Source: Collimonas sp. OK607 (GTDB lineage: Bacteria > Pseudomonadota > Gammaproteobacteria > Burkholderiales > Burkholderiaceae_D). From it: 64,000 nucleotides of DNA. The DNA is taken from contig NZ_FOKF01000026.1 of NCBI RefSeq assembly GCF_900111995.1, forward strand, positions 1 to 64,000, written 5' to 3'. Shown piece after piece: positions 1-64,000 of this stretch (its first letter is position 1; every line of letters begins with the position of its first letter). Below the pieces are notes generated by a model. That model worked only from the letters and a program-made list of their open reading frames with translations. It searched no databases and was not told where the DNA came from. Position numbers and translations under genes: made by a program.

Positions 1-345
1 CGGCCAGCCCCCGGGCTGATCGTCCATTCTGACCGTGGCAGTCAATATGCAAGCGAGTTGTATCAGGACCTTCTCGACGAACATGGCTTTGTTTGTAGCA
101 TGAGTCGCAAAGGAAATTGTTGGGACAATGCCGTCGCTGAACGCTTCTTCTTGAATCTCAAGATGGAGCGCGTCTGGCAGCGCCAGTATGCTAACCACGC
201 CGAGGCCAGGAAAGACATCACTGCGTACATCGTCGGCTTCTACAATACCGAGCGATTGAATTCAGTATTGGGCAATCTGCCGCCCGCCGCCTATGAGCGG
301 AAAATGGCAGAAAAAGAACCTATTGTTGTGTCCGAAATTACTTGA
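1..345 (+). mobile_element. IS3-family transposase OrfB, C-terminal part
   Basis: The reading frame is open from the first base, so the gene starts outside the window. The visible 114 residues are the end of a DDE integrase core. They include the HSDRGSQY block that carries the second catalytic Asp and the DNAVAERFF-NLKMERV block that carries the catalytic Glu, followed by the usual YNTERLNSVLG tail of IS3-type OrfB proteins. The stop lies in a stretch (about 330-352) that looks like an IS terminal inverted repeat, but the left end is not in the window to confirm it. The element abuts a truncated pirin gene, so it probably inserted there. The IS3 subgroup cannot be decided from this piece. 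Confidence 0.85.
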
Positions 346-353
346 CCACCGCA

Positions 354-515
354 ATCGTCCCCGAGAAACACGCGCATTTATTACTGTTGTCCGCCTCACC
401 GATTAATGAGCCGACCGCCGAGTATGGGACGTTCATGATGAATACAGAGGAAGAGTTGGCAGCCACCTATGACAGATACCTTCAGGGAAAAATGGGACGT
501 CTCCCAAAATTGTAA
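354..515 (+). pseudogene. pirin-family protein, C-terminal remnant
   Basis: Frame 3 encodes about 53 residues ending at a TAA at 513-515. It contains LLLLSASPINEPTAEYGTF and then MMNTEEELAATYDRYLQGKMG. This is the conserved end of pirin-family bicupins (the L-SG-PI-EPI--YGPFVMNT-EEI motif followed by a 'G--G' tail). The N-terminal cupin is absent and the IS3 end lies immediately upstream, so I infer that the insertion removed the first roughly 230 residues. Pirins of this type often act as quercetinase-like dioxygenases or accompany DoxX and LysR genes, which also occur later in this window. No start codon or ribosome site is present, so it is dead. Confidence 0.8.
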
Positions 516-563
516 ATGATATCCCGCTCCCTTGAAATTAGATCCTGATAACTGAGTAACGAA

Positions 564-2009
564 ATGAGCCCACTATTTCATCACCGTCGACTAGCAACAC
601 TGGCGCTCCTTGCAGCCTTGCCTCTGTTAATCCTGGGATGCGCAAATCCAAATGGCGCCATCCCGTCGCAGTCGTTGTTGCTTCCACCTGACAAGTTGGA
701 GGTGAGCAAGACGTTAAAGGGGGTCACCGTGTCGGAGGCGCACTGGCCAAAAGAACAATGGTGGAGTCGCTATGCGGATTCACAACTTGATGCTCTGCTG
801 GCCGAGGCGTTGGCGGGAACCCCTTCGTTACGTATCGCGGCGGCCAGGTTGAGACAAGCGCAGGCGATGGCCAACATCGCGGAAGCGTCCGACTCTATCC
901 AAGCTAATGCAAGTCTCAAGGATACTCGGCAGAGATATAGCAAACACAGCACCATTCCCAGCCCGCTTGCGGGAACTTGGAACACCTTCAACGATACTTC
1001 ATTGAATCTGAGCTATGAGTTCGATTTTTGGGGGAAAAACGAGGCTAGCATAGCCTCGTCCTTGGATCGTCTGCATGCAGCTGAGGTTGATGAGCGTGCG
1101 GCTCAGTTAATGCTCACGACTGGCGTTATTCAGAGTTATCTGCATCTGGCGCAATTTCATGATCAACTCGATTTGTACCAAATAATTTTGAAGCAGCGAC
1201 AAGAGTTGCTTGCGTTGACTCAGCAGCGCGTCGTCGCGGGTATCGACTCACAGGTCGAATTAAAGCAAGCAGAAAGCGCAATTCCTTCAGCGCGGCAACA
1301 AATTGCTTCAACACGAGAAGAAATAGAACTGACAAAAAATCAGCTTTCCGCGCTACTTGGCAAAGGACCAGATCGTGGTCTATCGCTGGTTCGTCCAATG
1401 ATCAAACCTCAGAAGTTTGTCGGTTTGCCATCCGTTCTACCGGCGGATCTGATTGGTCGACGCCCCGATATCGTTGCAATGCGTTGGCGTGCAGAAGCAG
1501 CAAGACAAGATATTCGCGTCGCACGCGCGCAGTTTATGCCAAACGTCAGCTTGCTTTCATTTATTGGCTTTCAAAGCCTGGGATTTGACCAGTTCATCAA
1601 CTCAGGCAGTCGTACGCTCGGTATCGGACCGGCGATCTCTCTTCCAATATTTGATGGCGGTCGTTTGCGTGGGAATCTCGGCGCCCGCAACGCCGAATAT
1701 GACATCGCCGTCGAGCAATACAACCAGACCGTTATCGGCGCTGTTCAGGACGTAGTGAATCAACTAACCTCAATCCGCTGGCACGAGGAACAGCATGAGC
1801 AGCAGCTTATCGCTGTTAGTACGGCACAAACCGCCTATGAACTCGCTGTGCAACGCTATCGCGCAGGTGTGGGCACCTATCTTCAAGCACTGACGGCGGA
1901 ACTCCAGCTCAACGCGCAGAAAAAAGTGTTGCTCGATATCAAGACCCAGGCTTTGCTGCTCGACGCCAATTTGATTCGCTCGCTCGGCGGCAGCGTTTTG
2001 GACGTCTGA
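564..2009 (+). CDS. NodT-family outer-membrane efflux lipoprotein (OprM/TolC type)
   Basis: This 481-residue protein is the outer-membrane channel of a tripartite efflux pump. It has a lipoprotein signal ending in LLILGC (lipidated Cys26). Two outer-membrane-efflux repeats follow, with the family marks WWSRYADSQLDALLAEAL near residue 70, LIGRRPDIVAMRWRAEAARQ near 300 and RYRAGVGTYLQALTAE near 430. Length is normal for the NodT group (about 470-500). It is the first gene of a three-gene set with the membrane-fusion protein and DHA2 transporter directly downstream (34-bp gap), so all three are probably co-transcribed. The substrate is not evident; fusaric acid, aromatic acids or hydrophobic drugs are typical for this combination. 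Confidence 0.92.
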   Translation: MSPLFHHRRLATLALLAALPLLILGCANPNGAIPSQSLLLPPDKLEVSKTLKGVTVSEAHWPKEQWWSRYADSQLDALLAEALAGTPSLRIAAARLRQAQAMANIAEASDSIQANASLKDTRQRYSKHSTIPSPLAGTWNTFNDTSLNLSYEFDFWGKNEASIASSLDRLHAAEVDERAAQLMLTTGVIQSYLHLAQFHDQLDLYQIILKQRQELLALTQQRVVAGIDSQVELKQAESAIPSARQQIASTREEIELTKNQLSALLGKGPDRGLSLVRPMIKPQKFVGLPSVLPADLIGRRPDIVAMRWRAEAARQDIRVARAQFMPNVSLLSFIGFQSLGFDQFINSGSRTLGIGPAISLPIFDGGRLRGNLGARNAEYDIAVEQYNQTVIGAVQDVVNQLTSIRWHEEQHEQQLIAVSTAQTAYELAVQRYRAGVGTYLQALTAELQLNAQKKVLLDIKTQALLLDANLIRSLGGSVLDV

Positions 2010-2043
2010 ATAAGAATACCTTACCGCATACTGGAAAACGAAA

Positions 2044-3240
2044 ATGAGTCAACCACAAAAGAGCGTCGCGAATCCTGCGGCGGGAAATGAAAAACGTCAC
2101 CGAAAGAATTTACTTTCCGTATCAGGTGTGCTGTTGATTGCCACTCTGGTTTATGTCGGCGTCTACCTGATCTCAAGTCAATATCGGGAGGTGACTGAGG
2201 ACGCTTACGTTGATGGCAATGTTGTCCAAGTGACTTCACAGACAACCGGTACCGTCACTAATATCAATGTCGACAATACCGACATGATTGCCTCTGGTCA
2301 AGTCGTCATTGCATTGAACCCGGTCGATGCCGATCTTGCCTTGAAGCGATCGGCAGCACAGCTTGCCAAGACTGTCAGACAAGTTCGTGGGCAGTTTTCG
2401 GCGGCGTCGCAAATGATGGCTAACATCGAGCTGCGCAGGGCCGACTTGTCGAGGGCGCAGGCTGATATGGAACGTCGCCAATCCCTGGTAAAAACGGGGG
2501 CGGTCTCTGCTGAAGACTTCAAACACACCGAAGAGAACGTCAGGGTAGCACAAGCGTCTCTGACGGTCGCGCAAGAACAATTCGCCGTTAACCATGCATT
2601 GGTCGATCGGGTCACTATTGATCAACATCCGGATGTCGTAGCTGCAGCTATGCAGGTTCGGGATGCCTACGTAGCTAAGATGAGAACCCAGCTGCGCGCA
2701 CCGGTCACTGGGATGGTGACTAAACGTAGTGCTCAAGTTGGGCAACGTATCAGCCCTGGAGCAACGTTAATGTCCATTGTGTCTCTGGACCATCTGTGGG
2801 TAAGCGCAAACTTTAAGGAATCCCAGCTGAACCATCTGCGAGTCGGCCAAAAGGCGAGAGTTATCGCAGACATATATGGTCACTCAGTCGTCTATACGGG
2901 AACAGTTATTGGGTTGGATGCAGGAACAGGCAGCGCCTTCTCGCTGATGCCAGCGCAGAATGCTACGGGTAATTGGATCAAAGTCGTGCAGCGTGTTCCG
3001 GTTCGTATTTCGTTAGATACTAAGGAGGTTGCAGAACATCCGTTGCGCATCGGGCTGTCGATGAAGGTGACCGTTGATACTGCCGAACGCGCCGGTCAGA
3101 CATTGCCGACTGCGATGAAAACTGCTAAACAGAGTTATGCCACTAGTGTCTTTGAGGATGAGGAGGCTGGCGCCGAAGAGATTGTCAGCCGGATTATTCA
3201 GGAAAACATTGCGGCACGCAACAAACGGGGCACTTCATGA
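2044..3240 (+). CDS. emrA: HlyD/EmrA-type periplasmic membrane-fusion protein
   Basis: The 398-residue adaptor links the inner-membrane transporter to the outer-membrane channel. It has one N-terminal membrane segment (about residues 23-45), followed by the EmrA-type TEDAYVDGN motif (51-59), a coiled-coil hairpin region (about 90-190), and the lipoyl/beta-barrel block LRAPVTGMVTKRSAQVGQ. The stop overlaps the start of the next gene (ATGA), a sign of translational coupling. The extra roughly 50-residue acidic tail (EDEEAGAEEIVSRIIQEN) is longer than in E. coli EmrA. The family call is firm; the gene symbol is by similarity only. Confidence 0.9.
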   Translation: MSQPQKSVANPAAGNEKRHRKNLLSVSGVLLIATLVYVGVYLISSQYREVTEDAYVDGNVVQVTSQTTGTVTNINVDNTDMIASGQVVIALNPVDADLALKRSAAQLAKTVRQVRGQFSAASQMMANIELRRADLSRAQADMERRQSLVKTGAVSAEDFKHTEENVRVAQASLTVAQEQFAVNHALVDRVTIDQHPDVVAAAMQVRDAYVAKMRTQLRAPVTGMVTKRSAQVGQRISPGATLMSIVSLDHLWVSANFKESQLNHLRVGQKARVIADIYGHSVVYTGTVIGLDAGTGSAFSLMPAQNATGNWIKVVQRVPVRISLDTKEVAEHPLRIGLSMKVTVDTAERAGQTLPTAMKTAKQSYATSVFEDEEAGAEEIVSRIIQENIAARNKRGTS

Positions 3241-4769
3241 ATCCCGTTACACCACAGCCCTCGCGCAGCTTATTGCTCACGATCTTCCTGTTGACGGTGA
3301 TAGAATTTTTACAATCAGGAATGATTGCCTTCAGCGCCGGACCTATTATGGGGGAAATTGGCGCGGCGCCAGAAGAATTTAGCTTGGCTACAGCTGCCTA
3401 CGCATGTATTGCAATAACGGTGATCGCAAAGCAGCGTTGGATGGTAGAGCGAATCGGTTGGCGCTCGTTTGTTCTCGGATCCTTGACGATTTTCAGTATA
3501 GGTTGCCTAATTTGCGGCACTAGTGAATCGTTTCCAGCATTCCTCATTGGCCGAATTGTCATGGGATTGGGTGGCGCCAGTTTCATGACATCGGGGCGAG
3601 TCATTGTAAATCTGATCCCTCCAGGTCCGGGTCGCTTCCGTGGTATCAAACATTTCGCCTCTGGCCTCGCCGGCGGAATCGCCTTCGCCCCTGGTTTGGC
3701 CTCGTTTTCTGTAGCTCACGATCGCTGGAACCTGATTTTTGGTATTCTCATTGCGGTTGCGATTTTAACGGCCTTGTTTGCGGCTCATTCGCTGTCAGAC
3801 GAATTGGTCTCCCGAGAATTGCACACACAGTCTCATCCAATCGGCTTGATGGCTCTCGTGGCGGGAAGCTTTACCGTCCTGTACATACTGCAGCGCTTCC
3901 AGTACGATTTTTTCAGTGATATCACATTCTTGGTTGTAGGGTTGACGCTAGCAGGACTGGCTCTATACTATTTTTTTCGATCAATTCATAACCATGATCG
4001 GCCGTTACTGGAGCTGCGCTCCATGAGGTATCCACGATATATCGTCGGCGTTGGAATTTATTCGCTGTGCTATTTAGTGCTAGGCGCCAACAATTACATG
4101 CTGCCAGTATTTATGCAGCGCACGCTTGGATTCTCATGGGAGATCGTCGGTCAATTTCAAACCATGGGCTTGCTCTCTGCTTTGTTCGCATGGGTCTGTA
4201 TGGCATGGATGATTCCAAAGTGGCCCAGTGCAAAGAAATTTTTCGTCATTGGTTTTCTAGCCTTGACAATGTTTGGTTGGCATCTGATGCAACTGACTGT
4301 CAGCGCCAACTTGTGGACTGACGTGCTCCCTGCGCTGATCGGAAATGGCATCTTTCTCATGTTCGTCATGGCGACGACGGCAGTTGAGACATTTCGGGAT
4401 GTCCAGCATCACGACGCTGTGTTCTCACATGCTCAGCAGTTCAAGAACATGGTGGCTCAGTTCGCCACGGCTCTCGGTATTTCATTTTCAACCATAGCAT
4501 TGCAATGGCGGACCAGTGAACATTACGGTGTACTCAATGCAAAGTTTGCAGCCGGCGATCCGATTTATCTTCATCATGTCCAGCAAATTGCGAACTCCAT
4601 CACGTCAGCCGTTGGTGCGCAAGCTGCGCAGTCGATTTCCGTTGCCACGCTCGCACAAGAACTTACTCAACAATCGACTTTGTTAGCGTGTATGGATTAT
4701 TTCTCTGTAATTGCCATGGTGGGTATAGCAGGAACAGTCGTTATGCTGATGCAGCGGCTGATGAAGTAA
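3237..4769 (+). CDS. emrB: DHA2-family MFS drug:H+ antiporter (EmrB-like)
   Basis: This is a 510-residue, very hydrophobic protein with about 14 membrane segments, the DHA2 topology. The GRIVMGLGGASFMTSGRVIV stretch corresponds to the motif around segments 4-5, and a large hydrophilic region sits near the C-terminus (residues 400-480). It overlaps the fusion-protein gene by four bases. With the NodT lipoprotein and EmrA-like adaptor it completes an efflux pump spanning both membranes. The N-terminal part lacks the usual canonical motif A, which is uncommon but seen in fusaric-acid-type relatives. No dedicated regulator lies next to the operon; upstream there is only the pirin/IS3 wreckage, so control may have been lost. 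Confidence 0.88.
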   Translation: MNPVTPQPSRSLLLTIFLLTVIEFLQSGMIAFSAGPIMGEIGAAPEEFSLATAAYACIAITVIAKQRWMVERIGWRSFVLGSLTIFSIGCLICGTSESFPAFLIGRIVMGLGGASFMTSGRVIVNLIPPGPGRFRGIKHFASGLAGGIAFAPGLASFSVAHDRWNLIFGILIAVAILTALFAAHSLSDELVSRELHTQSHPIGLMALVAGSFTVLYILQRFQYDFFSDITFLVVGLTLAGLALYYFFRSIHNHDRPLLELRSMRYPRYIVGVGIYSLCYLVLGANNYMLPVFMQRTLGFSWEIVGQFQTMGLLSALFAWVCMAWMIPKWPSAKKFFVIGFLALTMFGWHLMQLTVSANLWTDVLPALIGNGIFLMFVMATTAVETFRDVQHHDAVFSHAQQFKNMVAQFATALGISFSTIALQWRTSEHYGVLNAKFAAGDPIYLHHVQQIANSITSAVGAQAAQSISVATLAQELTQQSTLLACMDYFSVIAMVGIAGTVVMLMQRLMK

Positions 4770-4815
4770 CGATGTTTCCAAAATGGCGTTGGCCCATTTA
4801 GGTTTTCTCGCGATC

Positions 4816-4965
4816 CTAGTGCGTGTTGATGTTCACTTTAACCAAAGTGGTGATGCAGCGCTTGACCTGTTTTCTGAACACTTCTGCTGTCTCCGCATCA
4901 ATCCAACGCAATTGAAACACCTGTTTTTCGATATCCACGCCGACCACGGCTTCTGTAGAATTCAT
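4816..4965 (-). pseudogene. IS110-family transposase, N-terminal remnant
   Basis: The reverse strand encodes MNSTEAVVGVDIEKQVFQLR and then WIDAETAEVFRKQVKR. This is the start of IS110-type (DEDD) transposases, with the first catalytic Asp in VGVDIEKQVFQL. Only about 50 of roughly 340 residues remain before the frame stops. A possible upstream start at 4998 would add 11 residues. The rest of the element, including any recombination end, is not recognisable nearby. Confidence 0.65.
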
Positions 4966-5275
4966 CACGGGTCCTCTGGTTTTCCTTGAAGATTTCATTC
5001 TTCTCCTTTTTGCACTTAGATGCCATAGCCCCGCGAGGATCCGCCTCTCTCATCCACCTTCAATCCTCCTTTTGTTAGCAGAGTTATCCACGACACCGCT
5101 CGCCGCACCCTCTACAGTGCAAGAGCGGGCGGTGCGGTGGATACCTGGGACTTTACTCGACCCGCTTGTGACTTGTGCATCAGGAGAGGGGGCGTCCCTT
5201 TCATTCTCCTGAAGGGTGACTGGTAGATGCGTCACGAATTCAACCGCCGGCAGCCATGCGCGTCAGGGCAGCCCG
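4966..5275. other. intergenic stretch, no gene recognised
   Basis: Between the IS110 remnant and the tannase gene I find no recognisable coding sequence on either strand. The short open frames here lack ribosome sites and family motifs. The segment near 5,093-5,150 is GC-rich with partly complementary pieces (ccgctcgccgcacc and gggcggtgcggtgg) and could fold into a hairpin. It lacks a T tract and I do not call it a terminator. Confidence 0.4.
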
Positions 5276-6976
5276 TCAGTTCAAGTACCTGCCTGCCGGG
5301 GTCGGAACGCCATTACGGGGCGCATCCATGCACTGGAAACTGCTGGCCTTCGTGGCGTCGCCACCCAGGTAGGTAGGGAGCTTGGGATAGGTGCAGATCG
5401 TCCGCTCCATTGCGACCGCGGCACCTGACGAATCCGTGTACCGGGTTGCGATGATGCTGTCTGGCGCATTTTTGTTCTCCACCCAGTCGACGAGCTTCAG
5501 AAGAATGTCATGTGCCTGATCCTTTGGGACGAAAGGCGAGTACGGCTGCCCGAAGTCACCCACACCAGGGCCGCCGGTGATACTGGAGCAGTGGCCCATG
5601 CCTGGCACCATGTAGTAGCGGAAGAAGTTCTGCGTCCCAGACAGGTCGCCACCTTGGGCTTGGACCACGCGTTCGTAGTACTCAAGGGGGCTCTGGAAAG
5701 GAACCCCTGGATCCGATGTTCCGTTGAACATCATCAACTTGCCACCCGCTGCCTTGAACTGGGTCAAGTCGGGATCGTTTGCGTTCATGATCGAAGCCAG
5801 CGAGGCGTCAACGGCATCCATGTCGTGGTCGAAATCGAATGTCGCGTAGTCCCAGTTTGCGCCCAGTGCCCACTTGAACATGTAGAACTGTTGCAAGGGC
5901 CATGAAATGGTGTCACCCTGGAACGCAAGTCCCAAGACCATACTTTCTGAGCCGACCGCGAGTCCGGAGAAGATGCGTTCCCCGGTGCGAGGGTTGACCG
6001 GGCCGCTCCATGTCGCCTTCAAAGCCGCCAGTTGAGGGGTAGTGAGACAGGAATCGTTGTCAGTCCCAGAGCATTTGGGCAGCGTGTCCGGATCGAAACT
6101 GCAGCGGCGAGGGTCTGTTAAAAAGGTGTCCGTGGGAGCGCCGCCGTCCTTGCCGGCGCATGCTGCGATCACGTTGCTCGTGACCATGTTCAACTTGGCT
6201 TGCGAGAGATGCGCACCGGGCGCGGCGAGCTTCTGGAGATTACTCACAAACATGGTATGCAGGTGCGTGCGATTGTTCGCTGGCGCGCCGGCCACGATGC
6301 CGTTGTAGTCGTCGGGATACCGTTGGGCGATCATCAGCGCCTGCTGGCCTCCGGTGGAGCAGCCTTGGAAATAGGAGGTCCGGGGCGCACTCTGGTAGTA
6401 GGCATTGACCAGCGCCTTTCCCGCTACAGTCATTTCATGGTTGGCACGATACCCGAAGTCACGCCAGCGCTCGGGATGGGCAATGGCCTGATTCGCGTCC
6501 GGTGCGGTGCCAAGGTCCGTGTTGGCGACTGCAAAACCTCGTTTCAAACCTTCGACGAGGCCGGTGGTGTAAGCGATCGCCCCGCCGCTGCCACCGTTTC
6601 CAGTGCCAAGAAACCGGCCATTCCAGTTCTGTCTTGGCATCCAGACCTCGACATTGACGTTGGAGTCTGGCGACGGTTTCATGGCCACGGTAGCTCTGCA
6701 AAACGCTGGCAACCCGGTCAGAGCGGTCGCCTGACCAGGGGGCGCGTAGTCGCCGGCGGGAATGGCCGCGGCGGACTGAACCGTGCCGCCGACGAGCACC
6801 GTGCCCATGAGGCTTTCACACGCGACTTTCTCGGCGTTGGCCGCAGGCGAATAGTCATTGCCGCCGCATCCGGTCGCCAACATCGTGGAAATCACGATCG
6901 AAGCTGCTGAAAGCAGTGTGGGACTCCACAGGCGCACGTTTTCGCACTGCCTGCATGATTGATGTGTGATGTTCAC
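5276..6976 (-). CDS. tannase/feruloyl-esterase family lipoprotein
   Basis: This 566-residue secreted hydrolase likely cleaves ester bonds of phenolic acids (gallate or ferulate esters). The signal peptide ends in MLATGC, so Cys37 is a probable lipidation site. The nucleophile motif GCSTGG gives Ser207. Asp422 (FNGTSDPGVPF) and His462 (GMGHC) complete the triad. Cys206 and Cys463, flanking Ser and His, can form the disulfide typical of tannases. Length fits the family (about 520-600). The gene stands alone, opposite in direction to the efflux operon. Outer-membrane anchoring is inferred from the lipobox. The real substrate could be any aryl ester. Confidence 0.9.
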   Translation of the reverse strand: MNITHQSCRQCENVRLWSPTLLSAASIVISTMLATGCGGNDYSPAANAEKVACESLMGTVLVGGTVQSAAAIPAGDYAPPGQATALTGLPAFCRATVAMKPSPDSNVNVEVWMPRQNWNGRFLGTGNGGSGGAIAYTTGLVEGLKRGFAVANTDLGTAPDANQAIAHPERWRDFGYRANHEMTVAGKALVNAYYQSAPRTSYFQGCSTGGQQALMIAQRYPDDYNGIVAGAPANNRTHLHTMFVSNLQKLAAPGAHLSQAKLNMVTSNVIAACAGKDGGAPTDTFLTDPRRCSFDPDTLPKCSGTDNDSCLTTPQLAALKATWSGPVNPRTGERIFSGLAVGSESMVLGLAFQGDTISWPLQQFYMFKWALGANWDYATFDFDHDMDAVDASLASIMNANDPDLTQFKAAGGKLMMFNGTSDPGVPFQSPLEYYERVVQAQGGDLSGTQNFFRYYMVPGMGHCSSITGGPGVGDFGQPYSPFVPKDQAHDILLKLVDWVENKNAPDSIIATRYTDSSGAAVAMERTICTYPKLPTYLGGDATKASSFQCMDAPRNGVPTPAGRYLN

Positions 6977-7237
6977 AGGTTGTCTCCGTAATTTTATTAT
7001 CGTTGGGAAAAATCCCTTGCACTACGTATGCCGGGCAAACAAGGGCCGCTCGGCGCCGAAGCCTTAAGGGAACAAAACGGCTCTATGCCAAAGTCGTGGC
7101 GTCCTGTCCGGGTAACTATTCAGGTAGGACGGCCGCGGTCGACTGTGACGAGCCCGAGCATCCAATTGCGTTGATGCTCCGTTCATGGCAGCGTTGAAGG
7201 CCGCTTGAATCCTCGACGCCACCGGGTTCGCTGTCGC

Positions 7238-7666
7238 TCAATTACCAAAGACGCCAGGCTGATGGACCTCAATGACGTTGCCGTCAGGGTCCTGTAAGAA
7301 CACTTGGTACCAGCCGGGAATCGCCCAAGTGCCGTAGTCCGAATAGCGGATCCCCAATTGGTCGCATTTGCGTATGAAACCTTTGATGTCGTCGGTGCGG
7401 AAGCAGAAGTGGCCGTGAGCCATCGGATTGACGATTTGCTTCATCTTGAAGCCAGTATCGAGATCGCGTTCGGCCCAGTGAAACTCGATCGCGCCGTCGC
7501 TTAGAAAATCCACCTTGCCGGTGTAGGGTCGGTTGGGTGAATGTCCGCTGACTACCGTGTGTTCTTCATCCTTGATCGTGCCGAGATCAAAAAGCGTCTG
7601 ATAGAACTTTGTCAGCCTCGGCAGGCTGTCCGTGCACAGGTTCATGTGGTGGAACTTGAGTTTCAT
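7238..7666 (-). CDS. VOC-superfamily (glyoxalase/dioxygenase-fold) enzyme, copy 1
   Basis: This is a 142-residue single-domain vicinal-oxygen-chelate protein. I place the start at 7666 because GGAG lies just upstream and the protein then begins MKLKFHHMNLCTDSLPRL, exactly like its paralogue at 13,782; the open frame extends further upstream without support. Probable metal ligands are His7 (FHHMN), the Glu in IEFHW, the His in HGHFCF and the Glu in GNVIEVHQ. It differs from copy 2 mainly by a different loop after DEEHT and a longer C-terminus. The reaction is unknown; members isomerise, lyse or oxidise small dicarbonyl or aromatic substrates. Confidence 0.85.
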   Translation of the reverse strand: MKLKFHHMNLCTDSLPRLTKFYQTLFDLGTIKDEEHTVVSGHSPNRPYTGKVDFLSDGAIEFHWAERDLDTGFKMKQIVNPMAHGHFCFRTDDIKGFIRKCDQLGIRYSDYGTWAIPGWYQVFLQDPDGNVIEVHQPGVFGN

Positions 7667-8065
7667 AGCTACTCCTTGGCGAGTCGACAGATCGAATGCG
7701 CTACGTACGAACCGTTGTGCCGGAGGTGACACGCGAGACAAGTGACGCAGCTGAATGTGGTCAGAGTCCGGATTGCAATGCCGCACTGAAGCCACAAGAT
7801 CAACGCTACAGACATTCACAAGTGAAGTCAATAAATTACAGGTGAATTTAAAAAGAAAAATATCTAACTACTCATGAATCTATCTAGAAATAAAAAAGCA
7901 TAAATGAACGTATTTTTGCATTGATAAAATCTATGCATTCACCAAGTGGACCAGCACATCGGGGCAATGGAAGCTCTTGTGACGCTTGAATCTGGGATAG
8001 ATCTATCAGTCGTGTCACACCAGCCGCCATTTCAACAACGACAGCGCCAGCCTGACAAAATCTCC

Positions 8066-8096
8066 TTGACTCTAAAGTTGGCTCCAAGGTTTATCC
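8066..8096 (+). promoter_or_regulatory. MerR-type promoter with 19-bp spacer
   Basis: TTGACT (8066-8071) and TTATCC (8091-8096) are separated by 19 bp. The spacer contains an imperfect dyad, actctaaagt / accttggag on the opposite strand. The over-long spacer with a central dyad is the hallmark of promoters untwisted by metal-sensing MerR proteins. It points at the decayed thioredoxin-like gene starting at 8165. The preceding 7946-8060 stretch has a weak VDQHIGAMEALVTLE-like segment that could be the end of a decayed MerR gene; I do not call that separately. Confidence 0.5.
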
Positions 8097-8164
8097 TGTT
8101 ATTAGGACGAGGTGGTTGCGTTCGCAGCATGCCCTGCGTCACCGACATAAGAAGGAATCTGGAT

Positions 8165-8405
8165 ATGACTGCCAAACGCAAAGTTGAAGTGTTCAATGCC
8201 CGTTGTACGGCCTGTGATAAGGTGGCTTCCCTGGGCAAAGATTGGCCTGCCCGTCGTGCGAAGTCGATGTGCTTGACGTGCACGACATCAGAGTAGCCAA
8301 GCGAACCAGGGCACTTGGGGGGGACGTTCGGTGCCGGCCGTGGCGATCAACGGTGAATTGGCTGATCACCGGGCGCACGAACAGAACACAAGCGGCCGAT
8401 GAGTG
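8165..8405 (+). pseudogene. thioredoxin/glutaredoxin-like small redox protein, frameshifted
   Basis: The frame starts MTAKRKVEVFNARCTACD. This matches the start of small thioredoxin-fold proteins that begin M-KRK-EVFSAGC--C and are often found in metal-resistance clusters. The family signature then continues in other frames: CPSCEVDVLDVHD follows after a +1 shift, and VPAVAINGELAD after another. At least two indels therefore break the gene; the first frame stops at 8296 after 43 codons. A MerR-type promoter lies directly upstream. Intact relatives are about 80-90 residues, which matches the span. Confidence 0.6.
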
Positions 8406-8876
8406 ACCAATCCTGGCGTCCCAGAAACAGCTTGACGGTGATACGGGGTGCACACCGCGAAGATTGAGCTACTCCACGCACCGGGCTGCAATCGCTGCGC
8501 GACGTTCACAGTCGCGCTACAGGCGGTCGCGACCACACAGTCAACGGTGTCGAGTAGCGCGAAGCCAACGTGCTTGATTCGCTCAACCTCGCCGTCAATC
8601 TTGGCGCGTTGATGTTGATGTTGATGCTGATGCTGATGCTGATGCTGATGCTGATGCTGATGCTGATGCTGATGCTGATGCTGATGCTGACGCCACGCTC
8701 TCATGAGCAATAAGGGAGATCTAAATAAAATTGCGCATTAAGTGCTTTGGCAATGCGTTAATGGTACGCGCACACCTCCCATACACGGGGCAATTCTGGG
8801 CGATCGTCACCAGCTACTGCGACTCTAAACAGTTTTTCAAACCGCCCGCAACTTTAATCACGCCTCTACAGCCAGC
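8406..8876. other. intergenic stretch with hexanucleotide repeat
   Basis: Apart from the tandem repeat at 8611-8688, I see no supported gene here. A reverse-strand open frame (8366-8710) exists only because the repeat reads as alternating His-Gln. It has no ribosome site and runs antisense through the thioredoxin remnant, so I reject it as a protein gene. Confidence 0.4.
8611..8688. repeat. tandem hexanucleotide repeat, 13 units of GATGYT
   Basis: Thirteen uninterrupted 6-bp units: two GATGTT followed by eleven GATGCT, then a degenerate gacgcc. All units are in register with no indels, typical of a slippage-prone microsatellite. No promoter or gene start is close enough to argue for phase variation of a neighbour. 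In one reverse frame it would encode a (His-Gln) run. Confidence 0.95.
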
Positions 8877-9074
8877 CTATGTCTTTGGGCTTTGTTCTCC
8901 GAAAATACGACCGGCACCAGCCCAATCGGAAGGAGCAATATCTTCAAAAATGACATAAATATATTGAGGATCGGTTCCAGTATTTTTTACGATACTTTCT
9001 GTGATCTCAGCAGCAACCGCTTTCTTCGCAGCAGCATTCTTTCCTTCAAACCAACTTACGCGAACGACAGGCAT
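8877..9074 (-). CDS. 4-oxalocrotonate-tautomerase-family protein, copy 1
   Basis: This small enzyme (65 residues) has the catalytic N-terminal Pro exposed after Met removal (MPVVRV). A good ribosome site (aaggag) precedes the start. The usual Arg11 is Lys here (WFEGK), and the C-terminal half carries a GTDPQYIYVIFEDIAPSDWAGAG block. That block is shared with the copy at 30,666 and the remnant at 50,573, so all three form one subfamily different from the classical pathway tautomerase at 46,799. The substrate is unknown. It lies downstream of, and in the same direction as, the EamA transporter gene, with a 61-bp gap. Confidence 0.88.
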   Translation of the reverse strand: MPVVRVSWFEGKNAAAKKAVAAEITESIVKNTGTDPQYIYVIFEDIAPSDWAGAGRIFGEQSPKT

Positions 9075-9135
9075 TTTTTTCTCCTTTTGAAAAATTTGAC
9101 GAAACTAGTGCTTTGCCACTGACTACTGAAAAGGA

Positions 9136-10116
9136 CTACGTTCCCTTTTCTTCCCTTATATTTATACGAAATTGTCCATCAGACCGTTTAGCTGACGATG
9201 CGAGATAAATACTCGGCAGGACAAGAAGTGCGCCCACAAGATGAAACCAGTGAGGTTGCTCACTTAAGATCCACCAGGCAATAAAGGTTGCGTATACAGG
9301 GCTTAAATATAAAACCAAGCCAGAGCGCGTCGCGCCCAGCTGCTCAACCATAAACGAGTATGCGACGTAGCCCATTAAACCGGGAAGTGCGCCAGCTAAA
9401 AGGATCAGGAACAACGCTTCTCCTGAATACCATTTCAGTGACGTGAAAGACATTTCGGCCGCGGCAAACGGAAACAAAAATAGAAGCCCACCCACGGTGG
9501 TACAGAACAGTCGCTGAATTGGACGAAGCTTAGTTGGCCAGCGTTGTTGCAAGACTGTATATGCGATCCAAGCCGCCGTAGCGGCCAAGATCCAGAGGTC
9601 CCCAGATACAAATTTGACACCCAGAAGATTCATAAAATTTCCCTTGGAAATAATGAAAAGTACACCCACGAGCGCACAAATCATCGCCGCTCTCTGACGA
9701 TTGGAAAGTACTTCCTTATTCAGAAAGCTACTCACAATCGCGATGCCGATTGGAGCCGCCGCGTAAATTAGACCGATATTCCCCGCAGATGTTGATTGGC
9801 CACCGAGATACACGAATGCTCCACATATCCAAGTTCCTAGCGCCCCGAGTACAAGCATTTGATGCCACTCCGTGCGAACCGCAGCTCTGAGCGCCCCCCG
9901 ACCAGACCAAATCAACGGAATCATGAGAATTAACGCTATCGCCCAGCGACCAAATGCGAGGATATGGGGCGGTATTACCCCGCTTGCAGCGCGAGCGATG
10001 ATGTAGTTCGATGACCAGATCATAGGGGTCACCCAAAACAGGACCTCAGCAAGTTTTTTGCTGAAAGGACCCGTTCGATCCAATTGCGAGATTTTTCTAA
10101 AGTTAATGTTAAACAT
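9136..10116 (-). CDS. EamA/DMT-superfamily transporter
   Basis: A 326-residue inner-membrane protein with ten predicted membrane segments arranged as two EamA repeats (about residues 25-155 and 170-310). Typical marks are the WSSNYIIARAA segment near the start and ALPGLMGYVAYSFMVEQLGA near residue 240. A ribosome site (agga) precedes the ATG. It is divergent from the IclR regulator at 10,503 across a 386-bp AT-rich region, so it may export a metabolite or analogue connected with that regulator's cluster. The direction and substrate are not shown by the sequence. Confidence 0.88.
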   Translation of the reverse strand: MFNINFRKISQLDRTGPFSKKLAEVLFWVTPMIWSSNYIIARAASGVIPPHILAFGRWAIALILMIPLIWSGRGALRAAVRTEWHQMLVLGALGTWICGAFVYLGGQSTSAGNIGLIYAAAPIGIAIVSSFLNKEVLSNRQRAAMICALVGVLFIISKGNFMNLLGVKFVSGDLWILAATAAWIAYTVLQQRWPTKLRPIQRLFCTTVGGLLFLFPFAAAEMSFTSLKWYSGEALFLILLAGALPGLMGYVAYSFMVEQLGATRSGLVLYLSPVYATFIAWWILSEQPHWFHLVGALLVLPSIYLASSAKRSDGQFRINIREEKGT

Positions 10117-10502
10117 GATTTCCTATTTAGCTTTTGGACGCAATTGTTTTGCGCTCTTCGCGTTTATTGACCGGCGTTTGGAATACCATTTTTACGTCGA
10201 ACTGCATCACGATGGTCTTTCATCAATGAAACCAGATATTTTTTTCTAAAAAATGCACGATCAGATAAAATGCGCCAAACCTTTTCCCCTACCAAGATGT
10301 GAGCGACATGTAACTATTTCGCTTTTATTCCACACCGAATGTTTATTCGCATATGAAATTTAAAATTTATTAGTGACGTGATACAATATTACCATAGCGC
10401 CCTCAAAGAAAGTCAAGCGCGGTGACCGCTCGCAGCATTAGCGGTAAAATCATGGCAGTTCACCGCCTCTTGTTTAATAGGGCTTATTTTTTGGATCGAG
10501 AT

Positions 10503-11321
10503 ATGAAAGTAGATTCTCAGGAAACGACAAGGTTGGCCGAGACTGATAAGCGCTCATACGCCGCGCCAGCGCTGGAGAAGGGGCTCGACATTCTAGAAAT
10601 GTTGTGTGCGAGTGATCATCCGTTGTCACAGAAAGAGATTGCACAACATCTTGGGCGCAGTGTTGGTGAAATCTATCGGATGTTGACTTGTTTGATTGAG
10701 CGCAATTACGTCACTCAGGTCGACGATAACTCCTACGGTATTACTACCAAGTTATTTGAACTGTCACACATCAACCCCCCCACTCAGCGCTTGTTGATTG
10801 AGGCTGCGCCGATCATGCAGCACTTAGCTACCGAGCTAGATCAATCCTGCCACCTAACCGTCTTATCTAAGGGGAAACAGGTTGTACTACATAAGGTAGA
10901 TACGCCAAGTGGAATGGGATTTAGTGTTCGCGCAGGCGCAGAACTCGACTTATTGTTTTCCGCATCTGGACGCGTCTTGCTGGCATTCCAGGACGAAGAG
11001 ACTAGAAAACTTCGGATTGAAGAAGCTTTGCAACGAAGGCCATTGCAGGCGGATCCTCAGATTCACAGAATTCTAGATTCCATCCGGATCAGCGGCTTTG
11101 AATCCGTTCCCAGTGTTCAGGTACGCGGACTGTACGCAGTAAGTTTTCCGATCCTCGACACACAAGGGCGTGCGATAGCTGCATTGACCGTACCTTACGC
11201 AGAACGGATTGATCAGAGTCATAGAAAGACAATTCCAGAAGTAACTGATGCACTACGAGCGGCAACTAGAACGCTGACATCGCGAATTGGTAGCTGCGTG
11301 GTGGGTCTCAAACTTAGCTAA
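10503..11321 (+). CDS. IclR-family transcriptional regulator
   Basis: The regulator has an N-terminal winged helix (KGLDILEMLCASDHPLSQKE, then IAQHLGRSVGEIYRMLTCL) and a C-terminal IclR effector domain (SFPILDTQGRAIAALTVPYA). I choose the ATG at 10,503 (272 residues). The longer frame from 10,422 adds 27 residues unlike the family and has no better ribosome site. It sits between the exporter gene and the CoA-transferase/hydratase operon and is a good candidate to control this catabolic cluster, sensing the organic acid or its CoA ester. Operator candidates are the TYAGTAA repeats at 13,463-13,621 (inference). Confidence 0.88.
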   Translation: MKVDSQETTRLAETDKRSYAAPALEKGLDILEMLCASDHPLSQKEIAQHLGRSVGEIYRMLTCLIERNYVTQVDDNSYGITTKLFELSHINPPTQRLLIEAAPIMQHLATELDQSCHLTVLSKGKQVVLHKVDTPSGMGFSVRAGAELDLLFSASGRVLLAFQDEETRKLRIEEALQRRPLQADPQIHRILDSIRISGFESVPSVQVRGLYAVSFPILDTQGRAIAALTVPYAERIDQSHRKTIPEVTDALRAATRTLTSRIGSCVVGLKLS

Positions 11322-11346
11322 CTCGTTAAAGGTTAAGTTGAAACTA

Positions 11347-11381
11347 AAAAATGCCCGATGAAATTCACCGGGCATTTTTAT
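11347..11381. terminator. bidirectional rho-independent terminator
   Basis: The stem ATGCCCG / CGGGCAT (11,351-11,357 with 11,369-11,375) has an 11-base loop. An A run lies on the left and a T run on the right, so it can terminate both the IclR gene (+) and the convergent CoA-transferase gene (-), which ends at 11,390. Confidence 0.9.
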
Positions 11382-11389
11382 TTTTATAC

Positions 11390-12619
11390 TCAATAGCCCA
11401 CTGAGAGGGGCATTCGCTCGGGAGACGCTAAAGCGACCTTATCTGACAAAAGCTGGCCAATTTCACCCTCGCTAAATCCTATCTCATTAAGAATTGCGCG
11501 CGTCTCCCAACCTCGTGGTTGGGACGGATCGCGCGATGACGGGTAGACAGAGTCAACCTTGATGGTTGAGCGTATCGAAGCAGTCCTTCCCTCGGTAGGA
11601 TGCTCCTCGAAGCTGACTAAACCTACTTGTTTTAAGTGGCGATCTTTTTGTAGCGACTCCAATGTATGACACGGTTGAGCGGCAATATCAGCAGCCTGAA
11701 ATACCTCGAGCCATTCTGCAGTTGCCCTACTGATTAGCGGAGCTCCACGGATTTCAAACCATTCCTTTACATTGCGTGCACGTGCCGCGATGCTGGAAAA
11801 GCGTTGATCTCCAAGCAGGTACTCACGGTCAGTCGCCTTCATGAATGCGCGCACTTGTGTATCGGTATTTACCGTGACCGACATCCAACCGTCCGCTGTC
11901 TTAACAGGTTTGTTGTGCGGACTCAAGAGACGTTGGTCGCCGGGTGGACCAACCGGTGGATCGAAGCTCTGTTGAGCAAGATGCTCTTGTAAAACAAAGG
12001 CGGCCATAGTTTCAAACATCGGGATCTCCATGCTGCAACCTTTTCCGCTGGATTTGCGCTCAACGATAGCAGCAAGAATAGCCCCGGCGGCAATTTCTCC
12101 TGTGACATGATCGCAAACCAGCATCGGAACATACGTTGGCGCTCCATCGCGCACCGCCGTCAGCCCAGCGACCCCTGCGACACCTTGGATAACGCTGTCG
12201 TAGGTCGGTAGTCCAGAATACGGTCCATCGGTACCATAGCCAGTGATCATGCAATAAATTTTATCTGGATGCCTATCCAGAATCGATCGCGCGTCGAGTC
12301 CTAAGCGTTCAAGTGCCTGAGGGCGCATATTTGCCACGATAACATCTGAGGATGCAACCAGCCGCTCCATGACTTGACGGGCATCCGCCTTCTTAAGATC
12401 GAGACAAATGTTGCGCTTGCCACGATTGAGGTGAAGATAGGTGCCGGAATGCTGTCCGGTAGGCGACAAACCACCGAGACCACGCATAAGGTCACCTTCT
12501 GGACTTTCAACCTTGATGATTTCCGCTCCGTACTGACCGAGTCGCCAAGTCCCTACCGGGCCGACTACTACGCTCGTGAGATCCAGTACGCGAATTCCCT
12601 TAAGGGGTTCGAAGCTCAT
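11390..12619 (-). CDS. family III CoA-transferase (CaiB/BaiF)
   Basis: The 409-residue enzyme moves CoA between carboxylic acids. It starts LKGIRVLDLTSVVVGPV, and Asp170 in VCDHVTGEIAAG aligns with the catalytic Asp of formyl-CoA transferase. ITGYGTDGPY and NMRPQALERLGLD are further family marks. Length is typical (390-430). Its ATG overlaps the stop of the upstream hydratase gene (TAATG), so the two are coupled. It probably activates the carboxylate imported by the nearby TRAP system. Substrate unknown. Confidence 0.9.
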   Translation of the reverse strand: MSFEPLKGIRVLDLTSVVVGPVGTWRLGQYGAEIIKVESPEGDLMRGLGGLSPTGQHSGTYLHLNRGKRNICLDLKKADARQVMERLVASSDVIVANMRPQALERLGLDARSILDRHPDKIYCMITGYGTDGPYSGLPTYDSVIQGVAGVAGLTAVRDGAPTYVPMLVCDHVTGEIAAGAILAAIVERKSSGKGCSMEIPMFETMAAFVLQEHLAQQSFDPPVGPPGDQRLLSPHNKPVKTADGWMSVTVNTDTQVRAFMKATDREYLLGDQRFSSIAARARNVKEWFEIRGAPLISRATAEWLEVFQAADIAAQPCHTLESLQKDRHLKQVGLVSFEEHPTEGRTASIRSTIKVDSVYPSSRDPSQPRGWETRAILNEIGFSEGEIGQLLSDKVALASPERMPLSVGY

Positions 12620-13446
12620 TAGATGTTTACCTCCATTTCGACCGCCAATCGATTCTTATCGTTAAATACCTTCAGTACCCATTCATCACCATTCCGCTGG
12701 GCCGCCAGTGTCATGGGGCGACCACAAAAGAGCGGCGCCACGTGACGAGTTTTGAATCCGACTAGGTCCACGTTCAACTCTTTACGAATGAATTCTGTAA
12801 GCAGCAGTGTTGCCAAGCCGCCATTCACAACAAGATCTGGAAAGCCCTCCACGTCCCGAGCATAGATTTTATCGATATGGATTTTGTGGGAGTTGAAGCC
12901 GAGCGCTGAGAACTGAAACAGCAGCGTGTCATCGGGAACGACGACAGCAGTCCGATCTGCTGATATCGAGGCAGCGGCTTCTGCGTTTTTGTCATCGCTA
13001 GAGCGACTTTGTTGCGATAACAAGAGATAGGTTTGCGTCTCGACTAAGGCCGGCTGACTCTGCAAATCAAGACGTAATTCGTGTGCCAACGTTACTACGG
13101 CCATCGGGCCCGCATCTGTCGTTTTCTGTGTAAGACCTTTGATCGAGCTTGTTCGAAGCACCTTCGCGCCAATTGGAATCTCACTAGAAAATTTAACGCT
13201 TCGCCCACCCAATAACAAACGTGGAAGGCCAAGATCTGGCATGGGAACGCCAAGCCCTGGGAAGCCATCACTGCGCAAGGACGAGCGGCAGGTGTCGGCC
13301 CCCATTAGCAAAAATTGCCACCCCCTGGGCAATGATTGCCCCTCGGCAAAAATATCGGGATCAATATCCAGCATCGCTGCAACGCGACGAACCATCGACA
13401 GGCTGCAGATCTCTTGACGGGTAATCATTTCACTCGAATTAAACAT
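12619..13446 (-). CDS. MaoC-type (FAS1-like) acyl-CoA hydratase, mesaconyl/3-methylfumaryl-CoA hydratase type
   Basis: This double-hotdog protein (275 residues from the ATG at 13,446, preceded by GAGAC) is similar to mesaconyl-C4-CoA and 3-methylfumaryl-CoA hydratases. The C-terminal half carries LLFQFSALGFNSHKIHID, then YARDVEGFPDLVVNGGLA, which is the R/HxxH-x-D active-site region of that group. A further ATG at 13,521 extends the frame into repeat-rich, probably regulatory, DNA and is rejected. It is the first gene of an operon with the CoA-transferase. Hydration or dehydration of a branched C4-C5 dicarboxyl-CoA is a reasonable guess. Confidence 0.85.
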   Translation of the reverse strand: MFNSSEMITRQEICSLSMVRRVAAMLDIDPDIFAEGQSLPRGWQFLLMGADTCRSSLRSDGFPGLGVPMPDLGLPRLLLGGRSVKFSSEIPIGAKVLRTSSIKGLTQKTTDAGPMAVVTLAHELRLDLQSQPALVETQTYLLLSQQSRSSDDKNAEAAASISADRTAVVVPDDTLLFQFSALGFNSHKIHIDKIYARDVEGFPDLVVNGGLATLLLTEFIRKELNVDLVGFKTRHVAPLFCGRPMTLAAQRNGDEWVLKVFNDKNRLAVEMEVNI

Positions 13447-13462
13447 AAATGTCTCATTATTA

Positions 13463-13621
13463 TCAGTAACACCACCATATTTTTCATCAGTAACACCAGT
13501 ATATTTTGTTAGTAAATACAATAATTCATTAGTAAATGATAAGTCATCATTAATGCAAAAATCAAGCAGCAGTTTGACTTATTCAATATTTTTATTTGAA
13601 TACTTGCATTCATCAGTAAAA
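13463..13621. promoter_or_regulatory. array of TYAGTAA repeats in divergent promoter region
   Basis: Between the hydratase operon (-) and the second VOC gene (+), the heptamer TYAGTAA occurs five times in the same orientation: at 13,463, 13,487, 13,509, 13,529 and 13,613. The first two copies extend to TCAGTAACACCA with a 24-bp period; the next two read TTAGTAAAT with a 20-bp spacing. Near-integral helical spacing suggests a cooperative operator, most likely for the cluster's IclR protein. The region is very AT-rich, so some copies may be chance. Confidence 0.5.
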
Positions 13622-13781
13622 TTTGCTAACTTTCGAGCGGTGACTGGCCTCACGATAAATTGGCGACAAAATCACTGAATTAGCAAGCTCGATGCCTGGC
13701 ATGAAAGGTTTTCGCGTCCAATACATCGCAAATAACATGACGGACACGCACCTGCACATTTCCACTTAAGGAGAAGTACCT

Positions 13782-14201
13782 ATGAATTTCAAATTTCACC
13801 ATATGAACCTTTGCACCGACAGTTTGCCCAGGCTGACAAAGTTTTATCAGACGTTGTTCGATCTGGGTACCATTAACGACGAAGAGCACACTCGCGTGAA
13901 TGCAGAAAGCACGATGTCGGGTTACAACGGCAAGGTTGACTTCTTGAGCGACGGCGCCATCGAGTTTCACTGGGCAGAGAGGGATCTCGACACGGGTTTC
14001 AAAATGAAGCAATTCGTGAACCCAATGGGGCGAGGCCATTTCTGTTTTCGCACGGATGACATCAAAGGCTTTATGCGCCGATGTGATCAATTGGGTATCC
14101 GCTATTCGGACTACGGAAAGTGGGCAATTGCGGGTTGGTACCAGGTTTTCCTTCAAGATCCGGACGGCAATGTGATCGAAGTTCACCAGCCCGGCCTTTA
14201 A
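13782..14201 (+). CDS. VOC-superfamily enzyme, copy 2
   Basis: A 139-residue paralogue of the protein at 7238-7666. The two share nearly all residues from FHHMNLCTDSLPRLTKFYQT to GNVIEVHQPG, with the same probable metal ligands (His7, Glu in IEFHW, His in GHFCF, Glu in VIEVHQ). It has a strong ribosome site (aaggag) seven bases before the ATG. It is the first gene of the rightward TRAP/SDR/FadB-like cluster, 50 bp before the binding-protein gene, so it probably acts on the same substrate. Confidence 0.87.
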   Translation: MNFKFHHMNLCTDSLPRLTKFYQTLFDLGTINDEEHTRVNAESTMSGYNGKVDFLSDGAIEFHWAERDLDTGFKMKQFVNPMGRGHFCFRTDDIKGFMRRCDQLGIRYSDYGKWAIAGWYQVFLQDPDGNVIEVHQPGL

Positions 14202-14251
14202 CAAAAATTGATCGTGCATAGCGCGACCTAAAAAAAATACAGGAGACCTTC

Positions 14252-15325
14252 ATGTCGGACAAAATTATCAAAGCGTATGCAGAAGAGTTCACAGACGAGC
14301 GCCGTCGTAGCGTATTGAAAACGTTTGCCGGTGTGGCAGTTGCTGCGGCGGTACCCACAGCATTGATGTCGCCGGGCTTCTCTCAAGCAGCTGAGCCCGG
14401 TAAGTTCAGGCTCAAACTCGGAATTTCGTTGGCGGATAGCCATCCTATTTCGAGCGGGTTACGAGCAGCCTGTGCCGATATCCTGAAAGAGTCGAACGGC
14501 CGGCTCAATATCGAGCTTTTCGCCAATGGACAACTTGGAAGCGATACCGATATGATCTCTCAAGTGCGCTCCGGCGGCATTGACATGCTGTCGACCGCAG
14601 GGACGGTTTGGGGAACGTTGGTTCAAGCCACTTCGATTAACGCAGTCGCCTTCGCTTTTCCAGATTACGCGACGGTTTGGAAGGCTCTCGATGGTGACCT
14701 CGGAGCTCATGTCAGATCTCAGTTTGCGAAATTTAATCTGGTTCCACAGACTAAAATCTGGGATCACGGGTTCAGGCATGTCACCAATAGTTCGAAACCG
14801 CTCAATGTTCCTGCAGATATTGCCGGCATGAAGGTCCGAGTACCAATGGCGCCGATATTGGTTTCTCTGTTCAGAGCTCTGGGTGCGGCTCCCGCGAGCA
14901 TCAACTATGCAGAGCTGTACACCGCCCTGCAGACTCATATTGTTGATGGACAGGAAAATCCATTGAATGTCGTCGACACAGCGAAACTTTACGAAGTCCA
15001 AAAGTATTGCTCGTTGACGGCTCACGCATGGGATGGTTTTTGGCTGGCCGCCAACAAACGTTCCTGGGAGTCCCTGCCTGCAGATTTGCGTCAATTGGCA
15101 TCACGCATTTTTGATGCGCACGCGGATAAGCAACGCACTACAAACGCCGCAGTCAATACCGGTCTCATCGAAACCCTCAAAGGACGCGGCATGGCTTTCA
15201 ACCAAGTTGATGGCAAGCTCTTCCGTCAGGCCATTCAAAAGACCGGTTACTACGACGACATGCGAAAGCGATTTGGTCCGGAAATCTGGGGGCTTCTTGA
15301 GAAACACGTCGGCAAGCTCGTTTAA
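14252..15325 (+). CDS. TRAP transporter substrate-binding protein (DctP type)
   Basis: A 357-residue periplasmic receptor of a TRAP (tripartite ATP-independent) transporter. The N-terminus has an RRRSVLKTF-type twin-arginine-like signal followed by a hydrophobic run and probable cleavage near SQA-AEP (residues 45-49). The DctP core shows GQLGSDTDMISQVRSGGIDM, LNVPADIAGMKVRVP (the conserved Arg binding the carboxylate) and YAELYTALQTHIVDGQENP. The partner permease follows after 216 bp. The ligand is probably an organic acid. Confidence 0.92.
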   Translation: MSDKIIKAYAEEFTDERRRSVLKTFAGVAVAAAVPTALMSPGFSQAAEPGKFRLKLGISLADSHPISSGLRAACADILKESNGRLNIELFANGQLGSDTDMISQVRSGGIDMLSTAGTVWGTLVQATSINAVAFAFPDYATVWKALDGDLGAHVRSQFAKFNLVPQTKIWDHGFRHVTNSSKPLNVPADIAGMKVRVPMAPILVSLFRALGAAPASINYAELYTALQTHIVDGQENPLNVVDTAKLYEVQKYCSLTAHAWDGFWLAANKRSWESLPADLRQLASRIFDAHADKQRTTNAAVNTGLIETLKGRGMAFNQVDGKLFRQAIQKTGYYDDMRKRFGPEIWGLLEKHVGKLV

Positions 15326-15541
15326 CTAGAACAAGAATTAACTCTGGAGAATTGTGATAGGGAAAGCGCATGGCGTTCCGGCGTCTACCGACTTCTCCCA
15401 TCACACCCTCTTGCCAGATAACACGAATTTACCATCCCAAAAATTTGCTCGAACGACCCTCTGGGCCTCGCGTCGTTTGGTGGCGTCGAGTAATTGATTC
15501 GAAATTCTTATATAAAATGAAAGTGCCACGGAGACAACACC

Positions 15542-17464
15542 ATGGGTGCGCCTTATTCAAACAACTCTGAGTCCGCTGGTTGGACTGCTAGTAGCAACGA
15601 AAACGATACAACGCGGCACACTTTGTCAGTAAACCGTCCCTTGGTCGCGCTTGCAGACCGATATCTGGGTTACCTGACAGATATTCCCGCCGCACTCTTA
15701 GTATTGGCGGAAATTGTAGTGCTCCTGGCCGGCGTTATCAGTCGATATGCATTTCATCAGCCGTTAATTTGGGTAGATGAACTTGCGTCGCTACTATTCC
15801 TGTGGCTCGCCATGTTGGGTGCAGTGATGTCGTTGCGTCGTGGATCACACATGCGAATGACGGCTCTCGTCGACGCCGCCTCAGTTTCCCAACGCGCTTT
15901 TCTAGACTTATTGGCAGTTGTCGCTGCCGCCACCTTTTTATTGTTGGTCATTCATCCAGCGTACGAATTTGCAAGCGACGAGATCGTCGTGACGACTTCG
16001 TCTATGGGTATATCGAATGGATGGCGGGCATTTTCTCTACCCATCGGTCTTGCATTGATGATCTTGGCTGCACTCGTAAAGTTTTGCGCCGTGACCAGCG
16101 GACGGATGTTGTTGACGGCGGTTGCGGTAGCAGTTGTGAGTGCGGGAGTCTTTTATTTACTGCAGCCCATCTTCTCTGATCTTGGCAACATTAATCTGCT
16201 CATATTTTTTGTCGGCTTGGTGATCGTGCTGGTATTTGCTGGCGTACCGATCGCTTTTGCTTTCGGGCTTGCGACATTTGGTTACCTCTCATTGACGACA
16301 ACTACTCCCACTGTCGTGCTGATCGGTCGTATGGACGAAGGCATGTCGCATCTTATTCTGTTGGCAGTGCCTATGTTTGTGTTCCTCGGGCTAGTGATGG
16401 AGATGACCTCCATGGCTAAGGCAATGGTCCAATTCCTTGCGTCTTTGCTCGGACATGTACGAGGAGGACTCTCTTATGTTTTGATTGGAGCGATGTATCT
16501 TGTCTCTGGAATTTCGGGATCTAAGGCCGCAGACATGGCCGCTATCGCGCCGGTTCTTCTGCCGGAGATGAAAGAACGCGGAATGAAGGAAGGAGACATG
16601 GTCGCACTCTTGGCGGCCACGGGTGCGCAGACTGAGACCATTCCGCCAAGTATCGTGCTGATCACAATTGGATCTGTCACTGGAATATCCGTTGCTTCGC
16701 TCTTCACCGGCGGCCTAATTCCCGCTTTCGTTCTTGCCGCCTTACTTGCCGGTGTAGTTTGGTGGCGTGGCCGACATGTTGCTGATGCATTGGCGCCGCG
16801 AGCGCCACGGAGCGAGGTTGGTCGCTCATTCGTCATTGCCATCCCGGCATTAGCGCTGCCATTTGTGATCCGCGCCGCCGTTGTGGAAGGCGTGGCGACG
16901 GCGACCGAAGTTTCCACTATCGGTATTGTCTATTCGATCTTGGCTGGCATCATTTTCTATAGAAGCTTTGATCTAAAAAAATTGTGGTCGGCTTTGATCG
17001 AAACTGCTGCGTTATCGGGGGCCATTTTATTGATCATCGGTACCGCTACTGGCATGGCGTGGGCGCTTACTCAGTCTGGATTTTCACGTCAACTGGCCCA
17101 GACAATGGCCGGTCTTCCTGGTGGGGCAACAGGATTTTTGGCTGTCTCCATTGTCGCGTTCATCGTGCTAGGCAGTGTCCTCGAAGGGATTCCTGCCATT
17201 GTGCTGTTCGGCCCTTTGTTATTTCCAATCGCAAGTCAATTCGGTGTCAATGAGGTGCATTACTCAATGGTCGTGGTTCTTGCCATGGGCATCGGCTTAT
17301 TCACACCTCCGTTTGGGGTAGGGTATTACACGGCCTGCGCAATTAGTCGAGTTCATCCCAGCGCGGGGATGCGCCCGATCGTCGGCTACATGTTTGCCTT
17401 GATTGCGGGGACGGTACTCGTCGCCGCAGTGCCTTGGCTATCAACAGGTTTTATCAGCAAATAA
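15542..17464 (+). CDS. fused TRAP permease DctQ-DctM
   Basis: One 640-residue membrane protein contains both TRAP membrane subunits. The small DctQ part spans roughly residues 1-175, with the PLIWVDELASLLFLWLAMLG motif. The large DctM part (about 215-640) has GVPIAFAFGLATFGYLS, AVPMFVFLGLVMEMTSMAKA and SGSKAADMAAIAPVLLPEM. A GGAG site lies before the ATG. Fusion of the Q and M genes is known in a minority of TRAP systems. A short open frame starting at 15,370 in the gap before it is not convincing. Confidence 0.92.
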   Translation: MGAPYSNNSESAGWTASSNENDTTRHTLSVNRPLVALADRYLGYLTDIPAALLVLAEIVVLLAGVISRYAFHQPLIWVDELASLLFLWLAMLGAVMSLRRGSHMRMTALVDAASVSQRAFLDLLAVVAAATFLLLVIHPAYEFASDEIVVTTSSMGISNGWRAFSLPIGLALMILAALVKFCAVTSGRMLLTAVAVAVVSAGVFYLLQPIFSDLGNINLLIFFVGLVIVLVFAGVPIAFAFGLATFGYLSLTTTTPTVVLIGRMDEGMSHLILLAVPMFVFLGLVMEMTSMAKAMVQFLASLLGHVRGGLSYVLIGAMYLVSGISGSKAADMAAIAPVLLPEMKERGMKEGDMVALLAATGAQTETIPPSIVLITIGSVTGISVASLFTGGLIPAFVLAALLAGVVWWRGRHVADALAPRAPRSEVGRSFVIAIPALALPFVIRAAVVEGVATATEVSTIGIVYSILAGIIFYRSFDLKKLWSALIETAALSGAILLIIGTATGMAWALTQSGFSRQLAQTMAGLPGGATGFLAVSIVAFIVLGSVLEGIPAIVLFGPLLFPIASQFGVNEVHYSMVVVLAMGIGLFTPPFGVGYYTACAISRVHPSAGMRPIVGYMFALIAGTVLVAAVPWLSTGFISK

Positions 17465-17480
17465 TTAAGAGGTGGAAAAA

Positions 17481-18254
17481 ATGCTCCTGAAGGGAAAAGT
17501 TTGTATTATTGTTGGAGCCGCGTCGCTACGCGGCATAGGTTACGCGACCGCTGAATTGTTCGCAGAACATGGCGCCAAAGTCGTCGCCGTGGACGTAACA
17601 ATGAACGACCAAATGGTGTCGGAGATCAAGACATCGATTGATAAAAAAACCAATCTGGACGCGGATATCATCGGTTTGCGTTGCGACATCAGCAAGGCAG
17701 AGGACTGCGACCGCGTCATCAGCGAAGTTATTACGCGATACGGCACTATCGATTGCTTGGTCAATAGCGCGGCAGTAGTCAAATCTCAATCGTTGATGGA
17801 AATCGAACAGAACGATTTCGATGTGATCATGAACGTCAATCTGAAAGGTGCCTTCAATCTTTGCCGAAGTGTTCTCAAGGTATTTTCCGAGCGCAAGAAC
17901 GGGGTCATCGTCAATGTGGCATCGGTCGCGGCACAGAGAGGGGGCGGTCTCGTCGGTGGTGCTCATTATGCGGCATCCAAAGGCGGTGTATTGAGCCTGA
18001 CACGGTCGATCGCGCGCGAATTTGGTCCGCTTGGCATTCGTGCCAATGTTGTATGCCCCTCAATGACTGAGACTGGCATGCTCGACGGGAATGTGTCCGA
18101 CGAAAAATTCAAAGAGATTATTGATGCAATTCCTTTGAAGCGTGCCGGCAAGGCCCGCGACATCGCCGGCGCCTGTCTGTTCTTGGTTTCCGATCTGTCT
18201 GCATATGTGACCGGTGCCACTGTCGACGTGAATGGCGGTAGTCATATTCATTGA
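17481..18254 (+). CDS. SDR-family dehydrogenase
   Basis: A 257-residue classical short-chain dehydrogenase. The cofactor loop is VGAASLRGIG (a TGxxxGxG variant), an Asp at the end of strand beta-2 (VVAVDVT) favours NAD+, VNSAAVV is the NNAG-like motif, and catalytic Ser and Tyr-x3-Lys are in NVASVAAQRGG and HYAASKGG. I place the start at the ATG at 17,481 behind aagaggtgg; the GTG nine bases earlier is less like the family. It lies 16 bp after the TRAP permease, so it is co-transcribed and probably oxidises a hydroxy(acyl-CoA) intermediate. Confidence 0.9.
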   Translation: MLLKGKVCIIVGAASLRGIGYATAELFAEHGAKVVAVDVTMNDQMVSEIKTSIDKKTNLDADIIGLRCDISKAEDCDRVISEVITRYGTIDCLVNSAAVVKSQSLMEIEQNDFDVIMNVNLKGAFNLCRSVLKVFSERKNGVIVNVASVAAQRGGGLVGGAHYAASKGGVLSLTRSIAREFGPLGIRANVVCPSMTETGMLDGNVSDEKFKEIIDAIPLKRAGKARDIAGACLFLVSDLSAYVTGATVDVNGGSHIH

Positions 18255-18355
18255 TCCGAAGCGACAATTTTCCGATCAATGATAACGACTATCACCTTTT
18301 GAACATGTTGCCTTGCATAAGAGGCAAAGCGCGAACTCAAAGGAAGAATACCAGT

Positions 18356-20422
18356 ATGTCTGACATTGAAACAAACACTAGGGTAGCTGTTATCGCTCTG
18401 GATAACCCGCCAACAAACCAACTCAATCATGCCTTAAACAGCCACATTCTTGAGGAGTTGAATAAAGCGGAAGCTGATGTCAATGTGCTTGGCATTGTTC
18501 TTACGGGTATAGGCAACACGTTTTCTACAGGATCCGATGTTGCAGAGTCAGATCTATCCCCGCCGAATGGGCCTACTTTGCGCACCGTAGCAGCGCGACT
18601 TGAAGGTTACGGCAAGCCGGTGGTAGCTGCCATCGCCGGATCGGCACTGAGCGGAGGCCTGGAACTGGCACTTGCTTGCCATGCGCGCGTTGCGCTTGCG
18701 TCCGCGAAACTTGGCGTGCCAGACATCGAACTGGGCCTAATTCCTAATGCTGGGGGTACGCAGAGGCTTCCACGCTTAATTGGCATGTCAGCGGCGCTCG
18801 ACCTGCTATTAAGCGGAAAATCCAAAACGGCCGCTGAGATGGATGACACCGGCTTGCTTGATACCGTGGTCGGCGATAGTCTTTTGGACGCAGCGCGTGA
18901 CAAAGTTGTCGAGTTGGCGGAGCGGTTGGCACGAGGAGAGGCACTGCCTCGCATAAGCAAACTACAACTCGATCCTCAAAACTCGTTGGCACTTCTGGAT
19001 CAACAGCGCGCAAGGTTCAGCTCACGGCAGAAACTTCAACGGGCAAGCTCGGTATTGCTGGAGGCGCTGGCTGGTTCTGCTCTGCCATTTGACGAAGGAA
19101 TGGTTCTTGAGAACAAATTGGCTTTCGGTCTACTGTCTGGAATGCAAGCTAGCGCTCTGCGGTATCAGACGAATGCAGAGCGGGACTCGTCCCGTCTGCC
19201 GCCGGAGCTGAAGGCAAATGCTCTCCCTCTCCGGAATGTGGCAGTTATCGGTGCGGGAACCATGGGCACAGGTATCGCAATTGCCGCATTAGATGCTGGC
19301 TACTCGGTCACTTTGCTGGAGCAGGATTCGAGCGCTCTGGAACGAGGAATGAGACGTGTTGGCGATCACTACGAAGGCCGTGTCACCGCAGGAAAAATGG
19401 AAGCTGCGGTTGCTTCGAATGCTTTGGAGAGGTTGTATCCAACTACTGACTGGGCGCCATTGTCTGAAGCTGACCTGATCATCGAGGCGGTGTTTGAAGA
19501 TTTGGAAGTCAAACGACAGGTCTTCTCTAAACTCGACACCGTAGCATCTCCCGGCGCAATCTTGGCATCCAATACGTCTTACTTAGATCTAGATGCAATC
19601 GCCAACGCGACCTCTCGACCAAAAGATGTACTTGGTCTGCATTTCTTTAGTCCCGCGAACGTGATGAAACTATTGGAAGTAGTTCGCGGGACTAAAACCT
19701 CGTCCGAAGCTCTGGCCACGGGTATGGAATTGGGAAAGGCGCTCAGGAAAATGCCTGTCTTGTCTGGGAATGCCTTCGGCTTCATAGGCAACCGTATATA
19801 TAACGCTTACCGCAAACAGTGTGAGTTCATGTTGGAAGACGGGGCGTGGCCGGAAGATATCGATACTGCTCTAACTGGATTTGGCTTTGCTATGGGGCCT
19901 TTTGCTGTGGCCGATTTATCTGGATTAGATATCGCTTGGCGCATGCGAAAGGCTCAAGCGGGCACGCGGGATGCCCGCGAGCGCTACGTAGACATTCTTG
20001 ATCGACTATGCGAAAAAGGTCGGCTCGGTCGCAAAGCTGGTGTAGGTTATTACGTCTACGAAAATGGTAATTCGGTCGAGACAACTGACACCACCGTACG
20101 ACAGATTATCGTGCAGGCAAGAGCTAAGCGCGGAAAAACTATACAGACACTAGATGCAGAAATTATCCGCCGTCGAGTATTATTGACGATGGTGAACGAG
20201 GCAGCTTTGGTATTGGCAGAGAAAGTCGCCGCTCGCGCCAGTGACATTGACGTGGTGATGGTGCAAGGCTACGGGTTTCCACGTTGGGAAGGGGGACCAG
20301 TTTTTTGGGCACGTCAGCAAGAACGCGATCGGCTCGACGCCGATCTGCATCGACTGGCTTCAGAAAACGGCTTTGGTGCAGTATGCGCGACCACCGCAAT
20401 GCTGGATGAGTTGCTGGCCTGA
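18356..20422 (+). CDS. bifunctional enoyl-CoA hydratase / 3-hydroxyacyl-CoA dehydrogenase
   Basis: A 688-residue fusion like FadB/FadJ or peroxisomal bifunctional enzymes. The N-terminal crotonase domain (about 1-190) includes the oxyanion-hole segments GIGNTFSTGSDV and SALSGGLELALAC and the Glu pair in VPDIELGLIPNAGGT. The NAD-binding domain begins at VAVIGAGTMGTGIA (about 295), with HFFSPANVMKLLEVVRG containing the catalytic His. I start at 18,356 behind aaaggaag; the frame is open 105 bases further upstream without support. It gives the cluster two steps of a beta-oxidation cycle; thiolase and acyl-CoA dehydrogenase are not in view. Confidence 0.9.
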   Translation: MSDIETNTRVAVIALDNPPTNQLNHALNSHILEELNKAEADVNVLGIVLTGIGNTFSTGSDVAESDLSPPNGPTLRTVAARLEGYGKPVVAAIAGSALSGGLELALACHARVALASAKLGVPDIELGLIPNAGGTQRLPRLIGMSAALDLLLSGKSKTAAEMDDTGLLDTVVGDSLLDAARDKVVELAERLARGEALPRISKLQLDPQNSLALLDQQRARFSSRQKLQRASSVLLEALAGSALPFDEGMVLENKLAFGLLSGMQASALRYQTNAERDSSRLPPELKANALPLRNVAVIGAGTMGTGIAIAALDAGYSVTLLEQDSSALERGMRRVGDHYEGRVTAGKMEAAVASNALERLYPTTDWAPLSEADLIIEAVFEDLEVKRQVFSKLDTVASPGAILASNTSYLDLDAIANATSRPKDVLGLHFFSPANVMKLLEVVRGTKTSSEALATGMELGKALRKMPVLSGNAFGFIGNRIYNAYRKQCEFMLEDGAWPEDIDTALTGFGFAMGPFAVADLSGLDIAWRMRKAQAGTRDARERYVDILDRLCEKGRLGRKAGVGYYVYENGNSVETTDTTVRQIIVQARAKRGKTIQTLDAEIIRRRVLLTMVNEAALVLAEKVAARASDIDVVMVQGYGFPRWEGGPVFWARQQERDRLDADLHRLASENGFGAVCATTAMLDELLA

Positions 20423-20664
20423 TACCCCGATAGTAATCGGCCAAATTACGGCCTATGCGAATCCATGATTGAATCCCTGACGGGTTTATCGACACTTCTG
20501 AGTCTATCGCATCAACGAGCCGCTACTTTATGATTACCACGAAAAAAATATGAATTGCCGGAGCATCATGCTTTACATAATGTCCAAGCTAACCGCTATG
20601 TATTTTGCAAAAAAATAAAACACAAGAAATTGATCATCACTAACTGCAATTTTTTTGAGGGGGG

Positions 20665-20787
20665 ATGTCAAAAAAAATGCAAAATATCGTCAACGCTGAA
20701 AGCCCTTCACATAGCGCCGACACCGGATCAATAAAAACTCTGTTCGACCGAACAAACAAATACAAGTTTGCCATCGAAGTCAGTTGA
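20665..20787 (+). CDS. small ORF with strong ribosome site, unknown
   Basis: Forty codons start with ATG right behind ttttttgaggggggatg, an unusually strong Shine-Dalgarno run. The peptide starts MSKKMQNIVNAESPSHSADT and ends TLFDRTNKYKFAIEVS. It is polar and has no signal or membrane segment. The stop region overlaps the 3' end of the convergent DoxX gene by eight bases. I recognise no family. It could be the broken start of a larger gene. Confidence 0.3.
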   Translation: MSKKMQNIVNAESPSHSADTGSIKTLFDRTNKYKFAIEVS

Positions 20788-21205
20788 AACGACTTGCCGC
20801 ACCACCCAAGCTGTAACGGCCAGCACCAAGCAGAGCCACCGTCACTGACGAGATCAAGAACATGCCTTGGAGCTCCAGTGCCCAGCCGCCGGTTTCATTG
20901 AGCGTGAAGAGCTGGCTGGTGTGCACCAACAAAATCGCCACGATCATGTTGATGGTCACGACAAGCGCGGCAGGACGGGTGAAGACGCCGACCAAGATCA
21001 TCAAGGGAGCAACAACTTCGCCTATATATACCAGGTAGCCCAGCGTTGCGGGTACGCCCGCCTTGGCCAGCATGTCGCCAACGAAACCGATTCCACCGAT
21101 GAGTTTGGAGACGCCGTGGAACAGCAAGATGATGGCCAGAGCCGCGCGCAGAACTAATTTTCCAGCGTCATCGGTCGAGATTTGAGTGGCCTTTGCGGTT
21201 TGCAT
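20780..21205 (-). CDS. DoxX-family membrane protein, copy 1
   Basis: A 141-residue protein with four membrane segments. Marks are LVLRAALAIILLFHGVSKLIGG near the start and GYLVYIGEVVAPLMILVGVFTRPAA in the middle. I start at 21,205; the upstream 22 codons of the open frame are not family-like. DoxX proteins often accompany ring-cleaving or quinone-handling enzymes and are thought to act in membrane redox chemistry. It is the last gene of a run with a carboxylesterase and a LigB-type dioxygenase; the same trio recurs at 52,636-54,611. Confidence 0.88.
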   Translation of the reverse strand: MQTAKATQISTDDAGKLVLRAALAIILLFHGVSKLIGGIGFVGDMLAKAGVPATLGYLVYIGEVVAPLMILVGVFTRPAALVVTINMIVAILLVHTSQLFTLNETGGWALELQGMFLISSVTVALLGAGRYSLGGAASRFN

Positions 21206-21225
21206 GATTTTTCCTTTTCGTTGAG

Positions 21226-21930
21226 TTAGCTGTGTTTGACCCCGGACTGATCGAGCTGGCCTTCCAGCCACCGTTGGAAATCGACAACCATCGCCGTATT
21301 CAAGCCATGACCGGCCTCATACTCGTGATACTCCAACGGTACGCCAAGACCGTTGAGCACTTCCTTTGCATGGTATGCAAAATGGATACCGAGTTTTTGG
21401 TCTTGTACGCCGTGGCTGACAAACGCGCGCACCTTGCCCAGTTCCGGGCGCAACTGCACCGAGGGCAGCACCTCCGGCAGGATGCGGCCGCTCAGGATGC
21501 CGAAGCCAGCCACCTTGTGCGGTGCAGTCAGCCCCACGCTTGCGCTGATGATGCCACCTTGGCTGAAACCGGCGAGCCAGATACGGTCGGGATCAATATC
21601 ATACGTATGCGCCAATTGATCAATAAAGGCCAGTAGCTTGTTGCGCGCCTGCTCGGCCTGGTCGGCGTTGATCGCCGGACCGGTTGGTGTAAAACTTACT
21701 TGGAACCAGCCGAATTGCATCGGCCCAAACTCCAGCGGGCCGCGTGCCAGCACTACGGCCAGTCGCGGGTCCATCTGCTGCGCCAGTTCGATAAATCCAA
21801 CTTCATTGGCACCTACGCCGTGCAGTAAAATCAAGCAAGGCGCCTTGCCTCGCCCGCTGCGAGGAGCTTGCATGCGATACGTTAAACCGGAAACCGGTTC
21901 GACCATCGTCGTGTTCAGAATGCCAGACAT
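21226..21930 (-). CDS. phospholipase/carboxylesterase-type alpha/beta hydrolase, copy 1
   Basis: A 234-residue cytoplasmic serine hydrolase of the YodD/MhqD-like carboxylesterase group. LLHGVGANEVGF is the oxyanion segment, GFSQGG (Ser123) the nucleophile, HGVQDQKLG carries Asp, and GHGLN the His. It lies between the DoxX and LigB genes, 15 bp after the latter, and is probably co-transcribed with them. Its paralogue at 53,907 has the same motifs. A role in hydrolysing products or adducts of quinone/catechol chemistry is inferred from context. Confidence 0.88.
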   Translation of the reverse strand: MSGILNTTMVEPVSGLTYRMQAPRSGRGKAPCLILLHGVGANEVGFIELAQQMDPRLAVVLARGPLEFGPMQFGWFQVSFTPTGPAINADQAEQARNKLLAFIDQLAHTYDIDPDRIWLAGFSQGGIISASVGLTAPHKVAGFGILSGRILPEVLPSVQLRPELGKVRAFVSHGVQDQKLGIHFAYHAKEVLNGLGVPLEYHEYEAGHGLNTAMVVDFQRWLEGQLDQSGVKHS

Positions 21931-21945
21931 AGCCTGTCCTTTTCG

Positions 21946-22731
21946 TTAGTTGAAAGCGTATGCGTCCATGGCGAGCACGCCATGTTCGACACTGGAATGC
22001 AGCAGGCGCGCCTGCGCTTCCGGCCCAGCCGCACCCAGAGCCACAAACAGCGGCAGAAGATGCTCTTCGCTCGGATGATTTTGCACGGCCGATGGCGCAA
22101 GCTGGCGATAGTTCAGCAGCCCGACACGATCACCTGCCTCCAGGTGCTCTTTCATCCAAATTTCGAACTCAGTCACCCACTGAGGCGCCGGAGCATTGAC
22201 CCGCTGGCCGCGGAACTCATAAAGGTTATGGGTCAACGAACCCGATCCGATAATCAGAACTCCTTCCGCGCGCAGTTGTGCCAACGCCTCTCCCAATTTT
22301 TCATGCGCCGCTGGAGTTGCTCCATGAACCAACGAGATCTGCGCCACCGGCACATCGGCGTCCGGATACATAAGACTTAGAGGCACCCACGCGCCATGAT
22401 CCAGGCCGCGTTGGGCACTGCGCACAACCGCGACACCAGCGCCTTCGAACAATGCCGCCGCGCGTTCGGCTACTTCCGGCGCACCGGGCGCGTGGTACTT
22501 GATGTCGTACAGCGCCTGCGGGAAGCCGCCGAAGTCGTAGATGGTCGCCGGCTGTGCCGCCAACGATACCGCCGCACCGCCCGCCGTCTCCCAGTGGGCG
22601 GACACCATGAGAATGGCCTTCGGTTTCGGCAAAGTATTGCCTAGGCCTTGCAGAAAGCGGCGGGCAGGACTGTCTTGCAGCGCCAGCATTGGCGATCCGT
22701 GCGAGACAAATATTGTGGGTAAAGTTGTCAT
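21946..22731 (-). CDS. LigB/DODA-type extradiol ring-cleavage dioxygenase, copy 1
   Basis: A 261-residue class III extradiol dioxygenase of the 4,5-DOPA-dioxygenase (YgiD/DODA) group. Metal and catalytic His candidates are His11 (VSHGSPML), His46 (VSAHWET) and His112 (DHGAWVP). YDFGGFPQALY is a group hallmark. The start at 22,731 has GAGGT before it; the frame is open about 240 bases upstream into the promoter region and should not be used. It heads the three-gene run with the carboxylesterase and DoxX genes, divergent from the LysR gene at 22,835 (103-bp gap). Confidence 0.9.
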   Translation of the reverse strand: MTTLPTIFVSHGSPMLALQDSPARRFLQGLGNTLPKPKAILMVSAHWETAGGAAVSLAAQPATIYDFGGFPQALYDIKYHAPGAPEVAERAAALFEGAGVAVVRSAQRGLDHGAWVPLSLMYPDADVPVAQISLVHGATPAAHEKLGEALAQLRAEGVLIIGSGSLTHNLYEFRGQRVNAPAPQWVTEFEIWMKEHLEAGDRVGLLNYRQLAPSAVQNHPSEEHLLPLFVALGAAGPEAQARLLHSSVEHGVLAMDAYAFN

Positions 22732-22834
22732 GGCATACCTCATTGAATAAGTCTCGATCGTATACCTCTTTAAATGGTTGATAAAGAAGCTTCTAGTAGC
22801 TAGACTATTTCCATTTACTTGACAATTGTGATCT

Positions 22835-23725
22835 ATGGACCTGTTCTCCTCAATGAAAATGTATGTCGCGGTTGTCGATGGCGGCAGCTTCGCATCGGCG
22901 GCCACCAAGCTCGACATTTCGCGCGCAATGGTTTCCAAGCAAATCCAGAAGCTGGAAGAGCATCTCGGCACGCGATTGCTAAATCGGACTACGCGACGGC
23001 TCAGCCTGACCGAAACCGGCCGGGAATTTTATGAACGCAGTACCCAGATCATGGGAGACGTGGAGGAAGCCGAGCAGATCGCCGGCCAGATGACGCGTAC
23101 CCCGCAGGGTATGCTCAGGGTGACCATTCCACTGTCGTATGGCCAGCACCGACTAGCGTCCATCATCGGGGAGTACACGCAGTCGTACCCGCAAGTACGA
23201 CTGGACATTTCGCTCAGTGACCGCAAGGTGGATCTGATCGAGGACGGCCTGGATTTGGCGATCCGTATCGGCTCCATGCCGCAGTCGGATCTCATCGCCC
23301 GCAAAATCGGCGGCGTGCGCAGCCTCGTCTGTGCTACGTCCGCCTACCTTGCCATGCACGGCACCCCGCAGACACCGGCAGACCTGAAGCATCATGCCTG
23401 TCTCGGCTATACGCTGACCGGAACCGGTACCGAGTGGCGGCTGGAAGAGGCCAACGGCACGGGCACCGAGGTCATCCCCGTCTCGGGCCCGATCAAGGCG
23501 GACAACGGCGACATCCTCCGCCTGGCGGCGCTGCACGACGCCGGCATTTTGTTCCAACCCCATTTCATCGTGGCGGATGACCTTGCGGCAGGCCGGCTGG
23601 TGCGGGTGCTGCCGCAATGGCAATCGGGGGAGCTGGGCGTCTATGCGGTCTATCCCAGCCGCAGACATCTTTCGGCCAAGGTACGTACCTTCGTTGAATT
23701 TCTGATTGCCAGGCTGGATGCCTAG
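22835..23725 (+). CDS. LysR-family regulator, divergent from dioxygenase module 1
   Basis: A 296-residue LysR protein. The winged-helix part reads MKMYVAVVDGGSFASAATKL and ISRAMVSKQIQKLEEHLG, followed by LLNRTTRRLSLTETG and a substrate-binding domain (RVTIPLSYGQHRLASIIGEY, then LRLAALHDAGILFQPHFIV). It is divergently arranged with the LigB-esterase-DoxX run and is its likely regulator. In this LysR subgroup the ligand is often a quinone or aromatic, but nothing in the sequence fixes it. Confidence 0.92.
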   Translation: MDLFSSMKMYVAVVDGGSFASAATKLDISRAMVSKQIQKLEEHLGTRLLNRTTRRLSLTETGREFYERSTQIMGDVEEAEQIAGQMTRTPQGMLRVTIPLSYGQHRLASIIGEYTQSYPQVRLDISLSDRKVDLIEDGLDLAIRIGSMPQSDLIARKIGGVRSLVCATSAYLAMHGTPQTPADLKHHACLGYTLTGTGTEWRLEEANGTGTEVIPVSGPIKADNGDILRLAALHDAGILFQPHFIVADDLAAGRLVRVLPQWQSGELGVYAVYPSRRHLSAKVRTFVEFLIARLDA

Positions 23726-23730
23726 TAGCC

Positions 23731-24012
23731 TGCGGGCGGTCGCCAAACGCCGCGACAGCGAATTCGATAAAGCTCCGCTGCTTGGGCGTCATTTACCGGT
23801 CTGGCACGTACAGGACGTGAAACGGCCGCAACGACGCCATTTATTTCGGCAGCACCCGGACCTGCCGCCCAGTGGAGATCTAAGGATCGACCAGCTCGGC
23901 GGATTGCGGTAACGGCCGTATGCCTGCGCGCGCGGCGGTCAGCAAGGCCTCGCCGCTGTCGGCCAGAAAGCGACCTGTGATAGGCACCTTCACCAAGCTT
24001 CGTTCTTACCAT
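23731..24012 (-). pseudogene. LysR-family regulator, C-terminal remnant with stops
   Basis: On the reverse strand, one frame starting near 23,993 reads VKVPITGRFLADSGEALLTA, then ARAGIRPLPQSAELVDP, before a stop. Other frames continue with GRQVRVLP and then RPFHVLYVPDR / MTPKQRSFIEFAVAAFG. That is the usual order of the last third of a LysR effector domain (the 'GDAL--AA-AG', 'L--G-L--VLP' and 'P--R-FIDF' blocks). At least two frame changes and in-frame stops break it, and the N-terminal two thirds are missing. Confidence 0.75.
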
Positions 24013-24229
24013 CTTTCACTCCATCCAGCGGTCTTGCCGCTTGTCGTTGGCGGTCAAGTGCCGACTATCCATAACGAATTGACACCATTTCGTTCCGATA
24101 TAGTCAAGCGATATTTGAAATCTCTTTGTTAAGGCAGATAGACACGTAGAAGGCTCAATGGATGTCGCGCGCAAGCGGGTTTCGAGAGAGGCGCAGGATA
24201 CCACCGCGAACGGCGGTGTCCTCCAGAAT

Positions 24230-25147
24230 TTACAGCGGAATCAACGTCTTGATCCAGAACGCACCACCGGATGGGCGATTCCGGACATCATATTCCCGCT
24301 CGTATTTCGCGGTGATCATCCATCCCTGCGCATTCTGATATCGCACGGACGGGCCGATGGCAACCGCGCGGCCGCGATTGCCGGTGACCGTCTGCCCAGC
24401 AACTTTGTCGTCGGTAATTTGGCGATACACATAGCCACTGACACCGGCGACGAAACCGTTATTCAGCCCCCAACCAAACGCATAATCGGCGTGCAGCTCT
24501 TGACCGGACTTGTAATCAGTGTCCTTGTTGCGAAAATTGTAGTCATACATTAGCTTGATGTCCGCGTTCAAGCCGCTGGCCTGAATATAGGAGACAGCAA
24601 CCAGCGGCTCGATATTCCAATAGTTGCGCCCGATGTTGGCAACATCGTTGCGCTCATACCGCCCGGTCGGGGCGTTGGTCTCCAGCGCGACGACATAGTG
24701 CAGATTGGGAGACACATGGTATCCGAGGGCGGCAGACAGATTCAGATCCCCTATCCCTGTATTACGTTGATGATTGGCGCCGACCCTCACGTCCACGTTA
24801 AGCAACGGCACAATCGCGTGAACCGCCAGTTGGCCGCCGAACAGTTGCTGCCCTGTCACCCAGATGAAGCGCGGGATGATGCCGGTCACGTCGGCGCGAA
24901 ATCCGCCGATCGCGGCGGCGATGTCATTCCCACGATCGTCACGCAGCTCGGTCGCGTGGTAGCTGGTCGCATAGACCAGCGGGTAAAAGCCCGCCGGCGG
25001 CATCGCTCCCACCAGAAAATTTTCGGCGCCATTCGGGTAGATACTGCCGCCGGATTCGGTCGCCGTCGCTGAGCCGCATAAAACGGCACTGATGGCGATC
25101 GCCGCGCACCATGGGCCAGCGGCGTTTGCTCGGTATGTGTCTTTCAT
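24230..25147 (-). CDS. SphA/phenol-degradation MetA-type outer-membrane protein
   Basis: A 305-residue secreted beta-barrel protein. It has a signal peptide (AAIAISAVLCGSATATES) and alternating strands rich in Tyr and Gly (ALGYHVSPNLHYVVALETNA, YKSGQELHADYAFGWGLNNG), and ends with a C-terminal hydrophobic residue as in outer-membrane barrels. The family (Phenol_MetA_deg) is regularly found with aromatic and terpenoid catabolism genes and is thought to import hydrophobic substrates. It lies 31 bp downstream of the aldehyde dehydrogenase gene and completes an alcohol-to-acid oxidation operon. Confidence 0.82.
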   Translation of the reverse strand: MKDTYRANAAGPWCAAIAISAVLCGSATATESGGSIYPNGAENFLVGAMPPAGFYPLVYATSYHATELRDDRGNDIAAAIGGFRADVTGIIPRFIWVTGQQLFGGQLAVHAIVPLLNVDVRVGANHQRNTGIGDLNLSAALGYHVSPNLHYVVALETNAPTGRYERNDVANIGRNYWNIEPLVAVSYIQASGLNADIKLMYDYNFRNKDTDYKSGQELHADYAFGWGLNNGFVAGVSGYVYRQITDDKVAGQTVTGNRGRAVAIGPSVRYQNAQGWMITAKYEREYDVRNRPSGGAFWIKTLIPL

Positions 25148-25178
25148 GTTGTCTCCGTTATCTTTTATTTTTTGTGAA

Positions 25179-26630
25179 TCAGAAGGGATATTGCTGTACC
25201 TGGGGTTCGATGGTGATCCACTTGAGGTCGGTGAACTCGTCGATCACGGCCCGGCCATCAAACTTGCCGTAGCCGCTGTGCTTGGTGCCGCCGTATGGCG
25301 CTTGCGCCTCGTTCTGCACCGTTGCGCCATTCACATGCACCGAACCTGCATCGATGCGCAGCGCGACCGCCAGCGCGCGATGAACATCACGACCGAATAT
25401 CCCAGAGGACAAACCATAGACAGTGTCATTGGCGACGCGTATCGCCTCCTCCACGCCCTGCACGCGCACCACTGTGGTGATCGGTCCAAAGGTTTCCTCG
25501 TCGTAGATGCGCATGGCAGGCGTTACCCGGTCCAGTATCGTGGCCGGCATCACGGCGCCGCTCGCCTTGCCGCCGCACACCAGTTGCGCGCCCTTGCTCA
25601 ACGCATCCTCGATCAGCGCGTTCAGGCGGATGCCGTTTTCAGTGTTCACCATCGGGCCGATCACGCAACCGGCGGCAGTGGCTGGATCCCCCATCGGCAG
25701 TTCCTGTGCACGCGCGGCAAACTTAGCAACGAACTCGTCGGCTACCTCCTCGTCCACCACCAAACGCTCGGTGGACATGCAGATCTGGCCCTGGTACAAG
25801 AACGATCCGAACACCGCCGCCTTTACCGCTTCATCGACATTTGCGTCGTCCAGCACCACCAATGGCGCCTTCCCTCCCAGCTCCAGCAGGCAACGCTTCA
25901 ACTGCGTCGCTGCCTTTTGCGCGATGATCCGCCCCACGTTGGTCGAACCGGTGAAATTGATGCGCCGCACTGCGGGATGCGCAATCAATGCATCGATGAC
26001 TTCAGGCGCATCTGCCGGTGCGTTTGTCAGGAAGTTCAGTACACCGGCCGGCAAGCCCGCTTCCAGCAGGGCTTCGGCCACCAGAAAATGCGTGTATGGA
26101 CTGGTTTCCGAGGCGCGGAACACGACGGTATTGCCGCATACCAGTGGGTAGGCAATCGCCCTCGCAGCAAGCACAACTGGGCCATTCCACGGCACGATGC
26201 TCAGCACCACGCCCACTGGTTGGCGCACCGTCATCGACAGCGCGCCTGGTTTATCGGTAGGGATGGTCTCGCCCTGGATCTGGGTGGCCATCAAGGCAGC
26301 TTCGCGGAACAAGTTCGCCGCCGCCATCACGTTGAATCCGCTCCACAATTCGGAGGCGCCGACCTCATTGGCCATCACACGGATAAATTCTGATGTTTTC
26401 GCTTCCAGTGCGTCGGCCGCTTTCAACAGGATACGACGCCGTTCAGTCGGTGCCGTCTGCGACCAGATCTTGAAGGCTTGCGCCGCCGAGTCTACCGCCT
26501 TGACGGCATCCGCCACCGTCGCGGCGGCAGCGGTCGTCACCGCTGTGCCGGAAATGGGACTGACACGCGTGTATGTCGCACCGCCGGTTGCCGCGACATG
26601 CTGGTTGTCGATGATGAGTTGAGTTTTCAT
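25179..26630 (-). CDS. NAD(P)-dependent aldehyde dehydrogenase, salicylaldehyde/vanillin type
   Basis: The 483-residue enzyme has the ALDH core: PWN (147-149), the catalytic pair Glu250 (LLELGGKAP) and Cys284 (GQICMSTERL), and the ending FDGRAVIDEFTDLKWITI plus a terminal QYPF. This ending resembles salicylaldehyde and vanillin dehydrogenases (H/QYPF end). It lies 27 bp after the GMC oxidoreductase gene in the same operon, so it likely oxidises the aldehyde made by that enzyme to an aromatic acid. Aromatic preference is by family resemblance only. Confidence 0.9.
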   Translation of the reverse strand: MKTQLIIDNQHVAATGGATYTRVSPISGTAVTTAAAATVADAVKAVDSAAQAFKIWSQTAPTERRRILLKAADALEAKTSEFIRVMANEVGASELWSGFNVMAAANLFREAALMATQIQGETIPTDKPGALSMTVRQPVGVVLSIVPWNGPVVLAARAIAYPLVCGNTVVFRASETSPYTHFLVAEALLEAGLPAGVLNFLTNAPADAPEVIDALIAHPAVRRINFTGSTNVGRIIAQKAATQLKRCLLELGGKAPLVVLDDANVDEAVKAAVFGSFLYQGQICMSTERLVVDEEVADEFVAKFAARAQELPMGDPATAAGCVIGPMVNTENGIRLNALIEDALSKGAQLVCGGKASGAVMPATILDRVTPAMRIYDEETFGPITTVVRVQGVEEAIRVANDTVYGLSSGIFGRDVHRALAVALRIDAGSVHVNGATVQNEAQAPYGGTKHSGYGKFDGRAVIDEFTDLKWITIEPQVQQYPF

Positions 26631-26657
26631 AGCTTTACTCCATTCTGTGATTGGTGG

Positions 26658-28379
26658 TCAGGCTTCGGCCTTGAGGATTTCGGCCATGCGTTCGCCGATC
26701 AGCACGCACGTCGCCATCGTGGCGACGGAAACGATGCGCGGCATGATGGAACTGTCCGCGATGCGCAACCGCTTGATGCCGTTAACACGCAGCTTGTTGT
26801 CGACGACCGCTCGGTCGTCCTGGCCCATGCGGCAGGTGCCGCTTTCGTGGAAGTAGGTAGTTGCGCCATCGCGGATGAAGTCCGTCATGGCCTTGCCGGA
26901 GAGCTTATTGCCCGGCGCCACCTCGCGTTTGGACAATTGGCGGAGTGGACCGGCATTGCCAATTTCGCGGCACATTTCAATGCCGACGGCCAACGCCTTC
27001 ACATCGTCCTCGTGACTGAGGAAATTGGCATGCACCACAGGCCGGTCTGTCGACTTGGCGGAACGTAGCGCGATGTGACCTCGGCTTTGTGGCTGGACCA
27101 ATCCTGCGCACAGTGCCCAACTGTTGGCTGGGGGACTGTAAGCTTTCGCCACCACCTCGCTGGCATATGGCAATTCGATCTGAACCAGATTGAGATCCGG
27201 CGGACCTTGCCTGTCGCGACTACTATGCATGAAGCCGGAGGCCTCGGTGCCACTGTTGCGCAAATCGCCCGGCAAATTGGACTCCCACAGACAGGCACCA
27301 TGCAGGATGTGATCCTGGAAATTCTTGCCGACCTCCGGTGCATGCATGACGGTCTTGATGTCGTGACGCTTCAGTTCCCGTTCATCGCCTATCCCACTCA
27401 ACATCAGCAGCTTGGGCGTATTGATTGCTCCTGTCGCCAGTATCACCTCACGATTTGCCTTCACTCTCAGCGGCTTGCCGTCCCTGATGAGTTCCACGCC
27501 GACGACTTCATTACCGGACAAACGGAGCCGGTCGACATGGGTGTTGACCAGCAGTGTGACATTTTTTTGGCCAAGGACCGGATACAGATAAGCTTGCGCC
27601 ATGCTATGGCGCCGGCCATCCTTGATAATCTGATTCATCAGCGCAAAACCGGCATCGCGCTCCTCGCGCAGCCCATTCAGATCATCGAACACCGGCAGAT
27701 CGAGCGACGCGCAGGCCGCCAACATGGCGGGAGCGATCGGCGCGGGATCATGTGCAGGCTGGCACCACACCGGCCCGCCCTGGCCACGATAGCGCGCATC
27801 CGGCTTGCCGCGCCAGTTTTCCACGCGGCGATAGATGGACAGTGCATGCTCATAGCTCCAGTCCTGGTCGCCGGTTACCGCCACCCAGTGATCGAGGTCC
27901 TTCTTGAAGGGGCGCGCCCAGATGGTCGCATTGATGCTGCTACCACCGCCCACCACACGTCCCATGTGCTCGGGAATCGCCCGATTGTTGACATAGACCG
28001 AGCGCTCGGCCACATCGCCCCAATCGCGTGACGTACCAAGATTCGTGAACCAGACGCCCGGATTGGCTACCGCTGGCGCACTATCCCAATCGCCGGCCTC
28101 GACCAACAGTATGCTGACGCTTGGGTCGGCCGCCAGGCGATTCACGATAGCGCACCCGGCGCTGCCCGAGCCGCAAACGATATAGTCGTAAGCAGCCAGC
28201 GGCAGTTTTCCACGTTCGCTCTGATTGGCCCTGATCGCATCCAGGTTGTCTGCCAGTGCAGGCACGCCGGCGCCAAACAAACCGGCCGCACCCATGAAAC
28301 GGATAAAGTCGCGCCGGTTGATGCGCCCTCTGAGCAAAGACGCTTCCAGCGAAGCTTGCAGTTGATCCTTGATAGACAT
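26658..28379 (-). CDS. Tat-exported GMC-family alcohol oxidoreductase
   Basis: A 573-residue FAD enzyme. I start at 28,379 behind aggaggag; an upstream ATG at 28,496 is not supported. The N-terminus carries RINRRDFIRFMGAAGLFGAG, a good twin-arginine signal, so the folded flavoprotein is likely exported to the periplasm, which is unusual since most bacterial choline-dehydrogenase-like GMC proteins are cytoplasmic. IVCGSGSAGCAIVNRL is the FAD dinucleotide loop, GRVVGGGSSINATIWARP the GMC signature, and the HESGTCRMG/RIADSSIMP region the active site. First gene of the operon with ALDH and the outer-membrane protein. Confidence 0.9.
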   Translation of the reverse strand: MSIKDQLQASLEASLLRGRINRRDFIRFMGAAGLFGAGVPALADNLDAIRANQSERGKLPLAAYDYIVCGSGSAGCAIVNRLAADPSVSILLVEAGDWDSAPAVANPGVWFTNLGTSRDWGDVAERSVYVNNRAIPEHMGRVVGGGSSINATIWARPFKKDLDHWVAVTGDQDWSYEHALSIYRRVENWRGKPDARYRGQGGPVWCQPAHDPAPIAPAMLAACASLDLPVFDDLNGLREERDAGFALMNQIIKDGRRHSMAQAYLYPVLGQKNVTLLVNTHVDRLRLSGNEVVGVELIRDGKPLRVKANREVILATGAINTPKLLMLSGIGDERELKRHDIKTVMHAPEVGKNFQDHILHGACLWESNLPGDLRNSGTEASGFMHSSRDRQGPPDLNLVQIELPYASEVVAKAYSPPANSWALCAGLVQPQSRGHIALRSAKSTDRPVVHANFLSHEDDVKALAVGIEMCREIGNAGPLRQLSKREVAPGNKLSGKAMTDFIRDGATTYFHESGTCRMGQDDRAVVDNKLRVNGIKRLRIADSSIMPRIVSVATMATCVLIGERMAEILKAEA

Positions 28380-28589
28380 AGTCTCCTCCTGTCTGGTGAA
28401 AGTGCCGTCCATCAGACAGGGATCTGCCTGGGAGCACTTCGGATCGGACAACGCTGCCCTCTGAAGGGGCAAATGGCTGCGTCCAATCCGAACCACAGAT
28501 TAAGGGGAGCAAGAAATCACGTCTTACGGAAAGTAGCCAGCGCTGACGGATAATTGCCAGAATTTCAGGGTCTAGCGCCGACGCTCATG

Positions 28590-29612
28590 TCAAAACAGCG
28601 CCCTGGCTCGCTGGCGCGTCTCGGAAGGCGTTTGTCCGAACGTCTCGCGGTACTTCCGGTTGAATTCACCAAGGTGGCGAAAACCCCAGTGAAAGGCAAT
28701 CTCGGCGATGGTCTTTTCTACCGATGTCATGTGTGACAGCTCTGCCTTGACTCGTTCCAGCCGCAAGCCCTGGAGGTATTGCATGGGCGTGGTATCGCAT
28801 GCCTGATTGAACGCGCGCGCCAGCGATCTGATGCTGCATGCCGCCGCACCGGCGATGTCGCTGAGCCGGATGTCCTCTCCCAGATGGTGATGGATGTAAT
28901 CCACTGCCAAGCGGAACTGTCTCGGCGAGACAGTGGCGTCCCGTCTCGCCGAGTCTGCCAGGTAGTTGCTCGGTTGGACACTGAGCAATGTCAGCATCAG
29001 CAGTTCCTCCATGCGCGTCATTTCCATGCTCGACGGACGCTGTTCGGAAGCGTTGAGAGTGGCGACTACAAAACGCAGCAACGAGACCCATCTGTAGCAG
29101 GCGCCGGGCAGCGACATCAGGCGATCAAACCGCAGCGGCCCGCCAGGCGCATGATGCTGCATCTTGCAGCGAAGCTCTTCCAAACGATGATGATCGAATC
29201 GCAGTTTCAGCACTTCAGTATCGGCGTCATACAAAAAGGTCGGGCTGTGTTCCTCCTGCGAGATGAAGGTGGTCCCCGGGCGAATCCCCCAACGACCGTC
29301 AGCGACCGCCAGTCCCGCCCTACCAGCGATTGCCGTGGTTACAAGCACCGCACCTGCCAGCCCTTTCGGCACAATGTCCACCGTTCTGCCGAATTTGTAC
29401 GTGGAAATGGCGACATTCCCAAACATGGTGGCCCGGACATGCACCGGTTCCTCCCGCAAGGCCCTGCCGCATTGCGGGTGCGCGATGAAGGCACCCTGTA
29501 GCCTTTCAATAATGGGACTGGCTTCGTATAGATCGTGAGTTGTAACTTTCGTAAATCGTTCGGAGAGTCTCAGACCAGCTTCGCTATCATCAATCACGGT
29601 GTCTTCCCCCAA
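28590..29612 (-). CDS. AraC-family regulator (AraC_binding_2 type)
   Basis: A 340-residue regulator with an N-terminal AraC-binding-like sensor domain (about 30-210) and a C-terminal double helix-turn-helix (about 235-340) reading IRLSDIAGAAACSIRSLARA and then IAEIAFHWGFRHLGEFNRKY, the canonical AraC second helix. Its layout is like regulators of aromatic oxygenase genes. It is transcribed in the same direction as the GMC operon and lies 210 bp upstream of it, so it is the obvious activator candidate. Confidence 0.9.
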   Translation of the reverse strand: MGEDTVIDDSEAGLRLSERFTKVTTHDLYEASPIIERLQGAFIAHPQCGRALREEPVHVRATMFGNVAISTYKFGRTVDIVPKGLAGAVLVTTAIAGRAGLAVADGRWGIRPGTTFISQEEHSPTFLYDADTEVLKLRFDHHRLEELRCKMQHHAPGGPLRFDRLMSLPGACYRWVSLLRFVVATLNASEQRPSSMEMTRMEELLMLTLLSVQPSNYLADSARRDATVSPRQFRLAVDYIHHHLGEDIRLSDIAGAAACSIRSLARAFNQACDTTPMQYLQGLRLERVKAELSHMTSVEKTIAEIAFHWGFRHLGEFNRKYRETFGQTPSETRQRARALF

Positions 29613-29630
29613 TGAAATCCTCTATTGTTT

Positions 29631-30539
29631 TTAATTTAACCGTCCCTGCCGTGCCAGCTCCATCAAGCGGTCAACCACATGACGCACCTTGGGACGAAGG
29701 TGGGCAGTACGCGGCCAGACGGCATGCACGTCGATTTCATGCGCCGTGTAGGTATCCAGCACGGTGACCAGCCGCCTGGATTCTATGTACTGTCGAAACA
29801 AAGCAATCGGCATCTGGCAGAGTCCCATCCCGGCCAGCGCTGCATCCACCATTGCCTCGCCGTCACCGATCTGGTACGTGGGTGGCGGCGCGAAACGCGT
29901 AGCCTTACCATCCTCGGTGATATGCCACGACAGCGGACGGCCCCGCCGATAACCGACTATACACCGGTGCGCCGCGATGTCGGCCAGAGTGCGCGGCTTG
30001 CCAGTCTTACGCAGGTAAGCAGGCGTTGCACAAATGACCCAGCGATGGCTGGTCAGCTTGCGCGCCACCAAGTCGCTAGAATCTTCGATCGTGCCAAAGC
30101 GTATCGACAGGTCGACACCCTCCTCCACCAGATCGATAACATGGTCCGTAAACGTCAGCGTCAGCTGCAAAGCCGGATATGCTTTGCCTATATCCAGCAG
30201 AATCGGCAACATCACTTTGCGGCCAAAGGCGGCTGGCATGTCGATTCGCAGCCGGCCAGCAGGTTCCATCAGGCGAGTACCTAGGTTGCCCTCTGCCTCA
30301 GAAATCCCTTCCAACGCCCGCGCGCAGACCGTAAAGTAGGCCTCGCCATCCGCAGTCAACGCCAGTCGCCGCGTAGTGCGGTGAAACAGCTTGACGCCGA
30401 GCCGCTCTTCCAGCCGCGACACCGCCTTGCCAACGGCGGACTTGGAAACTCCGAGCAGCTCGCCCGCCTGGGTAAAGCTTGATGCGCGGGCTACCGCAAC
30501 GAACGTGGCGATGCCGCTGAGGGACTCTATCGCAACCAT
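29631..30539 (-). CDS. LysR-family regulator
   Basis: A 302-residue LysR protein starting at 30,539 (MVAIESLSGIATFVAVARAS). The upstream 60 codons of the open frame overlap the divergent promoter and are rejected. HTH: FTQAGELLGVSKSAVGKAVS and LFHRTTRRLALTADGE. The C-terminal effector domain ends DVHAVWPRTAHLRPKVRHVV. It is divergent from the tautomerase/monooxygenase pair at 30,666, with 126 bp between, and is probably their regulator. The decayed LysR end at 33,961-34,145 is a close relative of this gene. Confidence 0.9.
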   Translation of the reverse strand: MVAIESLSGIATFVAVARASSFTQAGELLGVSKSAVGKAVSRLEERLGVKLFHRTTRRLALTADGEAYFTVCARALEGISEAEGNLGTRLMEPAGRLRIDMPAAFGRKVMLPILLDIGKAYPALQLTLTFTDHVIDLVEEGVDLSIRFGTIEDSSDLVARKLTSHRWVICATPAYLRKTGKPRTLADIAAHRCIVGYRRGRPLSWHITEDGKATRFAPPPTYQIGDGEAMVDAALAGMGLCQMPIALFRQYIESRRLVTVLDTYTAHEIDVHAVWPRTAHLRPKVRHVVDRLMELARQGRLN

Positions 30540-30665
30540 ACTAGCTCCAAGTGTAGAAACGAACGTCAATTGTAGACAAAAAGTTGACGCTATTGCGAGT
30601 TGTAGCCCGTTTATTCGCGAGCCGCGACACATTAAGCTACAGACTTTACTTATTTGGAGAATATT

Positions 30666-30845
30666 ATGCCTGTCGTACGAGTTACCTGGTTTGAAGGTAA
30701 AGATGCGAAAGCAAAACAAGCCGTAGCGGCAGAGATCACCGAAAGTATCGTCAAGAACACGGGGACTGATCCGAGCTACATTTACGTTGTGTTTGAAGAC
30801 GTCAAACCGTCCGATTGGGCCGGTGCCGGGAAGCTATATGGATAA
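30666..30845 (+). CDS. 4-oxalocrotonate-tautomerase-family protein, copy 2
   Basis: A 59-residue tautomerase with N-terminal Pro after Met loss (MPVVRVTWFEGKDAKAKQ). An in-frame TTG/ATG start four codons earlier would bury Pro-1, so 30,666 is chosen. Like copy 1 it has Lys in place of Arg11 and the block GTDPSYIYVVFEDVKPSDWA. Its last codons overlap the next gene by eight bases (ATGGATAA), implying coupling. Together with the following monooxygenase it forms a two-gene unit also visible as a wreck at 50,573-50,740. Confidence 0.88.
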   Translation: MPVVRVTWFEGKDAKAKQAVAAEITESIVKNTGTDPSYIYVVFEDVKPSDWAGAGKLYG

Positions 30846-31197
30846 CGATCTCTTTTGGCTATTCACGCTGAACGTCAAGCCCGGAAAATTCGACGAATTC
30901 AAACGCCTGGTGTCGGATGTTGTCGCAGCTACTCGCAAAGAGCCCGGTACGTTGGCATACCAGTATGCCGCCAATGAGGATCAGACCATCGTGCACATCT
31001 ACGAGCGCTATCGGGATTCCGAGGCGTTCGTGACTCACGTCGAGCAGGCCTTTGCCGAGTACGCGGAGCGTTTCCTTTCATTGGTATCTGTCGAGTCTCT
31101 CATTGTCTATGGCGTGCCGAACGCCCAAGCTCGCAAGGCATTGGACACATTCAATGCTACTTACATGACCTTGTTCGACGGTTTCTCGCGCGCCTAG
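30838..31197 (+). CDS. antibiotic-biosynthesis-monooxygenase-fold (quinol monooxygenase-like) protein
   Basis: A 119-residue ABM-domain protein with ferredoxin-like fold, similar in layout to YgiN-type quinol monooxygenases. KPGKFDEFKRLVSDVVAATR, EPGTLAYQYAANEDQ and HIYERYRDSEAFVTHVE are the usual alpha-beta blocks. The start at 30,838 overlaps the tautomerase gene. A role in quinol/quinone turnover fits the nearby F420-type reductase and nitroreductase but is inference. Confidence 0.85.
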   Translation: MDNDLFWLFTLNVKPGKFDEFKRLVSDVVAATRKEPGTLAYQYAANEDQTIVHIYERYRDSEAFVTHVEQAFAEYAERFLSLVSVESLIVYGVPNAQARKALDTFNATYMTLFDGFSRA

Positions 31198-31339
31198 AAG
31201 GCATGACGCAGTCCGGTCAACGCATGGATGCCGAACGTGACCAGCGCGTTGATGCTCAGGCGGCTGTGCGGCGTGGCCTTGGAATCCTCCGCCGGCCTTC
31301 GGCCGACTCAACCTCGGCCAAGATGACCTTAACATTTTC

Positions 31340-31535
31340 GCAATATCTGGCGCCAATTCGGTGAGATGTTGACAGCGGGTGGTGCGGTTCAGCAAGCGGA
31401 TGCCGAGGTGCTGCTCAAGCGTTTACACGTATTTTCGACCAGTTGGGGCGACACACGAAACACCCCTGCAGCCGCAGAAAACGACCCCAGTTCCACGGCC
31501 TTGGCGAACACGGCCATGCTTAATAATCGATCCAT
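31340..31535 (-). pseudogene. LysR-family regulator, N-terminal HTH remnant
   Basis: From an ATG at 31,535 the reverse strand reads MDRLLSMAVFAKAVELGSFS, AAAGVFRVSPQLV, then after a one-base loss (and a TAA in the restored frame) LEQHLGIRLLNRTTRCQHLTE. This is an unmistakable LysR DNA-binding domain; the roughly 230-residue effector part is gone. It lies divergent to the F420-type reductase gene at 31,635, the same geometry as the intact LysR/reductase pair at 50,851/51,916, so it was probably that gene's regulator. Confidence 0.85.
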
Positions 31536-31634
31536 TGGAAACACTCCATTTCAAGTGATTAATTTGAAACGATATTTATCAATAATTGTTGCCAAATTAT
31601 AGTGGAGTTCGTCAAGCAACAAAGGAGAAACATC

Positions 31635-32261
31635 ATGAAAGTAGCCGCTATCGGAACCGGAAATATGGGTGCGGGCTTCGCACAATTGCTGGCAGGCGCC
31701 AACCACGAAGTTACCATCGGCAGCCGCGATCCGGCCAAAGCAGCCGAGCTGGTGGAGAGGGTCGGCAAGAACGTAGTCGGCGGTGGCATTGCTGCCGCAG
31801 TCAAACCGGCCGACGTAATCATCCTCGCCCTGCCTTATGGCGTGATCAGCGACGCCCTAAAGGATGCCGGCGACCTGACCGGCAAGGTGCTGGTAGACAT
31901 CAGCAACCCTGTGACGGCAGACTTCAAAGGCCTGGTCGTCGGCCACACAAATTCGGCAGCCGAGGAGATCCAGGTGCTGGCGCCAACGGCCAAGGTCGTT
32001 AAGGGTTTCAATACGATCTTCGCGCAACTGCTGTCGCACGAGACACGCAACGGCAAGACGCTGCAAGTGTTCCTGGCCGCGGACGACAGTACCGCAAAAG
32101 ACACAGTCACGACGCTGGCGAAGTCACTCGCGTTCGAACCAGTCGATGCCGGCCCGCTGAGCAATAGCCGCTTTATCGAGCCGATCGGCGAAATGAATAT
32201 CCATTTCGGCTTCTTCCTTGGCTGGAGTCCGACCGGCGCCCCTTCCTGGGTACGGGTGTAA
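31635..32261 (+). CDS. F420H2:NADP oxidoreductase-type (NADP-binding) reductase, copy 1
   Basis: A 208-residue Rossmann protein of the F420-dependent-reductase-like family (YqeY/'NAD(P)-binding' group). VAAIGTGNMGAGFAQLL is the dinucleotide loop, VDISNPVTADFKGL and KVVKGFNTIFAQLLSH are family marks. A strong aaaggagaa site precedes the ATG. Betaproteobacteria lack F420, so the real acceptor is probably a quinone, flavin or small carbonyl. It shares about half its residues with the copy at 51,916. It heads a rightward run with a hydrolase and a nitroreductase. Confidence 0.87.
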   Translation: MKVAAIGTGNMGAGFAQLLAGANHEVTIGSRDPAKAAELVERVGKNVVGGGIAAAVKPADVIILALPYGVISDALKDAGDLTGKVLVDISNPVTADFKGLVVGHTNSAAEEIQVLAPTAKVVKGFNTIFAQLLSHETRNGKTLQVFLAADDSTAKDTVTTLAKSLAFEPVDAGPLSNSRFIEPIGEMNIHFGFFLGWSPTGAPSWVRV

Positions 32262-32302
32262 GACCTAGTTCCGCCCGCCTTCAACGCTAGAAAGAAACCG
32301 TC

Positions 32303-33307
32303 ATGCGACATATCCTTCGCCAGGCCGCCAGTGGCCTGGTCCTGCTCCTATCCTGCGCTATCACTACGGCGGCGCCCGCGCTAACTGTACTCGGCAAGGA
32401 TTTTACTTTTCCCAACAAGATCGAAGGACTGCCGTCCAAGCTATCGGATTTCAAGGACTTACAGATCAATCACTTCACCACCAGCGATGGCGTCAAGCTC
32501 GCTTACTGGGAAGCCGGCAAAGGGAAGCCACTCGTATTTATTCCTGGTTGGTCGGCGAACGGCGCCGAATTCTTCAACGTCATGTACCTGCTCAGCAAGC
32601 ACTATCACGTCTATGTGCTCGATCCTCGCAATCAGGGTCTTTCGCAACACGTCGAATACGGCACCCGCATTTCGCGCTTCGCTACGGACCTGAAGGAGCT
32701 CAATGACCATCTGGATTTCAAGAAAGCCGACTATTGCGGCTGGTCCATGGGTGCGTCGGTTCTGTGGAGTTATATCGACCAGTATGGCACCAAGAGCATC
32801 AACAAAGTGGCATTCATCGATGAGCCGCCATCAATCTACAGTCACGCCGACTGGACTGAAAAAGAACGTCTTGACGCCGGCGCCATTACCAGCGACGCCG
32901 AGCGCATGATCGACTCGTTCACCTCGGGGAAAACGCCGAACTCCATGATCGTCAATAGCCAGGCAATGAAGCGCGCGATGCTGATGGACTCGCCCTATTT
33001 TCAGAATTCAGAATCGTTTGCGCAAGCCTTTGTTATGAACAATATCGACGATCTGAAACGGGTGATGTTCGATCATGTCACCAATGACTGGCGCGACGTC
33101 ATCAGCAAGCGCATCGATGTGCCAACGGCGATCTTCACCGGGGTCTATAGCGACTCGCTGCAGGGACAACGCTGGATACATTCGGTGATCCCGAACAGCG
33201 AGTTGCATGTCTACACGGAGGAAGAGCAAGGCGATCACTTCCTCGCCTTCAAGAACCCGGTCAAATTCACGGCCGAGTTGGACGCTTTCCTAAAGAAGCC
33301 CGACTAA
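32303..33307 (+). CDS. secreted alpha/beta hydrolase
   Basis: A 334-residue hydrolase with an N-terminal signal peptide (ASGLVLLLSCAITTAAPA). LVFIPGWSANGAEF is the oxyanion segment, YCGWSMGASV holds the nucleophile Ser148, FTGVYSDSL the acid region, and GDHFLAFKNP the His. The overall layout resembles haloalkane-dehalogenase/haloperoxidase-like hydrolases. It follows the reductase gene by 41 bp in the same direction. Periplasmic location is inferred; the substrate is unknown. Confidence 0.85.
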   Translation: MRHILRQAASGLVLLLSCAITTAAPALTVLGKDFTFPNKIEGLPSKLSDFKDLQINHFTTSDGVKLAYWEAGKGKPLVFIPGWSANGAEFFNVMYLLSKHYHVYVLDPRNQGLSQHVEYGTRISRFATDLKELNDHLDFKKADYCGWSMGASVLWSYIDQYGTKSINKVAFIDEPPSIYSHADWTEKERLDAGAITSDAERMIDSFTSGKTPNSMIVNSQAMKRAMLMDSPYFQNSESFAQAFVMNNIDDLKRVMFDHVTNDWRDVISKRIDVPTAIFTGVYSDSLQGQRWIHSVIPNSELHVYTEEEQGDHFLAFKNPVKFTAELDAFLKKPD

Positions 33308-33350
33308 TAAACATTCGTAGCTAACCTTTTTTCACCAACATGGAGTTCCA

Positions 33351-33962
33351 ATGTCCATTTCAGAGTTAATCAAAGCCCGCACTTCCGCCAGCAGCTACGA
33401 TCCATCCCGCCAACTTTCGGAGGCGGAAATTAACGAGTTGATCGAGTTAGCCACGCAGGCGCCATCCGCCTTCAATTTGCAAAACTGGAAATTTATCGCT
33501 ATCCGCAGCGCAGAAGCCAAAGCGAGCTTGCTGCCGCTGGCTTTCGGTCAACAAAAAATCGTAGATGCAGCGGTGACGTTCATTATCTGCGGTACCCTCG
33601 AACCGCACGCGACGCTGCCCGCCGCATTGAAGCCAACCCGCGACGCCGGCATCATCGACGAAGCGATCTATAACGGCTGGATAGGCGCAGCGCAAAATAT
33701 GTATGGAGAGAATCCCACGTTCCAGCGCGATGAAGCGATACGCTCCGGCGCATTGGCTGCGATGACGCTAATGCTGGCGGCGCAAGACAAAGGGCTGGTA
33801 TCCTGTCCGATGATCGGATTCAATCCCGCCGGTGTGGCGGAAGCGTTTGCGCTGCAAGCCACCGATGTACCGGTCATGATGGTGACCGTTGGCTATCCAG
33901 GCTCGTCCAACTGGCCGAAGAAGCCCCGCAAGCAAATCAGCGAAGTTCTGACTTTCGCTTGA
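33351..33962 (+). CDS. nitroreductase-family FMN oxidoreductase
   Basis: A 203-residue nitroreductase. ARTSASSYDPSRQLSEAEIN and LIELATQAPSAFNLQNWKFI form the FMN phosphate/ribityl-binding start, GALAAMTLMLAAQDKGL and CPMIGFNPAGVAEAF the centre, and MMVTVGYPG the end. Length matches the roughly 200-residue MhqN/YdfN-like group. It closes the run with the F420-type reductase and hydrolase (43-bp gap) and suggests reduction of quinones or nitro compounds. Confidence 0.9.
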   Translation: MSISELIKARTSASSYDPSRQLSEAEINELIELATQAPSAFNLQNWKFIAIRSAEAKASLLPLAFGQQKIVDAAVTFIICGTLEPHATLPAALKPTRDAGIIDEAIYNGWIGAAQNMYGENPTFQRDEAIRSGALAAMTLMLAAQDKGLVSCPMIGFNPAGVAEAFALQATDVPVMMVTVGYPGSSNWPKKPRKQISEVLTFA

Positions 33963-34145
33963 TTCAATTTTTAATCAGCCGTCCCGGTGCGGGCCGGGTA
34001 TCCACCAGATGGCGCACCTTGGTCCTTAGGTGCGCCGTCCGCGGCCAAACCAGGCGCGGCCGCCTCATGAGTAGTGGGGGCGTCCTACGTCGACGGGTCT
34101 CGATGTGTCTGCGAAAAGACACCAGCGGCATCTTGTACAGGCCGA
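33961..34145 (-). pseudogene. LysR-family regulator, C-terminal remnant
   Basis: Reverse-strand pieces GLYKMPLVSFRRHIETRR and, after a frame change, VWPRTAHLRTKVRHLVD correspond to GLCQMPIALFRQYIESRR and VWPRTAHLRPKVRHVVD in the intact LysR protein at 29,631-30,539. About 60 C-terminal residues remain. The rest of the gene is replaced by the decayed pqi region. Confidence 0.75.
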
Positions 34146-34176
34146 TATCCTCATCCTTGTACGCAAGACCACCATC

Positions 34177-34826
34177 TCAGTGACGCGCCAAGGAATTCCC
34201 CGTTTCTGAGGGAGTAAGCGATATTTGTTGTAGCGTGTGTATTGCCCTTGCTATATCGTCGGCGGCGTTGATGACAATGCGCTGATAGGCAGCCACCGCA
34301 CTATCTACTCCGCTCGGCGTCGGCAACTCCATCTGCGTGCGGCCTGACGTCACTTTGCGGTCTGGCAATCGCAGCACCGTCCAGTTGATGTTGGCGTCAG
34401 CGCTGCCGCCGAGTTCGGCATTCATACACACCACTTCGGGGGTAACGCGGTACAACGGCGTCCCGCGGGACGTGTCCTGATGGAAGATGTCGACGGCACC
34501 CAGATTGGCTTGCAGCCGTTGTCAAAACGCGTCGCGCAATTCATCGGAAAGCGGTGCTTCCCAGCGATCCAGCTCCATCAGCTTGAGCCCGCCCCCCCTT
34601 GTCCAGCAATAAATTGCTGCGATTGAGACCTTCTGGTACGCGAACGGGCGGTACTTCGATCAATACCGGATCTTTGCTCCGAATGACGGTTGACGCGGTG
34701 GCAGCATCAATGGTGGAACCCCGTGCAAGTGTGTAATAACGCGGCTCGGGTGATGCGCATCCAGCCAATATGGCCGCAATGAGTATCAGTCGCGCAGACG
34801 GCAGACAGAGTGGGAGAACTGCTCAT
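34177..34826 (-). pseudogene. pqiC: PqiC-like lipoprotein, frameshifted
   Basis: The reverse strand encodes a lipoprotein start with LILIAAILAGCASPEPRYYT, typical of PqiC/ABC-auxiliary lipoproteins, then VLIEVPPVRVPEGLNRSNLL. After a break at the C-rich run near 34,590 the C-terminal half continues in another frame (VCMNAELGGSADANINWTVL, then RKVTSGRTQMELPTP). A second frame change lies near the start, where an ATG at 34,826 overlaps the end of the MCE gene. PqiC links PqiB to the outer membrane. Homopolymer miscalls could explain part of the damage. Confidence 0.75.
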
Positions 34827-35745
34827 GGTTTCTCCGAATCCGTCTTTCGCGCACCAAAGCTTCGGGATGGCGTTCCAGATAATCAGTCAAGCCGCGCAGG
34901 GAGGCGGCGCTACGCGTCAGCTCCTGCATCATGCGGCGCGTATCTTGCTGCAGTGGTGCATTTGGAGCAAGCGTGTCGTTAGCCGCCTGCAGAGGCTGGT
35001 GTGCGTCCTGCAGCGCGGTTGCAAATTGCGGTACGACATCGCCGTTGACCCGGCTCATTAGCTTGTCGGCGTTATTCAACATCTTGTCTAGCGCCGCCAT
35101 CGAGCTGCGCAGATCCAGGCCAATCTGCTCGAACGGCACCTTGTCGATTTTACTAACGATATTGCTTAGCTTGGTCTGCAGCTCGTCAAGCGTACCTGGC
35201 GTGGTGGCCAGTTCGGTCATGGTGCCGTCGACGTTGATTTTGACCGGCGCCGTCTTGGGAAATAAATCAAACGCCACGTAGAGCTGGCCGGTCAACAGGT
35301 TGCCCGTGCGCAAATGCGCGCGCATGCCGCATTTGTTCATGGTTTCGGCGACAACGCGTGCTTGCTGTTTATATTCGAGGTCGCTTGGCATGAAGCCCAT
35401 GCGGGATGGATAAAGTCCACTACTACGGGGAAACGGAAGGTCTTCTTGTCGCGCTGGTATTCGATCTCGATCGAGCGCACCTGGCCCACCACGATGCCGC
35501 GAAAATCTAGCCGCGCACGGACTGGTCAAAATTCAGCACGGCAAGCGCAAGTTTCAGTTCTTCAGGAGCTTTCATCGCCTCGGCCTGGTCGCTGGCGAGC
35601 ACGAATTGAGTGCTCTCGTTGGCCGTCGCGGCAACCTAGGAATCATCAGGGGCCTGGAACGCCACGCCGCCGAGCAGCACGGTGGCGAGCGCCTGCGTAT
35701 TGACCTTGAGTCCACCGGCGTCGAATTTGAGGTCTATACCGCTGG
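34786..35745 (-). pseudogene. pqiB: PqiB-like MCE protein, decayed
   Basis: The last 200 residues are readable as one frame: YPSRMGFMPSDLEYKQQARV, LRTGNLLTGQLYVAFDLFP (an MCE-repeat end), and a long coiled-coil tail (KLSNIVSKIDKVPFEQIGLD and so on). Upstream, pieces of another MCE repeat (SGIDLKFDAGGLKVNTQALA, VLLGGVAFQAP, FVLASDQAEAMKAPEELKL) lie in shifted frames with stops. The first MCE repeats are missing, deleted at the join with PqiA (about 35,745). PqiB normally forms a lipid-transport tunnel across the periplasm. Confidence 0.8.
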
Positions 35746-36106
35746 CGTGCCATCAGTACCAGCAGGTAGAGCATCATCAGCATCTCTGCCAGCGGAAACA
35801 AGATGGTAGTCGCAAACACCAGCAAAGCCACCAGCACCCTGTGATCGGCATACAGTGCCTCTACCGCTCCCCATAACGTGGTCTGCATGCGGATACCCTT
35901 GAGCTCCATCTCGACTATGGGGAACACGTTGGACAGCAAAAACAGGATGAGCGCGGTCACCACTAAAGGCAGTAGGCGATGATAGACGCGCGCTCGCCTT
36001 CTGCAAGGCTGGCGCGCTGGTACACCGCATCGCAGCATTCGCAGGCGATCAGGTGTTGACGGTCAGCACCTGAAGTCGACGCTGCAACGTCCTGGTTTGG
36101 CATCAT
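35745..36106 (-). pseudogene. pqiA: PqiA-like membrane protein, N-terminal part
   Basis: From ATG at 36,106 the frame reads MMPNQDVAASTSGADRQHLI, then ACECCDAVYQRASLAEGERA (the zinc-ribbon start of PqiA). A deletion removes the second Cys pair and shifts the frame, after which LPLVVTALILFLLSNVFPIV and LLVFATTILFPLAEMLMMLY give two membrane segments. The second PqiA half is absent: the sequence passes directly into PqiB. The ATG overlaps the TGA of the DUF3313 gene, so this was one operon. Confidence 0.82.
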
Positions 36107-36768
36107 TTCAGCTGGTCAGCCAGCGCATCCGCACCTTTTTCGATGCCGGCTTTCGAAGCCGCTAATGATCCCATGCTGGCCCCCAAGCTCCAAGGACGAG
36201 GATATTGCTTCGTAACGAAGGCGCTGAGCAGGCGGTCGCTAGTCACATCGTAGACTTCGACCGCGTAGATGACAGAGCCTGTCAGCGTTCCCTCCCGGTC
36301 ACGTGCATTTTGCACTCCGTTGTAGATACCGGCAAAGATGTCAAATCGTGACAGTGTCGCCAGAACCGGGGTATTGGTCTCGGCGCCGGTCAGCGTCAGT
36401 TTCAGGCGCAGAGTGTTTGGAGCCGGGTTGCGGGTGAGCGTGAAGCGGGGCGCCAGCTTTTCAGTGAACTTGGTCTGCATGTAACTAGCAAGAGCATCCT
36501 TGTCTTTGTCCGTCATGTCCCCGAATTGCTGATCCGCCCCCCGGTAAACCACGACCGGATCAATGATGATCGCGTTGTATTTCCGCCATTCCACAGAGGT
36601 CGAATAGCTATACGGAACACGTCCGGTATCGTTGTTCTGATTGGGCATCAGCTTCGATGACGACGAGATTCCCGAGTACGAATTCGGTTGCGTGGTGCTA
36701 CAAGCTGTAAGTGCTATGCAGGACACTGCAATTGTTGCCAGCCGACTCGCCTTGACGGATATGTACAT
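36103..36768 (-). CDS. DUF3313-type lipoprotein
   Basis: A 221-residue lipoprotein with signal ATIAVSCIALTAC (lipidated Cys23), then SSSKLMPNQNNDTGRVPYSY, YNAIIIDPVVVYRGADQQFG and ALASYMQTKFTEKLAPRFTL, typical of DUF3313 proteins. The function of the family is unknown; members are outer-membrane or periplasmic lipoproteins. Its stop overlaps the pqiA remnant start, so it was the first gene of a DUF3313-pqiABC operon. Unlike its neighbours it is intact. Confidence 0.82.
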   Translation of the reverse strand: MYISVKASRLATIAVSCIALTACSTTQPNSYSGISSSSKLMPNQNNDTGRVPYSYSTSVEWRKYNAIIIDPVVVYRGADQQFGDMTDKDKDALASYMQTKFTEKLAPRFTLTRNPAPNTLRLKLTLTGAETNTPVLATLSRFDIFAGIYNGVQNARDREGTLTGSVIYAVEVYDVTSDRLLSAFVTKQYPRPWSLGASMGSLAASKAGIEKGADALADQLK

Positions 36769-37092
36769 TTCAATTCCTTTTCAGATTTTTCCAGAGGACG
36801 ATTGCCGTCACCTGGTGTTGGTATGAATAATTGCAGTAATGATTTACTCGATTACACCCAAAAGAATGACTTTATGCATTGGGAGAGCTGAGTTTTTTCG
36901 GCTATGGAGGAGAAGGCGCGTTATTTTTTCATAGACTTCCTCATGGTTAAAAATCGATAGCGTGGAACAGCAATCTCGTTTATGCCCTAAAGATTTTCTT
37001 GGGCTTAGCGAGGACGCGCGAGAATAAGCAGTTGTCCTCGCTGTCAAGAGATGGGGATGAACAATACTGCACCGGTTCCGGAGTGATCCATT
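36769..37092. other. intergenic stretch, nothing recognised
   Basis: No gene, RNA or clear terminator is visible between the DUF3313 start and the first mlaA piece. It should hold the promoter for DUF3313 (reverse strand, close to 36,780-36,840), but I cannot pick out convincing -35/-10 boxes. Confidence 0.35.
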
Positions 37093-37298
37093 AGTAGGCC
37101 ACCTCCACCCGCCGGATCACGACTTTGTCGACGGCATTGTTAAAACCATACATCCGGCGGCTATAGCCATCCCATAGATCGTTGACGCCCGTTTTATCAA
37201 GCAGCCACAGGCGCCGCGTCGGACTTGACGGGACGGCTTGCACACGCGCTGGCGCCGAGGACGATCACGACCAGAGCGAATAAACGGAAAGACTTCAT
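37093..37298 (-). pseudogene. mlaA: MlaA/VacJ-like lipoprotein, N-terminal remnant 1
   Basis: From ATG 37,298 the reverse strand reads MKSFRLFALVVIVLGASACA, a lipoprotein signal, followed by a stop at about residue 34. In another frame it continues NDLWDGYSRRMYGFNNAVDK, VVIRRVEVAY, which matches the 'DPWEGFNR-M--FN---D' start of mature MlaA. The remaining roughly 180 residues are missing. MlaA removes surface-exposed phospholipids from the outer membrane. Confidence 0.75.
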
Positions 37299-37311
37299 GA
37301 CGGGCTTCCGG

Positions 37312-37424
37312 TTAGAAACGATAGAGATAGCCGAGGCTTATGCCGGTCTGGCCAGATTGATCGACCAGCGGACTGTCTTTGATGGCACTCCCGAAGCGGG
37401 TGGAGTGCGCATCAACAAACACGG
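37312..37424 (-). pseudogene. mipA: MipA/OmpV-like protein, C-terminal remnant
   Basis: About 37 residues on the reverse strand, FVDAHSTRFGSAIKDSPLVD and QSGQTGISLGYLYRF, correspond to the last residues of the intact MipA protein next door (ATRFGSTVKDSPLVDKANQT, LALGYVYRF). The piece is joined directly behind an mlaA N-terminal fragment at about 37,424, so a deletion fused two neighbouring genes. Confidence 0.8.
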
Positions 37425-37907
37425 TATCGGGTTGGGAACGACCTTGTCGTAGACCACGGCCACGGGCCGAAAAACGAACCGGTCGAGCACGTTGTTGAAG
37501 CTGTGCATTTTGCGATTGAATCCTTCCCAAGGATCGGGCACGGGCGGCCGCGAATAAAGAACTTCGACACCCTGTTCCGCCTGTGTGGCCAACCCGGACA
37601 TGTTGCCGCTAGACGCCGGCCCTTGGACGGATGTGTCAGCAAGAGAAACATTCGAGTCGACGACTGCCCCGTCCATCGCGTTGCTTCGCGCAATGGACGT
37701 GGGGGCCGAAGCGTCGCTCTCTTGCTGTGGCAGTGGCGCGACGGACATCGGTGGCTGTGCCACGTCGGACGGAGAAGCGACAGGCGTCCCTGAGCGGGAT
37801 TGCGCACAGGTCAGCGTAGCCGCGGGCTGATGTCTGGCGGCATTGCTGGCGCGTGCGTTGGTGCCAAGCACGATTGCAGCGAGAACAACGGATTGGATAG
37901 TTTTCAT
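37425..37907 (-). pseudogene. mlaA: MlaA/VacJ-like protein, N-terminal remnant 2
   Basis: The frame starts at ATG 37,907 (MKTIQSVVLAAIVLGTNARA) and has a low-complexity linker. PPVPDPWEGFNRKMHSFNNV and LDRFVFRPVAVVYDKVVPNP are the start of the MlaA domain. It then breaks into the MipA remnant, losing roughly 170 residues. The unusual feature is the long (about 110-residue) Ser/Ala/Gln-rich segment before the MlaA domain. The Cys expected in a lipobox is Ala-Arg here. Confidence 0.75.
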
Positions 37908-37967
37908 TCTGGCATCTCCTACGCCATAGGCACCCAGTACCTATGGCGGATTGGATTGATAGCAACG

Positions 37968-38765
37968 TCAGAAGCGATAGACGTAACCGAGTGCTAGCGA
38001 GGTCTGGTTGGCCTTGTCGACCAACGGACTATCCTTGACGGTGCTGCCGAAGCGCGTGGCCCCGACATCGAGGAACATCGTGTGGTGGCGTGCCAGTGTG
38101 TAATCCATGCGCAGGCCGATCTGCAGGTTCGTGGTGGCCTTACCATCATAGAAGGCACGGCCGGTCTGAGCTTCCGACTGCCTCACGCCGTAGTAATAGT
38201 CGACGTATTTGTCGTCGACCCATTCCGCGGCAAGACGTGGCGTGAAGCCGAACTTACCGGCGGCGAAACGCCTATCAATTTGTACCTTGGCGCGCATGCC
38301 CTTGCTGTTGCCCATCGCATCGGAAAGTACTTCGCCGGAGATGTTCGCGAAATCCGTCTTCCAAATGACCGCACCGCCAGCCCAAATGCTAGACTTGCGT
38401 TTATCCATGCCGACCAGAGCCGGGGAATCACTCGCTTCGTAGCCATCACCGGCCCAGCGTGCGCGCAGACGGAACGAAAAAGAGTCGTTCGAGTACAGCT
38501 TGACGTCGAAGGTCGGGATTGAGGCGCTAATCCATTTGTTCTCGTACGACGCGACAGGCAGGGGTTGGACCTCGCGATTGAAGTCGCGGTATGCTTTGTC
38601 GATGACCGCGGCGCCGAAGCCCAGTGACCATTGGCCGCTGCCGTCCTTAGTATCGGTGGTCTGCGAAAATGCCGGAGGTGTCCACGCTGCAGAAATCATC
38701 AGGGCAGCGATGATGCCCAGCTTAGCGGGAGCCCGAGAATGACGAGGGAGTGTATGTTGAGACAT
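37968..38765 (-). CDS. mipA: MipA/OmpV-family outer-membrane protein
   Basis: A 265-residue beta-barrel protein beginning at ATG 38,765 with signal IAALMISAAWTPPAFSQ. Mature marks are WSLGFGAAVIDKAYRDFNRE, PTFDVKLYSNDSFSFRLRAR and the end GYVYRF with a terminal Phe. The family contains MltA-interacting MipA and OmpV. It is intact, beside a C-terminal fragment of a paralogue at 37,312, so a tandem mlaA-mipA arrangement has been partly deleted. Confidence 0.87.
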   Translation of the reverse strand: MSQHTLPRHSRAPAKLGIIAALMISAAWTPPAFSQTTDTKDGSGQWSLGFGAAVIDKAYRDFNREVQPLPVASYENKWISASIPTFDVKLYSNDSFSFRLRARWAGDGYEASDSPALVGMDKRKSSIWAGGAVIWKTDFANISGEVLSDAMGNSKGMRAKVQIDRRFAAGKFGFTPRLAAEWVDDKYVDYYYGVRQSEAQTGRAFYDGKATTNLQIGLRMDYTLARHHTMFLDVGATRFGSTVKDSPLVDKANQTSLALGYVYRF

Positions 38766-38937
38766 GAATTGGTCCTTTCTGTGACACATTGGGGGGGAAA
38801 TCGTTGTTGCGCAGCCAGGCTGCTTCGCCGCCATGATCGGCTTAATAAAACAGGCGACAATCAAAGAGGCGAGCACGGCGATGACAGCCGTCCAGCGACG
38901 TGCACTGACGGTACGCGCTTTGCCGCAGTGGCACCGG

Positions 38938-39184
38938 GCAAGGGGTGGGCATCACACACGCGAGCGATCGTATGGACGATACTTGGGCTAAGGTCCAGAA
39001 AGGGCTCAACCAACGTATCAATCGTGGGATCGTTCAGTTGACGCCATAAATCCTCGTCCGCCTGCGTTGCTATTGCCGCCTCGGCAGCGGGCATCTTCAA
39101 AACCTCGGGAACTTCCGGGCTAGCCGGCGGGTAGGTCTCCTGTGTGGCGCAGCCTGTCTGCGCGACCAGCAACATTGTGACCAT
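38938..39184 (-). pseudogene. NodT-family efflux lipoprotein, N-terminal remnant
   Basis: From ATG 39,184 the reverse strand reads MVTMLLVAQTGCATQETYPP (lipobox-like TGC), then DEDLWRQLNDPTIDTLVEPF, equivalent to the WW-RYADSQLDALLAEAL start of the intact NodT protein at 564. It loses the pattern after about 80 residues. The open frame in front (up to 39,409) I do not recognise. A PmrA/QseB-type box lies upstream at 39,460. Confidence 0.6.
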
Positions 39185-39459
39185 GCCATCCGCTCTGCGG
39201 CGCTGTAGCTTGCCCGCGCCAGTCAGTACCGCCTGAGCATGGCGATACCGCGACCCGGCGATAGTCATATCCAGACGGTATGACCGTGATGCGGCGCCCT
39301 CACGCCATGGCTTGACGCTCCGAAGGCAGATCAGGGGCAGCGGTTTGCCTAGGTTTGGTTCGCGATCCAGCATTACACATTCCATTCTCGCGGTGCGTCG
39401 AAACAACACACCTGTGAGACCGGATACTGCCCAAGCGGATTTAGCAGATTTTTAGAATT

Positions 39460-39476
39460 TTTAAGATTTCTTTAAG
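39460..39476 (-). promoter_or_regulatory. PmrA/QseB-type response-regulator box
   Basis: On the reverse strand, CTTAAA-N5-CTTAAA (forward TTTAAG at 39,460-39,465 and 39,471-39,476) is a direct repeat with an exact 11-bp period, matching the YTTAA-N6-YTTAA pattern bound by PmrA/QseB-like OmpR regulators. It lies upstream of the decayed efflux/MipA region and 240 bp from the 3' end of an intact kinase/regulator pair of that type. Confidence 0.5.
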
Positions 39477-39718
39477 GAATCAACTGCAGTACGAAAAAAT
39501 AACAATTGCAGGAAGTTTGAGCCTCGATAGCGCCTTTGGCCGCCAGCAAGATGAACGGAACCGATGAAGCACAGGATGCAAAAGCGAATACGAGCGCAAC
39601 GCTACCGGTTGACGCACCGGACACATTCTCCGCGGCGGAAGTCGGAAATGCTATCTGGGACAGGTATTCAAACTCCGTGCTGGTCCCTTCGCCCGTCCAA
39701 TAACGATATGCGGCTGGA

Positions 39719-41110
39719 TCAGTCCTGCCGCCCAAGGAAAGCAACGCCAGGGAACACGACACGCACTAGGAGTCCTCGCCCGTCGAGTCCGGCGTCAGTC
39801 TCGACGGTGGCGTTGTGCGACTCGGCAATGCCCGCGACCAATGACAGGCCTATGCCACTGCCTCGAACTGGTGTACCCGCAACCCGATGAAAGCGCTCGA
39901 AGATGGCCTCGCGCTCCGCGGCCGGAACGCCCGGGCCGTCGTCGACAACTTCCAGATAGACCGAGGACACCGCCTTGGCTTGCGAATGGGACTCATAGCC
40001 GCAGCGCACAAGCACGCTCCCGCCTTCCGTGGTGAATCGCATCGCGTTGTGCATCAGGTTGCGCAGCAAAATGCCGATTTCGTCGATGTCGCATTGGATC
40101 GTGCAGGGAAGCACATCCAGAAACAGTGATCGCTGGTTTTGGCTGGCGTACACCTCGAACTCCTGCGTGACGTGCTGCACGAGCTTGCTCAGGTCAGCCT
40201 GCGTGCGCAGGGGTGCCTTGGCGCCGGCATTAATGCGCGCCAGATCGAGCAATTGTTCGGACAGTCTGGTAACGCGCATGGCCACCACAAGCAGCTTCTT
40301 GAGGGCGACCTCCATGTCTTGGGGATTTGTCGCGCGCAGGGCAATCTCGGCCTGAGCCTGCAAAGCCGACAGCGGCGTGCGCAGTTCATGGGCCGCATCG
40401 CCTATGAATCGGCGCTCGCCTTCGATGGCTTCGTCTAGCTGTCTCAGCACGTGGTTAAACGAGTCGACCAGCGGATGCAACTCCCGCGGCAGTCGATCCA
40501 GCGGCAAGGCAGTGAAATCGAAGCTGCGTCGATGGCGCATGGCCGAACCAAGGGCGCGCACGGGCCTGAGGGCGCTGAGGGTCACGAACCACATGACGAA
40601 GCCTGCGATCACAAGTAGCGTGGTCGCTAGGATGAGCGCATGCGCCGTTTCGTGGCGCATGTCCGCATCCACGACGCTTTGAAGATTGCCGACCTGGACG
40701 GTTACCCGCCGTGTACTGTCCGAGACGGAGTAGACACGCCACTTTTCCCCTTCAACGAGGGTCGAGGCTGAGCCCTCGGCGAAGTCCGGTTGGAGCGGAG
40801 ACTCAGGCGCACCAGGCGTGCGGGCGATCAGTCTACTGCGATCGATCCATATCTGAAAGGCCAGCGGCGCGCGCTCGGCACCTGGCGAGTCGCGAAGCTG
40901 CAGGCCTGGTCCCGCTCGTCCGTCGAAATGGCTGCCGGCTGGAATTGTGACCAGAAGCTGGGTAGCGATGGCCGCGAGCTTCTCGTCCCAGGTGCTGGTG
41001 CGGTTAAGCGAGAACTGAGTGAGAACGATCGCTAGCACGACCGTCCAACAGAGGGCGATAACCCCAATAATCACAAGGATCAACTGCGCGTTGAAGGATC
41101 GCGACTTCAT
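39719..41110 (-). CDS. sensor histidine kinase (QseC/PmrB type)
   Basis: A 463-residue membrane kinase with segments at about 9-32 and 155-180 enclosing a periplasmic sensor of about 120 residues, a short HAMP, the phosphoacceptor His241 (GDAAHELRTPLSAL), the N box (NLMHNAMRFT), and DDGPGVPAAEREAIFERF plus GSGIGLSLV ATP-binding boxes. Its start overlaps the regulator stop by four bases. The periplasmic region has no long acidic stretch such as iron-sensing PmrB. Signal unknown. Confidence 0.92.
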   Translation of the reverse strand: MKSRSFNAQLILVIIGVIALCWTVVLAIVLTQFSLNRTSTWDEKLAAIATQLLVTIPAGSHFDGRAGPGLQLRDSPGAERAPLAFQIWIDRSRLIARTPGAPESPLQPDFAEGSASTLVEGEKWRVYSVSDSTRRVTVQVGNLQSVVDADMRHETAHALILATTLLVIAGFVMWFVTLSALRPVRALGSAMRHRRSFDFTALPLDRLPRELHPLVDSFNHVLRQLDEAIEGERRFIGDAAHELRTPLSALQAQAEIALRATNPQDMEVALKKLLVVAMRVTRLSEQLLDLARINAGAKAPLRTQADLSKLVQHVTQEFEVYASQNQRSLFLDVLPCTIQCDIDEIGILLRNLMHNAMRFTTEGGSVLVRCGYESHSQAKAVSSVYLEVVDDGPGVPAAEREAIFERFHRVAGTPVRGSGIGLSLVAGIAESHNATVETDAGLDGRGLLVRVVFPGVAFLGRQD

Positions 41111-41772
41111 GCGGTCGGTTGCCCGATGACGTAGCCGAGCCCGTGAACGGTCCGGATCAGATCGTCACCCAGTTTGCGGCGTAGTTGATGGATGAAGACG
41201 GCAATGGTGTTGCTCTCCACGTTGCTGACCGTGCCATAGACGATGTCGTGCAAGTGGTCACGCGTGACCACATGGCCAGGGCGCTCCACCAGCGCCAGTA
41301 GCGTGCGGTATTCATGGGCGCTAAGGACGACCTCGACGTTCGCCTTCGTGACGACGCGACGACTGCGGTCAATCCGGACATCCCCGCGAGTGAACATCGG
41401 AACGACACGTCCCTGGCTGCGGCGTATTAGCGAGCGCACGCGCGCCCAAAGTTCGTCGAACTGAAACGGCTTGACCAGGTAGTCGTCAGCTCCCGCATCC
41501 AAGCCGGAAATCCGATCACTTAGTTGCCCTCGCGCCGTCAGGATCAGCACTGGAGTGGTGTCATAGCGATTTCGCATGGAGCGCAATACCGTAAATCCCG
41601 AGTCCCCGGGAAGGCCAATGTCGAGCAGCACCGCCGCGTAGGTGTGATCGAGCAGAGCAGCGCGCGCGGCTTGCGCATCGTATACGTGATCGATGTTCCA
41701 TCCACTTTGGCAAGCGCCGTCGCAAATAGTCTCACTTAGCATTTGGTCATCTTCTACAAGCAGGAGGTTCAT
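41107..41772 (-). CDS. OmpR-family response regulator (QseB/PmrA type)
   Basis: A 221-residue regulator with receiver residues Asp7/8 (VEDD), Asp51 (LLDIGLPG) and Lys101 (LVKPF), and a winged-helix output domain containing LSAHEYRTLLALVERPGHVV, NTIAVFIHQLRRKLG and TVHGLGYVIG. It is the first gene of the operon with its kinase. The 11-bp-periodic box at 39,460 fits its family's recognition pattern. Confidence 0.93.
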   Translation of the reverse strand: MNLLLVEDDQMLSETICDGACQSGWNIDHVYDAQAARAALLDHTYAAVLLDIGLPGDSGFTVLRSMRNRYDTTPVLILTARGQLSDRISGLDAGADDYLVKPFQFDELWARVRSLIRRSQGRVVPMFTRGDVRIDRSRRVVTKANVEVVLSAHEYRTLLALVERPGHVVTRDHLHDIVYGTVSNVESNTIAVFIHQLRRKLGDDLIRTVHGLGYVIGQPTA

Positions 41773-42060
41773 GAAACTTCAATCCCTATTAGTGTGCCGA
41801 TCTTTGCCATAAATAATAAATTAACCGTTTTAGTTTTTTATTAAGAGCGTGCCGGCCGCAAAGTTTCAGCCCCCAAAAGCATCCACACTCACCCTGGCCC
41901 GCCCCAGCCACAGCGTAGCACGTCAACTTTCACGTTAGCCCCCGCCGCCAGCATCACAGGTAAATGCGCTTGATTGGTGAAGGGCATCGCGATGGGTGCT
42001 GAGTGATTGAGTTCCAGGGATGACGCTTACGCACTCTACACTACCCCTTACGATCCGATC
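41773..42060. other. intergenic stretch upstream of two-component operon
   Basis: The first about 60 bases are AT-rich (41,800-41,850) and should contain the regulator-kinase promoter on the reverse strand. The rest (41,850-42,060) shows no recognisable gene on either strand; it may be the decayed front of the DsbB-like remnant. Confidence 0.35.
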
Positions 42061-42177
42061 ATGGGTCTGTCGATACCGCAATGGTCGCTGCTGTGGTCTG
42101 CGGTGCTGGTCGTGATTCTGGTAGCCACGCTGTTCAAGCGCAATAGGGGCGATTTAGCAAGCAAAGGCACAATCTAA
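42061..42177 (+). pseudogene. DsbB-like C-terminal remnant
   Basis: Thirty-eight codons, MGLSIPQWSLLWSAVLVVIL then VATLFKRNRGDLASKGTI, end at a TAA. The segment 'FLGLSIP-WSLL-F' followed by a last membrane helix and a basic tail is how DsbB disulfide-oxidation proteins end. No catalytic Cys pair lies in the remaining piece and no upstream part is recognisable. Confidence 0.4.
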
Positions 42178-42334
42178 TGATTGGAAGAGATTAGACAGCC
42201 GTCTTATGTTGATAGGGGAAATCGGGATGCAGGGATAACGCACCTGCCGAGTCAGGTGGTTGGGATGATCGGCAATGCAAAGTTGATCGGTTTCCCCGAT
42301 ATTTACGCGTCGGTTTTGCAATTATGTGCACACT

Positions 42335-42734
42335 GTGCCGGCACTGGAATGGCTGGTGGAAGAATTCAACCGCGAACACTCTGGCATCCGATGCATGTTG
42401 TAAGTGGTTGAAGAAGATATTCATCTGGATGACAAACGCGCTACCGAAATTTTCCGGATTACACAGGAATCGCTGACCAATATCAGCCGTCATGCGGACG
42501 CAACTGAAATCCGGATCGCATTGGAGCGAAAAGAAAGCCGTTACCTGCTGGAGGTGCGTGATAATGGCAGGGGATTCGACCCGTCATTGCGCAAAAAAAC
42601 AATCTTTCGGCTTGATCGGCGTCCACGAACGGGGGCTGGCGCTAAGCGGTGAAGTTGAAATTTCCAGCATGCCGGATCAAGGAACAATAATCAGGGTAGG
42701 TATTCCCATTCACAATGAATTGAGAAATTCATGA
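42335..42734 (+). pseudogene. NarX/DegS-type histidine kinase, C-terminal remnant
   Basis: Readable blocks are VPALEWLVEEFNREHSGIR, a stop, then EEDIHLDDKRATEIFRITQE, SLTNISRHADATEIRIALE and VRDNGRGFD (N and G1 boxes of the HisKA_3 family). One more frame change gives FGLIGVHERGLALSGEVEIS and the GTIIRVGIP end. The sensor, membrane and phosphoacceptor parts are missing. The end overlaps the start of the truncated response regulator by four bases, as in an original operon. Confidence 0.82.
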
Positions 42735-43170
42735 TACGAGTACTGGTTGCCGATGATCACGCGATTATGCGTGAAGGGTTAAAGCAATTGTTTGCCCTAG
42801 GCAAAGAGGTGGAGGTCGCGGGAGAAGCCGGCAACGGCGGACAAGTACTCGAAGCCTTGCACACGGGTGGCATAGATCTGGTCTTGCTCGACATGTCCAT
42901 GCCGGGCGTCAGCTGCGTCAACCTTATCCAGCGCATCCGCGCCCATGAATCCTACCCACCAATTCTGGTGCTCAGCATGCACAATGAATTGCCGATTGCT
43001 CGGCGGGCCCTGAACGCAGGCGCCTCCGGTTACCTAACCAAGGATAAAAAACCGGAAACGCTGATGAACGCGATCCGCAAAGTAGTTGCGGGAGGACGTT
43101 TCATCGCCCCTGAACTGGCAGAGCAGATGGTGTTCGAATCCAGCAGTGCCGATCAGCGCCCTTATAAACA
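42731..43170 (+). pseudogene. NarL/FixJ-type response regulator, truncated after receiver
   Basis: The receiver is complete: Asp8/9 (ADDH), Asp54 (LLDMSMPG), Lys104 (LTKDKKPET), ending KVVAGGRFIAPELAEQM. The LuxR-type helix-turn-helix that should follow is missing. From about 43,160 the frame reads antisense through the 3' end of the decarboxylase gene to 43,426. The join marks a rearrangement that brought the meta-pathway operon here. Without its output domain it cannot act as a transcription factor. Confidence 0.82.
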
Positions 43171-43174
43171 CTGC

Positions 43175-43963
43175 TTACACGAAGCGTGCGCTGACACCGC
43201 CCAGGCTTTGCACCTGCAACAAAATACTGTCGCCTGCCTGTACCGGAATCGCTTCGGTGATGCCGCCCGAGAGGATGATCGAGCCAGCCGGTATTTCCTC
43301 ACCGCTGGCAGCCAAATGGTTGGCCAGCATCGCCACGGCGGTTGCCGGATGGCCGACTACCGCCGCACCGGCGCCGACCATCTCGACCCGGCCATTCTTT
43401 TCCATCACCACGCCCAAAGTAGCTAAGTCAAGATCCTTGACCGAGGTGGCCTTGCCGCCGACGATGAAGCGAGTGGCCGAGGTGTTATCGGCGATGACGC
43501 TGATCAGGTCGAACTTGAAGTCGCGGTAGCGCGAATCGATCACTTCAATCGCCGGCATCACGAAATCGGTGGCGGCCAGCACATTGCCGATATGACAGCC
43601 GGGGCCGCGTAACGGTGCCTTTAGGAAGAAGGCGATTTCCGGCTCGATCTTGGGATGAATCAAATCTGACATCTTGATCTCGCTGGCGTCCTGCACCACG
43701 TAGGAATCGGTCATAAAGCCGTAGATCGGCGTCTCCACACCCATTTGCCGCATCTTCGCGTACGAGGTCAGACCGCATTTCAGGCCAACGATTTTTTCGC
43801 CGCGTGCCAGCTTGCGGTCCTTGATCTTGTTTTGGATCGCATAGGCGTCTTCGATGTCCATGTCCGGATAGCGGTCGGTAATTTTCACGACTTCGCGCCG
43901 TTCCAGATGCGCTGATTCAAGGTACTCCGCCAGTTCGGCGATTTGGCTGGCAGTCAGTTTCAT
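43175..43963 (-). CDS. dmpH: 2-oxo-3-hexenedioate (4-oxalocrotonate) decarboxylase
   Basis: A 262-residue FAH-superfamily enzyme that decarboxylates 2-oxo-3-hexenedioate to 2-oxopent-4-enoate in the meta-cleavage pathway. Marks are [36 protein letters not shown] (metal-binding E-x-E) and [20 protein letters not shown]. It is related to the hydratase at 45,971, its usual complex partner. Assignment as decarboxylase rests on the pair and on its position after the aldolase, as in dmp/xyl operons. Its start overlaps the aldolase stop by four bases. It is the last gene of the operon and ends at a rearrangement join. Confidence 0.88.
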
Positions 43964-45015
43964 ACCGTTTCCTTTACACGCGCGCTTGCAGCGTCTTGTT
44001 TGTTCCGCGCTAGTTCGAGCGCCAGATCTTCAATCATGTCTTCCTGACCGCCGACGGTCTTGCGCTTACCGAGTTCGACCAGGATGTCGCGCGCGGCGAT
44101 GCCATACTTTGCTTCGGCGCGTTTGGCGAATAGCAGGAAGGATGAATACACACCCGCATAGCCAAGTGCTAGCGAATCGCGGTCGACCCGCACGATATGC
44201 TCCATCATCGGATACACCAAATCTTCGGCTACGTCAGACAGCTTGAAGACGTCAACCCCCGTGACGATCCCCATGCGGTCGCATACCGCATTGAACACTT
44301 CAAGGGGCGTGTTGCCAGCACCGGCGCCAAGGCCGGCAGCGGAGCCGTCGATGCGGTTGGCACCGGCTTCGATTGCTGTCAGCGAGTTGGCGATCGCCAT
44401 GCCGAGGTTGTGGTGACCATGAAAGCCCAGTTCTGTTTCCGGCTTGAGTGCCTGGCGCACCGCATCAATGCGCACCCGCACGTCGTCGGGCAGCATGTAC
44501 CCTGCCGAGTCAGTGATGTAGATGCAGTTGGCGCCATACGACTCCATCAGCAGCGCCTGTTTGACCAGGCTTGTGACATCGAGCATGTGCGCCATCATCA
44601 GGAAGCCGACCGTGTCCATGCCGAGTTTGCGGCCGTAAACAATATGCTGTTCGGAAACGTCCGCTTCGCTGCAATGGGTGGCGACGCGGATGGTACTCAC
44701 GCCGCAGTCGTATGCCAGTTGCAGATGCCTGACGGTGCCGATGCCGGGCAACAGCAGCGCCGAGACCTTGGCTTGCTTTAATTGCGGAATCACGGTGCGC
44801 AGGTATTGTTCATCGGTATGCGCGGCAAAGCCGTAGTTGACCGATGCGCCGCCGAGGCCGTCGCCGTGAGTTATCTCGATCAGCGGCACGCCTGCTGCAT
44901 CCAGTCCCTTGGCGACCGCGACCATTTGATCCAGCGAAATCTGATGGCGTTTCGGATGCATGCCGTCGCGCAACGACATGTCGTGGAGGGTAATACGTTT
45001 TCCCTGCGAATTCAT
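43960..45015 (-). CDS. dmpG: 4-hydroxy-2-oxovalerate aldolase
   Basis: A 351-residue HMG-CoA-lyase-type TIM-barrel aldolase that splits 4-hydroxy-2-oxovalerate into pyruvate and acetaldehyde. [15 protein letters not shown] holds the metal-binding Asp and catalytic Arg/His, [20 protein letters not shown] the metal His pair, and [14 protein letters not shown] the conserved loop. It forms a channelling complex with the acylating aldehyde dehydrogenase directly upstream (14-bp gap). Confidence 0.94.
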
Positions 45016-45029
45016 GATTGGTTCTCCTT

Positions 45030-45941
45030 TTATGCGGGCACAGTTGCCAGCGACAATTTACCGGTCAGCATTTCCTGTGCAAACATTTCGGCGGTGCGAG
45101 CGGCGGCGGCGGTCATGATGTCGAGGTTGCCAGCATACTTTGGCAGGAAATCACCGAGTCCTTCGACTTCCATGAAAATCGATATGCGCTTGCCATCGAA
45201 AACAGGACCGTTTTTCAGCTTGTAGCCGGGCACGTATTTTTGCACTTCAGCCAGCATGCGGTGTACCGATTCTGTGATCGCTTGCTGATCGGGTTCGTCT
45301 TCGGTCAGGCAGTGGATGGTGTCGCGCATGATCAGCGGCGGCTCGGCTGGATTGATAATGATGATCGCCTTTCCTTCTTTGGCGCCGCCGACCTGCTCCA
45401 CCGCTTTGGCAGTGGTCTGGGTGAATTCATCAATGTTTTTGCGGGTGCCCGGGCCGACCGAGCGCGACGACACGGTGGCGACGATTTCACCGTAAACCAC
45501 CGGCTGCACCCGCGATACCGCATACACCATCGGGATGGTCGCCTGGCCGCCGCAAGTGACCATGTTGACGTTCATTTCACGCTTGCCTACCTGTTCCGGC
45601 AGATTTACCGGGGGCACGCAAAAAGGCCCGATTGCCGCTGGCGTCAGGTCAATCATTAGTACCCCGAGTTCATTGAGCTTACGCGAATTTTCTGCGTGCA
45701 CATAGGCAGAGGTCGCATCGAATGCGATGCGGATATCGTCAGCCTTCACATGCGGCAGCAAGCCATCGACACCATCGGCGGTGACTTTCAGTCCCATGTC
45801 GCGCGCACGCGCCAGCCCTTCTGAATTAGGGTCAATGCCGACCATCCAGACCGGCTTCAGATAGGGACTGCGGCTCAGTTTATACAATAGATCGGTGCCA
45901 ATATTGCCGGGGCCGATCAGTGCGCATTTTATTTTTTCCAT
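45030..45941 (-). CDS. dmpF: acetaldehyde dehydrogenase (acylating)
   Basis: A 303-residue enzyme that turns acetaldehyde and CoA into acetyl-CoA. [17 protein letters not shown] is the NAD loop and Cys130 ([12 protein letters not shown]) the catalytic Cys. The start is 45,941; the open frame runs much further upstream antisense through the hydratase gene and should be cut. It partners the aldolase. The last residues [12 protein letters not shown] are typical. Confidence 0.94.
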
Positions 45942-45970
45942 AATTGCATCCTTCAAATCGTTGGTCAGAG

Positions 45971-46756
45971 TTAATTGAAACGCACCGCGACAGAACCGAT
46001 GCCGCCAATGGTTACTCGCATCTGGTCGCCAGCCTGCACCGGCACCAGCGCGCTCAGGGCCCCGGACAGGATTACTTCGCCAGCTTTCAATCCCAAACCG
46101 AGGCGGCCCAGCGTATTGGCCAGCCACGCCACTGCGGTAAGTGGCGAGCCGAGCGCTGCAGCACCGGCACCGGTGCCGACGATCACACCATTTTTTTCCA
46201 CTACCATGCCGCAATGGACAAAGTCGACTTGATTGGGATCGACCGGGGTGTTGCCAAGTACAAAAGCAGCCGATGAGGCATTGTCGGCAACCGTGTCCTG
46301 AATCCGAATCTTCCAATCACGAATGCGTGAGTCAACGATTTCAAAACACGGCACCACATAGGCAGTAGCAGCCAGCACATCCAGGTTGGTGATGCCAGGT
46401 CCGGCTAGATCTCGCTTAAGGATGAAGGCGATTTCTCCCTCTGCGCGCGGCGCGATCATGGCCGATGCCGGGACAGTGGCACCACTGTCGTAGGCCATCG
46501 CCGAGGTCAGATGACCAAAGTCGGGCTGGTCGACGCCGAGCATGGTTTGCACGGCGACCGAGGTCAGGCCGATTTTCTTGCCCACCACGCGCTCGCCCAT
46601 TGCCAGGCGGCGGCCGATCATATGCAACTGGATCTGGTAGGCATCCTCGAGGCTCAGTTCCGGGAAGCGCTCGGTGAGTGGTGCCACCGGCAGACGCTTG
46701 ATCAAGGCTTCATATAACTCGTCGCCGAGGGTGACAGACATGTTTGGATTGTTCAT
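45971..46756 (-). CDS. dmpE: 2-oxopent-4-enoate hydratase
   Basis: A 261-residue FAH-superfamily hydratase adding water to 2-oxopent-4-enoate. [36 protein letters not shown] (metal-binding E-x-E) and [20 protein letters not shown] are family blocks. It has the DmpE/MhpD-like long N-terminus. It lies 29 bp before the acetaldehyde dehydrogenase gene and is a paralogue of the decarboxylase at the operon end; the two normally form one complex. Confidence 0.9.
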
Positions 46757-46798
46757 GAGTCGTTTCTCGAAATGGTTGCAATAAAAATCATAGACAGC

Positions 46799-47014
46799 TT
46801 ATTCCTTAGACAATTGGGGGTTGGGCGCTGCCGAATCACTCTTGAGCGCGTCGCCGACCGCGAAACGGGAAGGCGGCACTTCGCAGAGCATGACGCGCAC
46901 GGATGCCAGGGGTGCGCCCAGCGTGCTGGACACCGTGCGTGCGACCTCCTTGATGCAACGCTCCACGGCTTCATTGGGCCTTCCTTCTACCAGTGTAATT
47001 TGAACGATCGGCAT
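46799..47014 (-). CDS. dmpI: 4-oxalocrotonate tautomerase
   Basis: A 71-residue classical pathway tautomerase, starting at 47,014 so that Pro-1 is exposed (MPIVQITLVEGRPNE). In mature numbering it keeps Pro1, Arg11, Arg39 (SVRVML) and Phe50 (SRFAVGD), all four residues of the DmpI/XylH active site. This separates it from the Lys11 subfamily found three times elsewhere in the window. It converts 2-hydroxymuconate to 2-oxo-3-hexenedioate, the substrate of the decarboxylase in the same operon. The C-terminal tail is a few residues longer than usual. Confidence 0.92.
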   Translation of the reverse strand: MPIVQITLVEGRPNEAVERCIKEVARTVSSTLGAPLASVRVMLCEVPPSRFAVGDALKSDSAAPNPQLSKE

Positions 47015-47078
47015 GGCGATTCCTTTCACGATTAACAATTAGACATATAGGCGATGACGGACAGGCAGGCGACGGTCA

Positions 47079-48338
47079 TTACTCTAGTTCCTGGCCTTTG
47101 GTTTCAGGCAAGAAAAAGAACACCAGAATCGCGGCTAGCAAGAAAAATGCGGAGGTCATTCCAAGTGCGCTGCCAACGCCGTAATTTCCCGACAAGAAGC
47201 CGACCATCATGGGCGCCAGCGCACTCGCGGCGCGGCCCGTGTTGTATATGAAGCCCTGCGCCGTAGCGCGGATCGATGTCGGGAACAATTCGGCGAAGGT
47301 GGGCGCAAAACCGCTATAGAAACCCGTGCCGAAAAAGGCAACGACCGGCCCTAACCCCAGCAGCATCAACGGTGATTTCACCATGGTATAGAGCGGCACC
47401 AGGATGGCTGCGCAAATAAAGAACAGGATGAAGGCTTTTTTGCGGCCCGCAAGATCTGCCACATAGCCAAAGGCAACAAAGCCGATGGCAGCGCCCACTT
47501 GCATGACGACTACCCAAGTGGTTGATTTTATTAGGCTGAAACCGGCCCCGCCTTCGCTCACAGGCGTGCCCAGATAGGTTGGAATCCAAGTGAACAAACC
47601 CCAGTAGCCACACATGGCGGCGGCGGTGAAGGCTAGCCCGATGATCGTATTTCTGCGATGGATGCCAAACAATGCGCCTACGGTTTCGCTAAAAGAAAGG
47701 CGTTTCTTTTGATTTTTCCAGATTTCTGGTTCCGATACATGACGACGTATCCATAGGCCAAACAGGGCGGGAATCAGGCCGACTGCAAACACCCAGCGCC
47801 ATCCGAGCAACGGCAGCACGATTGCGGCAACGATCGCAGCCAATGCATAACCGGACGCAAAGGCACTCTGGACCCAGGCCATGACTTTGCCGCGATGCTG
47901 TGCTGGCCACGTTTCGGTAATTAAGGCTGCGCCAGCCGACCATTCACCCCCGACGCCCAAACCGACCAAGACGCGAAACGCGATCAACTGCGTGAGCGAC
48001 TCGGAAAAACCACACAGTGCTGTACCGACCGAGTAACAGATAATGCTCAGCACCATCGATTTGGCGCGGCCTATGCGGTCGGCCAGAAAGCCAAAAACCA
48101 GACCACCGAAGGCACTCGCTATCAGCGTAGCGGAAGCCACCATGCCCGCCATTCCTTTATTGAAGCCAAGATCCCTCCCAACATACGCAATGATCATCGC
48201 AAACAACATCAAATCCATGATGTCGAGCATCCAGCCTATATAACACGACCAGAAGGACTTCCATTGTTCCTTGGAAGCCCCTCGATGCCATGGGGTGGAC
48301 TTTGCTTGCTGCATTATTTGAATAGATTGATTCACCAT
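47079..48338 (-). CDS. MFS metabolite:H+ symporter
   Basis: A 419-residue, 12-segment transporter starting at 48,338 behind agaaagag. FGFLADRIGRAKSMVLSI is the motif-A loop between segments 2 and 3, and GYVADLAGRKKAFILFF the equivalent one after segment 8. FRVLVGLGVGGEWSAGAAL is typical of the metabolite/aromatic-acid:H+ symporter groups. It heads the meta-pathway operon, so it likely imports the aromatic or ring-cleaved acid that this operon degrades. It is divergent from the cupin gene across the operator cluster. Confidence 0.9.
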   Translation of the reverse strand: MVNQSIQIMQQAKSTPWHRGASKEQWKSFWSCYIGWMLDIMDLMLFAMIIAYVGRDLGFNKGMAGMVASATLIASAFGGLVFGFLADRIGRAKSMVLSIICYSVGTALCGFSESLTQLIAFRVLVGLGVGGEWSAGAALITETWPAQHRGKVMAWVQSAFASGYALAAIVAAIVLPLLGWRWVFAVGLIPALFGLWIRRHVSEPEIWKNQKKRLSFSETVGALFGIHRRNTIIGLAFTAAAMCGYWGLFTWIPTYLGTPVSEGGAGFSLIKSTTWVVVMQVGAAIGFVAFGYVADLAGRKKAFILFFICAAILVPLYTMVKSPLMLLGLGPVVAFFGTGFYSGFAPTFAELFPTSIRATAQGFIYNTGRAASALAPMMVGFLSGNYGVGSALGMTSAFFLLAAILVFFFLPETKGQELE

Positions 48339-48379
48339 TAGTCTCTTTCTGAATTTCACATCTTTGATATTGGGATCGA

Positions 48380-48525
48380 ATATCGATGTTGTTCGGTTAT
48401 TTTAGTATCGATATAGAAGACACCCGTATCGATTACATTTGCCACTGTCGCAGTCTATTCAATTTTTTTTCAGTTTGCAAACAATTTGTATCTATAATAG
48501 ATACACTTGTCTTTTTCATCGATAC
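48380..48525. promoter_or_regulatory. operator-like repeat cluster in divergent promoter
   Basis: Between the transporter and cupin genes, TATCGAT occurs at 48,381-48,387, and GTATCGAT at 48,405-48,412 and 48,426-48,433 (21 bp apart, two helical turns). Its inverse ATCGATAC is at 48,518-48,525. A 17-bp palindrome, GTATCTATAATAGATAC, lies at 48,488-48,504. This density is typical of IclR-type operator regions, and an IclR gene lies 1 kb away. Confidence 0.6.
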
Positions 48526-48654
48526 AACATTAAAATGAGCATCGTCGCCAAAACGCAGGGCTCAGACAGTCTCATCAATACAGTTGGACTTGCCGGCGAA
48601 GCGACTAAAGCGGTCGCATTCTCAATCTTGCAAAATAAATAATAGGGGTCAGGT

Positions 48655-49326
48655 ATGAGTAGTTATCTTCTTCGTCTGTATCAAGACATATTGCCGGCAG
48701 ACAATGCGCCCGTCTATTTGCCAATGGGCGCGCGCTCGATCTATGTGGTTGACGGCAACGTTACGGTCGAACTACCGGATTGCGGTCAGCATCATGCGCA
48801 AGGTTCGGCCTGGGTTGGGCAAGACGCAATTACACTACTCACCGGTCCGGAAGGCGCGCGGCTGTGGCGCTGGGAACTACTGGCGCGGCATGCTTCAAGC
48901 AGTGGCGAACTGCACGCAGCGCCTGGGACAGAATCAAGTTGCAAGTTATCAGCAGAAGTCGAACTCGATAACGGCTTCGAATGGTTGATGCGCATTGATC
49001 GCGTTGGCTTTCCGATGGGTGGTATTGCCTTCACCCATGTGCATCAAGGGCCGGGTATCCGCTGCTGTCTGAACGGCGAGATCACTATCGAAACTGAAGG
49101 GCAAACCAATGTCTTCAAGCCGGGTGAAGCTTGGCTTGAACGCGGTCGCTATCCCGTATATGCGCCGACTACCGAGGAGTGCGAAACCGAATTCATTCGC
49201 TGCCTGATCCTGCCGCGTGCATGTAAGGGCCGCAGTTCAATCCGCTACGTACTGGCAGAAGATGCTGCAAAGCCTAAGCGGCAGCGCTACCACGTATTTA
49301 GCGAGCGCTATATTGACTTACCATGA
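48655..49326 (+). CDS. cupin-domain protein
   Basis: A 223-residue protein with two small-barrel regions: RSIYVVDGNVTVELPDCGQH near 30 and the better conserved FTHVHQGPGIRCCLNGEITI near 125 (His-x-His then Gly-x5-G spacing as in cupin motif 1), with EAWLERGRYPVYAPTTEECE as motif 2. A GGGGTC ribosome-like site precedes the ATG. It is divergent from the meta-pathway operon. It might bind or oxidise a pathway compound, or simply stabilise a metal-bound substrate; no catalytic assignment is justified. Confidence 0.8.
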   Translation: MSSYLLRLYQDILPADNAPVYLPMGARSIYVVDGNVTVELPDCGQHHAQGSAWVGQDAITLLTGPEGARLWRWELLARHASSSGELHAAPGTESSCKLSAEVELDNGFEWLMRIDRVGFPMGGIAFTHVHQGPGIRCCLNGEITIETEGQTNVFKPGEAWLERGRYPVYAPTTEECETEFIRCLILPRACKGRSSIRYVLAEDAAKPKRQRYHVFSERYIDLP

Positions 49327-49516
49327 GGCAAACCGGGGGTGTTCACAAGCTGGTCTTCACGTGGGCGGGCCTGCGCAGGCGAAAGGCACCTCTACCGTTG
49401 TTTGATGCAAGAGACGAGGATGCTACAATCTGGGGCGAAAAAACTACCGCATGCCGTACTTTTCTTGCTTAAACCGAATGACCCAAATTGGTTTCCCCTG
49501 CAACTTTTAGTGCGCA

Positions 49517-50371
49517 TTGGATGCCGGTAAAAAACTGCAGAACAACTTCTCGCCACGAACAGGTCTCATCTTGGAACAAGAAATAGAAGCCCCCGAAACT
49601 GAAATCGATGTCGGTCTGCCGACTGCAATCATTTCGTTGCGTATCCTTGAAACGCTCGCCTCGACCAATGAAGAATATGGCATAACCAACCTGGCGCAGA
49701 GTTTAGGTATGCCAAAGGCGCGGGTGCATCGTCATCTGACGGCATTAAAAAACTATGGCTATGTCACCCAAAACCCCTCTACCAATCGCTATAGCGTAGG
49801 CTGGCGTCTGTATTTGCTGGGGCAAAACCTGGTTAAGCGGTTTCAGGTGGTATCGCTGTCTACAAAAATTCGGGAGGATTTGCGTGACAAGGTGGGTCAG
49901 GCCGTCGTTATCTCGACGTACACGGAAGATGAGGTCATTGTCCTCAACGTTGTTCTTGGCAAAAACCCGTTGGAAATTTTATTGCGGCCCGGTGCCAATT
50001 TCAGCCTCAATTCTGCTGCGCAAGGCAAGGTCGTCCTCGCTTTCGGGCCAGAGTCGATTCTCAAGCAAACGCTGGACCGCACTCTGCTGCCAGATACCAG
50101 TCATACCATCACTGACCCGGACAGACTGCAAGCGGAGATAGAACAGGTGCGCAAACAAGGCTGGGCCGATGCACCGGAAGAACTTTTTTTAGGGGTAAAT
50201 GCCATCGCCGCACCGATTTTCATGGCCGATGGGACCTTGTTCGGTACGCTGGCAGTGACAGGATCGATTCATTATCTGCCGGTGCAACCCGCGACCGACA
50301 CCGTCAGCGCATTACTGGAGGCAGCGGCAAAAATCTCAACTATTTTAGGGTATACGCCGTCATCGCCGTGA
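49517..50371 (+). CDS. IclR-family regulator of the meta-pathway region
   Basis: A 284-residue IclR protein. Winged helix: ISLRILETLASTNEEYGITN, LAQSLGMPKARVHRHLTALK. Effector domain: VNAIAAPIFMADGTLFGTLA. No ATG is available in the frame; TTG at 49,517 or 49,571 must be used, and neither has a good ribosome site, so the true start is uncertain. It lies 190 bp after the cupin gene, and the palindromes at 48,380-48,525 are its likely targets. Aromatic-acid sensing is common in this family (PcaU, PobR type). Confidence 0.88.
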   Translation: MDAGKKLQNNFSPRTGLILEQEIEAPETEIDVGLPTAIISLRILETLASTNEEYGITNLAQSLGMPKARVHRHLTALKNYGYVTQNPSTNRYSVGWRLYLLGQNLVKRFQVVSLSTKIREDLRDKVGQAVVISTYTEDEVIVLNVVLGKNPLEILLRPGANFSLNSAAQGKVVLAFGPESILKQTLDRTLLPDTSHTITDPDRLQAEIEQVRKQGWADAPEELFLGVNAIAAPIFMADGTLFGTLAVTGSIHYLPVQPATDTVSALLEAAAKISTILGYTPSSP

Positions 50372-50572
50372 CACGGATCTCGCAAAGGCGTCAACCGAAG
50401 TACAAAAAGGAGAGCCAGATGGCTCTTCGCCCCCCCTAACCAGGCGCTTCCTGTATTTCAAGCAGATAGTTGATAAGGTCTGCAAACATGGCCGAAAAGT
50501 CATCATCTTGTTTGCTAGCTTACACCCCTAATCCACAAGTGAAAATGCCGCTCAGCTTTCTTAACTGAACGG

Positions 50573-50662
50573 GACTATGGTACCGACCCGAATTACACCT
50601 ACATCGTCTTTGACGTCATAGGACCGTCCGATTGGGCAGGCGCCAGAAAAATGTATGTGTAA
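50573..50662 (+). pseudogene. tautomerase C-terminal remnant (copy 3)
   Basis: Thirty codons read DYGTDPNYTYIVFDVIGPSD then WAGARKMYV before a TAA. They correspond to GTDPSYIYVVFEDVKPSDWA at the end of the tautomerase at 30,666. The N-terminal half with Pro-1 is missing. Confidence 0.85.
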
Positions 50663-50675
50663 CTATTTGCTCTGG

Positions 50676-50740
50676 AGGCCATATGAGCGTTACGCGGATT
50701 CCGATGCGCTTACAATGAATGCCGCAGGCGGGCCATTAGG
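50676..50740 (+). pseudogene. ABM-type monooxygenase remnant
   Basis: Right behind the tautomerase remnant, the short segment PYERYADSDALTMNA resembles IYERYRDSEAFVTHV of the quinol-monooxygenase-like protein at 30,838. Gene order and spacing to the tautomerase piece agree. Only about 20 residues are recognisable. Confidence 0.5.
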
Positions 50741-50850
50741 CTGTTTTTCGTCGTTCCGACTCCAACAGTCCCGACCGCATCAGGCGAGATGGCCGACACG
50801 CGGGAATTCTTCGTTCCCATATGTCAGCGCCAGTTTTTTGGATGACATCT

Positions 50851-51765
50851 CTAAGTACCGTCATGGCAGTGCCATGATGCTCCATGTTCGGCAAAACGGG
50901 CCGTCAAAAACTCAATGAGTGCACGCACTTTGGGCGAGACATGTTTACGCGTGGGATAGACCGCATAGATACCCAACTCGATTGACTGATACTCCGGCAT
51001 CAACTCAACCAAGGTGCCGTCTGACAAATCCTTTCCGACCAGGAAAGTGGGCTGCAAGATCACGCCCTGATGTGACAATGCCACGGCCCGACAGGTATCA
51101 CCATTATTGGTATGGATACCCGGGTTGGTCTTGACGCTCACCGGGCCCTCTGGCCCGTTAAACCGCCATTCGTCTTTGGTTGACCAATAGCTGTAGGAAA
51201 TGACCGAGTGCTGCACCAAATCGGCTGGATGCGTGGGCACTCCGTGTTGCTCTAGATAGGCCGGCGATGCGCAGAGCACCATTCGGGTGGTTGCCAGTCG
51301 CTTACTTACCAAAGTTGAGCTTTCCAGCGTAGCAATGCGGATGGCGACGTCATAGCCTTCCACCAAATCGACCAAGCGATCTGCCAATGTCACGTCCAGT
51401 GTTACTTTTGGATGCTGGGCTTTGAATGCTCCCCATAGCGGCGCCAGATGAAGAATGCCAAAGGTAAATGGCGCGTTGATTCGCAATAAGCCACTTGCGG
51501 CGTCTCTGCGCGAGGTGATTTCATCTTCGGCTTCTTGCAATTCAGCCAGAAGCTCCTTGCTGCGGGCATAAAAGACTTGCCCTTCATCAGTCAAAGATAG
51601 CCGCCGCGTTGTGCGGTGCAGTAGCCTTACTCCCAAGCGGGCTTCCATGTCGACCACGTATCGCGATACTGCGGCTTTGGACATATCCAAAGCGTCTGCC
51701 GCCTTGACAAAGCTGCCGGCATCGACCACCGCATTAAAAGTCTGCATTTCAAGGAATCGGTCCAC
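50851..51765 (-). CDS. LysR-family regulator, divergent from dioxygenase module 2
   Basis: A 304-residue LysR protein. HTH: MQTFNAVVDAGSFVKAADAL, DMSKAAVSRYVVDMEARLGV, LLHRTTRRLSLTDEG. Effector domain: LRINAPFTFGILHLAPLWGA and VALSHQGVILQPTFLVGKDL. It is divergent from the F420-type reductase/DoxX/LigB/esterase run (150-bp gap) and is its probable regulator. It is a relative of the LysR protein at 22,835, which faces the sister module. Confidence 0.92.
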   Translation of the reverse strand: MDRFLEMQTFNAVVDAGSFVKAADALDMSKAAVSRYVVDMEARLGVRLLHRTTRRLSLTDEGQVFYARSKELLAELQEAEDEITSRRDAASGLLRINAPFTFGILHLAPLWGAFKAQHPKVTLDVTLADRLVDLVEGYDVAIRIATLESSTLVSKRLATTRMVLCASPAYLEQHGVPTHPADLVQHSVISYSYWSTKDEWRFNGPEGPVSVKTNPGIHTNNGDTCRAVALSHQGVILQPTFLVGKDLSDGTLVELMPEYQSIELGIYAVYPTRKHVSPKVRALIEFLTARFAEHGASWHCHDGT

Positions 51766-51915
51766 TATCTCTCCTGGTGAAACAATAAATCTAAATTTTC
51801 AGTGTTTATCTTCTCTCGAAGAATCAATAAAGTCTATCCCATGCACCGCAAAACATTCCGTTGAGTTGGTGCAGTATCTGCAAACCGACAAATTCAACTA
51901 ACAAAAGGAAGCATC

Positions 51916-52548
51916 ATGAAAGTAACAGTCATCGGCGCCGGCAACATGGGCTCAGCCTTCGTCAAACAACTCACCCGCGCTGGCCACCAAGTTACCGTGA
52001 CAGCCCGCAATCTGGAAAAAGCACAGGCTGTGGCTGCTGCCAACCCAGGCGCTATCGCCGCTGTTGCTGCCAACGCGGCGGTTGCCGCCGACGTAGTCGT
52101 GCTGGCAACCAGCTACGACGATGCCGTTGGTGCGTTGAAGAGCTTGGGCGACTTGTCAGGCAAGGTCGTCATCGATATCACCAACCCATTGACTGCCGAC
52201 TACATGGGATTGACCTTGGGCCACAGTACTTCTGCATCCGAAGAAATCGCCAAGGCCATTCCGGGCGCAGAAGTTGTCAAGGCATTCAACACAGTGTTTG
52301 CACAGGTGCTATCGGACGGCGCTGATTTTGGCAATGGCCAGACCGTCTCCGTGTTTATTGCCAGTGACAGCGAGCGCGCCAAGCAGACCGCCAAGGCACT
52401 GGCCGAGAGCATGGGTTTTGCCACGATGGATGCCGGTGGCCTGAAAAATGCTCGCTACCTGGAACCGGTGGCTGGCTTCAATATTTATCTTGGCTACGGT
52501 GCAGGTCTGGGCACTTCCATTGCGCCCATCTGGATCAAACGCGCTTAA
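51916..52548 (+). CDS. F420H2:NADP oxidoreductase-type reductase, copy 2
   Basis: A 210-residue NADP-binding protein (VTVIGAGNMGSAFVKQLTRA loop; IDITNPLTADYMGLTLGHST; EVVKAFNTVFAQVLSDGAD). An aaaggaag site precedes the ATG. A paralogue of the protein at 31,635, with the same motif order. First gene of module 2, 87 bp before DoxX. F420 is not expected in this kind of organism, so the natural acceptor is open. Confidence 0.88.
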   Translation: MKVTVIGAGNMGSAFVKQLTRAGHQVTVTARNLEKAQAVAAANPGAIAAVAANAAVAADVVVLATSYDDAVGALKSLGDLSGKVVIDITNPLTADYMGLTLGHSTSASEEIAKAIPGAEVVKAFNTVFAQVLSDGADFGNGQTVSVFIASDSERAKQTAKALAESMGFATMDAGGLKNARYLEPVAGFNIYLGYGAGLGTSIAPIWIKRA

Positions 52549-52635
52549 AAAGACAGGATTTCTGCAAGGGCCAAGCCCTGCAGAGATCCCGCCGTATCAA
52601 TCCTTTAGTTCATTTCATTTTTTTGGGAGATCATC

Positions 52636-53046
52636 ATGTCCAAGTCCGTTCAAAATAGCCTCACCCTTGCTTCTCGCCTGCTGTTCGTCGCGCTCTTCCT
52701 TCCCGCAGGTATCGGTAAGCTGACCGGCTTCGCCGGAACCGTCGGCTACATTTCCTCTGTGGGCCTGCCACTTCCCACCCTCGGAGCAGCGTTGGCGCTG
52801 ACCGTTGAAATTTTGGGTAGCCTGGCGCTTCTGGCAGGATTCGGAACACGCTTCGCGGCCTTGGTCCTGGCAGCGTTCACGCTGGTGGCGAGCTTCTTCT
52901 TCCACGCCTATTGGGGAGCGCCTGCTGACCAGGCATACGTCACACAATTGCTATTCTTCAAGAACATCGCAGTGGTCGGCGGCTTGCTGGCGCTGGCTGC
53001 CAATGGTGCCGGTGAATGGAGTGTCGATGCGCGTAGCCAGCGTTAA
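52636..53046 (+). CDS. DoxX-family membrane protein, copy 2
   Basis: A 136-residue protein with four membrane segments (ASRLLFVALFLPAGIGKLTG; LTVEILGSLALLAGFGTRFA; FFKNIAVVGGLLALAANG). A gggag site precedes the ATG. It lies between the F420-type reductase and LigB genes and corresponds to the DoxX gene at 20,780 in module 1. Confidence 0.9.
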   Translation: MSKSVQNSLTLASRLLFVALFLPAGIGKLTGFAGTVGYISSVGLPLPTLGAALALTVEILGSLALLAGFGTRFAALVLAAFTLVASFFFHAYWGAPADQAYVTQLLFFKNIAVVGGLLALAANGAGEWSVDARSQR

Positions 53047-53062
53047 TTAAAATAGAAACAAC

Positions 53063-53881
53063 ATGACATCCACCACTCTAGCGCCGGTATTTTTTATCTC
53101 ACATGGCGCTCCCACCTTTGCCATTGAGCCTGGAGTGCTTGGGCCCCGCCTGCACGAACTGGGCGAGTACCTCCCTGCACTCAAAGCAGTGTTGGTGGTG
53201 TCGCCGCACTGGCAAACACAAGGCGTGACGGTGATGAGCAGCGAACAGCCCGGGACGGTGCACGACTTTGGCGGCTTCCCCGCCAATTTGTACACATTGC
53301 AGTATCCCGCGACCGGTCAGCCGGAACTCGCCAAAGAGGCCGTCAGATTGCTGGCCGCAGCGGGCTTTGCTACTGAATTCGATGCGCATCGCGGACGCGA
53401 TCACGGTGCCTGGATTCCAATGATGCACCTGCTGCCCAAAGCGAATGTTCCGGTGTTTCAGGTATCCATGCCCCACAACTTGAACAGCCTGCAGGCTGTG
53501 AAGCTGGGGCAGGCCCTGGCGCCACTGCGTGAGCTGGGTGTGCTTATCGTCGCGTCCGGCAGCATGACGCACAACCTTTTTGAGTTCCGCCATTTGGGCA
53601 GCGCACCAGCGGCATATGTCAGGGAATTCTCCGCCTGGGTACACACTGCAGTGCTTGCCAAGGCGACAAGTCGGATCATCTGGTATCGCGCCGAAGCACC
53701 GCATGCCGAGAGGGCGCACCCGACGGAAGAGCATTTCCTTCCTCTGTTGGTAGCGCTGGGGGCGCAGAACGATTCCGACACCGTACAAGCCATTGATGGC
53801 GGTATCACCCACGGCGTATTATCCATGGATTCGTTTGTCTGGGGCATGCCACAGCCCGCCGCTGTTTCAGCGGCGCCATAG
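53063..53881 (+). CDS. LigB/DODA-type extradiol ring-cleavage dioxygenase, copy 2
   Basis: A 272-residue class III extradiol dioxygenase with His14 (FISHGAPTF), His49 (VVSPHWQT) and His114 (GRDHGAWIPM), and VHDFGGFPANLY as the DODA-group hallmark. It sits 16 bp after DoxX and 25 bp before the carboxylesterase gene. It is a paralogue of the dioxygenase at 21,946. It should open an o-diphenol (catechol or hydroquinone-type) ring using non-haem metal. Confidence 0.9.
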   Translation: MTSTTLAPVFFISHGAPTFAIEPGVLGPRLHELGEYLPALKAVLVVSPHWQTQGVTVMSSEQPGTVHDFGGFPANLYTLQYPATGQPELAKEAVRLLAAAGFATEFDAHRGRDHGAWIPMMHLLPKANVPVFQVSMPHNLNSLQAVKLGQALAPLRELGVLIVASGSMTHNLFEFRHLGSAPAAYVREFSAWVHTAVLAKATSRIIWYRAEAPHAERAHPTEEHFLPLLVALGAQNDSDTVQAIDGGITHGVLSMDSFVWGMPQPAAVSAAP

Positions 53882-53906
53882 TCTGAACATAGAAAGAAAT
53901 TACAAT

Positions 53907-54611
53907 ATGAGCACAATCCCGTCCACCCCGGACTTGCACACGGATGCCGACCTGGGCCTGTCTTATCTAATTAGGCAACCGGTGCCGCTCAAGCCCACCC
54001 GGTGTGTGGTCCTTTTGCATGGCGTCGGTGGCAATGAGACGAACTTGATCGACTTTGCCGCGGACATAGACCCGCAAACCCTGGTGATTTTCCCGCGCGG
54101 TCCATTGCAGCTGGGGGCGCAACAGTTTGCCTGGTTCAGGGTTGCATTCACCTCGGGAGGACCCAGTATCGTGGCTGAAGAAGCCGAGAACAGCCGGGAG
54201 GCCTTGATCCACTTTGTGCAACAGGTGCAGGCGCGGTATGGTATCCCGGTGCGCAACACAGTCATTGCGGGCTTCAGCCAGGGCGGCATCCTCAGTGCCA
54301 GTGTGGCCCTGAGCGCACCCGAACGCGTCGCGGGCTTTGGTATTTTGTCTGGGCGCATCCTGCCAGAACTCGCCCCGCATATTGCCGATAAAGGGCGGCT
54401 AGAAAACCTTCGCGCTTTTATCGGCCATGGCGAGTTTGACACCAAACTGCCAGTGATGTGGGCGCAGCGCTCGGACCAATTACTGGGCGAATTGGGTGTG
54501 GCCCATCTCACGCATCTTTATCCCATTGGCCATGGCATCTGCCTGGCCATGAAAGCCGATTTTCTGGAATGGCTTGATGATCTATTAAAAGTATCCGGCA
54601 ACGGAAATTAA
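53907..54611 (+). CDS. phospholipase/carboxylesterase-type alpha/beta hydrolase, copy 2
   Basis: A 234-residue serine hydrolase. LLHGVGGNETNL, GFSQGG (Ser124), GHGEFDTKLPV (Asp) and IGHGICL (His). I start at 53,907 (MSTIPSTPDL); the open frame reaches 38 codons back into the dioxygenase gene. Last gene of module 2. Counterpart of the protein at 21,226. Confidence 0.9.
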   Translation: MSTIPSTPDLHTDADLGLSYLIRQPVPLKPTRCVVLLHGVGGNETNLIDFAADIDPQTLVIFPRGPLQLGAQQFAWFRVAFTSGGPSIVAEEAENSREALIHFVQQVQARYGIPVRNTVIAGFSQGGILSASVALSAPERVAGFGILSGRILPELAPHIADKGRLENLRAFIGHGEFDTKLPVMWAQRSDQLLGELGVAHLTHLYPIGHGICLAMKADFLEWLDDLLKVSGNGN

Positions 54612-54869
54612 AACCAGTCAACGCTACATCGCCATACGACGAAGAACTGATATGAATCCAAATAAAATAAATGAACTTCACCTCGTCCGTATTTGGTTTC
54701 TTGGCCGATGAAGATGCCTTGACGGATCTAGCCAGGTTGGTGCTTCCATAAATACTGAGCCAGGCAAGTTTCCACAGATCACGGGCGGCTGGGAAGGCCC
54801 ATTTTTTGTAAGTGAAACACCTTTAAAAAAAGTTACTATCGTGAGACATTAACCCAAGGGATATCGGCA

Positions 54870-55377
54870 ATGAAACAAGCATTGTGCTTTGCATTATTAA
54901 CGTGTCTCTTGATGTCTGGTGCGAATGCCGCGACGCCAATAGACTCAGCGACACCTTCCGGAGCAACCATCATGTCCAATGCCGATCAGCCTTCCGCCGC
55001 TCAAATAAAAGAAAATAAGCAAACCGTCCTTGCCTTTTACGAAGCTGGACTGAACCAGAAGGACTTTGCCGCCGCGAGCCAATATTTAGGGCCATACTAT
55101 AAACAGCACAATCCCCGCGCGGCGGATGGCATTGAGGGTTTTCATAACTTCATCAACTTCCTCAAGGCAAATGTCCCCCACCTCGCGTGGTGAAATCAAG
55201 CAAGCGTTCTCCGACGGCAACTTTGTCATCTTGCATGTGCATAAGACCACCAGCCCCACTGATCGCGGCGTCGCCATCATCGATATCTTCCGTCTGGAAC
55301 ATGGCAAGATTGTCGAGCATTGGGATGTGACGCAGGAGATTCCTGAGAAGACGACGAGTGGGAATGGGATGTTTTAG
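54870..55377 (+). pseudogene. secreted SnoaL/NTF2-like protein, frameshifted
   Basis: The gene starts MKQALCFALLTCLLMSGANA (signal peptide), then KENKQTVLAFYEAGLNQKDF and AASQYLGPYYKQHNPRAADG, the start of a SnoaL-like domain. At about 55,178 a single-base change after LKAN shifts the frame. The rest continues from there as GEIKQAFSDGNFVILHVHK, DIFRLEHGKIVEHWDVTQE to a TAG at 55,377. Both halves are otherwise intact, so this is either a fresh mutation or a sequencing error in the CCCCC run. Confidence 0.85.
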
Positions 55378-55504
55378 CTTTCGGCTCTAGTGCGAATAGC
55401 AGAATTTTTGCCAATCAATTCCATTACTCTGCAAAACTTTAGTCAATCCGAGCCAAACATAGATGGCATACCGAATGGCATACCAGGATATCCATAAAAA
55501 CAAA

Positions 55505-55527
55505 AACCCCTTAAACATCAAGGGGTT
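55505..55527 (-). terminator. rho-independent terminator of a tRNA operon
   Basis: The stem AACCCCTT / AAGGGGTT with a 7-base loop is followed on the reverse strand by TTTTTGTTTTT. It lies right after (reverse-strand sense) the tRNA-Ser 3' fragment, so it is probably the original terminator of that tRNA gene. Confidence 0.8.
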
Positions 55528-55539
55528 AATGAAAATATC

Positions 55540-55559
55540 TGGCGGAAGCGGTGAGATTC
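55540..55559 (-). other. tRNA-Ser 3'-end fragment, probable island attachment site
   Basis: TGGCGGAAGCGGTGAGATTC (20 bases) is the reverse complement of a serine-tRNA 3' end, from the T loop to the CCA. Immediately after it the sequence departs from a tRNA (ccgctcac instead of gaactcac), and no D or anticodon arm follows. The tRNA's terminator is on its left side. This is the footprint left where an integrative element entered a tRNA gene; the element then lies to the right and the full tRNA should be at its far end, beyond the window. Confidence 0.65.
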
Positions 55560-55562
55560 CCG

Positions 55563-55997
55563 CTCACAAGGATAATTTCCCTTATCTTTCAATGACTTAA
55601 GATATCACGATGCGCCCAATTTGTCACACCAGCTTGCCCCACCTGACACGGCACTATGTGACCGTATCGCGCCCCAAAAAGAAGCCCTTCACAACGATAC
55701 CTATCCCTCACGTTTCTCGATAATTGACCGACATCTTGCACCATCAGAATGGGGCCGCGCGAGCCAGCTTAGAGTGGTTCGGACAAATCCAGAGTCGCCG
55801 CCAATCCATGCCCACTTCAGCGCCGAGTTTGTGCTGGCATGCAGTGCATTCAGCCACTACCTGCCCCACCTACATTGCCTTCGCGCAAGCTAGCCGCCGG
55901 TTCCTGGTTTGGTCCAACGCTCGTCGCGCAGATTGTCTCGCGGTCATCCGCGCTTAGTGCAGTTGCAGAGCTTTATTTCGTCATCGCCAGTTAAATC
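55563..55997. other. island edge, no gene recognised
   Basis: Between the att-like site and the XRE remnant there is no coding frame with a ribosome site or known motif on either strand. It probably consists of decayed island DNA; no integrase is visible. Confidence 0.4.
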
Positions 55998-56213
55998 GGA
56001 ATACCTCGCCCAAACGTCAGCAGTAGCCGCTACGAGACGAGCGTGCATGAGCCACCGTTTGAGACAGCGGCTATGATTGCGCACGTGCTGGATGTGCCAA
56101 CCACATATTTTTACTGCGAAAGCGCTGACCTAGCTAGGTGGGTACTAGCTTGGCACAAACTCCCCGCCAAAGACCGTGCGGGGCTAATGCCCCTCTTTGA
56201 GGACCCGCGTTAG
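55998..56213 (+). pseudogene. XRE-family HTH regulator, C-terminal remnant
   Basis: The frame reads RYETSVHEPPFETAAMIAHV, LDVPTTYFYCESADLARWVL, AWHKLPAKDRAGL, ending at TAG 56,211. The 'YE-G-HEP-F-T---IA--L-VPT-YFY' pattern is the end of the Cro/C1 helix-turn-helix and its short dimerisation tail. The first half is lost. It precedes the GTPase-caspase operon in the same direction and may have been its repressor; a 17-bp palindrome lies between them. Confidence 0.75.
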
Positions 56214-56325
56214 CGTGCCCCCGGGCTACCAGGACGCCAGCGGGTAGAGTTCGCAAATCTCCTACGCTGCCCGGGCAAGCTGGCAGTTCCAACCATACTG
56301 GTCATTACTTTCTGCAAGGGAAAAA

Positions 56326-56342
56326 GTGTCCTACTAGGACAC
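56326..56342. promoter_or_regulatory. 17-bp perfect palindrome, probable XRE operator
   Basis: GTGTCCTACTAGGACAC has perfect 8-base arms around one C. It lies 113 bp after the XRE remnant and 129 bp before the first gene of the GTPase-caspase operon. Cro/C1-type proteins recognise such short palindromes. It is flanked by AAAAA and TTTT, so a terminator is the alternative, but the single-base loop is too tight for a good hairpin. Two TTGGCAA direct repeats follow at about 56,357 and 56,370. Confidence 0.55.
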
Positions 56343-56470
56343 CTTTTAATATTTTGGCAACCAATATTGGCAAGGCCGAGAGGCAGGAAGCAGTGCTGCA
56401 GCTTGTGAGGAGTAGCAAGTTGCCGGTATGATATGGAAAAGTGAACTGGCACTTTTAAGTTGGAGCAAAA

Positions 56471-57760
56471 ATGCAAACAAATGTGCTGCAGGAATTCCTG
56501 AATCTGCGACTGTTGAACATCGGTGGAGAGGACTCCCGCCTCGAGAAATTGGGCGACGCCTGTCACGAGTTGGCTCAGCAATACGCGGCAGAGCCCAAAG
56601 TTGCCATGGCATCGCTGCTCGCGGCTTGGGACCCCGCCGCCGGCCAGCACCCGACGCTGGTCGCTATCGGCGAGCTACTGCAGAAACACTGGCCCACTTT
56701 CCGGGGTGCATTCCAAGACGAACCGCTCACATTGTACCGTGCCATTATTCTCGAAGCAGTCATGCGAGCCATGGAGCAGCAAGGCACCTTGGCCGTCGCC
56801 GTCAGCTTAGTTGGAGCAAACGTCTTGCCCCACCTCAATGTGGGCCAGGAAGAGCGTATTTTGTCGAAGATTTTGGAACGGGCGCAGAGCGTCACTTCTG
56901 AACGCATCACCCAGCTCTGGCCAACAAAATCCGAGCCAGCGCGTGTCGCAACTTTAAAATTGCCGACCCTTCCTACTCTGAAAAATACGGAACCGAACGC
57001 ATGGTTCGCACAAGTTGCTGCGGCGGCGGGACCGAGTACGAACAAGTCCGACGTATCCATTACCAATCCCAACCCGCACTGGACCAACCAACCGGCGTCG
57101 TGGTCGTATGAGTTCGCGGACCGAATGGCACCAATTCTGACGGATGTACATGACAAGGCAGCCAACGCTGCGTTAAAGGTAAGCACGCAAGCGCTGAAAA
57201 CACTGGGCGACTCTGTCGTAACGAAGCTGGATGACTTCCTCCGCGCTGAACAGACACGCAGCAATCACCTGAGCACATCGAACCGCCTGCTCTGGTGGCG
57301 GCAAGCTCTTTATTCGGAGACTGCTAATGCGCCTTACCGGACACTAGAGGCTCCGCTCCTGGCACTCCACATGGCATTCGACATGGCGGACCTGTTGCCA
57401 GAGGTCTACCCGCCGGCAGTAGAGTCGCTTCTGTTTGAGGCGGTTCGCGCCGCCGCTAATACGCGGTGCGAAGAGCATGTCGCGATGAAAGAGTTGCTGG
57501 ACACACAGAGGCAATCTACGCGCATTGCAGCCAGCAAGTGGCTACAGGAACAGCATATCCCGTCAGGGTGTCGCAGTCTATTCATTCAGGCACTGGCGAA
57601 CTCGTGTGCCGCCGGGAAAGCTGAACTCTCGCAGATTGGCTTCGACCCGGAGACGAAGATGACTCTCGGCGACTGGGCAATTTGGCTGTTGCGAGAGGTT
57701 AAGGCATTGGACGCGTTGTCCTCACCAGACGAGGTTACACCGCCTGAGGAGAAAGCGTGA
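56471..57760 (+). CDS. GASH-type all-helical GTPase-associated protein
   Basis: A 429-residue, mostly helical, Ala/Leu-rich protein with no membrane segment or signal. The N-terminal part (1-150; QEFLNLRLLNIGGEDSRLEK, LGDACHELAQQYAAEPKVAM) and the C-terminal part (260-400; STSNRLLWWRQALYSETANA, PYRTLEAPLLALHMAFDMAD) are separated by a Pro/Asn-rich linker. Gene order and layout match the GTPase-associated system helical (GASH) proteins described with double-GTPase conflict systems; I rely on remembered family traits. GGAG precedes the ATG and the stop overlaps the next start (GTGA). Likely a regulator or scaffold of the two GTPases. Confidence 0.7.
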   Translation: MQTNVLQEFLNLRLLNIGGEDSRLEKLGDACHELAQQYAAEPKVAMASLLAAWDPAAGQHPTLVAIGELLQKHWPTFRGAFQDEPLTLYRAIILEAVMRAMEQQGTLAVAVSLVGANVLPHLNVGQEERILSKILERAQSVTSERITQLWPTKSEPARVATLKLPTLPTLKNTEPNAWFAQVAAAAGPSTNKSDVSITNPNPHWTNQPASWSYEFADRMAPILTDVHDKAANAALKVSTQALKTLGDSVVTKLDDFLRAEQTRSNHLSTSNRLLWWRQALYSETANAPYRTLEAPLLALHMAFDMADLLPEVYPPAVESLLFEAVRAAANTRCEEHVAMKELLDTQRQSTRIAASKWLQEQHIPSGCRSLFIQALANSCAAGKAELSQIGFDPETKMTLGDWAIWLLREVKALDALSSPDEVTPPEEKA

Positions 57761-58725
57761 GCGGGCATTGCTCACAAGCTGCCTGCATCGCTCCTGACGA
57801 AGTTGGATGCCTTGTCGGCGAGGCCTCGCCTCACCTTTGCAAGCATTGGCAGAAAAAGGCTGAGGCCGAAACAACCGGCACAGTTGGGTTGGTGGAGGAA
57901 GGCGCACGGCTGCCTTGGACTGGCAATGCCCTGGGCTCCATGGACATCGGGTTCTTGGCAGGTAAGGCGCGAACGCGGCTCGTAGGCCTATTCGGCGCTG
58001 CTGAGAGCGGCAAGACTTCACTGCTAGGCGCATGGTACCTGCTCCTTGGGCGCGACATCTGCCCTGAGGGAATGTCATTCGCCGGCTCCCTGACACTGGA
58101 GGGCTGGGAGAATATCGCAGGTAGCCTGCGCTGGAACTCTATGCACGGCCCCACATTCCCGCCACATACCTCTAGCGGAACAGGCCGGCATCCGGGCTTG
58201 CTGCATCTGGACCTGAATGTGCACGAAGTCAGGCGCGACATCCTCTTCGCTGATGCGCCTGGCGAATGGTTCAGTCGCTGGGCAGTGCGTCGCGATGCCG
58301 AGGACGCATCTGGTGCTCTCTGGCTTTCAGATGCGTCTGACGTACTCGTTGTTGTGGCGGACTCAGATGCGCTTGCCGGCCCGCGTTTAGGCGTCGCCAG
58401 AACGAACCTTGTCTCACTGCTTCGACGTGTCGGTGCTGAGCGGCGCGACCGACCGGTTGCCCTCGTATGGACGAAGGGGGACGTGAAGGTCGATGACCAA
58501 ATGCGGCAGGCAGTAACTCAAGCCGCAGACCTAGCCCTTGGCAGCTATCGCACCTTCAGCGTGAGCATGCATTCCACTCCGGGTCAAGAGGCACACAACA
58601 GAGGTCAAGGCCTTATTGAGCTTTTCGAATGGGCTCTGACAGTTCCGGAGATGCCGTTTCACAGGCTGGCCGAGCTGCAGCATGAACGGGAACTGTTGCG
58701 TCAGGTCGGGGGCGTCTATGCCTGA
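57757..58725 (+). CDS. DO-GTPase2-type GTPase with N-terminal Cys cluster
   Basis: A 322-residue TRAFAC-like GTPase starting with GTG behind gaggag. G1 GAAESGKTS (80-88), G3 DAPGEW (166-171) and G4 TKGD (239-242) are all present, so nucleotide binding and switching should work. The N-terminus has Cys5, Cys10, Cys18 and Cys28 plus His30, a probable zinc site. DAPGE in place of DxxGQ lacks the usual catalytic Gln, so hydrolysis may depend on a partner. It overlaps its neighbours by 4 and 8 bases. It fits the second GTPase of the double-GTPase systems (inference from order and motifs). Confidence 0.8.
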   Translation: MSGHCSQAACIAPDEVGCLVGEASPHLCKHWQKKAEAETTGTVGLVEEGARLPWTGNALGSMDIGFLAGKARTRLVGLFGAAESGKTSLLGAWYLLLGRDICPEGMSFAGSLTLEGWENIAGSLRWNSMHGPTFPPHTSSGTGRHPGLLHLDLNVHEVRRDILFADAPGEWFSRWAVRRDAEDASGALWLSDASDVLVVVADSDALAGPRLGVARTNLVSLLRRVGAERRDRPVALVWTKGDVKVDDQMRQAVTQAADLALGSYRTFSVSMHSTPGQEAHNRGQGLIELFEWALTVPEMPFHRLAELQHERELLRQVGGVYA

Positions 58726-59560
58726 GGAAACTCTGAATATTGCCGTCTTCGGTGAATCCAACGTCGGCAAGAGCCACTACGGTGCGCAGCTCATAGCTCG
58801 GTTGAACGCCGAGACAGGTTCCATGCGCATGCGTGGCGCCGCCCCTGATTTGGCAGCTTTCGATGATGTGGTTCAGTCGCTCAACGGGGGAGTCCCTGGA
58901 GCGCATACGGCCGCTGGCACCTACACCGAGACCCTGTTACCGGTCCTAACCGAAGACAACCTGGCAATTGACTTGAATTGGCCAGACTATGCCGGCGAGC
59001 AGGTCAGCCAGCTCCTTGAGGAGCGACGTATCCCTGCGTCCTGGCAGCAGCGCGTCGAGACCGCAGACGGCTGGATTTTGATGGTTAGGCCCGAGCGCGC
59101 GCCCTTGGCAGAAGACATTTTTTCTAGGCCGCTTGGCGACTTAAAATCTTCTCGGCCTGATGGCGCTGTCATTGAGCGCTCGCCACAAGCACGGCTCGTG
59201 GAGTTGCTGCAGATGCTGCTGTACTCGACTCACGTACGCACAGGTAAGGCCAAACCGGCACTGGCGGTGGTTCTGTCGTGCTGGGACGAACTTCAAGTAC
59301 CAGAAGGTACGACTCCAGAGCAGGTGTTGGGCCAAAATCTACCGTTGTTGGCTGCCTTTGTGCGCAACAATTGGGACGAGCGCCGCACGCTTGTACTTGG
59401 TCTCTCCGCAACCGGAGTCGCGCTTTCCAAGGATTCTCCAAACAAGGACTTCATCTACAAGGGTGCAGAGCAGATGGGGTGGGTGGTCACGACAGACGGA
59501 ACACACACGCCAGACCTCACTGCTCCTATTTCGCAGCTTGCAAAGGCACTCCAGAACTAA
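58718..59560 (+). CDS. DO-GTPase1-type GTPase
   Basis: A 280-residue GTPase different from the one upstream. G1 GESNVGKSH (12-20), G3 DYAGEQ (90-95), G4-like SCWDEL and G5-like LSATG are visible. It has no membrane segment. It starts inside the previous gene (ATGCCTGA overlap) and its stop shares a base with the next start (TAATG), so production of the two GTPases and GAP1 is tightly coupled. A long insertion between G3 and G4 (RVETADGWILMVRPERAP) is like the Double-GTPase 1 family. Confidence 0.8.
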   Translation: MPEETLNIAVFGESNVGKSHYGAQLIARLNAETGSMRMRGAAPDLAAFDDVVQSLNGGVPGAHTAAGTYTETLLPVLTEDNLAIDLNWPDYAGEQVSQLLEERRIPASWQQRVETADGWILMVRPERAPLAEDIFSRPLGDLKSSRPDGAVIERSPQARLVELLQMLLYSTHVRTGKAKPALAVVLSCWDELQVPEGTTPEQVLGQNLPLLAAFVRNNWDERRTLVLGLSATGVALSKDSPNKDFIYKGAEQMGWVVTTDGTHTPDLTAPISQLAKALQN

Positions 59561-62031
59561 TGGGTATTCACAAAGCTTGGTATGGCCCTAAAGGAGGACA
59601 CGCCCTGTTGTCTTCAACGGAACCCGGCTCGCAGGCTGTCTTTCGCCAAGCGGCCTGGCTCACCGACCTTCCCGGGACTGTTCCGACCGGCCTGCAGTGG
59701 CAACCCTACTTCCGCACTGCCATCCATGACGGCTACTTCGTCCTTATCCACACACGGAGCAGCCGAGACACGACTCGCGCAGGTATGGTCGATTCAGTCG
59801 CCGCCTTCATCTCGCTAACTGAGCTGCCCCTTATCCCGGACCTTCGCGCGCTGGCCGACAATCTGCGCAAGTCGCACGATAACGACGACCGCACGCCCTT
59901 CGTGCCCATTGCCAACGCGACTACCGCGCTAGCTAACGCGCACCACCCGCTCCTGCTCGATATGGCCAACGCGCTCATCTCAGCGCAGCAACGACCCGTC
60001 ATACACATTGGGCAGACGGGGTTCGACGACATCATGCTCGACCTACTGCAGGTCGTCCCCAAGCAGATGCGCCGCGAAATCCTATTCAGCTTGAGCTTTT
60101 CGCCGGAAGACACTGGAGCCTATGTTGCAGTTGCAGCTCCCAAAGAGCTGGCATCGCGGTACCCGCAAGGGCAAGTGCTTTCAGCATCGAGCGAGCCGCC
60201 CAGCACTGGTGTAGCAGCCCTTCTGAACATGCCAGAAGGCCGGCCGTTGCTGGACTTCGGCGAAGCCGCTGCGTTCGACTTGCAGTCGGCGAACTCCTTC
60301 ATCCTGTTGGAGCAAGCCTTTCTTCTGTGGGAAAGCCCTACCGGAGTCGGCGACGCAATCAGGCTTGTGAGGCTGCTGGCGGCCAAGTCAGGGGATTCGC
60401 AGCGAGCAAGCGATGTCCGCAAGGTCGCGTTAGACAAGCTCACCTCCACTTCTGGGCAGTGGACACCGGCCGACGTGCTCTCGATGCGCAACCTGCAGCT
60501 GGAGCGTTTCGACACTAGCACATTGACTGCGGCTGTAAGGGCTTGGGTTCGCAATCGCGCTACCCAAGCAGCAAAGACCGAGGACGATTGCCATCTTTTT
60601 GACCAGGCCGCCCGCAGCGCGGCGCAACAGAAATGGTGGAACACCGACGTTCATGCTGGGTATGCGTCCGCAATCAACGCCCAGAGCGCCGGCATCGGCA
60701 CTCTAGCTTGGGAGACTATCGCGAAGGTACCGGAAGGCCTTGAGCCAGTTCTGGCGCTTTTCGGTGCGGAAGGCCAGCTTCAAGTATTGGCGAGCACTGT
60801 TCCCGCCGTACTGCCCTCGGCCCTCGCTGACAGTGTCGCTCAAGAAAGCGCAAATCGCGGAGCATGGCAACTATGTGGCGTTGCTCTGGCCGCAGCGCAT
60901 ACCCCACCTAAAGCCCTATCTGAAGTTTTGAAGCATGTCCCTCCCAACGGCTTTCGACGTGTGGCCATCAAGTCTGCGCTCTCGAAGGCTTCGCCAGACG
61001 ATATCATCGGAATTGCGGTACGCGAGGGCATTGAGGAAGTCACCGCTCTAGCGGCGGATGTCATCACTGGCGACCCGAATCTTGTGCACAAATTCGATTG
61101 GACTTCGCCAGTGTGGTTCGACATCCTGGACCAAGCAATTGCCAGGAACCGGAACAAAGCCACCGAGGTACCAGATAGGTTGCAAGGGCTGCAGGCGCTC
61201 ATTCAGCGCGGTGAACGGTCGGACCGAATCTGGGGACCACTCGTCAGAGCAGGACTTGCGGACCTCTCGCATGTGCCGAACAGGGCCGATGCTTGGAAAC
61301 TCATACCTGAGGCGCTGGCTTCGGATGTCGTTGGTCTCACCGCAAAGGGGTGGCTAGCCGCCGTGCTGGACGGCACTGCCAGTATTGGAGCCATCGAAGA
61401 GCCTCTGCGCAGCGAAGTGAGGTCCACACTCAAAGGCAACACGTTGATGGCCTCTTTGGCGCAGAAATCCCACGCGGTGTTCATCAACATCATCAATACG
61501 CTTTACCCTCAGAGCGACTATGAATGCGTGACTCTTCTCGATTCATTGGCGCGCACTCCTGGTTGCCGACTCGCGTCGGCGCCCGCGATGGCCCTGGGCA
61601 AATTGATTCGAACACACCTCTGGAGTTCCGCCGCTGCGGAGGCAGCTAGCCACGGCCGCTCGCGTGACGACTTCTTTCCGCTCTGCAGGGAGTGTCTGAG
61701 CGTCATGAATTGGTGGGATAGCTTTCCCCTGAGTTTTCGCATGGGCAAGCCAGTTCAGATTCCCGCCGACGATGCGTGGCAGATGTTTGAGGAAACGCTG
61801 GCAGAGCTTTACCCACAAGGGCCAACGCACCAAGAGTTTTGGAGCCGTACCGGCGGCAAGGACAATCAGCTGAGCTCTGAGGGCAATGGCGTAGCCCAAT
61901 GGCATCGCTGCCTCAAACATGTACGTGCGGGCCAAGGGCCAGCCGCATCGAATCTCCTGCGCACCTCCCTGCGGGACTTCAGCGGAAATCCAGTTCTACA
62001 GGTGCTGCGTGATAGCCGCATGCTAGAATGA
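59560..62031 (+). CDS. GAP1-like large protein with C-terminal EAD1-type adaptor
   Basis: An 823-residue cytoplasmic protein starting MGIHKAWYGPKGGHALLSST; an in-frame longer version from 59,278 lies antisense to sense inside the GTPase gene and is rejected. The N-terminal region (1-230) looks like the GAP1 N-terminal module (YGPKGGHALLS, then HDGYFVLIHTRSSRD). The middle is helical and repetitive. The last 90 residues (about 735-823) form a small domain, LYPQGPTHQEFWSRTGGKDN and VAQWHRCLKHVRAGQGPAAS, which recurs in the caspase protein next door and matches effector-associated domain 1. I infer it couples the GTPases to the protease. Confidence 0.8.
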   Translation: MGIHKAWYGPKGGHALLSSTEPGSQAVFRQAAWLTDLPGTVPTGLQWQPYFRTAIHDGYFVLIHTRSSRDTTRAGMVDSVAAFISLTELPLIPDLRALADNLRKSHDNDDRTPFVPIANATTALANAHHPLLLDMANALISAQQRPVIHIGQTGFDDIMLDLLQVVPKQMRREILFSLSFSPEDTGAYVAVAAPKELASRYPQGQVLSASSEPPSTGVAALLNMPEGRPLLDFGEAAAFDLQSANSFILLEQAFLLWESPTGVGDAIRLVRLLAAKSGDSQRASDVRKVALDKLTSTSGQWTPADVLSMRNLQLERFDTSTLTAAVRAWVRNRATQAAKTEDDCHLFDQAARSAAQQKWWNTDVHAGYASAINAQSAGIGTLAWETIAKVPEGLEPVLALFGAEGQLQVLASTVPAVLPSALADSVAQESANRGAWQLCGVALAAAHTPPKALSEVLKHVPPNGFRRVAIKSALSKASPDDIIGIAVREGIEEVTALAADVITGDPNLVHKFDWTSPVWFDILDQAIARNRNKATEVPDRLQGLQALIQRGERSDRIWGPLVRAGLADLSHVPNRADAWKLIPEALASDVVGLTAKGWLAAVLDGTASIGAIEEPLRSEVRSTLKGNTLMASLAQKSHAVFINIINTLYPQSDYECVTLLDSLARTPGCRLASAPAMALGKLIRTHLWSSAAAEAASHGRSRDDFFPLCRECLSVMNWWDSFPLSFRMGKPVQIPADDAWQMFEETLAELYPQGPTHQEFWSRTGGKDNQLSSEGNGVAQWHRCLKHVRAGQGPAASNLLRTSLRDFSGNPVLQVLRDSRMLE

Positions 62032-62035
62032 GCCG

Positions 62036-63124
62036 ATGAGCAAAACCTTCCAATCTGGCCGAGCACTCGTCATCGGCGTCGGTGAATACGAATCGCTTTC
62101 CCCTCTCGGCTCGGCGCCGGTCTATGACGCTGAAGATATCGCCAACTTTCTGGCCAGCGCCAAGCACTGCGGTTATCTCGCTGAGAACGTGCACATCCTG
62201 CGCAACGCCGACGCTTCTCGGACCGCCATCGTGAACGGGCTCAAAAAGCTGGCGGCCGACGCCGGGGCTGGCGACACAGTCGTCGTCTACTTCTCCGGTC
62301 ATGGCGCGCAGCAGCTGTCAGGACCAAACGGTGGCACATATCTATGTCCTTCTGAGTTCGACATTTATCGACCTCGCGAGACCGGTATAGAGGCCGAAGA
62401 GCTTTCCGAACTACTAAATCAGATTCCCGCAGAACGCCTCTTAGTTCTCGTAGACGCCTGCCATTCAGGTGCTGTAGCACGCATCAAAGGGGCCGCCGAA
62501 GACGTCACTAAGTGGGCTTTCGGTGGGCCAAGGCTTGACGCACTAGCGCAAGGGAAAGGGCGCGTCATCATTTCAGCAAGTGCATCTGACGAAAGCTCTG
62601 TCATCCTTAGTCTTCATCGCAACAGCCTCTTTACGCATTTCCTCCTCAAAGGGCTGCAAGGCGATGTGGACGACCGCTCTGATGGCCTCATACGAGTCTT
62701 AGACCTTTTCCACTATCTTGCAGAGCTTGTCCCGGCTACTCACAGCTCTCAGAACCCCGTACTGACTACACGCACGCAAGATAACTTTCCTGTTGCACTG
62801 CGCAAGGGAGGACAACTCAAGTCTGCAGAGGAACCCATTGTAATTCCTTCTACTGCGAGCTCCGCAAGTCCCCGCGAGCTCGAAGACCTACTGGTTACGC
62901 TGTATCCGCAGGGGCCACTGGACCAGGAAATCTGGTCTCGCGCAGGCGGTGACGTTGCTAGCTTGCGTATAAGTAGCACCGGGCGGGCAGCTTGGCACGC
63001 GGCTCTACGCCTGCTGGCCCAAGGTGGTGGTGGCGCTAGCATGAGTATGCACAGCTTGCTCACGGAAGCGTCAAGTGAGTTTGGGGCCAACCCCGACCTC
63101 AAGCGTCTCCTCGGCAACGCCTGA
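62036..63124 (+). CDS. caspase-fold (peptidase C14) protease with EAD1-type adaptor
   Basis: A 362-residue protein with an N-terminal caspase/metacaspase domain (about 5-255): RALVIGVGEYESLSPLGSAP, catalytic His89 (YFSGHGAQ) and Cys142 (LVDACHSGA), ISASASDESSV after it. The linker is Ser-rich. Residues 279-360 (LEDLLVTLYPQGPLDQEIWS, then AAWHAALRLLAQGG) form the same adaptor as the end of the GAP1-like protein. Both catalytic residues are intact. It lies 4 bp after GAP1 and is the presumed toxic effector: it should stay off until GTPase/GAP1 signalling clusters it through the adaptor. Confidence 0.9.
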   Translation: MSKTFQSGRALVIGVGEYESLSPLGSAPVYDAEDIANFLASAKHCGYLAENVHILRNADASRTAIVNGLKKLAADAGAGDTVVVYFSGHGAQQLSGPNGGTYLCPSEFDIYRPRETGIEAEELSELLNQIPAERLLVLVDACHSGAVARIKGAAEDVTKWAFGGPRLDALAQGKGRVIISASASDESSVILSLHRNSLFTHFLLKGLQGDVDDRSDGLIRVLDLFHYLAELVPATHSSQNPVLTTRTQDNFPVALRKGGQLKSAEEPIVIPSTASSASPRELEDLLVTLYPQGPLDQEIWSRAGGDVASLRISSTGRAAWHAALRLLAQGGGGASMSMHSLLTEASSEFGANPDLKRLLGNA

Positions 63125-63168
63125 TTCGCAGTAATGATACGCGCGGCTGCGTAACAGCCACTTCACGC

Positions 63169-63390
63169 TTAAAGCATTTTTCTCAGCAACCAGCACTGAC
63201 TGCGATGTGCTCGGCCGGCCTCATCATCAACTTGCGCGGCCACCCTCTCCTGTGCAGATGGACTGAGATAACTACCTGTGAACATGCCCATCAATGTGAC
63301 CAAAGTCATGGTACTGGCGCGAGCCACCTGCTGGTCACGAATGACTTGCAATTGCTCGTGCGGGCCTTCTAGCGCCATGTTCGCAACCAT
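63169..63390 (-). CDS. small hypothetical protein
   Basis: A 73-residue reading frame convergent with the caspase gene (45-bp gap), starting MVANMALEGPHEQLQVIRDQ behind GGAGGGG. Its middle (STMTLVTLMGMFTGSYL) is hydrophobic enough for one membrane segment; the end is basic. Codon use is like real genes. I recognise no family. It may be an immunity or accessory gene, or chance. Confidence 0.4.
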   Translation of the reverse strand: MVANMALEGPHEQLQVIRDQQVARASTMTLVTLMGMFTGSYLSPSAQERVAAQVDDEAGRAHRSQCWLLRKML

Positions 63391-64000
63391 GCCCCTCCGT
63401 CGCAAAGAAAAGTAACCGCTATTACAATACTGAACGCTATACTTTACACAACACGTTTCGAGATTGAGACATGGTGGGACTCGAACATGCGAGAAGGTGG
63501 GGTAACGTTTTTTCTTACCAACCAACGCGCATATTATTCAATTTTTGAAAGAGAATTATGGCAACGGGTGCGGTAATGAGAGGAAGATGAGCATGGAGGT
63601 CGTTGCAGTAATCGACTCGACTCCAAGTCGCGTCGCAGCCAGACGGACCGTACATCAGATGGGAAAACAAAAACATTACGCTTGTCACATGTAAAACCGG
63701 TCTAAATCGGTCGGAACCACCCACCGTCCTCAAAACTGGGACCGGCAAATCACTTAATAATTGCTTGTCCAGTTTTCCCGTGCGTACGCACGTTCTTGCT
63801 TCGTCGATGCGCCGGACCTGACAGAAGTCACCGCACGACACAACAGTTCATTGCTAAGTGCCTATTTCATGATTTCCGTACGTGCCAGGGGACTGGGCTG
63901 CGGGCCAATGTCAGGCTCTAACCAAGAGAAATTGGACCACAAGTCCCTCGGCCGGCTGAAAAAATAATTTTTGATATGGTCCACGCCCCGATTGCTTCCT
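63391..64000. other. right edge of window, nothing recognised
   Basis: Several short open frames exist but none has a ribosome site or known motif. A piece near 63,470 (catggtgggactcgaacatgc) resembles part of a reverse-strand tRNA T arm, but no other tRNA arm folds around it, so I do not call a tRNA. The island implied by the att-like site at 55,540 must run past this end. Confidence 0.4.

Follow-up and report, generated by a model that had tools for sequence, protein, structure and literature searches.

The five-gene operon of Collimonas sp. OK607 raises the question of whether GTPases control a caspase-family protease in bacteria and, if so, to what end. The operon is located on the + strand at positions 56471-63124 of the window, the whole 64,000-nucleotide stretch of DNA that was analysed, and consists of five intact genes over a ~6.7-kilobase region, with all reading frames open. 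By comparative genomics, Kaur et al. 2020 predicted GAP1-N1 GTPase-centric conflict systems as bacterial immunity or cell-death systems, and in the layout described there GAP1 and the effector each carry an EAD1, the list of effectors including caspases (PMC7159879). The reading that we favour, with moderate confidence, is that the operon represents a GAP1-N1-type conflict system in which a scaffold switched by GTP would recruit a basic-specific caspase and activate it, with abortive defence as the outcome.

Operon layout and gene identities

Table 1. Positions of the genes, domains and residues of the operon and of the upstream tRNA-derived copy in the window.
Feature	Position	Strand	Evidence
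20-base tRNA-Ser(UGA) 3'-end copy	55540..55559	.	exact match to the end of the intact tRNA-Ser, contig C54
Gene 1, GASH protein	56471..57760	+	429 aa; Pfam GASH 1.9e-90
Gene 2, DO-GTPase2	57757..58725	+	322 aa, GTG start; Pfam DO-GTPase2 3e-60
Gene 3, DO-GTPase1	58718..59560	+	280 aa; Pfam DO-GTPase1 1.8e-73
Gene 4, GAP1	59560..62031	+	823 aa; Pfam GAP1-N1 3.6e-24, EAD1 4.7e-6
GAP1-N1 domain	59566..59862	+	Pfam 3.6e-24
GAP1 Arg73 codon	59776..59778	+	invariant in 18/18 aligned GAP1 proteins
GAP1 predicted alpha-solenoid	60337..61749	+	AF2 model, about residues 260-730
GAP1 C-terminal EAD1	61768..62010	+	Pfam 4.7e-6
Gene 5, caspase-family protease	62036..63124	+	362 aa; Pfam Peptidase_C14 8.1e-19, EAD1 1.6e-9
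Caspase catalytic His89 codon	62300..62302	+	invariant, 12/12
Caspase catalytic Cys142 codon	62459..62461	+	invariant, 12/12
Caspase C-terminal EAD1	62870..63112	+	Pfam 1.6e-9

The coordinates and frames (Table 1) confirmed the same-strand arrangement of five genes with overlaps and a 4-base gap that had been described in the sequence-only reading of this DNA: genes 1 and 2 overlap by 4 bases, genes 2 and 3 by 8 bases and genes 3 and 4 by 1 base, and a gap of 4 bases separates genes 4 and 5. The start of DO-GTPase1 was taken to be the ATG at 58718, the longest frame of gene 3 beginning at 58682, and the order of the GTPases is DO-GTPase2 (the zinc-ribbon form) first and DO-GTPase1 second. The promoter scan was at the chance level, and the terminator scan was below it. 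The Pfam matches of all five proteins were above the curated cut-offs, so that the assignments to GASH, DO-GTPase1, DO-GTPase2, EAD1 and Peptidase_C14 proposed earlier are supported by profiles across the five genes. As for the GAP1 profiles proposed along with them, GAP1-N1 was matched and GAP1-M and GAP1-C were without a match at E up to 1; the latter two also had no Pfam match at 0.1 in the four relatives scanned. PADLOC gave no match for genes 1-4.

Judged by its domain content, the operon is one of the GAP1-N1 GTPase-centric systems and, hence, of an already predicted kind. As in the systems described in PMC7159879, there are GASH, two DO-GTPases, one of them with an N-terminal zinc ribbon, and a GAP1 with N1 and a C-terminal EAD1 accompanied by a separate EAD1 effector; no difference in layout was found, GAP1-M and GAP1-C being unmatched by Pfam here. 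The comparative-genomics source to which the sequence-only reading had alluded does exist and describes the same layout (PMC7159879), and the classification as a GTPase-centric conflict operon stands on the profiles for the five genes and on the recurring gene order described below. The accompanying statement that no experimental work was known agrees with our literature search of open-licence PubMed Central papers, in which no experimental study of such a system was found.

Upstream of the operon, the 20-base copy of the tRNA-Ser(UGA) end is an attachment-site-like remnant. A NERD-domain (nuclease-related) protein is encoded 1.4 kb downstream of the operon on the same strand (L048:4485-5609).

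GTPases, GAP1 scaffold and caspase

The AF2 model of the GASH protein was almost wholly helical, but poor (pLDDT 52). DO-GTPase2 has a P-loop, a DAPGE motif and a TKGD motif, and G80, G85 and K86 of its P-loop were each present in 16/16 sequences of the alignment. Its N-terminal segment resembles a four-Cys zinc ribbon (Cys5, Cys10, Cys18 and Cys28), with Cys in 13/16, 13/16, 12/16 and 15/16 aligned sequences at the respective columns, two of these sequences starting late according to their annotated start; no zinc-ribbon profile matched this segment, and the ribbon is putative. DO-GTPase1 has the P-loop GESNVGKS, a DYAGE motif and SCWD where N/TKxD would be expected. Its P-loop Lys18 was conserved in 15/16 sequences, all except the short copy of L032, and the Glu of G3/Walker B is kept in both GTPases (Glu170 in 16/16 DO-GTPase2 and Glu94 in 16/16 DO-GTPase1 sequences). 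The G4 lysine of DO-GTPase1 was absent in 16/16, its position being occupied by Cys (13/16) or Ala (3/16), and Trp immediately precedes Asp in this motif.

In GAP1, the invariant Arg73 is a candidate arginine finger. The initial 250 residues of the protein were poorly modelled by AF2, and the region in which GAP1-M and GAP1-C had no match was modelled as an alpha-solenoid. The EAD1 matches in the whole genome were two only, those of GAP1 and the caspase (E up to 0.1). These features of DO-GTPase1 and EAD1 bear on a different reading, in which the core of GTPases, GAP1 and GASH would be a brake. The caspase would be set free once this core is lost or inhibited, as might happen when a phage depletes GTP or shuts off synthesis, and the operon would resemble a guard or addiction module. 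Such a brake would have the identical anatomy, plasmid-borne operons would suit addiction, and the loss of the usual G4 lysine from DO-GTPase1 might be expected if this GTPase regulates without turning over; however, adaptor domains common to GAP1 and the caspase are usually a recruitment arrangement, and the published reading, which draws on the analogy of Death-domain systems, is that of activation (PMC7159879). We consider it unlikely that the core is a brake.

The catalytic His and Cys of the caspase, which had been described as intact, were present as His89 and Cys142, in SGHG and DAC motifs, respectively, in 12/12 sequences. The best PDB sequence relatives of the caspase were metacaspases. 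Furthermore, Asp31 and Asp140 were invariant (12/12) and aligned with conserved Asp positions of metacaspases, which presumably line an Arg/Lys pocket. No nuclease domain was found by Pfam among the five proteins. It is also conceivable, though rather doubtful in our judgment, that the caspase is an initiator and not an executioner and, once activated, would pass on a signal by cutting one or a few specific partners, be it GASH, GAP1 or a protein of the host or of a phage. The Canu caspase activates a partner nuclease (PMC12799240), and the NERD-domain gene of this contig would suit such a role, but no nuclease was annotated directly downstream in 4/4 annotated plasmid caspase relatives (L028, L030, L031 and L032), for which the PLSDB tables are incomplete.

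Relatives, effector types and neighbouring genes

The four-gene core order was present in 24/24 relatives examined, with GASH as the first core gene throughout; the relatives were fetched via a DO-GTPase1 or GASH match, and this count represents the conservation of neighbours and not the commonness of the system. A gene order that did not recur had been set beforehand as a possible refutation, and the recurrence of the core in all these relatives excludes a chance association. A tree was constructed for 24 systems, including that of the window, from which L032 was omitted because its genes are broken. The systems of the caspase type (11) formed one clade with a support of 0.959, and those of the phosphoesterase type (9) formed one clade with a support of 1.000, whereas those of the phosphorylase type (3) did not form one clade. 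The view that effectors vary freely was, therefore, rejected for the caspase and phosphoesterase types in this sample, each being confined to one clade, and an arms race is less well supported by this confinement than it would be if effectors were swapped freely. In the lineage with EAD1, the alternative effector was a phosphorylase with EAD1 (L033 and L046 by Pfam, and L036 by an iterated profile); in the other lineage, the phosphoesterase bears GAAD (L038 and L041, both that were scanned). The identity of EAD1 was 35.2 percent within systems and 32.7 percent between systems (permutation 0.005, uncorrected for relatedness), an effect that is small, and EAD1 pairing was rejected as proof of co-evolution.

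Several relatives were located on plasmids or other mobile DNA. The viral contigs covered by three scans contained no relative, the phage records scanned gave one match, which was a Leptospira phage record, and the two GTPase genes were without a DNA match in E. coli genomes. GAP1-N1 systems have no special association with the multicellular habit, according to Kaur et al. (PMC7159879). Strong PADLOC matches among the neighbours of relatives were PsyrT and PsyrA (L003), JetC and JetD of Wadjet (L005), PDC-S06 (L040) and PifA (L042), with none for L004 and weak matches only for L002 and L046, in a scan of proteins chosen by eye for 7/24 relatives and the operon's own contig, which is not a survey. 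In the control, 0/10 hand-picked proteins, taken from the window and not from the genomes of the relatives, were matched. GTPase gating of a cell-killing caspase, as read from the sequence, would fit the anatomy of the operon and these defence-gene neighbours of some relatives. The operon might otherwise respond to stress or envelope damage by regulated lysis or growth arrest, and not serve in defence, considering that a DO-GTPase-family protein is noted in PSP membrane-stress operons (PMC11237479) and that GAP1-N2 relatives are membrane-linked (PMC7159879). This is very unlikely in our view, as no membrane-linked Pfam domain was found among the five proteins, defence genes adjoin several relatives and relatives occur on mobile elements.

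Proposed mechanism and known caspase systems

In the mechanism that we propose for caspase recruitment by a GTP-switched scaffold, GASH, perhaps together with the GAP1 solenoid, would sense an intruder or the resulting damage, and the two unlike DO-GTPases would be an asymmetric pair, with a threshold set by nucleotide state. The N1 domain of GAP1 would read the GTPase state, leading to the exposure or clustering of its C-terminal EAD1, and EAD1-EAD1 contact would gather caspase molecules for proximity activation. The active caspase would then cut proteins after basic residues, and the cell would be stopped or killed before the phage or plasmid spreads. It does not seem probable that GAP1 is a true GTPase-activating scaffold, in which the invariant Arg73 would act as an arginine finger on one DO-GTPase, DO-GTPase1, with its G4 lysine lost, would be a specialised partner with altered nucleotide use, and hydrolysis or its block would decide the release of EAD1 by the GAP1 solenoid for the clustering of a basic-specific metacaspase. 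If this were the case, Rag- or Ran-like GTPase logic would drive a bacterial caspase, in contrast to the ATP-driven STAND logic of the caspase-linked immunity known so far.

The animal apoptosome and inflammasome similarly combine a nucleotide switch, a helical scaffold, a homotypic adaptor and a caspase, with STAND ATPases as the switch; the window operon is alike in this combination but uses GTPases, and EAD1 is not known to be a Death-fold domain. In the Thoeris caspase system, known as Type IV Thoeris, a TIR signal reportedly activates the protease, as Rousset et al. are said to have found in 2025. This system is alike in having a caspase-like protease as a bacterial immunity effector, but no TIR domain was found among the five proteins of the window operon at E up to 1. 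Canu, which has been studied experimentally, is alike in that a caspase-family protease is active within a multi-gene bacterial system; its nuclease is gated and its caspase carries an Ig-like fold, whereas the window operon has GTPases, GAP1 and EAD1 instead, and GTPases are unmentioned in the accessible part of that recent paper on bacterial caspase immunity (PMC12799240). The parallel with animal systems drawn by Kaur et al. concerns adaptors and caspases (PMC7159879).

To the description in PMC7159879, the present analysis adds the departure at G4 of DO-GTPase1, the invariant Arg73 of GAP1 and the solenoid model, as well as the distribution of effector types by clade and the defence neighbours. 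Bacterial caspase-based immunity is an active field, and the intact motifs, the plasmid relatives and the clear single-residue predictions would make the 2020 prediction directly testable. At stake are the questions of whether GTP state may control a bacterial caspase and whether EAD1 may correspond, in bacteria, to the domains that serve recruitment when animal cells die.

Operon composition and distribution

The sequence-only reading had claimed a five-gene operon on one strand, and this was borne out: all five genes are open, on the same strand and closely packed, and Pfam named every product above its curated cut-offs as, in order, GASH, DO-GTPase2, DO-GTPase1, GAP1-N1 with EAD1, and Peptidase_C14 with EAD1. 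Of the GAP1 profiles proposed in that reading, GAP1-N1 was matched, whereas GAP1-M and GAP1-C had no Pfam match in the operon's proteins. When the five proteins were searched against PADLOC (a defence-gene profile set), the caspase was the sole match, and an NCBIfam search of the operon proteins matched the caspase below the NCBIfam cut-off. GAP1-N1 GTPase-centric systems were predicted by Kaur et al. 2020 (PMC7159879); that paper describes a layout of GASH, two DO-GTPases (one with a zinc ribbon), GAP1 and variable effectors, in which GAP1 bears a C-terminal EAD1 in some cases and the effectors, caspases among them, then carry EAD1 too. The present operon fits this layout.

We examined 24 relatives (loci with L numbers), comprising 4 from the genome collection, 8 of 17 plasmid matches, the single phage match and 11 of 13 further GASH-matching genomes; nine plasmid matches, a genome match lying terminally on a 3,654-base contig (G091) and another taken as the same as L003 because their contigs are equally long (G092) were left out. 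The core order GASH, DO-GTPase2, DO-GTPase1, GAP1 was kept in all 24, the neighbourhood conservation that had been expected. The copy in L032, from an Enterobacter kobei plasmid, has a shortened DO-GTPase1 and a GAP1 split over two frames, with the caspase gene still open. GASH matches were found in 2 of 15 genomes of the genus and, with the own genome counted each time, in 8 of 294 family, 5 of 399 order and 4 of 398 phylum genomes; the GAP1-N1 system is rare and patchy in distribution.

Motifs, effectors and adaptors

Among 16 aligned DO-GTPase2 sequences, the P-loop residues G80, G85 and K86 and Glu170 are invariant, the preceding G3 motif Asp is present in 15, and the TKxD-type motif retains Lys240 in 15 and Asp242 in all. 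In DO-GTPase1, Glu94 is invariant (16/16), and P-loop Lys18 is found in 15/16 sequences, the exception being the truncated L032 copy. Its G4 place reads SCWD in the window protein, and the 16 sequences there show Ser/Thr (16), Cys (13) or Ala (3), Trp (15) and Asp (16). Lysine is the usual residue where DO-GTPase1 has Cys or Ala; the pair is therefore unlike in its base-recognition motif, which may reflect altered nucleotide use.

His89, Cys142, Asp31 and Asp140 of the caspase are each invariant in 12/12 aligned sequences. The solved structures related to it by sequence are mostly metacaspases, and Asp31 and Asp140 align, in the alignments shown, with conserved metacaspase Asp positions. Set against what is known of metacaspases, this alignment suggests that the operon caspase may cleave after Arg or Lys, not Asp.

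A caspase-EAD1 gene lies immediately downstream of the core in 11 of the 24 relatives. Three have a phosphorylase (PNP_UDP_1) effector, with EAD1 matched by Pfam in L033 and L046 and by an iterated profile in L036; one (L034) has an upstream EAD1 protein without a matched enzyme domain, its EAD1 falling narrowly below the Pfam cut-off. The remaining type, a calcineurin-type phosphoesterase upstream of the core, occurs in nine, with GAAD on both of those scanned by Pfam (L038, L041) and the other seven assigned by eye on an N-terminal motif. When the core proteins of 24 systems (window included, L032 excluded) were concatenated for a tree, the caspase systems formed one clade (support 0.959), as did the phosphoesterase systems (1.000); two phosphorylase systems were paired (1.000), with L033 separate.

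The whole genome holds two EAD1 matches, one on GAP1 and one on the caspase, which are 41 percent identical. Across 15 systems, EAD1 pair identity was 35.2 percent within and 32.7 percent between systems (permutation 0.005, which ignores shared ancestry), a slight difference that lends weak support to within-system pairing.

Mobility and neighbouring genes

Features of the operon and its surroundings
Feature	Position	Remark
Copy of tRNA-Ser(UGA) 3' end	window 55540-55559	exact, 20 bases; 0.9 kb upstream of operon
XRE-like stretch	window 55995-56213	72 codons; a short way upstream of operon
DO-GTPase1 G4 place	window 59276-59287	residues 187-190
NERD-domain gene	L048:4485-5609 (own contig 64484-65608)	same strand; 1.4 kb past caspase gene
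DUF6932 gene	L048:13191-13751 (own contig 73190-73750)	~10 kb downstream
Mu-type transposase, TniB, TniQ genes	L046:3641-7413	directly upstream of L046 operon

Relatives are held on plasmids of seven genera, and the L004 contig also carries a conjugation coupling protein and a relaxase. In the Leptospira phage record KF114878 (L036), the four core genes, with EAD1 on GAP1, and the phosphorylase-type effector gene adjoin an integrase gene. The transposition genes directly upstream of the phosphorylase-type operon in L046 suggest that it is Tn7-like cargo.

In 3 of the same 15 genomes of the genus, sequence beside tRNA-Ser genes matches about 100 bases flanking the tRNA-Ser copy at 88-92 percent; copy and flank resemble an attachment-site remnant. 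The own genome's intact tRNA-Ser lies on a different contig with an unlike flank, and two phage-integrase-domain genes lie 5.5 to 9 kb downstream of the operon on the same contig. On these grounds, we read the surroundings as a putative mobile island. The XRE-like stretch, read from translation alone, resembles the C-terminal end of a phage repressor.

PADLOC was also applied to 19 neighbour proteins chosen by eye (14 from seven relatives, 5 from the own contig). Six matched strongly: PsyrT and PsyrA (L003), JetC and JetD (L005), PDC-S06 (L040) and PifA (L042). Weak matches were a SIR2-STAND protein in L002 (ThsA, 6.2e-5; Pfam SIR2_2), the DUF6932 protein of the own contig (candidate PDC-M63A, 6.9e-11), and a single further protein in each of L040 and L046. 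The remaining neighbours, including the sole one scanned in L004, had no PADLOC match, nor did ten long hand-picked control proteins from elsewhere in the window. A NERD-domain (nuclease-related) protein is encoded just beyond the window.

Proposed mechanism

No experimental study of such an operon was found in open-licence PubMed Central papers, and the sequence-only reading likewise knew of none. The operon is a further example of a kind of system already predicted. Its parts and motifs are observed directly, and the steps of sensing, switching, recruitment, cleavage and protection are inferred. In the best reading, a GTP-switched scaffold would recruit the caspase via EAD1, the recruited caspase would become activated, and its activation would give abortive protection.
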